Below the pieces are notes generated by a model. That model ran no database searches and had not been told where the DNA came from. It was given only the letters and a program-made list of their open reading frames with translations. A stretch of 38,351 nt of DNA, taken from contig JAPFQF010000047.1 of NCBI GenBank assembly GCA_029255365.1, positions 1 to 38,351 on the forward strand, written 5' to 3'. The translations under genes and the position numbers were made by a program. This document shows, piece after piece, positions 1-38,351 of this stretch; the first letter of the stretch is position 1, and each line of letters opens with the position of its first letter. The DNA is from Candidatus Nitrosopumilus sp. Its GTDB lineage: Archaea; Thermoproteota; Nitrososphaeria; Nitrososphaerales; Nitrosopumilaceae.

Positions 1-1537
1 TTCCAGATTTGACTACAACAAGACCTCCCTGATTCTCAACGAGGTGGTTAGAAGCAACGGCCATATCAGAATCATTTGAACCGATTACGATCATGTCATT
101 TTCATGGAAACTCCATGTCGAGGCAAAGGCGCCGATGTCTGCACCAAAATTTTCAAGAAATCCTATAGAATGCTTTCTAGTTCCGTGAATTCTGTCAAAT
201 GCTGCAACTTTCCAGATGTCAGAGTCTAATGAGGCAGAGACATGACCGTCTTTGGAACGGAGTTCTGCAGAGCCTATCTTAGTAATAATTTCAGTTTGCA
301 TATAGATGGTGTTTGCAACGACGTCTTTCTTTTTTGATTTTATAACAAAGTCGTTTTCAGAGAATTTTTTCAATTTTACAGTTTTTTTAATCCAAGGCGC
401 AATCATTTTTTTCTTGATTGACGCAACTATTTGTCCATTGGACACTACGAGTTTGCCCCCGACAAAGACTTTGTTTGGTTTGAATGATTTTAAGTCATCA
501 AAAATTAAAATATCTGCCAATTTTCCAGGAGCAATGCCGCCAAGATCTTTTCCCATGTTATAGTAGTCAAAATTATTCTTTGATGCCATAGTAACTGCAT
601 CTATTGGCTTTAGGCCAAGTTTGATTGATTCTCTTACACAGTGATCTATATGGCCGAATTTAGACATGTCAAGCGGATCAAGACCGTCAGAACAAAACAT
701 CAGTCGATTAAGATATGTCCCGTGAGACAAAACATGTGGAATTATTTCCTTCAAATCGCGTCTAATGGAGCCCTCTCTGATCATTATCCACATTCCAAGA
801 CGTAATCTTTCTAAGACCTGATCAAAATTAATCGGCTCATGGCAAGATAGGATTCCAGATGAGACATACGCGTTAAGTTTTCTCTCACTTGCGCCGGCAG
901 TATGCCCGTTGATTATGCAATCACATTCCAACATGGACGAAAGTGATTTCATTGTTTTTGGTTCACGTGAAGTGACTTTGGTCCAAGAAAAAACTTCGCC
1001 TAATCCCAGTACATGTGGATGCTTTACTGCAGATTTTTCTTGTGATAGTGATAATGATTTGCTGCCGCTAAATTTTGCGTCCACTGGGAGACCGCCTGGA
1101 ACTACTTGAAAAATTCGGATTGGAAGATCCTCACCGAGTTTTAAAAATTCTTGAAATCCGCGATATCCCGCCACACTTACAACATCGATAGGATCAGAAA
1201 ACAGAGATGTTACACCGCAAAGCAGAGCCTTTTTCGCAAATTCAGACGGTAAAACAAATTGATCAATATGTAAATGCGGATCTGCAAAACCAGGACTGAC
1301 ATATTTTCCACCTGCATCGATTACAATGGTTTTTGGACCAACAGTATGTGTGGCATCTGGGCCAACATACGCAATTCTGTCATTGACAATGGCAATCTGA
1401 ATTTTTGGAATTATTTCCCGAGTATAGACAGACAGTAAATTGCAATTTTTTAAAATCAGATCGGCTTTCTTATCACCCATTGCTACAGAATTTAGAGACA
1501 AGATCGAATTTGCTAGGCTCGAAGTCACTTCCTTCAA
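1..1537 (-). CDS. ade: Adenine deaminase, partial (3' end beyond window)
   Basis: Hydrolytic deamination of adenine to hypoxanthine in purine salvage. The translated minus strand has the amidohydrolase barrel with DPHLHID (metal site; AdeC proteins normally have HIES), the GLGEV segment, the NGHTAGASERKLNAYVSSG block, IREGSIRRDL, FCSDGLDP and APGKLADI, in the AdeC order. The C-terminus runs off the left edge. I chose the TTG at 1537 because it adds a leader helix ahead of GDKKADLILKN, as AdeC proteins have; the first ATG is at 1480. The gene is divergent from the ribosomal protein pair. Family assignment is firm; the substrate rests on family. Confidence 0.88.
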   Translation of the reverse strand, partial: MKEVTSSLANSILSLNSVAMGDKKADLILKNCNLLSVYTREIIPKIQIAIVNDRIAYVGPDATHTVGPKTIVIDAGGKYVSPGFADPHLHIDQFVLPSEFAKKALLCGVTSLFSDPIDVVSVAGYRGFQEFLKLGEDLPIRIFQVVPGGLPVDAKFSGSKSLSLSQEKSAVKHPHVLGLGEVFSWTKVTSREPKTMKSLSSMLECDCIINGHTAGASERKLNAYVSSGILSCHEPINFDQVLERLRLGMWIMIREGSIRRDLKEIIPHVLSHGTYLNRLMFCSDGLDPLDMSKFGHIDHCVRESIKLGLKPIDAVTMASKNNFDYYNMGKDLGGIAPGKLADILIFDDLKSFKPNKVFVGGKLVVSNGQIVASIKKKMIAPWIKKTVKLKKFSENDFVIKSKKKDVVANTIYMQTEIITKIGSAELRSKDGHVSASLDSDIWKVAAFDRIHGTRKHSIGFLENFGADIGAFASTWSFHENDMIVIGSNDSDMAVASNHLVENQGGLVVVKSG

Positions 1538-1598
1538 TTGGTTTTTGCGCCTATTATAGATTCAATGCTTAAATTACGGTTGGAGAGGTTTTGTTGAT

Positions 1599-1880
1599 AT
1601 GAACATCCCTAAGGTGATCAGAAAGTTTTGTGCAAAATGCAATGCACATACTGAACAAAAGATCTCCATTTACAAGGCTGGAAAAAGACGCGGTTCTGCT
1701 GCTGGTGAGCGGAGACATGCAGAGCGTAAAAAGGGATATGGTGGACAAAAATTCCCAAAATTAGCAAAACCAGCCAAAGTTACTAAAAAAGTTACGCCTA
1801 TTATGACATGTACCGTCTGTAAAAAGAAATACAATAAAAAAGGCGTTAGAATTAAGAAATTTGAGTTGATAGCAGCATGA
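1599..1880 (+). CDS. rpl44e: 50S ribosomal protein L44e
   Basis: Component of the large ribosomal subunit near the E site. The 93-residue basic protein carries the two L44e zinc knuckles, CxxC at residues 11-14 and 71-74, joined by a basic RRHAERKKGYGGQ segment, and has the usual length for archaeal L44e. An SD-like ggagagg lies about 20 nt upstream of the ATG. Its stop overlaps the ATG of the S27e gene by 4 bp (ATGA), so the two are translationally coupled. Confidence 0.97.
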   Translation: MNIPKVIRKFCAKCNAHTEQKISIYKAGKRRGSAAGERRHAERKKGYGGQKFPKLAKPAKVTKKVTPIMTCTVCKKKYNKKGVRIKKFELIAA

Positions 1881-2074
1881 AGAAAGATCACATTGAGATT
1901 CCGAAACCGTCTAGCAAGTTTCAAAAAGTCAATTGCAATGAATGTGGTGAGCTACAAGTGATTTATTCACATGCATCGACAAAAGTCGCATGTAATTCCT
2001 GTGGAAATACTATTTCAGATCCAACTGGGTCAAAAGCCATAATCAATGGCAAGATCTCAGGCAGTGCCGAGTAA
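1877..2074 (+). CDS. rps27e: 30S ribosomal protein S27e
   Basis: Small-subunit ribosomal protein. The 65-residue chain has the S27e zinc site Cys20, Cys23, Cys39 and Cys42, and the family tail DPTGSKAIINGKI. It follows L44e with a 4-bp overlap, a conserved archaeal gene pair. Its 3' end overlaps the convergent cobY gene by 18 bp, leaving no room for a separate terminator between them. Confidence 0.97.
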   Translation: MKKDHIEIPKPSSKFQKVNCNECGELQVIYSHASTKVACNSCGNTISDPTGSKAIINGKISGSAE

Positions 2075-2641
2075 TTCATAATCTTGTTTAGAATTTAGGT
2101 TAAATGCAATTCTCTTGTCATCAATTACGACATAATTTTCAACCAAGTTTTCCAGAGAAGTAATTTTTTCTGGATTGACCAAAGAAATCCCGGTGTAATG
2201 ACATGCCTGACCATTAAAATCAACAGAGAAATCAGACTCTAGACCAAGAGAGGTTAAAAATTTGTCAGTCACAAGAATGCAGGTCCAAGTTTTCTCAGGA
2301 TCGAATTGATCGACTATTGTTTTGATTATCTCATCATCAAGTAGCGGTAAATCACCGGAAGTGACTAAAACATGATCATGAATGGTTTTCAGTGCTGAAT
2401 TTAGATCTTCCACATAACCAATTCCCGAAGTATCAAAAGTATCAACGCCGCTTTCTTCCAATAATTTTTTTGTCTTAGGGGAATTGCAACTGGTAACAGC
2501 TAGAATTTTTGAAAAAGATTTTGAGTTTTTTAACGAGTCAATCACATGGAGAATTACGGGTTTTTTATATCTGAGCAATAATTTTTCATCGTCTAAATTC
2601 ATTCTAGTACCTTTGCCGCCGGCCATAACAAGTCCAATCAT
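2057..2641 (-). CDS. cobY: Adenosylcobinamide-phosphate guanylyltransferase (CobY type)
   Basis: Transfers GMP from GTP to adenosylcobinamide phosphate, giving adenosylcobinamide-GDP for nucleotide-loop assembly. The N-terminus LVMAGGKGTRM is the nucleotidyltransferase signature and SGDLPLLDDE at about residues 95-105 resembles the Mg-binding loop of CobY/MobA-like enzymes. At 194 residues it is the length of archaeal CobY, which replaces the bacterial kinase/transferase CobU. It is last in the cobalamin operon and its start overlaps the stop of cobS by 4 bp. Position next to CobS makes the cobalamin role far more likely than a molybdenum-cofactor role. Confidence 0.9.
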   Translation of the reverse strand: MIGLVMAGGKGTRMNLDDEKLLLRYKKPVILHVIDSLKNSKSFSKILAVTSCNSPKTKKLLEESGVDTFDTSGIGYVEDLNSALKTIHDHVLVTSGDLPLLDDEIIKTIVDQFDPEKTWTCILVTDKFLTSLGLESDFSVDFNGQACHYTGISLVNPEKITSLENLVENYVVIDDKRIAFNLNSKQDYELLGTA

Positions 2642-3363
2642 ATTGAAACAAACACCATCAAGGAAGCTAGTCGAGTGAGTTCGTTAGTGGCTCCCAGTAC
2701 GTCACCAGTGATTCCGCCAAAACTGCGAGTGGATAAAACCAAGAGAAACACAGTCAAAACGATAGTCACGCCAAGCATCACCAAACCTGTAGTTTCACCG
2801 ATAAGGGTTACAGGGACAAGCATGATGAGAAAGGCAGCTGAAATCTTTTTCTTGTCTTTCATGAATTCAATGAACGGTGAATTTGAGCCTGATGAAGCTG
2901 ATTTGCCCAAACTGGCCATCAAAACCATTGAAAATTTTGCCAGAATTTCACTAATCAGAATTGCCTTGAACAAATCAAATCCACTTGTAAGAGAAATGGT
3001 AATTATCAGGCCAACAATGTACAACACAGTTGCAACAATGCCTCCTGATCCGGTAGAAAGATCCTTCATAGCTTTGAGTTTTTTGTCCTTTGAGCCTTTC
3101 ACCATCAATCCGTCTGCAAAGTCAGCCAAACCGTCTGCATGATGTATTCCAGTGACTATTGCAATGGATGCAACAACTAACAAGCTGACCAACAATGGCT
3201 CTAGGAAGAAAGACAACCCAAAGCCTAACGAACCAATCAAAAGTCCAATAGCAATTCCAACTACAGGAAACAGGAACATGTATTTTGCAATGTTATCTAA
3301 CGAAGCGTTCGATGACGGAATGATTGTTAAAAATGAAAAAACAGATCTGATTTCTTTAAACAT
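2638..3363 (-). CDS. cobS: Adenosylcobinamide-GDP ribazoletransferase (cobalamin synthase)
   Basis: Integral membrane enzyme joining adenosylcobinamide-GDP and alpha-ribazole (phosphate) to form adenosylcobalamin (phosphate). The protein has several hydrophobic helices and the CobS signature HADGLADFADGLM near residue 75, which carries the acidic metal-binding residues. The 241-residue length is normal. It lies between cbiB and cobY, overlapping cbiB by 8 bp and cobY by 4 bp. Confidence 0.94.
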   Translation of the reverse strand: MFKEIRSVFSFLTIIPSSNASLDNIAKYMFLFPVVGIAIGLLIGSLGFGLSFFLEPLLVSLLVVASIAIVTGIHHADGLADFADGLMVKGSKDKKLKAMKDLSTGSGGIVATVLYIVGLIITISLTSGFDLFKAILISEILAKFSMVLMASLGKSASSGSNSPFIEFMKDKKKISAAFLIMLVPVTLIGETTGLVMLGVTIVLTVFLLVLSTRSFGGITGDVLGATNELTRLASLMVFVSI

Positions 3364-4327
3364 GTATCCACCACCCTACAAAATATAGAATAGAAATTAT
3401 CGGAACAGAGATTATTCCGAAGAAAAGTACGGAGGTGAGTTTCATCATAGATATTGCAGAATGCACATGTTCTTTTGTAAGAACTGTTTCACCGTCACCG
3501 AGTTTGTAATGGTTGATTTTTTCAAATTTTGTTTCCAAAGCCCCCGCTAATGCAGCCATAGGATATCCGGCATTGGGGCTTTCAGTTTTTTTGCCATCTC
3601 TGATCATTATTTTGTAGGATTCTTTCCAATTGTTATGTAAAATAGCAGCAGAGATGATCATTACCAATCCTGTAAGTCTAGACGGGATATAATTTAGGAC
3701 GCTGTCACAGGTTGCTGCAAACCAGCCAACGTTTTTGAAGATGTCAGTCTTGTATCCAATCATTGAATCCGCGGTATTAATCACACGATATACAAATGCT
3801 CCAGGCAAACCAAAAAGAGCATAGTAAAACAAAGGTCCGGTGATCCCATCAACGGTATTTTCACTTATGCTTTCAAGCACGCCTGAAAGTACGTGATTTT
3901 TGTCTAAATTCTTGGTATTTCGCTTGACAATCATAGATAGATGATTTCTTGCCATATCGAGATTTTCCTCATCCAACGATTCCAAAACAGATTTTGCATG
4001 TTTTTCCATTCCACGAATAGCAATTGTAGTTTTTAATAACAATCCGCCAACAATTACAGAGACAATCAGTGAGACATAGTCAACAGATATCAAAGCTGTT
4101 CCAACATCCAATGCAAAAAGTAGCAAAACTACCATACCAGAAGTAATTGCAACAATACAGACGCCGCCGAATTTTTCCATCACAGGGCGTTCATTTTTTG
4201 CCATGGGTGTAAGTTTGGCAATCAAAGTCCCAATCCAAGATGTGGGATGATATTTATTTTTAGGATCTCCAAATTTGAGATCAAGTAAAATAGCTAAACC
4301 AATTATAAAAAAAGATTCAACAATCAT
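3356..4327 (-). CDS. cbiB: Adenosylcobinamide-phosphate synthase CbiB/CobD
   Basis: Membrane protein that attaches aminopropanol phosphate to adenosylcobyric acid. Evidence is the N-terminal LDLKFGDPKNKYHPTSWIG (GDP..HP..WIG signature), SENTVDGITGPLFYYALFG (NTVDG signature) and AVYRVINTADSMIGYK-like segments, with about four to five hydrophobic helices. At 323 residues it matches the family. Four-base overlap with cbiP upstream and eight-base overlap with cobS downstream place it in one transcript with the rest of the cobalamin genes. Confidence 0.95.
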   Translation of the reverse strand: MIVESFFIIGLAILLDLKFGDPKNKYHPTSWIGTLIAKLTPMAKNERPVMEKFGGVCIVAITSGMVVLLLFALDVGTALISVDYVSLIVSVIVGGLLLKTTIAIRGMEKHAKSVLESLDEENLDMARNHLSMIVKRNTKNLDKNHVLSGVLESISENTVDGITGPLFYYALFGLPGAFVYRVINTADSMIGYKTDIFKNVGWFAATCDSVLNYIPSRLTGLVMIISAAILHNNWKESYKIMIRDGKKTESPNAGYPMAALAGALETKFEKINHYKLGDGETVLTKEHVHSAISMMKLTSVLFFGIISVPIISILYFVGWWIHV

Positions 4328-5163
4328 TGTAACATTTTCTCTATAGATTTTATATCAACATTGAATTTGACAATTTTTGCCAATTTGTTTAATTCATCGT
4401 CAATTTTTAAGATATTTTTCTTAGTCCATTGAATGTCTTTAGGGCTGGCATTGAGAGAATCTTCCTCAGGCAAGTCTAACTGTATCAATGGCACAGTTCC
4501 GATAACAGGTATCTTTGTAATATTTTTGAGTTTTTGAAATCCGGGCCTCAGTACATCCAAGTCCCCCCTGAATTTGTTAAAGATGAAACCCTTTACCAGT
4601 TTTTGGTGTTTTTTTTCAATTAAAGCCATTGTTCCAACAAGACTTGCAAAAGAGCCGCCTCTGTCAATATCTGAAACCAGTAATACGGAAGCATTTGCTT
4701 TTTGAGCAATCCTCATATTTGCAATGTCAAATTTTTGCAGATTAATTTCAGCTGGGGAGCCCGCGCCTTCTAAAATGACTAAATCATAATTTTTCTGTAA
4801 TGTCTTAAGAGATTTTGTTGCAATGTCAATTCCTTTGGAATTTACAAATTTTTCATAGTATTCTTTTGCATGCATTTTCTTGTATCGTTTTCCATTTAGA
4901 TATACAATGCTGTTGTAGTTTCCTGCTGGCTTTAGTAAAATTGGATTCAGATCAGGAGTTATTTTACATCGTGAACCAATGGCCTGAATTGCCTGAGCGC
5001 GGGATATCTCAAATTCAGGCGTGACATATGCAAAATTTGACATGTTTTGGGATTTGAAAGGTGCTACACTGTAGCCTTTATCAGAAAAGATTCTGCAAAG
5101 TGCTGCTACCAATGTTGTTTTTCCAGCTCCAGAAGAAGTGCCTTGGATCATCAAAGATTTCAT
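4324..5163 (-). CDS. cbiP: Cobyric acid synthase CbiP/CobQ, N-terminal synthetase domain only
   Basis: Amidates side chains of adenosylcobyrinic acid a,c-diamide to give cobyric acid. The N-terminal domain is complete: IQGTSSGAGKTTLV (modified P-loop), APFKSQNMSNFAYVT, ILLKPAGNYNSIVYLNGK, ILEGAGSPAEINL and LLVSDIDRGGSFASLVGT. Family members are normally near 480-500 residues with a C-terminal type-1 glutamine amidotransferase. This one stops at residue 279 and no Cys-His-Glu GATase domain follows; the next gene starts 4 bp before its stop, so the shortening is not an obvious sequencing break. How nitrogen is supplied is unknown: free ammonia or a separate GATase subunit are both possible. Confidence 0.9.
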   Translation of the reverse strand: MKSLMIQGTSSGAGKTTLVAALCRIFSDKGYSVAPFKSQNMSNFAYVTPEFEISRAQAIQAIGSRCKITPDLNPILLKPAGNYNSIVYLNGKRYKKMHAKEYYEKFVNSKGIDIATKSLKTLQKNYDLVILEGAGSPAEINLQKFDIANMRIAQKANASVLLVSDIDRGGSFASLVGTMALIEKKHQKLVKGFIFNKFRGDLDVLRPGFQKLKNITKIPVIGTVPLIQLDLPEEDSLNASPKDIQWTKKNILKIDDELNKLAKIVKFNVDIKSIEKMLQ

Positions 5164-6242
5164 TTTATTTTCTCCAATGCCTTTACAAGTTTCAGGTTGT
5201 CTTTGTGAGATTTTACAGCGATTCTAATATGATGGTTATCCAGCCCTCTAAAATTTTTACAATCTCTAACCAATATTTTGTGTTCAAGCAATTTCTTTTG
5301 TAATTGAGTTGAATCTTTCATTATTTTTACCAGAATAAAATTTGTCGAGGAGTTATTGCAATCAAACCCATCCAATCTGTTGATTTTATTTGTCAAATAA
5401 TTTAGTTCTTTTTTAATCACAAAGTTTGATTTAACAAGGTGTGATTTATTTTTAAGAGCGGCATTTGCTGCATCTTGAGCCAATGAATTTACACTCCACG
5501 GGATTTTTATTTTTTGTAAAATTTTGATAATTTCTTTTGAACCTGCCGCATATCCGATGCGAATTCCAGGCAGTGCAAATGATTTGGTCAACGAACGCAG
5601 AACAAAAAGATTTTTGTATTTTTTAACATATGATATTATAGACTCGTTTGATTCTGGGACCATCTCTATAAAACATTCGTCTACAAATACAATTGTAGAT
5701 AGTTTTTTTGCTTTTCTGATTATTTGAAGTAGTTGCTTTTTTGATAACAGCTGTCCTGTAGGATTATTTGGATTGCAGATAAATACACACCCGTTTTTTG
5801 GGATTTTTGAAATAAAAGCATCTAGGTTTTCAGACAAATTCATAGTTTTAAAATACGAAATCTTGCATTCATTGAGCTTAGATACAGTTTCATATTCTTG
5901 AAAAGTTGGGATTGGGATCAACACTTTGGTTTTTTTAGACAAAAATGCAAAGCAAAAATTGTAAAGTATCTCAATTGCCCCATTCCCAACTATAAGATTT
6001 GATTTTTCCAAGTGCGTGTATTTTTTTAAGCTTGAGATCACTGTTGATGAACTAAAGTCTGGATAGTGTTTGATATTTTCAATGTTTTTTTTGAGAATTT
6101 TTTTTACAGACAACGGAGTTCCCGTAGGCGATACGTTTGAACTAAAATCAATGATTTGTGAATCAATGCTTTGTGAAGGATTTCTTCCACCGTGAACTAC
6201 AGGCACATGCCTACTAATTGATGATTTTATTTGCATTTTCAC
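5160..6242 (-). CDS. cobD: Threonine-phosphate decarboxylase-like PLP aminotransferase-fold enzyme
   Basis: Probably decarboxylates L-threonine O-3-phosphate to (R)-1-aminopropan-2-yl phosphate, the linker that CbiB attaches. Fold type I PLP features are visible: HGGRNP near the N-terminus (CobD-like), VGNGAIEIL, NPNNPTG at 157-163, and SLTKSFALPG with PLP lysine K220. Histidinol-phosphate aminotransferases are close relatives, but the N-terminal HGG and first position in the cobalamin operon favour CobD. The frame opens with GTG at 6242; an ATG two codons in (6236) is an equally good start. It overlaps cbiP by 4 bp. Confidence 0.85.
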   Translation of the reverse strand: MKMQIKSSISRHVPVVHGGRNPSQSIDSQIIDFSSNVSPTGTPLSVKKILKKNIENIKHYPDFSSSTVISSLKKYTHLEKSNLIVGNGAIEILYNFCFAFLSKKTKVLIPIPTFQEYETVSKLNECKISYFKTMNLSENLDAFISKIPKNGCVFICNPNNPTGQLLSKKQLLQIIRKAKKLSTIVFVDECFIEMVPESNESIISYVKKYKNLFVLRSLTKSFALPGIRIGYAAGSKEIIKILQKIKIPWSVNSLAQDAANAALKNKSHLVKSNFVIKKELNYLTNKINRLDGFDCNNSSTNFILVKIMKDSTQLQKKLLEHKILVRDCKNFRGLDNHHIRIAVKSHKDNLKLVKALEKIK

Positions 6243-6325
6243 AGATCCAAATGGAATTGGCCGATTTAGTATGTTTTGCTAATCCAGAAAACGATTATTA
6301 GTTGAAAGCGATCATTAATCAAAAT

Positions 6326-7402
6326 ATGAGTAAGAAAAGAGTTGCAATAATTGGGGTTACTGGTTCCGTGGGTCAAGAATTCGTTCAGTCATTGAATGGG
6401 CATCCGTGGTTTGAAGTTACTCAAATTGCCGCATCTCCACGTTCGGCAGGAAAAAAATATGAAGACGCCATTAAAGACGCAAGTGGGATTGTGGCATGGG
6501 ACGTGGGAGGAGAAATTCCAGAATATATCAAAAAAATGACAGTTAAATCAGTTGATGATCTAGACGTGTCTGAATTGGATCTTGTATTTTCGGCAGTAGA
6601 ATCAGAAGCCGCCAGAGACATAGAAACCAAGATGGCAGCAGATTTGCCAGTCATCTCTACAAGTTCTGCTTACAGATATGAAGACGATGTGCCGATACTA
6701 ATTCCAGGAATCAATGATGAGCAGACAGAATTGCTGGAGATTCAAAAAAAGAATAGAAACTGGAAAGGTTGGGTAGCACCATTGCCAAATTGCACTACAA
6801 CGGGCTTGGCAATTACCTTAAAACCATTACTTGAAAAATATGGGGCAAAAAAAGTTATGATGACCTCAATGCAGGCAATATCCGGGGGTGGAAAATCAGG
6901 TGTCTCTGCAATGGGAATTACCGATAACATCATCCCATACATTCCAAAAGAGGAAGGCAAAGTAAAATTAGAAACAAGGAAAATTTTAGGCAAGCTAAAA
7001 GATGGAAAGATTGAGGATGCAGACATTAGAATCAGTTGTACTTGTACCAGAGTCCCTGTGATAGACGGGCATACAGAATCAGTTTTTGTCGAGACCTCAG
7101 AAAAAATCGATCCCGCAAAAGCAAAAGAGACCTATGATCAATACAACAGGGACATCTCAGTGGCTGGGCTACCATCTGCTCCCGAAAAGTACTATGCGTT
7201 TCACGAAGATCCAACTAGACCTCAACCAAGAATGGAAAGAAGTGTTGGAGATGGGATGACTACAACAATCGGAAGGGTGGAAACAGAAGAATTGTTTGAC
7301 AACGGCTTGAAATACATGTTGTTCTCCCACAATAAAAAAATGGGTTCGGCAAAAGGAGCAGTTTTGTTAGCAGAGATGTTATACAAAAAAGGCAAGATTT
7401 AG
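6326..7402 (+). CDS. asd: Aspartate-semialdehyde dehydrogenase (archaeal/fungal type)
   Basis: NADP-dependent reduction of aspartyl phosphate to aspartate semialdehyde for Thr, Met and Lys synthesis. Numbered from the ATG at 6326: GVTGSVGQ (10-17) binds the nucleotide, LPNCTTTGL carries the catalytic Cys156, ISGGGKSG follows, and VIDGHTES carries His249. An in-frame TTG lies at 6302, but SKKRVAIIGVTG at the ATG matches family N-termini. Sulfolobales malonyl-CoA reductases arose from this family, so a CoA-acylating role in the carbon-fixation cycle cannot be excluded by sequence alone. Divergent from the cobalamin operon. Confidence 0.9.
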   Translation: MSKKRVAIIGVTGSVGQEFVQSLNGHPWFEVTQIAASPRSAGKKYEDAIKDASGIVAWDVGGEIPEYIKKMTVKSVDDLDVSELDLVFSAVESEAARDIETKMAADLPVISTSSAYRYEDDVPILIPGINDEQTELLEIQKKNRNWKGWVAPLPNCTTTGLAITLKPLLEKYGAKKVMMTSMQAISGGGKSGVSAMGITDNIIPYIPKEEGKVKLETRKILGKLKDGKIEDADIRISCTCTRVPVIDGHTESVFVETSEKIDPAKAKETYDQYNRDISVAGLPSAPEKYYAFHEDPTRPQPRMERSVGDGMTTTIGRVETEELFDNGLKYMLFSHNKKMGSAKGAVLLAEMLYKKGKI

Positions 7403-7432
7403 ACAATTTTTTGTAATTTTTACAATAATAAA

Positions 7433-7440
7433 TTTATAAG
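7433..7440 (+). promoter_or_regulatory. TATA box of the Lrp/AsnC regulator gene
   Basis: The A/T-rich element tttataag lies about 55 nt before the TTG start at 7492, so transcription would begin near 7460 and leave a short leader. It is the only TATA-like match in the gap after asd. Confidence 0.45.
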
Positions 7441-7491
7441 ATGCAGAAATATATATCGACTCAGGTGTTTTAGACGGCAAAAGTAGATGAC

Positions 7492-7941
7492 TTGGATTTA
7501 CAAATTTTATCAGAATTATCCAGTGATGCCTCGATCTCAGTCCCACGCTTGTCAAAAAAAATCAATGTTAACTCGTCTGTAGTGTATTCAAGAATCAAAC
7601 GATTGGTAAAGAGAAAACTGATTGAGCGTTTTACAATCGTTGTTAATGATGAAGAACTCGGATATACTGTTAAAGCAGTAGCTGGAATCAACATGGATAC
7701 AAAACAGCGAAATCATATCATTGAGGAATTATTCAAAATAGATGGAGTCAGAGAAGTTGCAGAAGTCACCGGCAGATTTGACATCCTAGTTACAATATAT
7801 TCAAAATCATTAGATCAAATGCACAAGATGGTCTCTGAGAAAATTGGCAGAATTGATGGGATTCAGTCTTCGGAATCATTTATTGAAATGAAATCACGAA
7901 TGAAAGCAATGCCATATATGCCATCAAAGGATAGTGACTAA
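7492..7941 (+). CDS. Lrp/AsnC-family transcriptional regulator
   Basis: Probable DNA-binding, ligand-responsive regulator. Residues 1-50 form the Lrp winged helix (LQILSELSSDASISVPRLS then VVYSRIKRLVKRKLIERF), and residues 60-145 form the RAM effector and oligomerisation domain, with GVREVAEVTGRFDILVTIYS. At 149 residues it is standard for the family. The TTG at 7492 is the only start available; the frame closes with TAG at 7471. It lies 2 bp before ctaB and may be co-transcribed with it. The effector cannot be told from sequence. Confidence 0.9.
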   Translation: MDLQILSELSSDASISVPRLSKKINVNSSVVYSRIKRLVKRKLIERFTIVVNDEELGYTVKAVAGINMDTKQRNHIIEELFKIDGVREVAEVTGRFDILVTIYSKSLDQMHKMVSEKIGRIDGIQSSESFIEMKSRMKAMPYMPSKDSD

Positions 7942-7943
7942 TA

Positions 7944-8873
7944 TTGCAAAAGCAAAAATCGGAATCCAGAGTAGCAGTATATTATGAGTTAACAAAGCCA
8001 AAAATTTGGTATTTGCTAGTCTTTACAGCGTTTGGCGCGGCATTGACAGCTTCCAATATTTACAACATAGAAATATCTCCGGCAACATGGCTTTTGATGT
8101 TATTTTCAGTTGCATCCGGTTCAGCCGCCGCCAATACTTTGACCAATTATCATGATAGAGACATTGATGCAATTATGGAAAGAACAAAAGACCGACCTTT
8201 GCCCTCAAAAAGAATTTTTCCTGCAGTAAAGGCAAGAAACTTTGGATTGGTGCTAGCAGGCATCTCGTTAGCTCTGGCATTTGGAATCTCTTTTACCACC
8301 ACATTAGAGCAAGGGGCATGGGCAACTGCTTTCATAGCATTTGCGTTAGTAAACAACATCATAATTTACTCGTATATTTTAAAACGAAAATCAAGAACCA
8401 ACATTATCTTAGGCGGATTATGTGGCGGTTCGCCGCCAATGATTGGTTGGGTGGCAGTAACCATGTCAGATTTATGGACGATGGGTCTTGCCATGGCAGG
8501 CCTGGTATTCATTTGGATTCCAATGCACATTTGGGCACTTACTTTGCATTTCAAAGACGATTATAACAAAGTCAATGTTCCAATGCTAACTGCAGTACAA
8601 TCAGAAAAAACATCTGCAAGGGCCATTGCGCTTTCGACAGTTGTAATGGTATTGTTTTCAATCGCCCCATTTTTCATTACAACTCAGAGCGGTGAAGAGA
8701 TGGTCGGAGCAGTATATCTGTGGACGGCAATTGCTTCAGGTGCCTTGATGTTAGGATTGTCAGTGTGGGTAATGGTGAAACCAATGGAAAAAGCTGCCTG
8801 GACATTGTTCAAATTCTCTAGCCCGTACTTGGCAGTGTTGTTTATTGCACTAATGGTCGATTCTGCATTATAA
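7944..8873 (+). CDS. ctaB: Protoheme IX farnesyltransferase (heme O synthase)
   Basis: UbiA-superfamily membrane prenyltransferase adding a farnesyl group to heme b to make heme O for terminal oxidases. The first Asp-rich motif lies in NYHDRDIDAIMERTKDRPLP at about residues 66-85, and the second around WALTLHFKDDYNKVNVPML. There are about eight or nine hydrophobic helices and the 309-residue length is normal. It begins with TTG, 2 bp after the Lrp gene. Its last bases overlap a small convergent gene on minus by 6 bp. Presence fits an aerobic archaeon with heme-copper oxidase. Confidence 0.93.
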   Translation: MQKQKSESRVAVYYELTKPKIWYLLVFTAFGAALTASNIYNIEISPATWLLMLFSVASGSAAANTLTNYHDRDIDAIMERTKDRPLPSKRIFPAVKARNFGLVLAGISLALAFGISFTTTLEQGAWATAFIAFALVNNIIIYSYILKRKSRTNIILGGLCGGSPPMIGWVAVTMSDLWTMGLAMAGLVFIWIPMHIWALTLHFKDDYNKVNVPMLTAVQSEKTSARAIALSTVVMVLFSIAPFFITTQSGEEMVGAVYLWTAIASGALMLGLSVWVMVKPMEKAAWTLFKFSSPYLAVLFIALMVDSAL

Positions 8874-9077
8874 AATACTCCCTTTGTCGTCTAAGCTGTT
8901 TAGTTCTTTAGTCATTTCAGAATGATTTCCCACTAGGCTTTTGAGTTCGCTTTTTAATTCTTCAGAGTTCCAATCAGATGAAATCAGAGATGTTAGTTTT
9001 GCGACAATTTTCCATTGAATATTGTTTTGATCATCTATTAATTTCAAAAATCGCTTTCCCTTTTCTTCATCATCCAT
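8868..9077 (-). CDS. Small hypothetical protein, 69 aa
   Basis: Unrecognised. A charged, cysteine-free, probably helical protein starting MDDEEKGKRFLKLIDDQ with a leucine/glutamate-rich second half. The ATG at 9077 is preceded by an A/T-rich TATA-like stretch near 9098-9106. It is convergent with ctaB (6 bp overlap) and divergent from the small cysteine protein at 9168. It is probably real because it fills the gap neatly with its own promoter-like region; no function is suggested. Confidence 0.55.
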   Translation of the reverse strand: MDDEEKGKRFLKLIDDQNNIQWKIVAKLTSLISSDWNSEELKSELKSLVGNHSEMTKELNSLDDKGSIL

Positions 9078-9167
9078 AATTTTTTGACATTATGCAATCA
9101 TAAAAAGTTAACATTGGTAACTATACAATTTCAAAGTTTTATTAGCAAACAGCACATATTTTTTCTA

Positions 9168-9323
9168 ATGCAGTGCAGTATTTCAGAATGTAAAGAAAAG
9201 GCGATAGAGACCGTGCAAATCAGTTTTAAGGAGACAAGAAATCTATGCAAAGAGCACATTAGATTATTTAAAAACAAGGACAAAAAACACAATCCAACAT
9301 TTTCCAAGGCGTCGGATTTTTAG
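9168..9323 (+). CDS. Small Cys-rich putative zinc-binding protein, 51 aa
   Basis: The frame is open from 9084, but I place the start at the ATG at 9168 because a TATA-like gttttattagc lies about 27 nt upstream, which would give a leaderless message. The product begins MQCSISECKEKAIETVQ and has a C-x4-C pair and a C-x2-H pair (NLCKEHI), a plausible single zinc site. The C-terminal third is Lys-rich. I do not recognise the family. Confidence 0.55.
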   Translation: MQCSISECKEKAIETVQISFKETRNLCKEHIRLFKNKDKKHNPTFSKASDF

Positions 9324-9371
9324 CGCCAAAATATTTTCACATGGCAAAATTACTGAAAGATTTAACATCTA

Positions 9372-9386
9372 CTATTTTCAAAATAG
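9372..9386. repeat. Perfect inverted repeat just before the Lys-tail protein start
   Basis: CTATTTT-c-AAAATAG: two 7-base arms around one base, ending 3 nt before the ATG at 9390. In a leaderless context it would sit at the transcription start and could be an operator. The simple A/T composition makes chance plausible. Confidence 0.3.
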
Positions 9387-9389
9387 ATC

Positions 9390-9860
9390 ATGGCAGCCAA
9401 GAAGAAAAGTACGCCTAAAAAGACAGTGAAGAAAACGGCTTCTAAACCTAAAAAACAAGTTACAAATTCAACAAAGAAATCAGAATTCGAAAAAGCTTGG
9501 AATGACTACAATTCTGCCTTGAGCGGTTGGAAGGATTCCCTTACACAGTGGCAAAAAGCCACCAATGAAACTTTGATGACATATCATGATGCGTGTCAGA
9601 AAGCACTAGAATCAGATGCAGAATTATTAAAAAAAGTTAGTTCGAGTTGGGAAAATACTTGGGAAGAGATCGGTCCAGAATACATTAAACAGCAAACAAA
9701 GATGGTAGAGAGCATCTTTAAAGAAACCAACATAGAATCGATTAAAAAATTCAACGGGCAATGGGAAAAATTCCTAAAGACTTCCGGAGACGATTCAATA
9801 ACAGCGTATCAAGAGGCCATCAAAAGCTTCAATCAAGCGTGGCAATCAGGTCAATCGTAA
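9390..9860 (+). CDS. Lys-tailed, Trp-rich helical protein (phasin-like)
   Basis: Function unknown. The first 30 residues are a Lys/Ala/Pro/Thr tail of the kind seen on DNA- or polyanion-binding archaeal proteins (MAAKKKSTPKKTVKK). The remainder is a predicted helical bundle with regularly spaced Trp: FEKAWNDY, LSGWKDSLTQWQKATNE, SSWENTWEEIG, FNGQWEKFLK, FNQAWQSG. It shares this W-rich pattern and the FNGxW motif with the protein at 11412-11825. Such amphipathic bundles recall phasins or PhaE subunits, but no diagnostic motif is present. Confidence 0.8.
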   Translation: MAAKKKSTPKKTVKKTASKPKKQVTNSTKKSEFEKAWNDYNSALSGWKDSLTQWQKATNETLMTYHDACQKALESDAELLKKVSSSWENTWEEIGPEYIKQQTKMVESIFKETNIESIKKFNGQWEKFLKTSGDDSITAYQEAIKSFNQAWQSGQS

Positions 9861-9894
9861 TCATTACAAATATCACATATCAAAATTTTATTTT

Positions 9895-10240
9895 TCATCT
9901 TGACCGTTCTGAAAACTTTGCAATCACATACTGAACAAATTCATTAAATTGCGGATCAGCCGTTTTTCACAATAGTTTCTTCTAGGTTTTTAATCGGTCT
10001 TTTTGTCTCTCGCCCAACACCGTAATCTTCTTGTGAAGAATGCTTGTAGGTTTTAATTTTAAGATTATCTTGATTGCAAGTCTGTGTTCTGTGTCATCAG
10101 GTTTTTTATTTTTGTAATGTTTGAATTATTTCATGTCAAATATCTACAGCCTCTGATTTTTCATTACAAAAAACAACGGTTACATTCTGCCAATCAAACA
10201 ATCATTCTACAGCATCAGATAGGAGATGGGAAGATTCCAC
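9895..10240 (-). pseudogene. Decayed protein-coding gene (unidentified)
   Basis: No open gene fills this 459-bp gap, but one minus-strand frame reads like protein with scattered stops: ESSHLLSDAVE, stop, LFDWQNVTVVFCNEKSEAVDI, stop, HEIIQTLQK, several stops, then TCNQDNLKIKTYKHSSQEDY and GVGRETKRPIKNLEETIVKN. A one-base shift then continues as ADPQFNEFVQYVIAKFSERSR to a TGA at 9895-9897. Five or so in-frame stops plus one frameshift suggest an old inactivated gene of about 115 codons. The family is not recognised. Confidence 0.4.
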
Positions 10241-10319
10241 AATGCTGGTAAATGCAAAAAATATTTGAAAATAGGCATAAAAAAATAGGGTTATAATCAG
10301 CACAATGCAACTGAAATAA

Positions 10320-10703
10320 ATGGAAATTGTGATTGATCCGTGGAAAAAATTGATTATTCACGAAGTGATAGAATACAAGTTTGAGGATTGGGTAAAACAA
10401 ATAGCTTTTAGCACACGTTCGTCAGGAGGTGGAATTCCCACAATGCAATGGACAAACGGGGTAGTTTTCTCTCCAGCAAATTTTCCTACAACAAATTCTA
10501 CAGTAGATGAGCAGTTGAAAGGCACGCTGCATTGGTCATCAGTATCATTTGCAATTAAAGAGAAGTTTGAGAAACAGATTGTCAAGGAGAATGCAACAAT
10601 AAATTTGGTGGATGTTAGTGTTAATGAAATTTTCAAAGAATTAGCCACCAGTTTAAAATCACAATCCAAATATGCTAATTCAGAATCCAGCACAACCCAA
10701 TGA
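10320..10703 (+). CDS. Hypothetical protein, 127 aa (first of an unknown pair)
   Basis: Unrecognised. The product is soluble, without signal peptide or zinc motif. It has a Trp/Pro-containing N-terminus (IDPWKKLIIHEVIEYKFEDWVKQ), a Gly/Ser/Thr-rich middle (STRSSGGGIPTMQWTNGVVF) and a helical C-terminus ending in a polar Ser/Thr tail. Its stop overlaps the ATG of the next gene (ATGA), so the two form a coupled pair. It lies between a decayed gene and two related Trp-rich proteins, which suggests accessory DNA. Confidence 0.65.
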   Translation: MEIVIDPWKKLIIHEVIEYKFEDWVKQIAFSTRSSGGGIPTMQWTNGVVFSPANFPTTNSTVDEQLKGTLHWSSVSFAIKEKFEKQIVKENATINLVDVSVNEIFKELATSLKSQSKYANSESSTTQ

Positions 10704-11383
10704 ATATCGAAGAAGAGGTAGAGAAATGGGAAATTTCTTTAAAACAGATTAAACAGTATGATCCAGATCCGTTCTACGTAGGTTATTTTTTTAATCGATA
10801 CGTTGGTTTAAGAAATAATGTAATTACGGGAATTTTTGAAGAGGCTGACAGGGATTTTGGGCTATTTTTATCAGACAAGATAACTGAAAAAAACTTTTAT
10901 GAAAAAGCAAAATTAAAAAATGATAAAAACGCCATTAAATTTTCAGAGTGGTTTAGATCAAAATACGCTGAAGAGCACTACAATACATATCCGAATTTTA
11001 TGAATGACATATGTAATTTTAGAAATAAATTTAAAAAAATACCTGATGTCAAAATTATGATCAGGGCAACAAACAGATACAAAGATGACATTAATCAAGA
11101 AATCAAAGTTCCGCTAAGCAATGAAAAATTACGTTCTAAGGATGAATTAAAAATTGAAATAAAAAGACAGTTGCCAATATTTTTAGAGATCATCAATCAT
11201 AAAAGACGTGAAAAAAACGAGCCCAGGGTTGAAGAAAATCAGGTTACGGCGTCTGCATTTTGCGATAGTGAAAATTATGAAAATATTGAAATTGTCCATG
11301 CTGCTGAAATTTACATTCCAGTAATGAAACGATTAGTGAAAGCATCAAGGAAAAAGATTAGAGAATTGAATAAACGGTTCTAA
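10700..11383 (+). CDS. Hypothetical protein, 227 aa (second of an unknown pair)
   Basis: Unrecognised. A charged, mainly helical soluble protein rich in Lys, Glu and Asn. Visible features are PDPFYVGYFFNRYVGLRNNVITG near the N-terminus, aromatic-rich KFSEWFRSKYAEEHYNTYPN in the middle and a basic C-terminus (KRLVKASRKKIRELNKRF). It is translated from an ATG overlapping the previous stop by 4 bp. Its codon use looks very AT-rich, typical of accessory genes. A two-gene stress or defence module is conceivable, but nothing in the sequence proves it. Confidence 0.7.
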   Translation: MNIEEEVEKWEISLKQIKQYDPDPFYVGYFFNRYVGLRNNVITGIFEEADRDFGLFLSDKITEKNFYEKAKLKNDKNAIKFSEWFRSKYAEEHYNTYPNFMNDICNFRNKFKKIPDVKIMIRATNRYKDDINQEIKVPLSNEKLRSKDELKIEIKRQLPIFLEIINHKRREKNEPRVEENQVTASAFCDSENYENIEIVHAAEIYIPVMKRLVKASRKKIRELNKRF

Positions 11384-11411
11384 AAAAAGAAAAAATTCTC
11401 GTACTGAGAGA

Positions 11412-11825
11412 TTATTGGGATTTTGGCCACATTGAAGTCCAAGTTTCAGCAAATTTTTTCATCATTTCGCCGTAAACGTTCATCTGTTCTAAACCAGATG
11501 AGCTTAGAGTTTTTTGCCAATTTTCAGCAAATTGTTTGAAAGTGGATGCATTAGTGTCATTAAGGGCCTTTTGCCAATTTTCGCTAAATTCTTTGAAAGA
11601 ATTCATTCCGACATCATTGAGAGATTTTTGCCAATTTTCTCCAAATAATTTCATGGTTTCAGCGCTTGATTCAACATTTGCCTTATCCCAAACACCATTG
11701 AATTTTGATTGCATGTCTTTACTTGCATTCTGGATTTGCTCAAAAAGAGACTTCCAATTTTCAAGTGATTTCGTATATTCTTGCCATAATGAATCCCATT
11801 CATTATTTTTTGGTTGGTCTGACAT
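11412..11825 (-). CDS. Trp-repeat helical protein with three tandem 19-residue repeats
   Basis: Function unknown. Residues 58-76, 77-95 and 96-114 are tandem 19-residue repeats of form xKxFxENWQKxLxxxxxxx, followed by a degenerate fourth copy (GEMMKKFAETWTSMW). The N-terminal half has the same Trp spacing (WDSLWQEYTKSLENWKSLF) and an FNGVWDKA motif shared with the 9390-9860 protein. No Cys, no signal peptide. The pattern implies an amphipathic helix with a periodic aromatic face that could coat a surface such as a lipid or polyester inclusion. A TATA-like attttatagatc lies about 30 nt upstream of the ATG. Confidence 0.82.
   Translation of the reverse strand: MSDQPKNNEWDSLWQEYTKSLENWKSLFEQIQNASKDMQSKFNGVWDKANVESSAETMKLFGENWQKSLNDVGMNSFKEFSENWQKALNDTNASTFKQFAENWQKTLSSSGLEQMNVYGEMMKKFAETWTSMWPKSQ
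11484..11654 (-). repeat. Three tandem 57-bp coding repeats
   Basis: Each unit encodes one 19-residue ENWQK repeat of the 11412-11825 protein. The ttttgccaattttc core recurs in all three units on the plus strand. Units have diverged elsewhere, so the array is not recent. Confidence 0.8.
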
Positions 11826-11878
11826 TAACTAAAGAGAGTTTTCACTATTCTTAAGTGGATCTATAAAATTAAAGAAAG

Positions 11879-12367
11879 TTATTTTTGACGATTTTTTAAT
11901 CTGGTATCCATTCGGATTTTGCCTTCTTCAAATTTTCTTCTATCATCGTCTGTTTTTAAAGCCAATTTAGGAACGGGTGTAGGCTTTCCATTTTTATCAA
12001 GAGATACAAACGTTACAAAGGCAGATCCAGTAACAGTTCTAATCCCAGTTATAATGTCCTCAGATTCAGCTTTGACCTCTATTTCCATTGATGAATTATG
12101 GACATAATTTATCCTGGCATTTAATGAAAGGACATTTCCGACAAAAACGGGTTTCAGAAAATTCACACTGTCCATAGAGACGGTAACTGCATTTGATTGA
12201 CTATGGCGTTGAGCAACAATTCCTGCCACCATGTCAATGCGTTTTAGAATTTCGCCTCCAAAGACATTTCCTGCTGGATTTGCATCAGAAGGAAACATTC
12301 GAACAATTACCTCAGCCTGAGACTCGGAAGGGCTTTTTTCTCGCAGATTGGAACTTTCTGATGACAT
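11879..12367 (-). CDS. Acyl-CoA thioesterase, hotdog fold (YciA/BACH type)
   Basis: Hydrolyses acyl-CoA to free acid and CoA. The hotdog signature is clear: RMFPSDANPAGNVFGGEILKRID with the catalytic Asp region (residues about 24-46), then AVTVSMDSVNFLKPVFVGN and the C-terminal strand block TVTGSAFVTFVSLDKNGKP. At 162 residues it is a normal single-hotdog subunit; these assemble as hexamers. Chain-length preference is unknown. It lies 48 bp downstream of the UbiD-family gene on the same strand and may be read through from it. Confidence 0.9.
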   Translation of the reverse strand: MSSESSNLREKSPSESQAEVIVRMFPSDANPAGNVFGGEILKRIDMVAGIVAQRHSQSNAVTVSMDSVNFLKPVFVGNVLSLNARINYVHNSSMEIEVKAESEDIITGIRTVTGSAFVTFVSLDKNGKPTPVPKLALKTDDDRRKFEEGKIRMDTRLKNRQK

Positions 12368-12415
12368 TTTTTATCCTATTATCATTCTCAATTTAATTGA
12401 ATCAGTTGATTCTGA

Positions 12416-13747
12416 CTATTTGAAATATTTTTCGAGTTTAATTTTATCAATTTTTGGGATTTTTGCCAGCTCAAATCCTTCGGGACGTTTAGAAAGAGGC
12501 CTAGTTGCATCAATGCCCATTTTAGCAGTTTGTAATTTTTGTTGATCACTCGATGGATCCAAGCTAGAGCCACGAACATTTTTGATAATAACTAAATCTT
12601 TATCAGCTTGAAACCTTGTTGCCATGGCATATTCTACAGATTCTGCATTATTAGGATCAATGTCCTCATCAACTACGGTCACTTGTTTCAGTGAACGATG
12701 AGACTCGAATGTTTTTTGAATAATTTTTTTAGGATCTGAATCATTTTTCTTTTTAATTTGCACTACTGCATGTAACCAGTTGCATCCACCATTAGTCATT
12801 GAGACTTGCTTGGTTTGAGAAAATGATTTTTTCAATTCCCCATTTAATTTTGATTCAATTGGCATTCCCATCAACAGTCTGTGTTCTGAATATCCAGCTA
12901 AGACATCATGGAAAATTGGATTGTTTCTAAAATACATGTTTTCAAGCTCGAAAACAGGTTGTGATCTTTTATGGTCATATGTCTGAAGCATCTCAACCAT
13001 CCATTCTGGATGAGTTTGATCACGAAGGATTTTTCCCTCCATTACAATTTCTGAGCCAGAGGGCACATTCAATCCAGAGAAGGGTAGTTTTGCCAAAGTT
13101 AATTTTCCACCAAGAAGAGAATTGGCAATATCAATCTCATCTTTTCCCCAGTCCGCTTGATACGCACCAGCAATTAAGATTGCAGGATGAACGCCTACCG
13201 TAATAGCAATTTTGAGATCTTCACCGTGCTCTTTTGCATCTATGAAACACCTGTGAAGATGTCGCCCTTCAACCATTCTTATTGAAAAATGGGTTTTGTC
13301 AATTGGCATTAATCTATGAAAAGAGGAATTCTGTTTTCCAGTTTCAGGGTTTTTTGCATATGCAATTGACGATGTGACAAAAGGGCCTGATTCTTTTTCA
13401 AAATGGGTCACAATAGGCATAGAAAGGAGGTTTTTTGACTTGTTTTCCATAAACTTCCCTGAAGAAACTATCCTGGGTTTTTTGGCTTTTTTTATTGCTG
13501 AAATTACTTTTTCATGTATATTAAATTCTGAGCCACCAACTGCCACCCCAAATCGTTTTCGAGTTCCGACTAAATTGGAAATTAATCTAAAATTACTTTC
13601 TTTAATTTTTTCAAATAATACAGCATGGGACCCGTCAACCTTCGCTGTGATTCCTGCAATTTCATATTTTGTTGAGACAGTGGATTTTACCGTTTTGAGT
13701 TCGTTTGTTTTTTTAATTTGTGAAATGTAACTTCTTAAATCACTCAT
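12416..13747 (-). CDS. UbiD-family decarboxylase (candidate anhydromevalonate phosphate decarboxylase)
   Basis: Prenylated-FMN-dependent decarboxylase. Family features are the N-terminal LRSYISQIKKTNEL, the LVGTRKRFGVAVG segment, the SFHRLMPIDKTHFSIRMVEGRHLHR block, a prenyl-FMN/metal-binding region, and VTVVDEDIDPNNAESVEYAMATRFQ with the acidic catalytic region. Archaeal UbiD paralogues of this size act with a phosphomevalonate dehydratase in the archaeal mevalonate pathway, my preferred role; menaquinone-like quinone synthesis is the alternative. I use the ATG at 13747; a TTG lies two codons upstream. Its start overlaps the stop of the PAC4-like gene by 8 bp. Confidence 0.85.
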   Translation of the reverse strand: MSDLRSYISQIKKTNELKTVKSTVSTKYEIAGITAKVDGSHAVLFEKIKESNFRLISNLVGTRKRFGVAVGGSEFNIHEKVISAIKKAKKPRIVSSGKFMENKSKNLLSMPIVTHFEKESGPFVTSSIAYAKNPETGKQNSSFHRLMPIDKTHFSIRMVEGRHLHRCFIDAKEHGEDLKIAITVGVHPAILIAGAYQADWGKDEIDIANSLLGGKLTLAKLPFSGLNVPSGSEIVMEGKILRDQTHPEWMVEMLQTYDHKRSQPVFELENMYFRNNPIFHDVLAGYSEHRLLMGMPIESKLNGELKKSFSQTKQVSMTNGGCNWLHAVVQIKKKNDSDPKKIIQKTFESHRSLKQVTVVDEDIDPNNAESVEYAMATRFQADKDLVIIKNVRGSSLDPSSDQQKLQTAKMGIDATRPLSKRPEGFELAKIPKIDKIKLEKYFK

Positions 13748-14081
13748 TTTCAATCATCTCCATAATCTCAGACATTAAGGCTTTTGCAGAATTTGATTCC
13801 AGTGGTTTTTGGATAAAAGTAGAAACCAAAGCAATTCCCCTCATACGAGTACTGATTCGTTCAGCAATAAGTTTTAGAAAGAGGGATTCCGATCTAGACG
13901 GGATAATAGTAGTTGTAATCGGGGCAGGTCCAGTAGCTAATGAAACCACCATCGAACCTAATTTGTTAGAACCTTCGGTGACTGAAATAAAATAACCGTT
14001 TTCAAATTTTTGAATTTGTAAAGAAAAATTACGGCCGCCCAAATTTACCATTTTATGGAAAAATCCATTTGGGGAGGTCAA
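13740..14081 (-). CDS. Small protein resembling proteasome assembly chaperone 4
   Basis: No certain family. The 113-residue chain reads as a compact alpha/beta domain: strand pair FSLQIQKFENGYFISVTEG, hydrophobic LGSMVVSLATG, then APITTTIIPSRSESLFLKLI, AERISTRMRGIALVSTFI and a final helix. This order and several motifs (an S-P-V/I-S/T-T pattern, AxRIxxR followed by a VS strand) resemble eukaryotic PAC4/PSMG4 as I remember it. The similarity is by eye only. The gene sits between the zinc-ribbon protein and the UbiD decarboxylase in one minus-strand run, overlapping the latter. Confidence 0.6.
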   Translation of the reverse strand: MTSPNGFFHKMVNLGGRNFSLQIQKFENGYFISVTEGSNKLGSMVVSLATGPAPITTTIIPSRSESLFLKLIAERISTRMRGIALVSTFIQKPLESNSAKALMSEIMEMIENE

Positions 14082-14098
14082 CGAGCTACGAACAAATC

Positions 14099-14575
14099 CT
14101 ATGCTTTTATTGCTATTGATTCACTTTTCTGGGAATTTACAACTTCAGGATTCTTCTTGCAATTCTTCTCATGCTTATCTGCAAAAACAAAGAGTTTTTC
14201 ACAATGTGTGCAAGGGGTTTTTTCCTTTGTTGTTTTAGCTTTGGATTTTGTTGTTTTGATCTTGGCAGTTTTAGCCTTGGCAGTTTTAGCCTTAGATTTG
14301 GATTTTGCCTTAACAGTTATTTCTTGAACTTCTGATTCAATTTCAGTAGCTGCTGCAGCTTCCATAGAATCAGCCTCAACTCTAGCACGTAGTTTTGCTT
14401 TGTATTTCAAATTACGTGGTTTTGTTCTCAATCTATATCCACAACATGGACACCAAAGTCCTTCCCATTTGATGAATATTTCACAAATTTGGCATCGGCG
14501 TTGTCCAGAAGCATATCTTCCTGTGCCAACAGGCTTTTGAGCCTTATATCTAATACAAATTCCTTTACATGTCAT
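14099..14575 (-). CDS. Zinc-ribbon protein with Lys/Ala/Thr-rich linker and C-terminal zinc finger
   Basis: Thaumarchaeal-type protein of unknown function. Residues 1-60 hold a dense Cys cluster: MTCKGICIRYKAQ, QRRCQICEIF and LWCPCCGYRLRTKPRN. Residues about 85-120 form a low-complexity repeat of KxKTAKAKTAKIKTTKSKAKTT type. A second small zinc-binding element, CTHCEKLFVFADKHEKNC (C-x2-C, H, C), lies near the C-terminus. Composition suggests nucleic-acid binding. A TATA element (14603-14612) lies about 30 nt upstream. The gene heads the run that continues through the PAC4-like protein and the UbiD decarboxylase. Confidence 0.8.
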   Translation of the reverse strand: MTCKGICIRYKAQKPVGTGRYASGQRRCQICEIFIKWEGLWCPCCGYRLRTKPRNLKYKAKLRARVEADSMEAAAATEIESEVQEITVKAKSKSKAKTAKAKTAKIKTTKSKAKTTKEKTPCTHCEKLFVFADKHEKNCKKNPEVVNSQKSESIAIKA

Positions 14576-14602
14576 CTTGGTAGTAGTATATAGAATTCAT
14601 AA

Positions 14603-14612
14603 CTATATAAGG
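14603..14612 (-). promoter_or_regulatory. TATA box of the zinc-ribbon gene
   Basis: On the minus strand the element reads ttatatagtt, about 32 nt before the ATG at 14575. A second A/T element (tctatatact) lies nearer at about 14586-14595, so the exact start is uncertain. Confidence 0.5.
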
Positions 14613-14794
14613 GTGGATCGATAAAATTCATATAAAATATCAAAATAAATTGTAAATATTTCAATTTTTATACCGATTAAAATTATTATTTTCAAATAAA
14701 AACATAAAATCAACAATAAATATGTATAGCTCATTTCAGAACAATGTTTTTTGAAATTTTGACATGTGGCAATATAGGTGTTTGACAAAAAATT

Positions 14795-14816
14795 TCAATT
14801 TTTTTAAAAAAATTGA
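14795..14816. repeat. 22-bp perfect A/T palindrome
   Basis: Self-complementary sequence with arms TCAATTTTTTT and AAAAAAATTGA and no loop. The inner 18 bases are pure A/T. It could be a protein-binding or DNA-unwinding site; part of its symmetry follows from the A/T runs. Confidence 0.5.
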
Positions 14817-14872
14817 TGAAAACTTATAATATCATCATACTTTAATCGTCATCGGCGTATAAAAAAACTGAG

Positions 14873-14895
14873 AAATTCTGAATAAATCAGAATTT
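14873..14895. terminator. Hairpin with T-run, possible terminator
   Basis: Stem aaattctga / tcagaattt (9 bp) with a 5-base loop (ataaa), followed by a short T stretch ending near 14897. No gene end lies close on plus, so it could serve an unannotated RNA or be an AT-rich coincidence. Confidence 0.3.
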
Positions 14896-15371
14896 TTACA
14901 AAAAATAACAAAAATCGCTAATCTGAATGGGCAAGAAAAGAATGTTCAGACATTATTCCAGTTGAGAAGTGTATTTTGCTGAAAATGTTAGTGACAAAAT
15001 TTCCAGTTCCAAATTGCCGATTCTTGAAATGCCTATTGATTTTAAACACTATTAAAAACAAATACGATGTTTTCATTTTAAAACTGAAATTAAATTTCCA
15101 GAACATTGCACCGCTAAGTACAGTATGACGATACCCAAGAAATCTGTCATGAACTAAAATTTGCCTGTATTTTTTTAAAGGGTTTTTTTTGAGTCATAAG
15201 TATCAGATGGCCAGAATAGTTCCAGATCTCTTCTGGAAGTATAGAATCAAAAATGATTGAGACTTCAAATAAGTTGAAAATCGACAGTGGTGCTTGCCAC
15301 AGGTAGTGATAATTCCAACAAGTGAATTGTGTAAGGGGTGATAGTGTAGGAAAGGAAGGTGAGATTTAGGT

Positions 15372-15707
15372 TTACGCTTTCAAAACAGTCGACACCACAT
15401 GTTTGACTGCTTCATCAAAATTTGCATCTATGTTTGACTTGAGTTCAGATAATTTTGCATCTCCATCTTGAGCAATTTTTGCTGATTCGGCAGTTGCCTT
15501 GTCTTTTGAGGCATTGATAATAACTTCAGCCTCCTTAGTAGCCATTTCACGAGTTTTTTCCAGCAAACTATCAATTTCGGTGATAGCCTTTACGGATAGC
15601 TGTTTTTTCATGTCCCCAACTTTGCTATTTAGGGAATCCAGATCATCCTCCAAGGCATTCAGGGATGTGATAATTCCTGTGACTTTGGATTCAGCCATAC
15701 TACTCAT
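15372..15707 (-). CDS. A-type ATP synthase subunit H-like coiled-coil protein
   Basis: A 111-residue, wholly alpha-helical coiled coil: heptad-like LNALEDDLDSLNSKVGDMKKQL, an Ala/Glu-rich centre (TREMATKEAEVIINASKDKATAE) and a C-terminal segment FDEAVKHVVSTVLKA resembling the peripheral-stalk subunits H/E of archaeal ATP synthases. The most likely role is a peripheral-stalk part of the A-ATPase, but no other ATPase gene is in the window, so another coiled-coil role is possible. ATG at 15707; a second ATG at 15698 would also fit. Confidence 0.6.
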   Translation of the reverse strand: MSSMAESKVTGIITSLNALEDDLDSLNSKVGDMKKQLSVKAITEIDSLLEKTREMATKEAEVIINASKDKATAESAKIAQDGDAKLSELKSNIDANFDEAVKHVVSTVLKA

Positions 15708-15778
15708 TATGCTCTAAATTTGATAATCCATTACTTAAATCATTCATTTGGTAGGCACGCCAATAAGATATTCCAGGA

Positions 15779-16120
15779 TTATCCTGTCGTCAAAAGCAGG
15801 ATAGCTCGGGCAAGATCGCCCTCTGCTTCTTCCAAAGCACTTTTGGCCTTTTCTTCATCAACACCGGCTTGTTGGCTAACAAGCTGAATATCCTCCTCTG
15901 AGAAAATTGGAACGTCCAATTCCCGCTCTTCATAACTATCAGCAGTCACTGTAAAAATTGAACTGTCTTTTGCTTTCATTTCAGTAACAGAAGGCTTTGA
16001 AATAATAATTTCTTTTTTATCAGTTTTAATTATCACTTCCTGAACATTGGATAATTCGTTCATATCCAGACCCATTTTATCCATCATTCTTCGCATTTCG
16101 CGGTTTCCTCCTCGCATCAT
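15779..16120 (-). CDS. nac: Nascent polypeptide-associated complex protein (archaeal NAC)
   Basis: Ribosome-associated chaperone forming a homodimer at the exit tunnel. Residues 1-20 are the basic, Met-rich ribosome-binding leader (RGGNREMRRMMDKMG); residues 25-70 form the NAC beta domain (VQEVIIKTDKKEIIISKP then SSIFTVTADS); residues 75-113 form a C-terminal UBA helix bundle (SEEDIQLVSQQAGVDEEKA). Length and architecture match archaeal NAC. It overlaps the PUA-domain gene by 4 bp, a gene pairing that fits shared expression with translation factors. Confidence 0.95.
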   Translation of the reverse strand: MMRGGNREMRRMMDKMGLDMNELSNVQEVIIKTDKKEIIISKPSVTEMKAKDSSIFTVTADSYEERELDVPIFSEEDIQLVSQQAGVDEEKAKSALEEAEGDLARAILLLTTG

Positions 16121-16590
16121 GATCCTATTTCCTCATTACGACTTTTTAAACTATCTCTAACCTTTACGGCTACACCCCTATCAAAATCAGAAATCATTTC
16201 AGATGATAAAATTGCCCTGCCAACTGCAATTACCTTATTTTTGAACAATACTGGTGTGTCTGTGGATATTTGGACATTTTTTCCACATGAGACAACATGT
16301 TTGCAAAAGACTGATCTGCCTTGCTCGACATAGGGGGCAGCATCAGAATTTACCTCCACACAATTTTCTTTGAATTTTTTATTTTCCAATAGTATTTGAG
16401 CAAAATAAATGCTAATAGACAGACTTCCGTCAATTCTCAAAGTAAACAGAAATTTTCCCTTATGAGAAACTGTTCGTATTCTACCAGTTTTTCGAGAAAA
16501 AGTCAATTCGATATCTTTTGGCAATAATTTGGATGTGCCATTTCCAAATAATGCGTCAAGTGAATGCTGAAGTTTAATGATATGATCCAA
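16117..16590 (-). CDS. PUA-domain RNA-binding protein
   Basis: Predicted RNA-binding protein. The C-terminal half is a PUA domain: VEVNSDAAPYVEQGRSVFCK, followed by VQISTDTPVLFKNKVIAVGRA and FDRGVAVKVRDS. The N-terminal half is a small lead-in domain, DIELTFSRKTGRIRTVSHKGK, as in standalone archaeal PUA proteins related to the MCT-1/Tma20 group or to archaeosine-transglycosylase tails. No catalytic domain is present. It precedes NAC with a 4-bp overlap, suggesting a role in translation or rRNA/tRNA metabolism. Confidence 0.88.
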   Translation of the reverse strand: MDHIIKLQHSLDALFGNGTSKLLPKDIELTFSRKTGRIRTVSHKGKFLFTLRIDGSLSISIYFAQILLENKKFKENCVEVNSDAAPYVEQGRSVFCKHVVSCGKNVQISTDTPVLFKNKVIAVGRAILSSEMISDFDRGVAVKVRDSLKSRNEEIGS

Positions 16591-16650
16591 TGCTATTGTA
16601 GAATTTTGTCTAAATATTAGTTCAGTGATAGTCTATATTACAAAGATCAA

Positions 16651-16660
16651 ACTATATAGA
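16651..16660 (+). promoter_or_regulatory. TATA box of the AbrB-PhoU gene
   Basis: The element actatataga is centred about 26 nt before the ATG at 16682, the spacing expected for a leaderless archaeal transcript. It is one of the clearest TATA boxes in the window. Confidence 0.6.
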
Positions 16661-16681
16661 ATAGAATTTTCCCTTTAGATC

Positions 16682-17728
16682 ATGGAAGATGGGGGAGAAA
16701 CTAGAAAAATCCAGTTTACCGGAAAATCATCATACATTGTCTCATTACCAAAACAATGGATTACAGAATTAGGGCTCAAACAAGGAGACCAAATTAGGAT
16801 GGTCCGAAAAGGCTCATCAACATTAGAGCTTTATCCACCAAAATTTGAATCTAGAATTCAGAAAAAGGAAGATGCAACCATAGAGATTGAAGGAGAGGAA
16901 GAAACATCATCAATCGTTAGAAAATTAATTTCGCTGTATTTTTTAGGATACAAGACAATCAATGTAAAACCAAAAAACGGCAGATTAAGCGTTCCTCAGA
17001 GAAACGCAGTGAAGGAAGCAGTAAAACGAATGCTAATGGGTTCTGAAATAATTGCCGATTCTGTTGGCGGTATAACAGTACAGGTTCTTGTCAATTTATT
17101 AGAATTGTCAGTGGATGGTGCTTTCAAGCGAATGCTTCACTTGGCAAAATCCATGTCGAGTGATGCAATTTTAGCTGTAAAAGAAAATAATTTGGAATTG
17201 GCCCAAGAAGTTATCAATACAGACGATGAAGTGGATAGGTTTGGATTTTACATTATTCGGCAATTAAAGATTGCAATTCAGAATGAGCACATGCTAAAAG
17301 AAATGGGTTTCAGAAACGCCAGAAATTGTCTGGGATATAGACTGATTGTAAAAAATATAGAGAGAACTGGAGATCATGCCGCTTTCATTGCCAAAGATCT
17401 GATTGAATTTAAAAAGCCTGTGAAAAAAGATATTTTGCAAAAACTTGAGGAAATGAATGAGTTTTGCTTGTCTGTTTTAGATGATGCATGCCTTGCATTG
17501 TTCAAAGAAGACTACTACCAGGCTGAAAAGACCATTGTAAAAATTAGTCAAATTATCAAGTTTGAGAAAAAAGTGAGAGATGCTTCAAAATCATTAAAAG
17601 ACGATGAGGAAATTTACAGAGTGCGAAGAATGACTGAAAATATCAGAAGGGTTTCTGAATACGCTAGCGACATAGCTGAAATAGTTTTGAATATGAACAT
17701 AGAAAAAACACTGAAAAAATACGATTAA
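16682..17728 (+). CDS. AbrB/SpoVT-PhoU fusion regulator
   Basis: Likely regulator of phosphate uptake. Residues 5-55 are a SpoVT/AbrB swapped-hairpin DNA-binding domain (RKIQFTGKSSYIVSLPKQWITELGLKQGDQIRM). Two PhoU helical repeats follow, around residues 125-230 and 235-340, with the metal-binding-type ExxxD patterns seen in VINTDDEVDRFGF and ISQIIKFEKKVRDA. The 348-residue length fits the archaeal AbrB-PhoU family. The strong TATA box and absence of an SD sequence suggest a leaderless message. No Pst transporter gene is nearby, so the target is not given by context. Confidence 0.9.
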   Translation: MEDGGETRKIQFTGKSSYIVSLPKQWITELGLKQGDQIRMVRKGSSTLELYPPKFESRIQKKEDATIEIEGEEETSSIVRKLISLYFLGYKTINVKPKNGRLSVPQRNAVKEAVKRMLMGSEIIADSVGGITVQVLVNLLELSVDGAFKRMLHLAKSMSSDAILAVKENNLELAQEVINTDDEVDRFGFYIIRQLKIAIQNEHMLKEMGFRNARNCLGYRLIVKNIERTGDHAAFIAKDLIEFKKPVKKDILQKLEEMNEFCLSVLDDACLALFKEDYYQAEKTIVKISQIIKFEKKVRDASKSLKDDEEIYRVRRMTENIRRVSEYASDIAEIVLNMNIEKTLKKYD

Positions 17729-17784
17729 TTCGAGAAAACATGTCCAATACAATTATCTTAGATTGAATTAAAAAAGTAATTAGG

Positions 17785-18906
17785 TTGAATTCTGCAATTT
17801 TAATCACATATGATCATGAAGACGCAATAAATGAGGCAAAAGGGTTGTGTGATGCAGCAGGATATGAGGTAGTACACGTCATAACACAGAATTATCTTCA
17901 GAAACCAAAGTACGGCATTAGTGGTGGAGTACTAGAACAATTACAAGAAATTGCGGACAGGGTAAGACCGGATGTCATAGTATTTGATGAGATTCTAAAA
18001 CCAAGCCAGAACTACAATCTTGCTACAGAATTACACAGAGAGGTATTGGATAGAGAAGCATTGATTCTTGAGATTTTTGAAAGTAGAGCTTCAAGTGCGG
18101 AATCAAAATTACAAGTAAAATTAGCGCAGCTGAGATATGAAATGTCAAGAGCTAAAGAAAAGGTTAGACTTGCAAACATGGGCGAACAGCCCGGATTTAT
18201 GGGAATAGGAAAATTCGAAGTCGATGTGTATTATAACGACATCAAACATAGAATGCAAACAATAAGATTAAAGCTCGAAAAAGCTGGAAAACAGAGAGAG
18301 CTTCACAGAAAGGGAAGAAAGAGAATGGGATTCAAGACAATATCACTTGCAGGCTACACCTCTTCAGGAAAGACCACATTGTTTAACAAAACTACGGGTG
18401 AAACAAAAGATCAAAGCGAAAAACTTTTCACAACTCTCACTACAACTACACGAAGAGTGATGATAGATCAAGAACCATTCTTAATTTCAGATACAGTTGG
18501 TTTTATCAGTAAACTGCCAGCTTACATGATTGATGCATTCAAATCTACACTGGAGGAATTGGTACATACGGATGTGATTATTCTGGTAATTGATATTAAT
18601 GATTCAGTTTCGGAATTGAAAAAGAAGTTTTCTAGTTGTATGAGAACTTTAAACGAATTAGGGGTAGAACAAAACAAGATAATTTATGCACTAAACAAAT
18701 CGGATTTGTTGAAAAATGAGGAAATTGAACGGAAAGTTGAATATCTTAATTTGACTGAAAATAAAAAGTTGATTTCAGTTTCTGCAAAAACTGGAAAAAA
18801 TATCACGCAGTTAAAAGAATTAATCAAGGAAATTGTAGAAGGTCAAAATTTTCATAAACCAAAAAACAATTCTTGGGAAGGGGCCGAAAAAACATTTGGC
18901 AATTGA
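17785..18906 (+). CDS. hflX: GTPase HflX
   Basis: Ribosome-associated GTPase linked to splitting or rescue of stalled 50S/70S ribosomes. Residues 1-100 form the HflX N-terminal domain, 105-175 its coiled linker ([17 protein letters not shown]), and from 185 the G domain: G1 GYTSSGKT at 190-197, G2 [11 protein letters not shown]3 SDTVGF at 235-240 and G4 NKSD. At 373 residues it matches HflX. The start is TTG at 17785 after an aattagg stretch. Its 3' end overlaps trm56 by 11 bp, so they are co-transcribed. Confidence 0.95.
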
Positions 18907-19429
18907 AGTAGTTAGGATCGGGCAACGTCTGGTTAGAGACGACCGGGTAACGACACATGTTGCACTTGTTTCAAGAGGGTTTGGTGCAGAGCGAATTTAC
19001 ATGACTGAGATAAATCCAGAAATCAAAGACACTATTGAAAAGATCAATAATACTTGGGGAGGCAGTTTTGAGGTTGTGTTTATCGAAAAATGGAAAACAA
19101 TTGTAAAAAAGAAAAAAGACGAGGGATTCAAGGTTGTTCATCTTTCAATGTATGGTGAAAGTATCAATGACGCTCAAGAAAAAATCAGAGGGGAAGAAAA
19201 TCTGTTAATTGTTGTAGGGGCTGAGAAAGTTCCAAGGGAAATCTATGAACTAGCAGACTATAATGTTGGAATTGGCAGTCAGCCCCACTCAGAAATTAGT
19301 GCTCTAGCAATTCTTTTAGATCGTATTCAAAAAGGCGAACAGTTTGAAAAAGAGTTTTCCAATGCAAAAAGAAAGATCATCCCTACCAAAAATGGCAAAA
19401 ATGTGCAAGTAAAAGAAAGAAGGGATTAA
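18896..19429 (+). CDS. trm56: tRNA (cytidine(56)-2'-O)-methyltransferase Trm56
   Basis: SPOUT-class enzyme that 2'-O-methylates C56 in the T-loop of tRNAs, an archaea-specific modification. Evidence is the N-terminal [27 protein letters not shown] block, [55 protein letters not shown] (SAM-binding knot) and the 177-residue length. TTG start at 18896 inside the end of hflX. It is followed 26 bp later by tfe. Confidence 0.95.
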
Positions 19430-19455
19430 TAGTACAAAATCAGGAGTCATTAGAG

Positions 19456-19971
19456 TTGGTAGACAAATACGAAGATCCTTTTGTTAGAATTGCTTCGATG
19501 ATTGGAGGAGATGAATACCTCAAAGTGGCAAGATCTCTTCTAAAAGCCGAAGATGCCACTGATGAAGAAATTGCCAGTTCTACAGGCCTCAGAATCAACA
19601 TGGTAAGAAAAGTACTGTATGATCTATTTGGAAAATCTCTCATCACTGGAATTAGAGTTAAGGACGAAAGAAAGGGGTGGTTTGTCTATAGATGGAGAAC
19701 TAGAAGAGAGGAGGTAGAACATTTTATTGAAAATCAAAAGAAAAAAATCGGCGAAAGGTTACAGCATAGATTGGATTATGAAAATGCAGGAGATTTCTAT
19801 CACTGTGGAAATGAAGATTGCCCAAGAGTAACATTTGAAAAGTCTCTTGATGGAATGTTCAAATGCCCATCATGTCAAAATGTTCTAAATCTAAAAAAGA
19901 ATGATAAATCTAGAAAAGCATATCAAAAGAAAATCGATGAGATCAAACAAGATATGCAGCAGACATTTTGA
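19456..19971 (+). CDS. tfe: Transcription initiation factor E, alpha subunit
   Basis: Stimulates promoter opening by archaeal RNA polymerase. Residues 5-85 form the extended winged helix (YLKVARSLLKAEDATDEEIASSTGLR, NMVRKVLYDLFGKSLITGIR, WFVYRWRTR), residues 90-115 a linker helix, and residues about 115-140 a zinc ribbon with C-x4-C in HCGNEDCPR and CPSC. At 171 residues it is the normal TFE-alpha size. The start is TTG at 19456 (VDKYEDPF); it is in the same direction as hflX and trm56 and is probably part of their transcript. Confidence 0.95.
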   Translation: MVDKYEDPFVRIASMIGGDEYLKVARSLLKAEDATDEEIASSTGLRINMVRKVLYDLFGKSLITGIRVKDERKGWFVYRWRTRREEVEHFIENQKKKIGERLQHRLDYENAGDFYHCGNEDCPRVTFEKSLDGMFKCPSCQNVLNLKKNDKSRKAYQKKIDEIKQDMQQTF

Positions 19972-20033
19972 TTAGACCAAAATTTTGAAAACCGGGTTAC
20001 TAGAATAAATAGGAGAAAATCTTTTGAAGATCC

Positions 20034-21425
20034 TTGAGTCAAATCACTACGGTAAATCCAACCACTGGTGAAGATATTGCAAATTATTCTGCAATGGATA
20101 AAAACCAAGTGTTTGATTTAGTAGGAAAAGCAAAGAGAGCGTATCCAGAATGGAAGAAGGATTATGAGAAACGCAGAAGTTACATTTACCATTTAGTTGA
20201 ATATCTAAAGAAGAATAAAACAGAACTTGCAAAAGTAGCTACAACTGAAATGGGTAAACCGCTCAAAGAATCAATCGGAGAGGTTGAAAAATGTGCGTGG
20301 GCTTTAGAATTTTATGCAGATCATGGAGATAGTTTTCTTGCGGATGAAGTATTAAACACGGATGCAAGAAAGAGTTTTCTAACTTTTGAACCACTTGGGG
20401 TTATAGGCTCAATTATGCCATGGAATTTTCCATATTGGCAAGCATTAAGGTTTGCAGCTCCTTGCCTAATGGCAGGAAATGTGATTGTCATGAAACCATC
20501 CAGAATAACAATGCAATCAGGTATTGAAATTGAAAAAGCTTTTACTGAATCTGAAATCCCTGATGGCATTTTTCAAACTGTAGTTGGAAGTGTGGAATCT
20601 GCGAATCACCTTATAGATTCGGATGTTAACGCTGTTACTTTTACTGGCAGCACCAATGCAGGTGCAAAAGTAGGTGAAAGAGCTGCAAGGCATTTGAAAA
20701 AATGTGTTTTAGAATTAGGTGGGAGTGATCCTTTCATAGTATTAGATGATGCAATTATTGAAAAAGCAGCAGAAGGTGCTGTCAAAGGCAGATTCATCAA
20801 TTGTGGACAAAGTTGTGTCGCATCAAAAAGATTCTTTGTTGGAAAAAATATTGCAGATGAATTTATTGAGCTATTTATTAAAAAAGCATCTCAGCTCAAA
20901 ATAGGCGATCCAATGTCAATTGAAACGGACATCGGTCCATTGTCAAGTAAAGATGGTTTAGAGACAATTTCCGGAATAGTTGAGGATGCAAAGGAAAAAG
21001 GTGCTGAAATTCTTCTAGGGGGTTCCGAAATAGACGGTAAAGGGTTTTTCTACAAACCAACAATTCTGAGAAACATTAAACCAAATATGAGAATAGCACG
21101 AGAGGAAACTTTTGGACCAGTGGCTCCAATCACAATTGTTGAAAATGAAAGTGAGGCGGTAAAATTAGCTAATGAGAGTGAATTTGGCCTAGGCGCAAGT
21201 ATTTGGACAAAAGATCTTGCTAAAGCAGATAAAATGTCCAGGCGAATCGAATCAGGAATAGTGAGTGTCAATAACGTAGTAATTTCAGACCCACGAATTC
21301 CGTTTGGAGGAATAAAACATAGTGGGTTTGGGAGGGAATTATCAAGATATGGCATGTTGGAATTTGTAAATTTGAAATCAGTTAGATTTTATGATAATTT
21401 AACACATCATCATTACGTGGAATAG
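20034..21425 (+). CDS. NAD(P)-dependent aldehyde dehydrogenase (succinate-semialdehyde dehydrogenase type)
   Basis: Oxidises an aldehyde to its acid. Signature regions in order: VNPTTGEDI at the N-terminus, IMPWNFPYWQALRFAAPCLMAGN, FTGSTNAGAKVGERAA (nucleotide binding), LELGGSDPF with the general-base Glu, NCGQSCVASKRFFV with the catalytic Cys, and EETFGPVAPI. At 463 residues it is closest to GabD/YneI-type succinate-semialdehyde dehydrogenases. In an organism using the hydroxypropionate/hydroxybutyrate cycle it could act on succinic or malonic semialdehyde. TTG start at 20034; an aggag motif lies about 20 nt upstream. Confidence 0.9.
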   Translation: MSQITTVNPTTGEDIANYSAMDKNQVFDLVGKAKRAYPEWKKDYEKRRSYIYHLVEYLKKNKTELAKVATTEMGKPLKESIGEVEKCAWALEFYADHGDSFLADEVLNTDARKSFLTFEPLGVIGSIMPWNFPYWQALRFAAPCLMAGNVIVMKPSRITMQSGIEIEKAFTESEIPDGIFQTVVGSVESANHLIDSDVNAVTFTGSTNAGAKVGERAARHLKKCVLELGGSDPFIVLDDAIIEKAAEGAVKGRFINCGQSCVASKRFFVGKNIADEFIELFIKKASQLKIGDPMSIETDIGPLSSKDGLETISGIVEDAKEKGAEILLGGSEIDGKGFFYKPTILRNIKPNMRIAREETFGPVAPITIVENESEAVKLANESEFGLGASIWTKDLAKADKMSRRIESGIVSVNNVVISDPRIPFGGIKHSGFGRELSRYGMLEFVNLKSVRFYDNLTHHHYVE

Positions 21426-21447
21426 GTTGTTTTTTAGTTGTGAAATA

Positions 21448-21744
21448 TTAGCCCTCTAAATCAGAATCTTCATCTAAATCTTCATCATCTTCTTCATCTT
21501 CACATTCCTCTAATTGAACATGGGTTGGATTTCCATCATCCGCAAAGAAAATCTCAACGCAAATATCAGTAGCCAAGGTAGGCACCAGAATTTCAACAAG
21601 TTCTTTAGGAAAATTTCCCAATCTGCTAGGATCTGATGAGTATCTGTAGGCAGTAATTTCATCTTCATGATAAAAATCAAATTCAACATCACCCTGTGTA
21701 AATTTTCTCACTGCAATTACTTGGCCAAATATGCTGTGTGCCAA
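21448..21744 (-). CDS. Small acidic hypothetical protein, 98 aa
   Basis: Unrecognised. The first 75 residues look like a small beta-rich domain (SIFGQVIAVRKFTQGDVEFDFYHEDEITAYRYSS..., with LVPTLATDICVEIFFADDG). The last 22 residues are almost all Glu and Asp (a polyacidic tail). It begins 2 bp after the hemerythrin stop and is surely co-transcribed with it. A nucleic-acid-mimic or chaperone-like role would fit an acidic tail, but this is guesswork. Confidence 0.75.
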   Translation of the reverse strand: MAHSIFGQVIAVRKFTQGDVEFDFYHEDEITAYRYSSDPSRLGNFPKELVEILVPTLATDICVEIFFADDGNPTHVQLEECEDEEDDEDLDEDSDLEG

Positions 21745-21746
21745 AT

Positions 21747-22304
21747 CTAACCGCCACTCTGAGAAACATCTTTTGTAAGATTTTCTGCTAGTTGTTCATA
21801 GTGTTCTCTAGTTTTTCCTATCTCATCAAGTTTTGATTTTTCAATTTCGTTGAGTTCTTTGTCAACCTTTTCTGAAACATATTGCAATCTTGCTTCTGCC
21901 ATCATGAATAATTTATTATTTTCTTTCCACAAATGCTCAGTGATGTGTTCAACATATTGTTGCATGTCACTTACTAATTTTTTGGAATCACCTGATGATA
22001 GATATTCTTTTGCTGACACTTCCATTTCTGCACCGATTTCTCGTGAACGTTGATGATCAATCAACATCATGGCAATAGGCCCCATGTGGGTAGGCAAACC
22101 AGCTTGCTCTAAAGCTGGAAACAGTGATTTTTCTTCTTTGCTATGATGACAAACATCTGTAAAGTTTTTTGAAAAATCAATTACCGGTAACAGTATTGAT
22201 TCTGGAATCTGTTTACCATCATTTAGTAATTGAACAGTAGATTCCATTGCTTTGATAACTTTTTCTATTAATTCATGATCGCGTCTTAATGACATAGTAG
22301 ACAT
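21747..22304 (-). CDS. Hemerythrin-domain protein
   Basis: Di-iron helical-bundle protein that binds O2 or senses or stores iron/oxygen/NO. Likely ligands are visible: His10 (RRDHELIE), His53/His54 with Glu58 (CHHSKEEKSLFP), His84 (LIDHQRSRE), and His120, His124 and Glu128 (YVEHITEHLWKEN). Beyond residue 150 there is a charged C-terminal helix not required for the hemerythrin fold. It is co-transcribed with the acidic protein downstream. A TATA box (22329-22339) and an inverted repeat lie upstream of the ATG. Confidence 0.92.
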   Translation of the reverse strand: MSTMSLRRDHELIEKVIKAMESTVQLLNDGKQIPESILLPVIDFSKNFTDVCHHSKEEKSLFPALEQAGLPTHMGPIAMMLIDHQRSREIGAEMEVSAKEYLSSGDSKKLVSDMQQYVEHITEHLWKENNKLFMMAEARLQYVSEKVDKELNEIEKSKLDEIGKTREHYEQLAENLTKDVSQSGG

Positions 22305-22309
22305 AATGG

Positions 22310-22327
22310 ATTGGAGTAAAATCCAAT
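22310..22327. promoter_or_regulatory. Inverted repeat at the hemerythrin promoter start (candidate operator)
   Basis: ATTGGA-gtaaaa-TCCAAT, with 6-base arms, lies between the TATA box (22329-22339) and the ATG at 22304, so it covers the expected transcription start. A bound protein would block initiation. Regulation by oxygen or redox state is speculation. Confidence 0.4.
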
Positions 22328-22328
22328 A

Positions 22329-22339
22329 TCTATATCTTA
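22329..22339 (-). promoter_or_regulatory. TATA box of the hemerythrin gene
   Basis: Minus strand reads taagatataga, centred about 29 nt before the ATG at 22304, consistent with a very short or absent leader. Confidence 0.5.
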
Positions 22340-22403
22340 TTCATTTTAAGAAAAATAATTAAAAAATGAAAATTGGTCAACGGTGATTTGTTAACATGTG
22401 GGT

Positions 22404-22607
22404 TTAACGATTAGAAAGACTATTTGATTTTACAAATATCCAAATCTTTTTGGTCATTTCACTTGGTGCAATTGGTTTGTTGCCAAAGACCTGTTCTACG
22501 GTTTCAGTACGTCCTGCAAAACTGATTGCATATCCACCAAATGCTGGTTTTTTACCACTTGATTTAGTTGCTTTCTTTTTTGGAGCTGCTTTCTTTTTTA
22601 TTGCCAT
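22404..22607 (-). CDS. Basic mini-protein with half a SWIB-like domain
   Basis: 67 residues: a Lys/Ala/Pro tail (MAIKKKAAPKKKATKSSGKK), a short AFGGYAISFAGRTETV linker and PSEMTKKIWIFVKSNSL, which resembles the first helices of SWIB domains (consensus like RTEVxKKxWxYIKxNxLQ). A full SWIB domain is about 75 residues; here the frame ends with SNR right after the first motif. It could be a chromatin-type architectural protein. The Lys tail resembles that of the 9390-9860 protein. An A/T-rich TATA-like stretch lies 20-30 nt upstream of the ATG. Confidence 0.75.
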   Translation of the reverse strand: MAIKKKAAPKKKATKSSGKKPAFGGYAISFAGRTETVEQVFGNKPIAPSEMTKKIWIFVKSNSLSNR

Positions 22608-22643
22608 TTTCTTGTAATTATATTTTAAAGATCGTATAATAAC

Positions 22644-23300
22644 TTACACTTTTTGATAATTCAAAACAATATGATTTTTGAGCCTCTTAACAGATTTGAG
22701 TTGAAGATTGGTTGATTTAGAAATACTATCAAATCCACTACCTTGAACAAATGATATTGAATCATTTCCTCCAATTATGAATGGGGAGAGAGTGATGATC
22801 AATTCGTCAAAAAGATTTTGTTTGATAAATTCCCAATTTACTGTTCCGCCACCTTCGACCAATATTGTTCTGATTTTTCTCTCTGAAAGTTTTTTTAGTA
22901 AAGACCTGATGTTCACATAGTTTTCTCCAGTAATAATAACTTCAACTGGAAATTTATTTAATTTTTGTAGATTAGATTTTGTAATTTTTTTTGATACAGC
23001 TATTATGGTCGGAACTTTAGCGGATGTTTGTAAAATTTTTGATTTTGTAGAGATATCGCCTTTAGAATCCAATATTATTCTAATAGGATTTTTCCCTTTA
23101 GCATAACGTACAGTTAACAAAGGATCGTCACGCATCAGGGTATTTTTTCCAATAATTATCGCATCTACTTTTGCTCTTAGTTCATGTAGTCTACGCAAAT
23201 CTTCCTTGGAAGAGAGTTTTGAATTTCCTGTTCTAGTAGCAATTTTGCCATCAATAGATATCGCTGCACTTAGAATAACATGGGGGTTATGTTTTTCCAT
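22644..23300 (-). CDS. arfC: 2,5-diamino-6-ribosylamino-pyrimidinone 5'-phosphate reductase
   Basis: Reduces the ribosyl side chain to ribityl in archaeal/fungal-order riboflavin synthesis. RibD C-terminal (DHFR-like) fold: HVILSAAISIDGKIATRTGNS, the DAIIIGKNTLMRDDPLLTVR block, RIILDSKGDISTKSKIL and ILVEGGGTVNWEFI with the Gly-rich NADPH loop. At 218 residues there is no RibD deaminase domain, so the deamination step needs another enzyme. It overlaps the amidohydrolase gene by 14 bp and ends the riboflavin operon. Confidence 0.93.
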   Translation of the reverse strand: MEKHNPHVILSAAISIDGKIATRTGNSKLSSKEDLRRLHELRAKVDAIIIGKNTLMRDDPLLTVRYAKGKNPIRIILDSKGDISTKSKILQTSAKVPTIIAVSKKITKSNLQKLNKFPVEVIITGENYVNIRSLLKKLSERKIRTILVEGGGTVNWEFIKQNLFDELIITLSPFIIGGNDSISFVQGSGFDSISKSTNLQLKSVKRLKNHIVLNYQKV

Positions 23301-24477
23301 GTACTATTTTTCCTCCAATCATTACAGCCTTTATTGCAGATTCAGACGCTCTATGAACAATTGATGCATATGGGTCATGCATCGGTTCTAAATCTAATGC
23401 ATGTTTATCTAAAAACAGACAGTCAGCAATTCTTCCAGGTTCAATACTTCCAATATTTTTATTCAAAATTTTTCCGCCGTTCACTGTTGCCATTTTAAGA
23501 ATTTCTTTCGCATCAATTCTTTTTTTGTGTAACCCCATAGTTACTTTCCAAACAAAATCCATTTCCCTGAACATGTCAGGAGAGTTTATCATCACATTGT
23601 CTGTGCCTAAAGCTAGGGTACAGCCAGATTTTTGCATCAAAACAATGTCAGGAATCCCTTCAGCAAGGGATGAATTAGCTCTGGGACAAATTACAATACC
23701 TCTTGTCTTTTTAGATGCCATTTGAAGATCAGACTTTGAAGCATATGTCATATGAACTAAAAAATCAGGTTTTAAAATTAAAGCCCTGGTTGTTTCAGAT
23801 TGTCCAGTGACTTTTTTTGATTGGTCAGTGCTTTGTTTAGTTTCAGCAGAATGAATTGCCCTAATCTTCGATGTTTTTGAATAATAATTCAAGACGGAAT
23901 TACTATTTTCATTTGCACCGCTAACACCTATGCCATCACATTTTTTGAGTAATGCACGTAATTCGGCAGTTCTTATGCTTGGAAATGATGAATTTTTTTT
24001 AATTTCTACGGCATTCTGATAAAATTCCATTCGACCTAAAATAATTGAACGCAAAGGAACATCATTTAGTATTTTTTTTAATAAAATGACTCCATCCAAT
24101 CCCCCTTCTCTGAAATCCACAAAGGTGGTGATTCCTTTTCTAAGCATTGAATGGCAGGTATTTTTCATAAAATTTCCTAAAATCTCATTTGATGTGTTTT
24201 TTAGAATTTTTGATTTTGCTCCAAAGACAGGGTGAATTTTTTCATCAACTGTATTGTTTAAAGAAATATCTTTCCCAACAGAATCTCCAATATGGGTATG
24301 TGCATTTATGAATCCCGGTATCATCAAGAGCCCTTCGCAATCTAAAGACTCTTCTTTTGGAATTGGTTTGATTTTTGATTGAATTTTTTTAAATTTGTTA
24401 TTTTGAATTCGTATGTCTGTGCTTGAAACAAAATCTAAATCTTGGCCAGTTAAAACACTGATATTTTTAATTAACAT
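23287..24477 (-). CDS. Amidohydrolase-superfamily protein in the riboflavin operon (candidate pyrimidine deaminase or deformylase)
   Basis: Metal-dependent hydrolase of the ATZ/TRZ-chlorohydrolase group. The metal site is complete: H60-x-H62 (NAHTH), H209, H242 and D293 (GTDN), with E212 three residues after H209, the HxxE pattern of guanine, cytosine and S-adenosylhomocysteine deaminases. The C-terminus has the usual GSIEPGRIADCLFLD strand. It overlaps GTP cyclohydrolase III by 7 bp and the reductase by 14 bp, so it is locked into the riboflavin operon. By chemistry it could deaminate the 2-amino group of the diaminopyrimidine or remove the formyl group left by ArfA. An unrelated deaminase role is possible. 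Confidence 0.85.
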   Translation of the reverse strand: MLIKNISVLTGQDLDFVSSTDIRIQNNKFKKIQSKIKPIPKEESLDCEGLLMIPGFINAHTHIGDSVGKDISLNNTVDEKIHPVFGAKSKILKNTSNEILGNFMKNTCHSMLRKGITTFVDFREGGLDGVILLKKILNDVPLRSIILGRMEFYQNAVEIKKNSSFPSIRTAELRALLKKCDGIGVSGANENSNSVLNYYSKTSKIRAIHSAETKQSTDQSKKVTGQSETTRALILKPDFLVHMTYASKSDLQMASKKTRGIVICPRANSSLAEGIPDIVLMQKSGCTLALGTDNVMINSPDMFREMDFVWKVTMGLHKKRIDAKEILKMATVNGGKILNKNIGSIEPGRIADCLFLDKHALDLEPMHDPYASIVHRASESAIKAVMIGGKIVHGKT

Positions 24478-25223
24478 GATAATTCATAAACTTCAGGTTT
24501 TTCTTTTCCTGAATCTCGAATTTCGCGTATAGTATCAAGGGATTTTGTTGCTAATTTCACTGCCTCTCTACCAGTATTTGCATTACCAATTCCACAATTC
24601 AGTAAAATACCATCGTCATTTTTTACAATATCGATAAAATCTTGGACTGATTGTTTTGCTTCATCGTTTGATACTATCATAAAGTTATCACCGCCCATAA
24701 AAAATGCAAGAGAATTTTTTTCTAGAAAGTATTTAGACATTTTTGAATATAATCCAAATATCACCGATGTGATTTCATAAGGGGAATTAGTTTTTCTTTT
24801 TGATGTAAGGTTATCTACATCCAAATGCATTATCGAGACTTTTGAATCAAAACCATCATAAACAAAACCAAAAATATTATGTTCTGTGCTCAGGATAATT
24901 TTATTTTTCTTTCCTTCGTATGCGTTTAGATTTGCTTTAAAAGGTGAATTTCCATAACCGATAGATATCGTTAATCCGACTTCAAATAATTTTTTAAGGA
25001 TTTTTTGGATTTGAATATGATCCTCCAAACCCAAACCATTTGAGACTACAAAAAATTCATCCGCCCTATTAAGAAAAACTATGCAGTTTTTTTCAGAAAA
25101 TAGCTTTTGTACTTCTTTGTAAATAGATGCTTGAAGCATTTGGAGTTCGTGTTCCCTATCACTGCCAAGAGTCAATGTCCAAGGGCCATATTCTGTAATT
25201 TTTAAGATGCTGAGTTGAATCAT
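24471..25223 (-). CDS. arfA: GTP cyclohydrolase III (IIa), ArfA
   Basis: Opens GTP to the 5-formylamino-pyrimidine (FAPy) nucleotide, the first step of archaeal riboflavin and F420 synthesis. N-terminus SILKITEYGPWTLTLGSDREHELQ, then VFLNRADEFFVVSNG, SIGYGNSPFKANLNA, MHLDVDNLT and FFMGGDNFMIVSND, the last resembling the nucleotidyl-cyclase (GGDEF-like) fold of this family. Length 250 residues, normal. It overlaps ribH by 4 bp. Because ArfA leaves the formyl group on, the pathway needs a deformylase (ArfB), for which no canonical gene is in the cluster. Confidence 0.93.
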   Translation of the reverse strand: MIQLSILKITEYGPWTLTLGSDREHELQMLQASIYKEVQKLFSEKNCIVFLNRADEFFVVSNGLGLEDHIQIQKILKKLFEVGLTISIGYGNSPFKANLNAYEGKKNKIILSTEHNIFGFVYDGFDSKVSIMHLDVDNLTSKRKTNSPYEITSVIFGLYSKMSKYFLEKNSLAFFMGGDNFMIVSNDEAKQSVQDFIDIVKNDDGILLNCGIGNANTGREAVKLATKSLDTIREIRDSGKEKPEVYELSC

Positions 25224-25636
25224 TTTTGAATCCTTTTTAATTCATCAGAAATTTTTACAACAGCTTCTACAGCACGCTCTGCAACAGGTCGAATTCTAGC
25301 ATAAGCATGTCTTTCCTGCATTCCAGGACCAGAAATCCCCAAAGAAACAGGTTTTTGATACTTTAATGATAAATTTGTAAGTGCTTGAACTGCTGCATGA
25401 GATATGACTTCATCGTGTTTTGTCTGTCCTTTGATGATAGCACCTAAAGTAACCACAGCATCTACATCTTTTTTCTGTAATAGTGAATCAACTATGATAG
25501 GCATATCATATGCTCCTGGAACCATGCAAATGTAAGATATTTTTAATTTCATCAGATCAGCTTTTTCTCTGGCAATAGCAAGCATCCTAGATGTCACGTC
25601 CTCATTGAATTCAGAAACGACTATTGCAATATTCAA
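25220..25636 (-). CDS. ribH: 6,7-dimethyl-8-ribityllumazine synthase
   Basis: Condenses the ribitylamino-uracil with dihydroxybutanone phosphate. Signature regions: AIVVSEFNEDVTSRM, MVPGAYDMPIIVDSLL, VVTLGAIIKGQTKHDEVISHA (substrate-binding HDxxx with catalytic His) and PVSLGISGPGMQERHAYAR. At 138 residues it is the usual archaeal size and probably forms pentamers or a capsid. It starts 2 bp after the ribB stop and overlaps arfA by 4 bp. Confidence 0.96.
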   Translation of the reverse strand: MNIAIVVSEFNEDVTSRMLAIAREKADLMKLKISYICMVPGAYDMPIIVDSLLQKKDVDAVVTLGAIIKGQTKHDEVISHAAVQALTNLSLKYQKPVSLGISGPGMQERHAYARIRPVAERAVEAVVKISDELKRIQK

Positions 25637-25638
25637 AA

Positions 25639-26304
25639 TTAGTTCACCTTGGCGTATTCTAAAAGATCTTTTCCGTCAACCAGCGGAATTCCATTTTCCT
25701 TTGCAAATTTTTCGGCCTTATCCACAGACAATGCAGCATAGGTTTCAGCATCCATCATTTCACATATTGCTGTCACAGGAGTCAAACCTGCAAGTTGTGC
25801 TAAATAAACAGACATTTCTGTATGTCCCTGTCGTGCCGCCAACAAACCTTTGGATGCAATCAATAAAGGGACATGTCCAGGAGTTTTAAATGAGGACGCA
25901 AATTTTTTCTGCTTGTTTTCAACATTGTAGATTTTTGCCATTTCATTAATTGTTAATGCTCTGTCTTTATCAGTAATTCCAGTATATGTTTGATAATGAT
26001 TTACGGACAAGGAGAATGTGGGGTGATCGCCATAAGGCGCTAATCCCATAATCATTTCTTTATTTGAGATGGAAGACTCGGCAAGGATTTCATGCATGTA
26101 TTGTAAATCAAGAGATGTCGCAAAATTATTTTCTATTGCAATGCATAATAACCCACCTGCATTCTGTCTCATTCTTGCAACATGTTCAGGTGTCACAAAT
26201 TCTGCAGCTACAACCATATCAATTTCGTTTTCTCTTCCAGCGGAATCAAACAGTAGGACAAATTCTCCACGTTTCAATGACTGTAATGCAGAATCAAGTG
26301 ACAT
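25639..26304 (-). CDS. ribB: 3,4-dihydroxy-2-butanone 4-phosphate synthase
   Basis: Converts ribulose 5-phosphate to the four-carbon precursor of lumazine. Motifs in order: GEFVLLFDSAGRENEIDMV (the family normally has DxEdREnE), MRQNAGGLLC, FSLSVNHYQTYTGITDKDRA, FKTPGHVPLLIASKGLLAARQGHTE (catalytic His) and AICEMMD. At 221 residues it is the monofunctional RibB without a cyclohydrolase II half. Its promoter (TATA at 26323-26334) and an adjacent 14-bp palindrome lie just upstream, so it likely heads the main riboflavin transcript. Confidence 0.96.
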   Translation of the reverse strand: MSLDSALQSLKRGEFVLLFDSAGRENEIDMVVAAEFVTPEHVARMRQNAGGLLCIAIENNFATSLDLQYMHEILAESSISNKEMIMGLAPYGDHPTFSLSVNHYQTYTGITDKDRALTINEMAKIYNVENKQKKFASSFKTPGHVPLLIASKGLLAARQGHTEMSVYLAQLAGLTPVTAICEMMDAETYAALSVDKAEKFAKENGIPLVDGKDLLEYAKVN

Positions 26305-26322
26305 AAGAAAAAATCCCTTGAT

Positions 26323-26334
26323 CTAATTATAAAG
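26323..26334 (-). promoter_or_regulatory. TATA box of ribB
   Basis: Minus strand reads ctttataattag, centred about 25 nt before the ATG at 26304, predicting a leaderless mRNA for ribB-ribH-arfA-amidohydrolase-arfC. Confidence 0.55.
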
Positions 26335-26346
26335 TTTACTAAAAAA

Positions 26347-26360
26347 TTGGTAATTACCAA
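26347..26360. promoter_or_regulatory. Perfect 14-bp palindrome upstream of the riboflavin operon promoter
   Basis: TTGGTAATTACCAA, fully self-complementary, sits about 13 bp upstream of the ribB TATA box and downstream of the ribE stop. The location suits an activator or repressor site. Archaeal riboflavin genes are known to be controlled by RbkR (riboflavin kinase/regulator) at palindromic sites; whether this matches that motif is untested. Confidence 0.5.
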
Positions 26361-26381
26361 TAAAGTTGTAGATAATTGGTC

Positions 26382-26966
26382 TTACTTTAGAATGTATTTC
26401 CCAAGAATGTCAGTTTCAATGTTAACCTTATCGCCTATTTTTTTTGTATGGAAATTCGTCACATCAATAGTATGAGGAATCAGTGACACGTATGCAAGAG
26501 TGTTTTCGATGTCAACAACAGTTAAACTAATTCCGTCTATTGCAATGGAGCCTTTTTTCACTACAAATTTAGATAGTTTTTTTGGAATTTCGAACCAAAC
26601 TTGCACTTCCTTAGGTTTTTTTAGAATTTTTTTAATTATAGCGACTCCGTCTACATGACCTAAAACAAAATGCCCTTCAAGTCGATCACCTGCCCTTAAA
26701 CTGCGTTCGATATTTACAATTCCACCAACTTTTAAATTTCCAAGATCAGTTTTTTTTGTTGTTTCTTCAATCATTTCAAAAATACAAGAGGATTTGGAAA
26801 GTTTGGTTGCTGTAAGGCATACGCCATTTAGGGCAACGCTCTGTCCAATTTTCAATCCCTTTGCATGTTTTCCTAAATTCACAGTCATTTGAATATCACT
26901 TCTGTTTTTTGTGTTTTTAGAAATTTTCTCTACTTTTCCAACTCCTTCAACGATTCCTGTAAACAT
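26382..26966 (-). CDS. ribE: Riboflavin synthase, alpha-subunit (bacterial) type
   Basis: Dismutates two lumazine molecules to riboflavin. Two homologous lumazine-binding barrels: residues 1-90 starting MFTGIVEGVGKVEKI and containing LNGVCLTATKL, and residues 95-190 starting LEGHFVLGHVDGVAII with IDGISLTVVDI. At 194 residues it is the trimeric bacterial/eukaryotic enzyme rather than the unrelated RibC of methanogens. It lies upstream of ribB in the same direction but is separated by 77 bp with a new promoter. Confidence 0.95.
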   Translation of the reverse strand: MFTGIVEGVGKVEKISKNTKNRSDIQMTVNLGKHAKGLKIGQSVALNGVCLTATKLSKSSCIFEMIEETTKKTDLGNLKVGGIVNIERSLRAGDRLEGHFVLGHVDGVAIIKKILKKPKEVQVWFEIPKKLSKFVVKKGSIAIDGISLTVVDIENTLAYVSLIPHTIDVTNFHTKKIGDKVNIETDILGKYILK

Positions 26967-26999
26967 TATGCAGTCTATTGTATTTGTGTATAAAATGAT

Positions 27000-27713
27000 T
27001 TAGATATTAGATGATTTGTTAGATTTTTCAAATTCGTCGTCACAAAATTGATGAAAAATAGAACATCTGTTTTCTTTGGCATCATTTTTAATTTTTTCCA
27101 TATCTTTATTGAGAATTCCTTGGGCAGCTAAAAATGATTCATCAGCCATACCTAATTTTTCAAATAGTCGTGATTTTGCAAGAGGCAATTCCTTTAATTT
27201 TGAATCGATCATCTGCGCTTTATCATAGTAATCAATAGCATCTAGATAATTACCTAGATGGCTTAGGGAGATAGCCTTATTCATTAAAGCCGTAATGTCT
27301 TTTGGATCTATTAGAAGCGATGTTTCGTAGCACTGGAGAGCTTCTTTATGTCGATTTAATTCATTCAAAGATAACCCCATGCTGTTTAGAGCCCAGCTAT
27401 CTTTCGGGTTAGTTGAAAGAATTTGTTGGCACAATTCCAAAACTTGCTCATATTGTCTCAAATTTTCAAGGGCAAAAATTTTGTTTTTCAGTGCATACGT
27501 GTCATGATTTTTTATTTCTAGAACTTGATCACAGTAATCTATGGCCTCATCGTATTTTTTTAGATAAATCAGGGATAGGGAAATGTTTTGTAATGCAAGC
27601 ATATCGTTGGGGATTTGCTCTAGTAATTTTTTGCAGTAAGTATACATCTCATCATACTTTTCAGCATCAAACATCCTAGTTATCACGTTTGAAGGATCAA
27701 GAAGATCAATCAT
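27000..27713 (-). CDS. Tetratricopeptide-repeat protein
   Basis: 237 residues with about five consecutive TPR units of 34 residues between residues 15 and 190; the pattern A/LxxxGxxLxxLxxYxEAIxxYDxxLxIxP is clear in KYDEAIDYCDQVLEI, QYEQVLELCQQIL, RHKEALQCYETSLLIDP and NYLDAIDYYDKAQMID. No signal peptide or enzymatic domain. Expected to be a soluble protein-protein scaffold; partners are unknown. It is on the same strand as the riboflavin genes but not obviously linked to them. Confidence 0.9.
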   Translation of the reverse strand: MIDLLDPSNVITRMFDAEKYDEMYTYCKKLLEQIPNDMLALQNISLSLIYLKKYDEAIDYCDQVLEIKNHDTYALKNKIFALENLRQYEQVLELCQQILSTNPKDSWALNSMGLSLNELNRHKEALQCYETSLLIDPKDITALMNKAISLSHLGNYLDAIDYYDKAQMIDSKLKELPLAKSRLFEKLGMADESFLAAQGILNKDMEKIKNDAKENRCSIFHQFCDDEFEKSNKSSNI

Positions 27714-27787
27714 TTTACTATATTTATTAGAAATCCATTATCTTTAATCTATTCCAATTAAGACAGAAATTTTAAGAAATTAAAAGT

Positions 27788-27931
27788 CTATTTCAAAATT
27801 TTGCGAAGTGACTCGTTGATTACCTTGGAATAGCTATATGACGACTGTTCCTGTTGGATCATTTTTGCTTGGCGCAATCTGAGTTTTTTGTCAAGATCAT
27901 CATCAATCATGATTGTAACGCGTTTACTCAT
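27788..27931 (-). CDS. Ribbon-helix-helix (CopG/Arc-type) DNA-binding protein, 47 aa
   Basis: Short gene from ATG at 27931 to TAG at 27788. The product begins with a beta strand RVTIMIDDDLDKKLRLRQA (strand plus first helix of the RHH fold), followed by a Gln/Ser-rich turn and SYSKVINESLRKILK (second helix with the S-x-V-I-N-E pattern of RHH proteins). Small RHH proteins bind as dimers to palindromic operators. It is not adjacent to any recognisable toxin. The target is unknown. Confidence 0.75.
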   Translation of the reverse strand: MSKRVTIMIDDDLDKKLRLRQAKMIQQEQSSYSYSKVINESLRKILK

Positions 27932-28000
27932 TTGTATCAGTTTACTAGTATGAATTTTTTAATATAACACTTTATGAAAAGTCCCAAAAATGGGAATATT

Positions 28001-28351
28001 TTAATTGTTAATGATGGAAATTATTTGATCCATTTTGAATGGTTTTTGAATAAGAGGGATTTTTAGATTTTCCAATTTTTCTTCAGTGCTGTAACTTCCA
28101 TCAGCAGTTACAGCTATAATGCGTGCTTGAGAGTCGATCTCTTGAATTTTTTTAATTGCATAAAAACCACTTCCATTTGGCATGTTGAGATCAAGCAAAA
28201 CAACGTCAGGTTTAGTTTCTTTGAATAATCTAACAGCGGCAACTCCATCAAATCCACTGCCAACTACGTTAATTTTGTTCTCTTCAAGAAATTCACTGAA
28301 CAGTCTTACTGTGTCTTCATCATCATCGATTACTATTACCGATTTGGTCAT
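28001..28351 (-). CDS. CheY-like response-regulator receiver domain
   Basis: Stand-alone phosphoacceptor domain. From the ATG at 28351: acidic triad DDD at 9-11, phosphorylation site Asp54 (LLDLNMPNG), Thr82 (AVTADG) and Lys103 (QKPF), all required positions present. There is no output domain, so it must act through protein contact, for example with a histidine kinase or the divergent regulator. Alternative starts lie at 28360 (ATG) and 28366 (TTG). It is divergent from the winged-helix regulator at 28407, sharing a 55-bp promoter region. Confidence 0.92.
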   Translation of the reverse strand: MTKSVIVIDDDEDTVRLFSEFLEENKINVVGSGFDGVAAVRLFKETKPDVVLLDLNMPNGSGFYAIKKIQEIDSQARIIAVTADGSYSTEEKLENLKIPLIQKPFKMDQIISIINN

Positions 28352-28406
28352 ATCTACCATGTGCAATGAGCGGTGCTTTAATATTTTGTATCACCTATGC
28401 TGCAGT

Positions 28407-29018
28407 ATGGGCGGTGTTGATAGAATGGTTGCATCTTCACTATCATCTGAAATCAAAAAAAAACTGAGTTCAGAAATTTTAAAGAAAGTTGAAAGAGAAC
28501 TATTTTTGGAACATGGAATGTCAATAAAATTGTCAATTGAGCATTTTCGTGAATTTTCAAGTGTTCTTAAGAAAAAATCGTCAATAGATACCAAAAAATT
28601 AGAAAATGACTGCATTAGTAAAGTCATCAAAGTGAAAAAAAAAGATGACAAGTTTTTAGTGACTATCATTCATCCGAGTTTAACAGATTTGATTTTGGAA
28701 TTATTTGGAGAATATGAAACAAGAAGAATCATCTCTGCTCTTTTCGAGAACGAATATACGATCCCGCAGATCCTTAAAGAATCCAAAGTTCCCAAGACAT
28801 CAGGATACAGAAAGATAGAAAATTTAATCTTGAACGGTTTAATTATTAAATCTAGAAAAGTTCTTAGTGAAAGTAAAAGAATATCCAAACTGCAATGTGT
28901 TTTTGAGGAAATAAAAATTGAGATTAAAAAAGGAAAAATTGAGATTATTGGGGTTGTAGATGGAAAAATTTTTGAGAAAAGTACCAGCATGGAATCAATT
29001 ATCGAGTTATTGGAATAG
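28407..29018 (+). CDS. Winged-helix (ArsR-like) transcriptional regulator
   Basis: Probable DNA-binding regulator of 203 residues. The N-terminal 100 residues are Lys/Ser/Glu-rich and helical (SSEIKKKLSSEILKKVERELF). The HTH is central: RRIISALFENEYTIPQILKES, VPKTSGYRKIENLILNGLI, followed by a wing and the C-terminal KIEIIGVVDGKIFEK. The frame is open further upstream to 28182, but that part is antisense to the CheY gene; the ATG at 28407 follows a TATA-like tttaatat by about 26 nt. Divergence from CheY suggests a shared signalling circuit. Confidence 0.8.
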   Translation: MGGVDRMVASSLSSEIKKKLSSEILKKVERELFLEHGMSIKLSIEHFREFSSVLKKKSSIDTKKLENDCISKVIKVKKKDDKFLVTIIHPSLTDLILELFGEYETRRIISALFENEYTIPQILKESKVPKTSGYRKIENLILNGLIIKSRKVLSESKRISKLQCVFEEIKIEIKKGKIEIIGVVDGKIFEKSTSMESIIELLE

Positions 29019-29036
29019 GTCTACTAGAAAAAACAC

Positions 29037-29891
29037 TCATTTTACAAGATCGAGAAGAGCTTTTGCTTGTTTGAAATGTACCTCATCAATCATCTTCCCC
29101 TCAACCGTGGTTGCTCCTTTGCCTTTCTTTGTGGATTCAAGGTATATTTTGCATACTTTTTCAGCCCAGGATATCTCATTTTTGTTGGGATGGAATAGTT
29201 TGTGGACAACTGGTATTTGGTCCGGGTGTATGATGCTTTTTCCAGAATATCCCAAACTTTTCCCAAGTTTGCAATCTTTTTCCAACCCTTTGGAATCCTT
29301 TAGATCTTGCCAGATAGAATCAATTGCTGCAACTCCTGCTGCACGTGCATCCACGGGTATTTTTCTTCTAGAATATTTTTCCCCCTCAGAGTCTTTCGCA
29401 TATTCTACTCCCAAGTCATTCAGCAAATCAAACACACCAAATACAACTGCACAAACTCGTTTTCCAAAGGATGCAATATCAAATGTGTTCACCACGCCCT
29501 CTGCAGATTCAATCGAAGGGATGATTTGGATTGGCTTTAGTTTACGAGTTTTTTCTAAATCAGACAGCATCTTTTGAATTTTTTTCATTTCTTTTACATT
29601 GTTAACTTTGGGGATCACGATTCCATCAATGCCTTTTTGTACAATTTCTTCAAGATCAGATGGAATTTTTCCAGAACTTGGAGAGTTTGTTCTGACAAAA
29701 ATCGGTGATTCATACAGTTTTCTGGATTTTAATGCAGATTTGACAAGTTTTCGCGCATTTGCTTTTTCATCATCCGGGACAGAATCCTCTAAATCAAAAC
29801 AAACGATATCAGCTTGGATTGTTTTTGCCTTTTCTAAGAATCTGGAATTATTTCCAGGAACAAAAATGAGACTTCGAAAAAGCTGGGTCAT
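29037..29891 (-). CDS. HpcH/HpaI aldolase family CoA-ester lyase (citrate lyase beta-like)
   Basis: Cleaves or forms C-C bonds between acetyl- or propionyl-CoA and an oxoacid (malyl-CoA, methylmalyl-CoA or citramalyl-CoA type). Motifs: RSLIFVPGNNSRFLEKA, DIVCFDLEDSVPDDEK (Mg-binding acids), IFVRTNSP, GIVIPKVNN, IIPSIESAEGVVN with the metal-binding Glu, and YSGKSIIHPDQIPVVHKLF. At 284 residues it is the typical single-domain size. It starts 7 bp after the stop of the CCR-like reductase gene, so the two form an operon. Confidence 0.9.
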   Translation of the reverse strand: MTQLFRSLIFVPGNNSRFLEKAKTIQADIVCFDLEDSVPDDEKANARKLVKSALKSRKLYESPIFVRTNSPSSGKIPSDLEEIVQKGIDGIVIPKVNNVKEMKKIQKMLSDLEKTRKLKPIQIIPSIESAEGVVNTFDIASFGKRVCAVVFGVFDLLNDLGVEYAKDSEGEKYSRRKIPVDARAAGVAAIDSIWQDLKDSKGLEKDCKLGKSLGYSGKSIIHPDQIPVVHKLFHPNKNEISWAEKVCKIYLESTKKGKGATTVEGKMIDEVHFKQAKALLDLVK

Positions 29892-29898
29892 TAAATGA

Positions 29899-30978
29899 CT
29901 AAACGCCTTCTGGCTTTAGCAATATTTTACCAAAGAGGCCTTTTCCAGACAACATCTTTGTGTGAGCCTCTGCTGCTTGTTCAAATGTATATGTCGAATC
30001 AATTGCAGCTTTGATTTTGCCTTGACCCATCCAATAGAGTCCTTGCTCTAATTCGGCTTTAGTTCCTTGGGTTGAACCTAAGATGTTAGTTCCTTTGAAG
30101 AACACGTGTCTAAGATCAGTTTGTGCGTTGTAACCAGTGGTTGCTCCACATGATACCAGAGTTGCACCGTACTTTAACAATTGTAGTTGCTGATTCCAGT
30201 GTGTTTCACCAATGTGATCAAATGATAAATCAATTCCTGGGGCTTCGCCTTTCTTTTTTGCAATTTCTTTTGAAATCTTATAGACTTCTTTACTCCAATC
30301 TTCTTTTCTATGATCCACTGCAAAATCAGCTCCAAGTTCTAGACATTTGTCTAGTTTGTCCGGACTTGCAGTTGCAATAACATCACAATTGTATAATTTT
30401 GCGATTTGAATTCCAAAGCTTCCAACTCCAGAACCACCACCCATAATCAAGACAGTTTGTCCCGGTGTAATCTTGGCTCTGCCAACTAGCATGTGCCATG
30501 AAGTTAGAAGGGTCATGGATGCAGCAGCTGCTTCATCATATGAAACTCCTTCAGGAATTTTTGAAATATTTACTTCAGGAAGATGAGTTACTTCTTGGAA
30601 TGCTCCCCAAGTTGGACCAGTTTGGAATCCCCAAATGGTTCTCTTTATACAATCAAATTCTCGACCGTCAGTACATGCTTTACAAACTCTACATGACATG
30701 TTGGAGTGAGATACTACCCTATCTCCAACTTTGATATTTTTAACATCCTCACCAATTGCGATAACGTCACCTGCAGCATCAGAACCTGATACGTGTGGTA
30801 ATGGAACTGCAACTGGAACTCCACGCATTCCCCAAATATCATTATAATTCAGAGCAGCAGATTTTACTGAAAAAACTACTTCATCTGATTTTGGTTTTGG
30901 GTCATCTATATCCTGGACTTTGAGGATTTTAGCATAATTATCATCTGGTGCATATTCATTGTATACAACGGCTTTCAT
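29899..30978 (-). CDS. Medium-chain dehydrogenase/reductase, crotonyl-CoA reductase-like
   Basis: NAD(P)H-dependent MDR enzyme. N-terminal GroES-like domain with LNYNDIWGMRG, LPHVSGSDAAGDV, a structural zinc site CRVCKACTDGREFDC, and RTIWGFQTGPTWGAF, which recalls the IWGYET segment of crotonyl-CoA carboxylase/reductases. The Rossmann domain has VLIMGGGSGVGSFGIQIAK. The usual catalytic-zinc Cys is replaced by Asn (NYND), arguing against a classical alcohol dehydrogenase. Acryloyl- or crotonyl-CoA reduction is likely by family; semialdehyde reduction is an alternative. It is co-transcribed with the CoA-ester lyase. Confidence 0.85.
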   Translation of the reverse strand: MKAVVYNEYAPDDNYAKILKVQDIDDPKPKSDEVVFSVKSAALNYNDIWGMRGVPVAVPLPHVSGSDAAGDVIAIGEDVKNIKVGDRVVSHSNMSCRVCKACTDGREFDCIKRTIWGFQTGPTWGAFQEVTHLPEVNISKIPEGVSYDEAAAASMTLLTSWHMLVGRAKITPGQTVLIMGGGSGVGSFGIQIAKLYNCDVIATASPDKLDKCLELGADFAVDHRKEDWSKEVYKISKEIAKKKGEAPGIDLSFDHIGETHWNQQLQLLKYGATLVSCGATTGYNAQTDLRHVFFKGTNILGSTQGTKAELEQGLYWMGQGKIKAAIDSTYTFEQAAEAHTKMLSGKGLFGKILLKPEGV

Positions 30979-31019
30979 GTATGAGTGGAATTTCTTTCTA
31001 AATTTATATTTTTTCTGTA

Positions 31020-31301
31020 TTAAACCCGATTTATCTTGAAATCGCGCTTTGGTTGCTGTGTAGATAGTAAAATTTGCTTTAATTGCTCATCGGTGATTTG
31101 GCCAGGGATTTTTTGTTGGGTTGCCATACCAATCAGATATTGTTCAACCATCTCAGAAAGTTCAGGTTTCACCATTTTGATATTGTTTAGTCGCATTCTG
31201 GCTTCAGGGGTCAAAACTTGTTTTAGAATTTGCTCTTTTTGTGCAGCAAATTCATGATTAGTTTTATCGATAGGAGGTTCGTTATATTCTGGAAAACTCA
31301 T
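31020..31301 (-). CDS. PDCD5-family DNA-binding protein
   Basis: Small helical DNA-binding protein conserved in archaea and eukaryotes. The core ILKQVLTPEARMRLNNIKMVKPELSEMVEQYLIGMATQQKI is the PDCD5 signature helix bundle, followed by ITDEQLKQILLSTQ and a basic tail. Length 93 residues, normal for archaeal homologues. It lies 7 bp downstream of rps19e, a conserved archaeal arrangement. Confidence 0.94.
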   Translation of the reverse strand: MSFPEYNEPPIDKTNHEFAAQKEQILKQVLTPEARMRLNNIKMVKPELSEMVEQYLIGMATQQKIPGQITDEQLKQILLSTQQPKRDFKINRV

Positions 31302-31308
31302 TTTGAAT

Positions 31309-31761
31309 CTAAGAATATATTTTCAATTTAGGATTTTCAACAATCAGTTCTTTAAGAATTTCTGTTGCTAATCTATCTAGTTTTTGCATTCCTTGTTTAG
31401 AAACGATGCGCCCTTTCTTCTCAACTTTTTCAAGATAGCCAAGTTTTTCTAATCCTTGAATTGCATTGCGAATAATTGCACCGCCGGCATCTTTATGATG
31501 TGCGGCTCCATATCCTGATGGTTTGCCGCCACCGTAATCATTTCTCAAAGCATTAATTCCGATTGGACCGTTAAGGTAAATTTTTCTCATAATTGAAGCG
31601 CATCTTGTTTGCCACCATTCTCTATCTTGTGGAGGTTTTTCTGCATGAGCCCCGGTTTTGACAAAGGGTATCCAAGAAGGTGCAGGAATATCCTCACTCT
31701 TTAGTGCTGTAGATAGTCTTTCTATCAATACGTCTGCTGGTACATCGTATACCTTTGCCAT
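31309..31761 (-). CDS. rps19e: 30S ribosomal protein S19e
   Basis: Small-subunit head protein required for 40S-type maturation. Recognised by VYDVPADVLIERLSTALK, WIPFVKTGAHAEKPPQDREWWQTRCASIMRKIYLNGPIGI and LRNDYGGGKPSGYGAAHHKDAGGAIIR, followed by LEKLGYLEK and KGRIVSKQGMQKLDRLA. At 150 residues it is full length. It is the first gene of the pair with PDCD5. Confidence 0.97.
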   Translation of the reverse strand: MAKVYDVPADVLIERLSTALKSEDIPAPSWIPFVKTGAHAEKPPQDREWWQTRCASIMRKIYLNGPIGINALRNDYGGGKPSGYGAAHHKDAGGAIIRNAIQGLEKLGYLEKVEKKGRIVSKQGMQKLDRLATEILKELIVENPKLKIYS

Positions 31762-31926
31762 AAAGTCAAAAACCCGATAATCGTCTTATAAATCATTGAG
31801 ATATTGTGTCAAGTTTGTTCAACATATTTCAGCACAATTCTTAGATCGGAGTTTTGTTTTTCATTACTGGCTAAAATTTCTTTCAAACCATCAAAATTGT
31901 TATGAAATACATGGCTTGGGTTTTGA

Positions 31927-33534
31927 TTATCTAATAATCCCCTGGCTGATTAGAAATTCTATTCCCCTGACAAAATCCCCTTCAGAAATCAAACCGTCCG
32001 CCCACCAACCTGCATTGTTTTTTACCCAGGATGGGATTTCTTGAGATCCGGCGGATTTGGATTCAGAGACTGGAATGCCAATTATGTTTTCATTGATTAA
32101 GAATTGAATTGATCGGACAAATTCCTCATTACCTATAATTCCGTCCGCCCACCAACCTGCATTGTTTTTTACCCAGGATGGAACAATTGTAGTTTTTTCT
32201 TCTTTTACAGATTGTGAAGCAAGGCTAAAGTCGGATTTTGATGTAAAATACTTTTCAAAATTTTTAGAATCATGGCCAGTTAAGATTATTTTCAGTTGAT
32301 ATTGCCCATCAGTTGGAATTAAAACAGATTCTTGATAAATTCCACGGGGAGTCAAAATGCCAAGATATGTTTCAGAAACTCCGATGTTTGACCAGATCTC
32401 TTTTCCAGAGGAATCAGTAACACTGTATGCAAATAAAATATCTTTAGCAAAGTCATCATTTACATCAAAGAAAGAAAATGTGAGGGGTATTTTTTCACCT
32501 GCTTTTAATTTTGAATCCCACGATACTTTTGCAACAAAACCATTTTCAAACATCAAATTAAGTTCATTGAGAGCAATTTGCTCTCCAGATAAAATTTCTA
32601 TTTTTATTATGCCGTCATCATTTTGAGCACCTATGTTGTTTTTAATCAACATGAGTTTCTCATGCGGAATGGCCATTCTAATAATATTTTCGTCAGGTTT
32701 TGAAACATCAAAATCAAAATAATTATCTTGAATTTTAATGCCCTCTACAAAAACATCAACATCATATCCTTGCTTGAAAAATGAAAAATCCTTATCCAGA
32801 GATACAATTTGGTGGATGCTAGAATCAGAATTATGTTCATTCAAATCATACGATATTTCATATGAGATCTTATCTGATGATTCATCATAATTGAAATTTG
32901 AAATTTTATCATTGTATGATTTTATAGATATTGGCATCTCTTGACCGTTTGCAATTTTAATTGGGAATGTTTGTTTTTGAGGAAGATACAAGAAAGTTTC
33001 AAAGAGCAAATCTTTGGCGGTCATTGTTTTGGGATTTGTCGCACCAACTATGGAAACTTGGATTTTGTACTGCCCACTTTTATCAAAAATAGGGCCTTGA
33101 ATTACAGGTAACGAGTCACCTCTTGCATAATAGGCTCCAGCTATGGCATGTTTTTCGCCATAATACTTTGTGCATTTCCAAAGGTTTTGATCTTGACATC
33201 CTGACGTAGGTTTAATTTCCAAATCTAATTTGCCATCATCATCAAAAAAATATTCGTTGGCAACTAGGGCATTTTCATGAAAAATCTGAACTCGGTATGT
33301 TACACTCTTGATATTGACATTTGTATCACTGTCAAAGAATCTAATCGACAGGTTGGCACTTTTGGAATCCCCATAAATGAAATCTTCCGGGGACAGAATT
33401 GTGGTCAACGCTACTCTTAATCCGTCAAAATCGATCGGCGGTGCAAGAGACCCTGAATGATGCTGTGCGTGTGCAGGGGTAATTGAAATGAAGAACAATC
33501 CTACCACTATCAACAAAATAAGCTTTGAAATCAC
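31927..33534 (-). CDS. Secreted protein with two C-terminal PSWVKNNAGWWADG repeats
   Basis: Exported or cell-surface protein of unknown role. Residues 1-23 are a signal peptide (LILLIVVGLFFISITPAHA). Residues about 30-440 are beta-rich, Ig-like stretches with several KSANLSIRF- and YQLKIILTGHDS-type strands and one Cys pair (SGCQDQNLWKC). The C-terminus has two copies of a module PSWVKNNAGWWADG-x-I-x(3)-EF/DFVR-x-I-x-FLI, around residues 455-495 and 505-535. This module is common in thaumarchaeal secreted proteins, where it may mediate surface attachment. No catalytic motif is recognised. Confidence 0.88.
   Translation of the reverse strand: MISKLILLIVVGLFFISITPAHAQHHSGSLAPPIDFDGLRVALTTILSPEDFIYGDSKSANLSIRFFDSDTNVNIKSVTYRVQIFHENALVANEYFFDDDGKLDLEIKPTSGCQDQNLWKCTKYYGEKHAIAGAYYARGDSLPVIQGPIFDKSGQYKIQVSIVGATNPKTMTAKDLLFETFLYLPQKQTFPIKIANGQEMPISIKSYNDKISNFNYDESSDKISYEISYDLNEHNSDSSIHQIVSLDKDFSFFKQGYDVDVFVEGIKIQDNYFDFDVSKPDENIIRMAIPHEKLMLIKNNIGAQNDDGIIKIEILSGEQIALNELNLMFENGFVAKVSWDSKLKAGEKIPLTFSFFDVNDDFAKDILFAYSVTDSSGKEIWSNIGVSETYLGILTPRGIYQESVLIPTDGQYQLKIILTGHDSKNFEKYFTSKSDFSLASQSVKEEKTTIVPSWVKNNAGWWADGIIGNEEFVRSIQFLINENIIGIPVSESKSAGSQEIPSWVKNNAGWWADGLISEGDFVRGIEFLISQGIIR
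31994..32034 (-). repeat. 41-bp direct repeat, copy A (encodes PSWVKNNAGWWADG)
   Basis: Identical over 41 bp to 32141-32181. Encodes the Trp-rich motif of the second C-terminal module. Perfect nucleotide identity, including third positions, implies recent duplication or gene conversion within the gene. Confidence 0.9.
32141..32181 (-). repeat. 41-bp direct repeat, copy B
   Basis: Second copy, 147 bp from copy A in the same reading frame and orientation. Sequence outside the 41 bp has diverged (the modules differ in the flanking residues). Confidence 0.9.
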
Positions 33535-33636
33535 AATTTTAGATATTCTGAGGATCTTAAAATATGATTGTGAATCATTGTTTCCACAAGCAATTTCTCT
33601 TGTAATTATTCATAATATAGTGAAATTGTTCTAAAA

Positions 33637-33708
33637 CTACTGAACTTCTATATCCAAATCTAATTCTGATAAGAGTCCATTCCACCATTTTGAGATAAAT
33701 TCAGACAT
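33637..33708 (-). CDS. Candidate 23-residue microprotein
   Basis: ATG at 33708 to TAG at 33637 in an otherwise empty gap of 230 bp. Product MSEFISKWWNGLLSELDLD plus four residues: an amphipathic helix with a Trp pair and an acidic C-terminal half. A TATA-like ccttatagatct (minus: agatctataagg) lies about 26 nt upstream, the spacing used by leaderless genes elsewhere in this window. Too short to prove by sequence alone. Confidence 0.4.
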   Translation of the reverse strand: MSEFISKWWNGLLSELDLDIEVQ

Positions 33709-33728
33709 AATGCAAACCATTCTGGTTT

Positions 33729-33740
33729 CCTTATAGATCT
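33729..33740 (-). promoter_or_regulatory. TATA box upstream of the 23-residue ORF
   Basis: Minus strand agatctataagg, about 26 nt before the ATG at 33708. It lies just after the RNase P subunit gene stop at 33765, so it must serve a separate transcript: the microprotein, a small RNA, or possibly the secreted protein gene further on. Confidence 0.4.
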
Positions 33741-33764
33741 TACGCATGGAAATGAAAGTTGTAT

Positions 33765-34073
33765 TTAATCTGGGTCGGATATAATTTTGCGGTAAGTGTG
33801 TCCACACAAGTTACAGGAAATTCTGATCGACTTGACAGAGGCTCCTCCTACTCGAAATCTAGAATTTATTCCAGGCGCAATGAATGATTTACATTTTTTA
33901 CAAAACACCATACTAAGATAATACGGCATTCGAATTTTGTGTCTGGTACTAATTCTTCGTGCAAGAAAGGCTTGTCTCTGAGAAAGTTCAGGGTTCCCCC
34001 TTGCATTCGTAATTGCGTTTTCAATGAGAATTTGCATCCTCTCCAGTGCAATTTTTCTCACAGCCTGTTTCAC
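33765..34073 (-). CDS. rnp4: Ribonuclease P protein component 4 (Rpp21/Rpr2)
   Basis: Protein subunit of archaeal RNase P, which trims the 5' leader of tRNAs. Residues 1-60 are helical (VRKIALERMQILIENAI, RQAFLARRISTRHKIRMP), and residues 65-102 form the zinc ribbon FCKKCKSFIAPG and ISCNLCGHTYRK. The frame stays open to 34154, but that part is inside the tRNA-Gly gene. I place the start at GTG 34073, 102 residues, because an SD-like AGGTGAT lies 5-6 nt upstream and the protein then begins at the Rpp21 helix. It is immediately downstream of a tRNA gene. Confidence 0.9.
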   Translation of the reverse strand: MKQAVRKIALERMQILIENAITNARGNPELSQRQAFLARRISTRHKIRMPYYLSMVFCKKCKSFIAPGINSRFRVGGASVKSIRISCNLCGHTYRKIISDPD

Positions 34074-34124
34074 AGTATCACCTAAAATCACACCTAAAAA
34101 TTGGTTCTCATAAGGATTGAAAAA

Positions 34125-34198
34125 TGCAGTCAGCGGGATTCGGACCCGCGTCACAGGGTTGGAAACCCCGAATACTAACCAGGCTATACTATGACTGC
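34125..34198 (-). tRNA. tRNA-Gly (UCC anticodon)
   Basis: Complete 74-nt cloverleaf, intron-free. Acceptor GCAGTCA/TGACTGC (7 bp), D stem GTAT with GTAT through G-U pairs, anticodon stem CGGGG/CCCTG with loop TTTCCAA (anticodon TCC, reads GGA glycine codons), variable TGAC, T stem GCGGG/CCCGC with loop TCCGAAT. Discriminator A; CCA is not encoded. It lies between nep1 and the RNase P subunit on the same strand. Confidence 0.96.
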
Positions 34199-34220
34199 AA
34201 TAAAATGAAAATTTTATTTC

Positions 34221-34889
34221 CTACATAAAAATGGTTTTTTCGTACTCATAGAGCATTCTGGCAACCACAACATGCCCCTCGAATGATTCGGCACCAATAG
34301 AATAAAGATCCGTTATTTTGCTTTCAACTGAATCGGAGAAATGCCCCTTTTGGAATCCTCCAACAACAACACATGCATCGTCAGGGATCTCCTTTGCAAT
34401 TTTTTCATACGTACTCTTAGTACCCTTTGTAGAAAAACCAAATACTTTTGATGGGTTTATCTCGCCAAGCAGCTCAGAAAATGTTTTTTCTCCAATTTCC
34501 AATAAAATATCGTCGTTTGTCGTGATTTCTTTTTCTTGATACAGTTTTTCTATAACTCCCTCAAACCTGTGGTATGATTTAGGAATGTGAACGTTTTTTC
34601 CAAAAGATATCACTTTGTCATCAAGGGTGTGAACATAAAGTTTCATTTTATTTTGAAGGTATAGCGGAATGGTAGTAGCCTCAAGTATTGAAAAATGCAC
34701 CAGATCTGGTCTTCCCCTCTTCATTTCATTTTCAATTCCCTTCATAGCTGCAAAATGCCATGAATTATCCAGCAAGATTTCCGACGGATGTTTTCCCAGT
34801 TTTCTCGCATGTGCGATTACTGACGGGTGATGTTCTAGCTCAGGCGGAACTAACTCTAATGAGGATTCAGACAAAATTAAAGAAATCAT
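34221..34889 (-). CDS. nep1: 16S rRNA pseudouridine N1-methyltransferase Nep1 (Emg1)
   Basis: SPOUT-class methyltransferase acting on pseudouridine in helix 35 of 16S rRNA during small-subunit assembly. Signature regions: LEHHPSVIAHARKLGKHPSEILLDNSWHFAAMKGI, RGRPDLVHFSILEATTIPL, RVP-type KSYHRFEGVIEKLYQE, and CVVVGGFQKGHFSDSV in the trefoil knot. Length 222 residues is typical. It starts 1 bp after the stop of the glycosidase-like gene and the tRNA-Gly follows it. Confidence 0.96.
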   Translation of the reverse strand: MISLILSESSLELVPPELEHHPSVIAHARKLGKHPSEILLDNSWHFAAMKGIENEMKRGRPDLVHFSILEATTIPLYLQNKMKLYVHTLDDKVISFGKNVHIPKSYHRFEGVIEKLYQEKEITTNDDILLEIGEKTFSELLGEINPSKVFGFSTKGTKSTYEKIAKEIPDDACVVVGGFQKGHFSDSVESKITDLYSIGAESFEGHVVVARMLYEYEKTIFM

Positions 34890-34890
34890 T

Positions 34891-36006
34891 TTAGTTCATC
34901 ATTTTAATTTGCTTGCTGAATTCATTCCAGCTTGATTTAGCATTGCCATCGTTGTTGATCATGCCTGCACTACAAATGTAATGACTTAATCTTTCCACCA
35001 CATGTTCGCTAGTCCCAAAACCAGAACCCCCAATAGTAAGAGTATCATCTCCAATTATCGGAGCCTCGACTATGCATGTTCCTTCAGGTCGGTCATATTG
35101 TCTATACCAAGTAAAAAATTCTATTTGAGATTCATTTTCACTGTAAAATTCAAAGGATTTTTTTAGAAATTCTGTTTGTCCTGTTTCACTTCCACCGACA
35201 AAATCAGATGTACTCCAACTAATCTCAAAGATTCCCACTTTCTTGCCGCCTGCCAAATCAAACATCTGTTGTAATTCTTCTTTTGCTTGTTGTGGAGTTT
35301 TTACAATATCATTTAGCGGGTCAACTGGAGAATATGAAAAAGCAACAAAATCACCAACGGATAATTCAGTCACGATATATCGTAGATTTTTATTTAAAAC
35401 TTGGTCTAATGCAAATGCATTTCCTATTTTTACATCAGGGTGTTTTGATTTGATTTTATCATATACACCATTGAATAGTTCTTTGTATACAGGGATGTTT
35501 TGCTCGTAAAATCTGAATTGCGATTCTGTTTGTCCTGCAAGAATTACGGTGTCCACAATGTCATACCTTGACAATATTTCATCAAGTACACTGACAACTC
35601 TATCCTCACCTATAGAATTGATAGGCGGTCTTCCAATCCAATCGGGGAAAGGTCCAAGTGTTTCGCCGTTGATTATGGAAAAGAATAGAGTGACTTTGAG
35701 ATTATTTTTTTCATTCAGACCCATCAAAATGTCTGATTGCTTCCAATCAAATTCCCCACGTACTGGTTCAACCAGATTCCAAAAAAGATAGACATTGCTT
35801 CTTCCAATCCCAGAATCAGACGCTTGTGAATAGACAGCGTCTAATTCTTGCAGGGTTGTTGATTGGTCTGGCGAATTAATCACAAGGCCGATTTTTTCAT
35901 TTGTCTGCTGAGGTGAAATAATACTAGTAAAAATGATCAAACTTACTGCAACGATAGCAATGACAGCGCCTATGCCCATAAACACGCCTAGTGATTTTTT
36001 ATCCAT
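34891..36006 (-). CDS. Membrane-anchored glycoside-hydrolase-like TIM-barrel protein
   Basis: A 371-residue protein with one N-terminal membrane helix (residues 8-30, GVFMGIGAVIAIVAVSLIIF), placing the rest outside the cell. The exterior domain resembles clan-A glycosidases: RSNVYLFWNLVEPVRGEFDW, then LAGQTESQF where an acid/base Glu would sit, and VGIFEISWST where a nucleophile Glu would sit, with FFTWYRQYD near the end. The classical NE dyad is replaced by TE. There is no obvious sugar-binding module. Substrate is unknown; a role in S-layer or surface glycan processing is a guess. Confidence 0.75.
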   Translation of the reverse strand: MDKKSLGVFMGIGAVIAIVAVSLIIFTSIISPQQTNEKIGLVINSPDQSTTLQELDAVYSQASDSGIGRSNVYLFWNLVEPVRGEFDWKQSDILMGLNEKNNLKVTLFFSIINGETLGPFPDWIGRPPINSIGEDRVVSVLDEILSRYDIVDTVILAGQTESQFRFYEQNIPVYKELFNGVYDKIKSKHPDVKIGNAFALDQVLNKNLRYIVTELSVGDFVAFSYSPVDPLNDIVKTPQQAKEELQQMFDLAGGKKVGIFEISWSTSDFVGGSETGQTEFLKKSFEFYSENESQIEFFTWYRQYDRPEGTCIVEAPIIGDDTLTIGGSGFGTSEHVVERLSHYICSAGMINNDGNAKSSWNEFSKQIKMMN

Positions 36007-36052
36007 GTAGATTCAAAAAGAAAAGAAAGTAAAAGAGTTGTGATTCTGTCGG

Positions 36053-38351
36053 TTATCCAGAAGTACAACCACTGTAGCCACATTCAATACACATGCTACA
36101 GCCCTCTACAAAGACCAGGGTGTTTTTACATGTTGGGCACAGACGATCTTCGGAGACCTTTTCTTGTATTTTGTGTTCAATTTTGATCTCTTCGTCATGA
36201 ATTTTTAATGCTAATGAGGCACCAACTTGTGATTTGATGTAGGGGTTTGTGATATTTTCATTAACATATGCTGTCATGTACCCACTTGGTGTTACCTCAA
36301 ACGTCTTTGTTGCATTCTCATTTGTCATGTGAAGGACCTGTTTGTGTCTTGAACCGTCACGATACACAGTCATTCCTTTTAGACCAATTTCATGGGCTAG
36401 CAGATATGCAGATTTAACATCGTCAACTGTTACATCATAAGGCATGTTGATTGTTTTTGCAATTGCATTTCCAATCCAGTCCTGCCATACACCTTGAGCC
36501 ATCAGATGATCAGCCCAATGGATATCCATTGCTGTGACAAAGACATCTTGCATCCATTGTGGAATTTCGTCCAATCCTTTCACTGAACCATAGTTCTCTG
36601 CAATCTTCTCAAGAATCTCGTCTGAGTAAAGACCTGCTTCTTTGAGGGCGTCTTCAAGAATCTTGTTTGTATAGAAGAATCTTCCAACAGTAACTCTCTT
36701 TTCAAACACTAAAGCAAACGCAGGCTCCATTCCGTTTGAACAGTCTGCAATCATAGACAGTGTTCCAGTTGGTGCCACTGTGGTAGTTAAGACATTTCTA
36801 ATACCGTGTTTTTTGATTTCTTCAATGAGTGGCTCCCATTCATACGAATGAGATTCTTTTGATTTCTCATAGTAGCCAGATATCGGAATCTTTCCTTCAG
36901 GATATTCTGTCTTTGCGCAAAGTGTGAATTCACCGCGAGATCTTGCAAGTGCGACACTTTCTTCCATGGAATAGTATGTTAGGGCTTCAGAGAGTTTTGA
37001 TTGGAGTTCGTATCCCTCTTGAGAATTGTATGGGATTTTCAGTCGGTACAACAAATCAGCTACTCCCATCACTCCAAGTCCAATTCTTCTAGACTCTTTT
37101 GAGGCCACACTAATTTCCGGCACTGGATAATTATTGACATCAATAATGTTATCCAGGAATCTTGTTGTCTTTCTGATAATCTCCTCGTATCCTTGCCAGT
37201 CAAATTCATAGGATCCGTCTGCTTGTCTTTTTGCAAGATTCACCAGATTGATAGAACCCAAGTTGCATGACTCGTATGGATAGAGGCTTTGTTCGCCGCA
37301 CGGATTTGTAGCTCTAAGTGGTGCTTTTCTTGCTTTAGCAAACACATTGTATTTGTTAATTTGATCAAAGAAGATCAAACCAGGTTCTGCGCTCTTCCAT
37401 GCAGACAATGCAATTAGATCAATTAGTTGGTGTGCATTGATTTCTTTGACAGGTTTTCTGTCACGTGGACTGCGTAAAACGTAGTTGCCATCAGTGGTAT
37501 TAACAAGTGCATTCCAAAAGTCTTCCCAGATTCCCACACTCACATTGAAATTTTCTAGAACGCCTGGTTCTGTTTTGTTTGTGATGAACTTTTCAACATC
37601 AGGATGCCATGCTTCAATGATTCCCATGTTTGCACCACGTCTTTTGCCACCCTGTTTTACAACTTCAGTGACAGTATTGATGATATTCATGAAAGATACT
37701 GGGCCAGATGCAACACCGGAGGTTGATGCTACAATGTCACCTTCTTCACGAAGATTAGAGTAATTGATTCCAACTCCACCGCCGGACTTGAAGATCAATG
37801 CTGCATCAGAGGTAGTTTTCATGATTTCTTCCATGCCATCTTCCATGCCAAGTACAAAGCATGCTGAAAGTTGTCCTAGTCTTCCACCAGCATTCATCAT
37901 GGTTGGTGAGTTTGGTAGGAAGTCCTGGCCAGTCATCATTGTAAAGTATTCAGTGATTTTATCTGCATAACTTTCGAGTTTTTTTCCTGCTAGTAATGTC
38001 AATAGATCTTTGAAACTTACCTTCATCTGACCTTTTTTTGCAAGGGTCACATAGTGGGTGATTAGAGATCTAAAATGCCATTTATTGAAGAAATAATCTC
38101 CTACTTTGAATTTGTAATCAAAGGCATCTAGTTTTTCAAGATATGATTCTGCTTCGTCTATATTCTGCTTGTTGTTTCCAGATTTGTCAAAAATTTGCGA
38201 ATCATATAGTATGTCACCAATTCCGACTAGAATTGCGACTCTTTCAAACATTTGAGTGGGCGACTCAATAATCTCACTTTTTCCGTTTCTGAAAAGATAT
38301 CTTGAGGCCAACACCCTCAGACAGTTCAAATCAAATTTTTTGGAGACTGGA
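36053..38351 (-). CDS. nrdJ: Adenosylcobalamin-dependent (class II) ribonucleotide reductase, 5' end beyond window
   Basis: Reduces ribonucleotides to deoxyribonucleotides using B12 radical chemistry. The frame is open through the right edge, so the N-terminus is missing (about 765 codons visible). Seen in order: QDFLPNSPTMMNAG, QLSACFVLGMEDGMEEI (redox Cys), FKSGGGVGINYS, NPCGEQSLYPYESCNLGS (radical-relay NxCxE motif and second redox Cys), TTTVAPTGTLSMIADCSNG, and a C-terminal zinc ribbon CPTCKNTLVFVEGCSMCIECG. It needs the cofactor made by the cobalamin operon at 2057-6242. Confidence 0.95.
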   Translation of the reverse strand, partial: PVSKKFDLNCLRVLASRYLFRNGKSEIIESPTQMFERVAILVGIGDILYDSQIFDKSGNNKQNIDEAESYLEKLDAFDYKFKVGDYFFNKWHFRSLITHYVTLAKKGQMKVSFKDLLTLLAGKKLESYADKITEYFTMMTGQDFLPNSPTMMNAGGRLGQLSACFVLGMEDGMEEIMKTTSDAALIFKSGGGVGINYSNLREEGDIVASTSGVASGPVSFMNIINTVTEVVKQGGKRRGANMGIIEAWHPDVEKFITNKTEPGVLENFNVSVGIWEDFWNALVNTTDGNYVLRSPRDRKPVKEINAHQLIDLIALSAWKSAEPGLIFFDQINKYNVFAKARKAPLRATNPCGEQSLYPYESCNLGSINLVNLAKRQADGSYEFDWQGYEEIIRKTTRFLDNIIDVNNYPVPEISVASKESRRIGLGVMGVADLLYRLKIPYNSQEGYELQSKLSEALTYYSMEESVALARSRGEFTLCAKTEYPEGKIPISGYYEKSKESHSYEWEPLIEEIKKHGIRNVLTTTVAPTGTLSMIADCSNGMEPAFALVFEKRVTVGRFFYTNKILEDALKEAGLYSDEILEKIAENYGSVKGLDEIPQWMQDVFVTAMDIHWADHLMAQGVWQDWIGNAIAKTINMPYDVTVDDVKSAYLLAHEIGLKGMTVYRDGSRHKQVLHMTNENATKTFEVTPSGYMTAYVNENITNPYIKSQVGASLALKIHDEEIKIEHKIQEKVSEDRLCPTCKNTLVFVEGCSMCIECGYSGCTSG

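Follow-up and report, generated by a model that had tools for sequence, protein, structure and literature searches.

An amidohydrolase embedded in the riboflavin operon of a Nitrosopumilus genome is very probably the archaeal pyrimidine deaminase of the riboflavin/F420 trunk

Known deaminations and the archaeal route

In bacteria, the deamination that leads to riboflavin is carried out by the N-terminal domain of RibD, which has a cytidine-deaminase fold and acts before the reduction step. In archaea, reduction precedes deamination (PMC3631187). The pathway also supplies 5-amino-6-ribitylaminouracil, the precursor common to riboflavin and F0 (PMC8498797). Deformylation of the ArfA product, which carries a formyl group, has been demonstrated for BrbF of Sinorhizobium, a member of the creatininase family (PMC9478397).

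For the deaminase of the archaeal riboflavin/F420 trunk, there appears to be no gene with biochemical proof, and the open-access papers searched yielded no assay of this step. The first-pass annotation of the locus described here held that the archaeal deaminase had long been unassigned. However, a computational prediction exists: according to PMC8305020, Rodionova et al. (2017) predicted HVO_2483 and MJ0699 for one of three gaps in riboflavin synthesis. The table in PMC8305020 gives a candidate for ArfB, assigns HVO_2483/MJ0699 to a step without a name and leaves a gap for the phosphatase; by elimination among these three, the unnamed step would be the deaminase.

Here we describe an amidohydrolase gene from the Nitrososphaeria (hereafter AH, used for this gene, its protein and its orthologs) that very probably encodes the 2,5-diamino-6-ribitylamino-4(3H)-pyrimidinone 5'-phosphate deaminase of the archaeal riboflavin/F420 trunk, as judged from its sequence and genomic setting. 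The 2017 candidates, as PMC8305020 presents them, seem to belong to the same family and step, since the family model matched by AH (NF005552) also has hits in M. jannaschii and H. volcanii; AH differs in coming from Nitrososphaeria and in being fully embedded in a riboflavin operon. The deaminase idea is therefore not new, but the discriminating evidence, the signature residues and the wider reach are. Together, the operon placement, the F0 linkage, the signature residues and a candidate partner deformylase sharpen the earlier prediction into one that can be tested in Thermoproteota and Asgard archaea alike.

The operon, the protein family and its active site

The window, by which we mean the whole analysed stretch of 38,351 nucleotides, belongs to a Candidatus Nitrosopumilus sp. 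genome assembly of 1.2 Mb that is 86% complete. Its minus strand carries a six-gene riboflavin operon in the order ribE-ribB-ribH-arfA-AH-arfC. The genes encode a bacterial-type riboflavin synthase (ribE, 26382..26966, TIGR00187), dihydroxybutanone phosphate synthase (ribB, 25639..26304, TIGR00506), lumazine synthase (ribH, 25220..25636, TIGR00114), GTP cyclohydrolase III (arfA, 24471..25223, PF05165), the 396-amino-acid ATZ/TRZ-type amidohydrolase with an ATG start (AH, 23287..24477) and an archaeal-type reductase (arfC, 22644..23300; TIGR01508 at 208.5 bits, cut-off 186.45). The overlap of AH with both neighbours, as originally described, amounts to 7 bp with arfA and 14 bp with arfC, and profile matches bear out the identities of these neighbours as a GCH_III protein and a RibD_C-only reductase. 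Also borne out are the lack of a RibD-type deaminase domain in the cluster, where ArfC matches the reductase half of RibD alone, and the lack of a recognisable ArfB. The bacterial type of riboflavin synthase is typical of the Nitrososphaeria operons, and an archaeal RibC at another operon position is present in several other lineages (e.g. L080:4275-4745). A second amidohydrolase in the window (2-1537, minus strand), which reads as adenine deaminase-like, adjoins genes that resemble those for cobalamin biosynthesis.

AH matches the NCBIfam equivalog model NF005552 (PRK07213, "chlorohydrolase") over its full length (residues 1-387) at 330.2 bits, above the cut-off of 294, and its scores against every other ATZ/TRZ family are far under the respective cut-offs. 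Its domain search returned amidohydrolase domains only, with no match to the cytidine-deaminase-fold domain of RibD (PF00383), and profile searches gave no match to the creatininase domain of the ArfB/creatininase family (PF02633). Its score against the guanine deaminase model TIGR02967 is 69 bits, below the cut-off of 375.4. The family model also matches controls from M. jannaschii, H. volcanii, S. acidocaldarius and M. acetivorans at E<=1e-20, with two of the four above the cut-off, and a homologue from Halobacterium falls below it at 245.7 bits. The name "chlorohydrolase" seems to have been carried over from another annotation, and a role in dechlorination finds no support here. AH belongs to this family by score and length and differs from its database name in the proposed role.

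The full ATZ/TRZ-type metal site and HxxE pair noted on first reading are intact, with H60, H62, H209, E212, H242 and D293 invariant in 40 and then in 54 homologues. We compared 54 orthologs with 19 paralogs, the latter being archaeal and plasmid-borne only. This catalytic set is common to both groups. The codons of the metal ligands H60 and H62 (NAHTH motif) lie at 24292..24300 on the minus strand, as do all those that follow, and both residues are conserved in 54/54 orthologs and 19/19 paralogs. Metal ligand H209 and proton shuttle E212, which form the HxxE pair (23842..23853), are kept in every ortholog, with H in 19/19 and E in 18/19 paralogs. The catalytic H242 (23752..23754) and the metal or catalytic D293 (within 23596..23601) are likewise present in 54/54 orthologs.

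Six further positions separate the orthologs (52-54 of 54) from the paralogs (0-2 of 19). D65 (24283..24285), K88 (24214..24216) and N294, whose codon directly follows that of D293 in the direction of reading, occur in 54/54 orthologs and in none of the 19 paralogs; E124 (24106..24108) occurs in 54/54 and 2/19. R266 (CPRxN motif, 23680..23682) and R376 (23350..23352) are each found in 52/54 orthologs and 0/19 paralogs. From their pattern of conservation, we propose that K88, R266 and R376 bind phosphate or a ring oxygen, with K88 and R376 as the candidate phosphate contacts.

An AlphaFold2 model of AH (pLDDT 94.5) gave Foldseek matches with E-values of 8.6e-27 to 4gbd_A and 9.0e-25 to 7ww2_A. 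Among solved structures, the closest in fold are adenosine/SAH deaminases, AtzA, the isocytosine deaminase Vcz and guanine deaminases. Superposition on Vcz (7ww2_B) yields TM-scores of 0.86/0.77. AH shares with Vcz (PDB 7ww2, 8is4) and the guanine deaminases the fold, the type of metal site and the target group, a 2-amino-4-pyrimidinone ring. However, identity in structural alignments is only ~16-20%, the proposed AH substrate would be a phosphorylated ribitylamino-pyrimidine, and K88, R266 and R376 mark out the AH family in the comparison with archaeal and plasmid paralogs. Because the proposed substrate would be a substituted isocytosine, Vcz may be regarded as a close chemical analogue.

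The presence of adenosine and SAH deaminases among the closest characterised folds raises the alternative that AH deaminates a nucleoside (S-adenosylhomocysteine, methylthioadenosine or 5'-deoxyadenosine) and merely sits in the operon, and the home genome yielded no other SAH-deaminase-like paralog. The archaeal 5'-deoxyadenosine/SAH deaminases are indeed in the same superfamily subgroup and have the same catalytic residues as AH. However, in the tree a branch with SH-aLRT support of 96 separates the AH orthologs from these paralogs, which lack D65, K88, N294, R266 and R376 and nearly all lack E124. AH scores 109.8 bits against the 5'-deoxyadenosine deaminase model (cut-off 522) and 50.8 bits against the MTA/SAH deaminase model (cut-off 779). 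Furthermore, several AH carriers (G109, G227, G081, G244) also keep a separate SAH-type paralog, and the distribution of AH tracks that of RibH, as detailed below. We therefore consider a nucleoside substrate highly unlikely.

Linkage and co-occurrence across archaeal genomes

To the extent that AH serves riboflavin and F0 synthesis, its linkage to these genes would be expected to recur in relatives, and such linkage is kept. Profiles built from the window's proteins served to annotate forty loci that span the families (numbered with the prefix f). The order ribE-ribB-ribH-arfA-AH-arfC is retained in the Nitrososphaeria-type families f1, f2 and f3. Other families show ribB-x-ribH-arfA-AH (f21), arfC-arfA-ribB-ribC-ribH-AH (f18), arfA then AH (f34), ribH then AH (f12, G224; f24, G260, G265 and G275), cofH then AH (f50), adjacent AH and arfC (f35, f30, f53, f16, f37, f17) or divergent AH and ribB (f5), and one f14 member (L066) has arfC 2.9 kb downstream of AH. 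Of the 18 families that carry AH, 17 have it linked to riboflavin or F0 genes, the sole exception being f9, on a contig of 3.7 kb. This linkage is far beyond chance, and the shuffled orders cannot be explained by a single frozen operon. The gene is unlinked in some carriers, including several f14 and f24 members and haloarchaeal plasmid copies.

A scan of the collection with a 7-row alignment as query gave 80 named loci, with ArfA in the flanks of 72 and ArfC in those of 74. Three loci are without both nearby, two of which have cofG or cofH instead. Linkage extends to the Asgard archaea, where Jordarchaeum has ribB-ribC-ribH-arfA-AH-arfC and Helarchaeota ribB-ribC-ribH-AH-arfC. In the Helarchaeota genome (G302, locus L109), neither GTP cyclohydrolase III nor II was detected despite this operon, which may reflect a novel first enzyme or an incomplete assembly. 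An argument against a deformylase role for AH from GTP cyclohydrolase II in this genome was dropped, as that enzyme was not found either.

Two observations on individual members are recorded here. The haloarchaeal members L159 and L160 are plasmid-borne (Halorientalis, Halobacterium PHS3) and have no riboflavin genes beside them. In a groundwater euryarchaeal MAG (G300, L090/L157), the AH gene is split by one in-frame TGA, which may represent sequencing error, decay or recoding.

Co-occurrence was assessed in 300 genomes of the same phylum by using a profile built from 27 AH orthologs, mostly operon-anchored. The profile found AH in 114/300 genomes at 205-456 bits, and paralogs reached at most 173 bits, giving two separated classes. 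Family f12 had first seemed devoid of an ortholog (~50-64 bits with NF005552), but the operon-linked model found AH there at 326-368 bits. RibH is present in 110 of the 114 AH genomes (Fisher odds ratio 1251) and an ArfC-type reductase in 111 (odds ratio 368), with the Fisher p-values overstated because the genomes are related. Two families (f5 and f16) each include members with AH, RibH and ArfC together and others with none of the three.

By score, four RibH genomes are without AH. In one of these (G074), a divergent homologue retains D65, K88, E124 and N294 and groups with its f18 relatives, leaving three genomes without any recognised AH. An ArfC-like gene occurs without AH in 16 genomes, all lacking RibH, and several of these genes have weak scores and may serve another role. 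AH tracks RibH more closely than ArfC does.

The F0 genes place AH more precisely. AH is linked to cofG and/or cofH in 13 distinct genomes (cofG/cofH confirmed by NCBIfam models in L037). Four AH carriers are without RibH: two have AH-arfC-cofG-cofH (G019, G109), a third has cofH adjoining AH (G234), and in the fourth (G103) no cof genes were seen in the 8 kb examined. The presence of cofG/cofH beside AH in three of these four carriers suggests that AH acts before the riboflavin/F0 branch. This fits a position of AH upstream of 5-amino-6-ribitylaminouracil, in the trunk from which both riboflavin and F420 derive.

As expected if AH takes the place of the RibD deaminase domain, no full bacterial-type RibD passes the cut-off in any of the 300 genomes of the AH-bearing phylum. 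The RibD N-terminal deaminase performs the kind of riboflavin step proposed for AH, with an unrelated fold. A different possibility is that a stand-alone protein of the cytidine-deaminase fold carries out the deamination and that AH has another role in the pathway, such as the repair of side products. The home genome does encode a dCMP-deaminase-like protein (L002; 100 bits to ComEB, under the cut-off). However, its gene has no riboflavin neighbour within the 3.4 kb examined, matches of the RibD N-terminal type are few and weak among the 300 genomes, and the close agreement of AH with RibH in distribution is not what a repair enzyme would lead one to expect. These considerations make a repair role very improbable, although the dCMP-deaminase-like gene leaves a second deaminase formally conceivable.

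A candidate deformylase and the proposed route

The first-pass annotation had offered AH as a candidate for the missing deaminase or deformylase. Removal of the formyl group left by ArfA would make AH an ArfB-equivalent, and this reading draws on the cluster lacking ArfB and on the curated ArfB model NF033501 passing its cut-off in 0/300 genomes of the phylum. The HxxE and HxH elements of AH are, however, of the deaminase type, and a separate creatininase-family gene accompanies AH in other lineages. It comes straight after arfC, which it overlaps or abuts, in five AH operons (L055:4954-5715, L079:7764-8546, L080:7861-8616, L083:9491-10237 and L077), and it adjoins arfA in L191 (8066-8743), L192 and L210, an arrangement seen in family f12. 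The creatininase superfamily includes BrbF, with its demonstrated activity on the ArfA product (PMC9478397).

The home genome has such a homologue at L001:1462-2220 (contig C25, 19839-20597; PF02633, 174.6 bits), which is 27-37% identical to most operonic copies and 25-26% identical to the f18 copies, and a creatininase match is listed in every Nitrososphaeria genome sampled. Given that canonical ArfB passes in none of the 300 genomes, the creatininase-family gene is likely the ArfB-equivalent. The deformylase half of the original proposal thus loses ground and is very unlikely to be correct, and the deaminase half is strongly favoured by linkage, by near-perfect co-occurrence with RibH and ArfC, by the deaminase-type site and by the lack of a full RibD. 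Against the curated ArfB model, the home creatininase reaches 39.9 bits, under the cut-off of 180. A PurU-like formyltetrahydrofolate deformylase (L001:2190-3059) overlaps the home creatininase reading frame, a possible formyl-group theme.

With ArfA, the creatininase-family protein, ArfC, RibB and RibH accounted for, deamination and dephosphorylation remain, and phosphatase activity is not expected from AH. In the proposed route, ArfA would open GTP, the creatininase-family deformylase would then take off the formyl group and ArfC would reduce the ribose. AH would next replace the 2-amino group of 2,5-diamino-6-ribitylamino-4(3H)-pyrimidinone 5'-phosphate with oxygen, in chemistry of the isocytosine or guanine deaminase type. 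A metal-bound hydroxide held by H60, H62, H209 and D293 would serve this reaction, with E212 and H242 as putative acid-base groups. The product, once dephosphorylated, would pass to RibH for riboflavin and to CofG/CofH for F0.

Assignment of AH as the deaminase would put right a misannotation that is common among marine ammonia oxidisers, whose proteins of this family are named "chlorohydrolase" in databases, and would mean that two unrelated folds serve a step needed by every flavin-making cell. We lean slightly towards the broader view that an amidohydrolase-fold deaminase and a creatininase-family deformylase constitute the ancestral archaeal route to the shared flavin/deazaflavin precursor. 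If so, archaea (Thermoproteota, Asgard, Halobacteria and methanogens) and bacteria would each have invented the deamination on their own, using unrelated folds, and only the phosphatase would still be missing from the archaeal trunk. In a single instance, a HAD-family hydrolase gene (L050:5969-6577) overlaps AH in an AH-cofH cluster, and its product is a candidate for the missing trunk phosphatase (EC 3.1.3.104).
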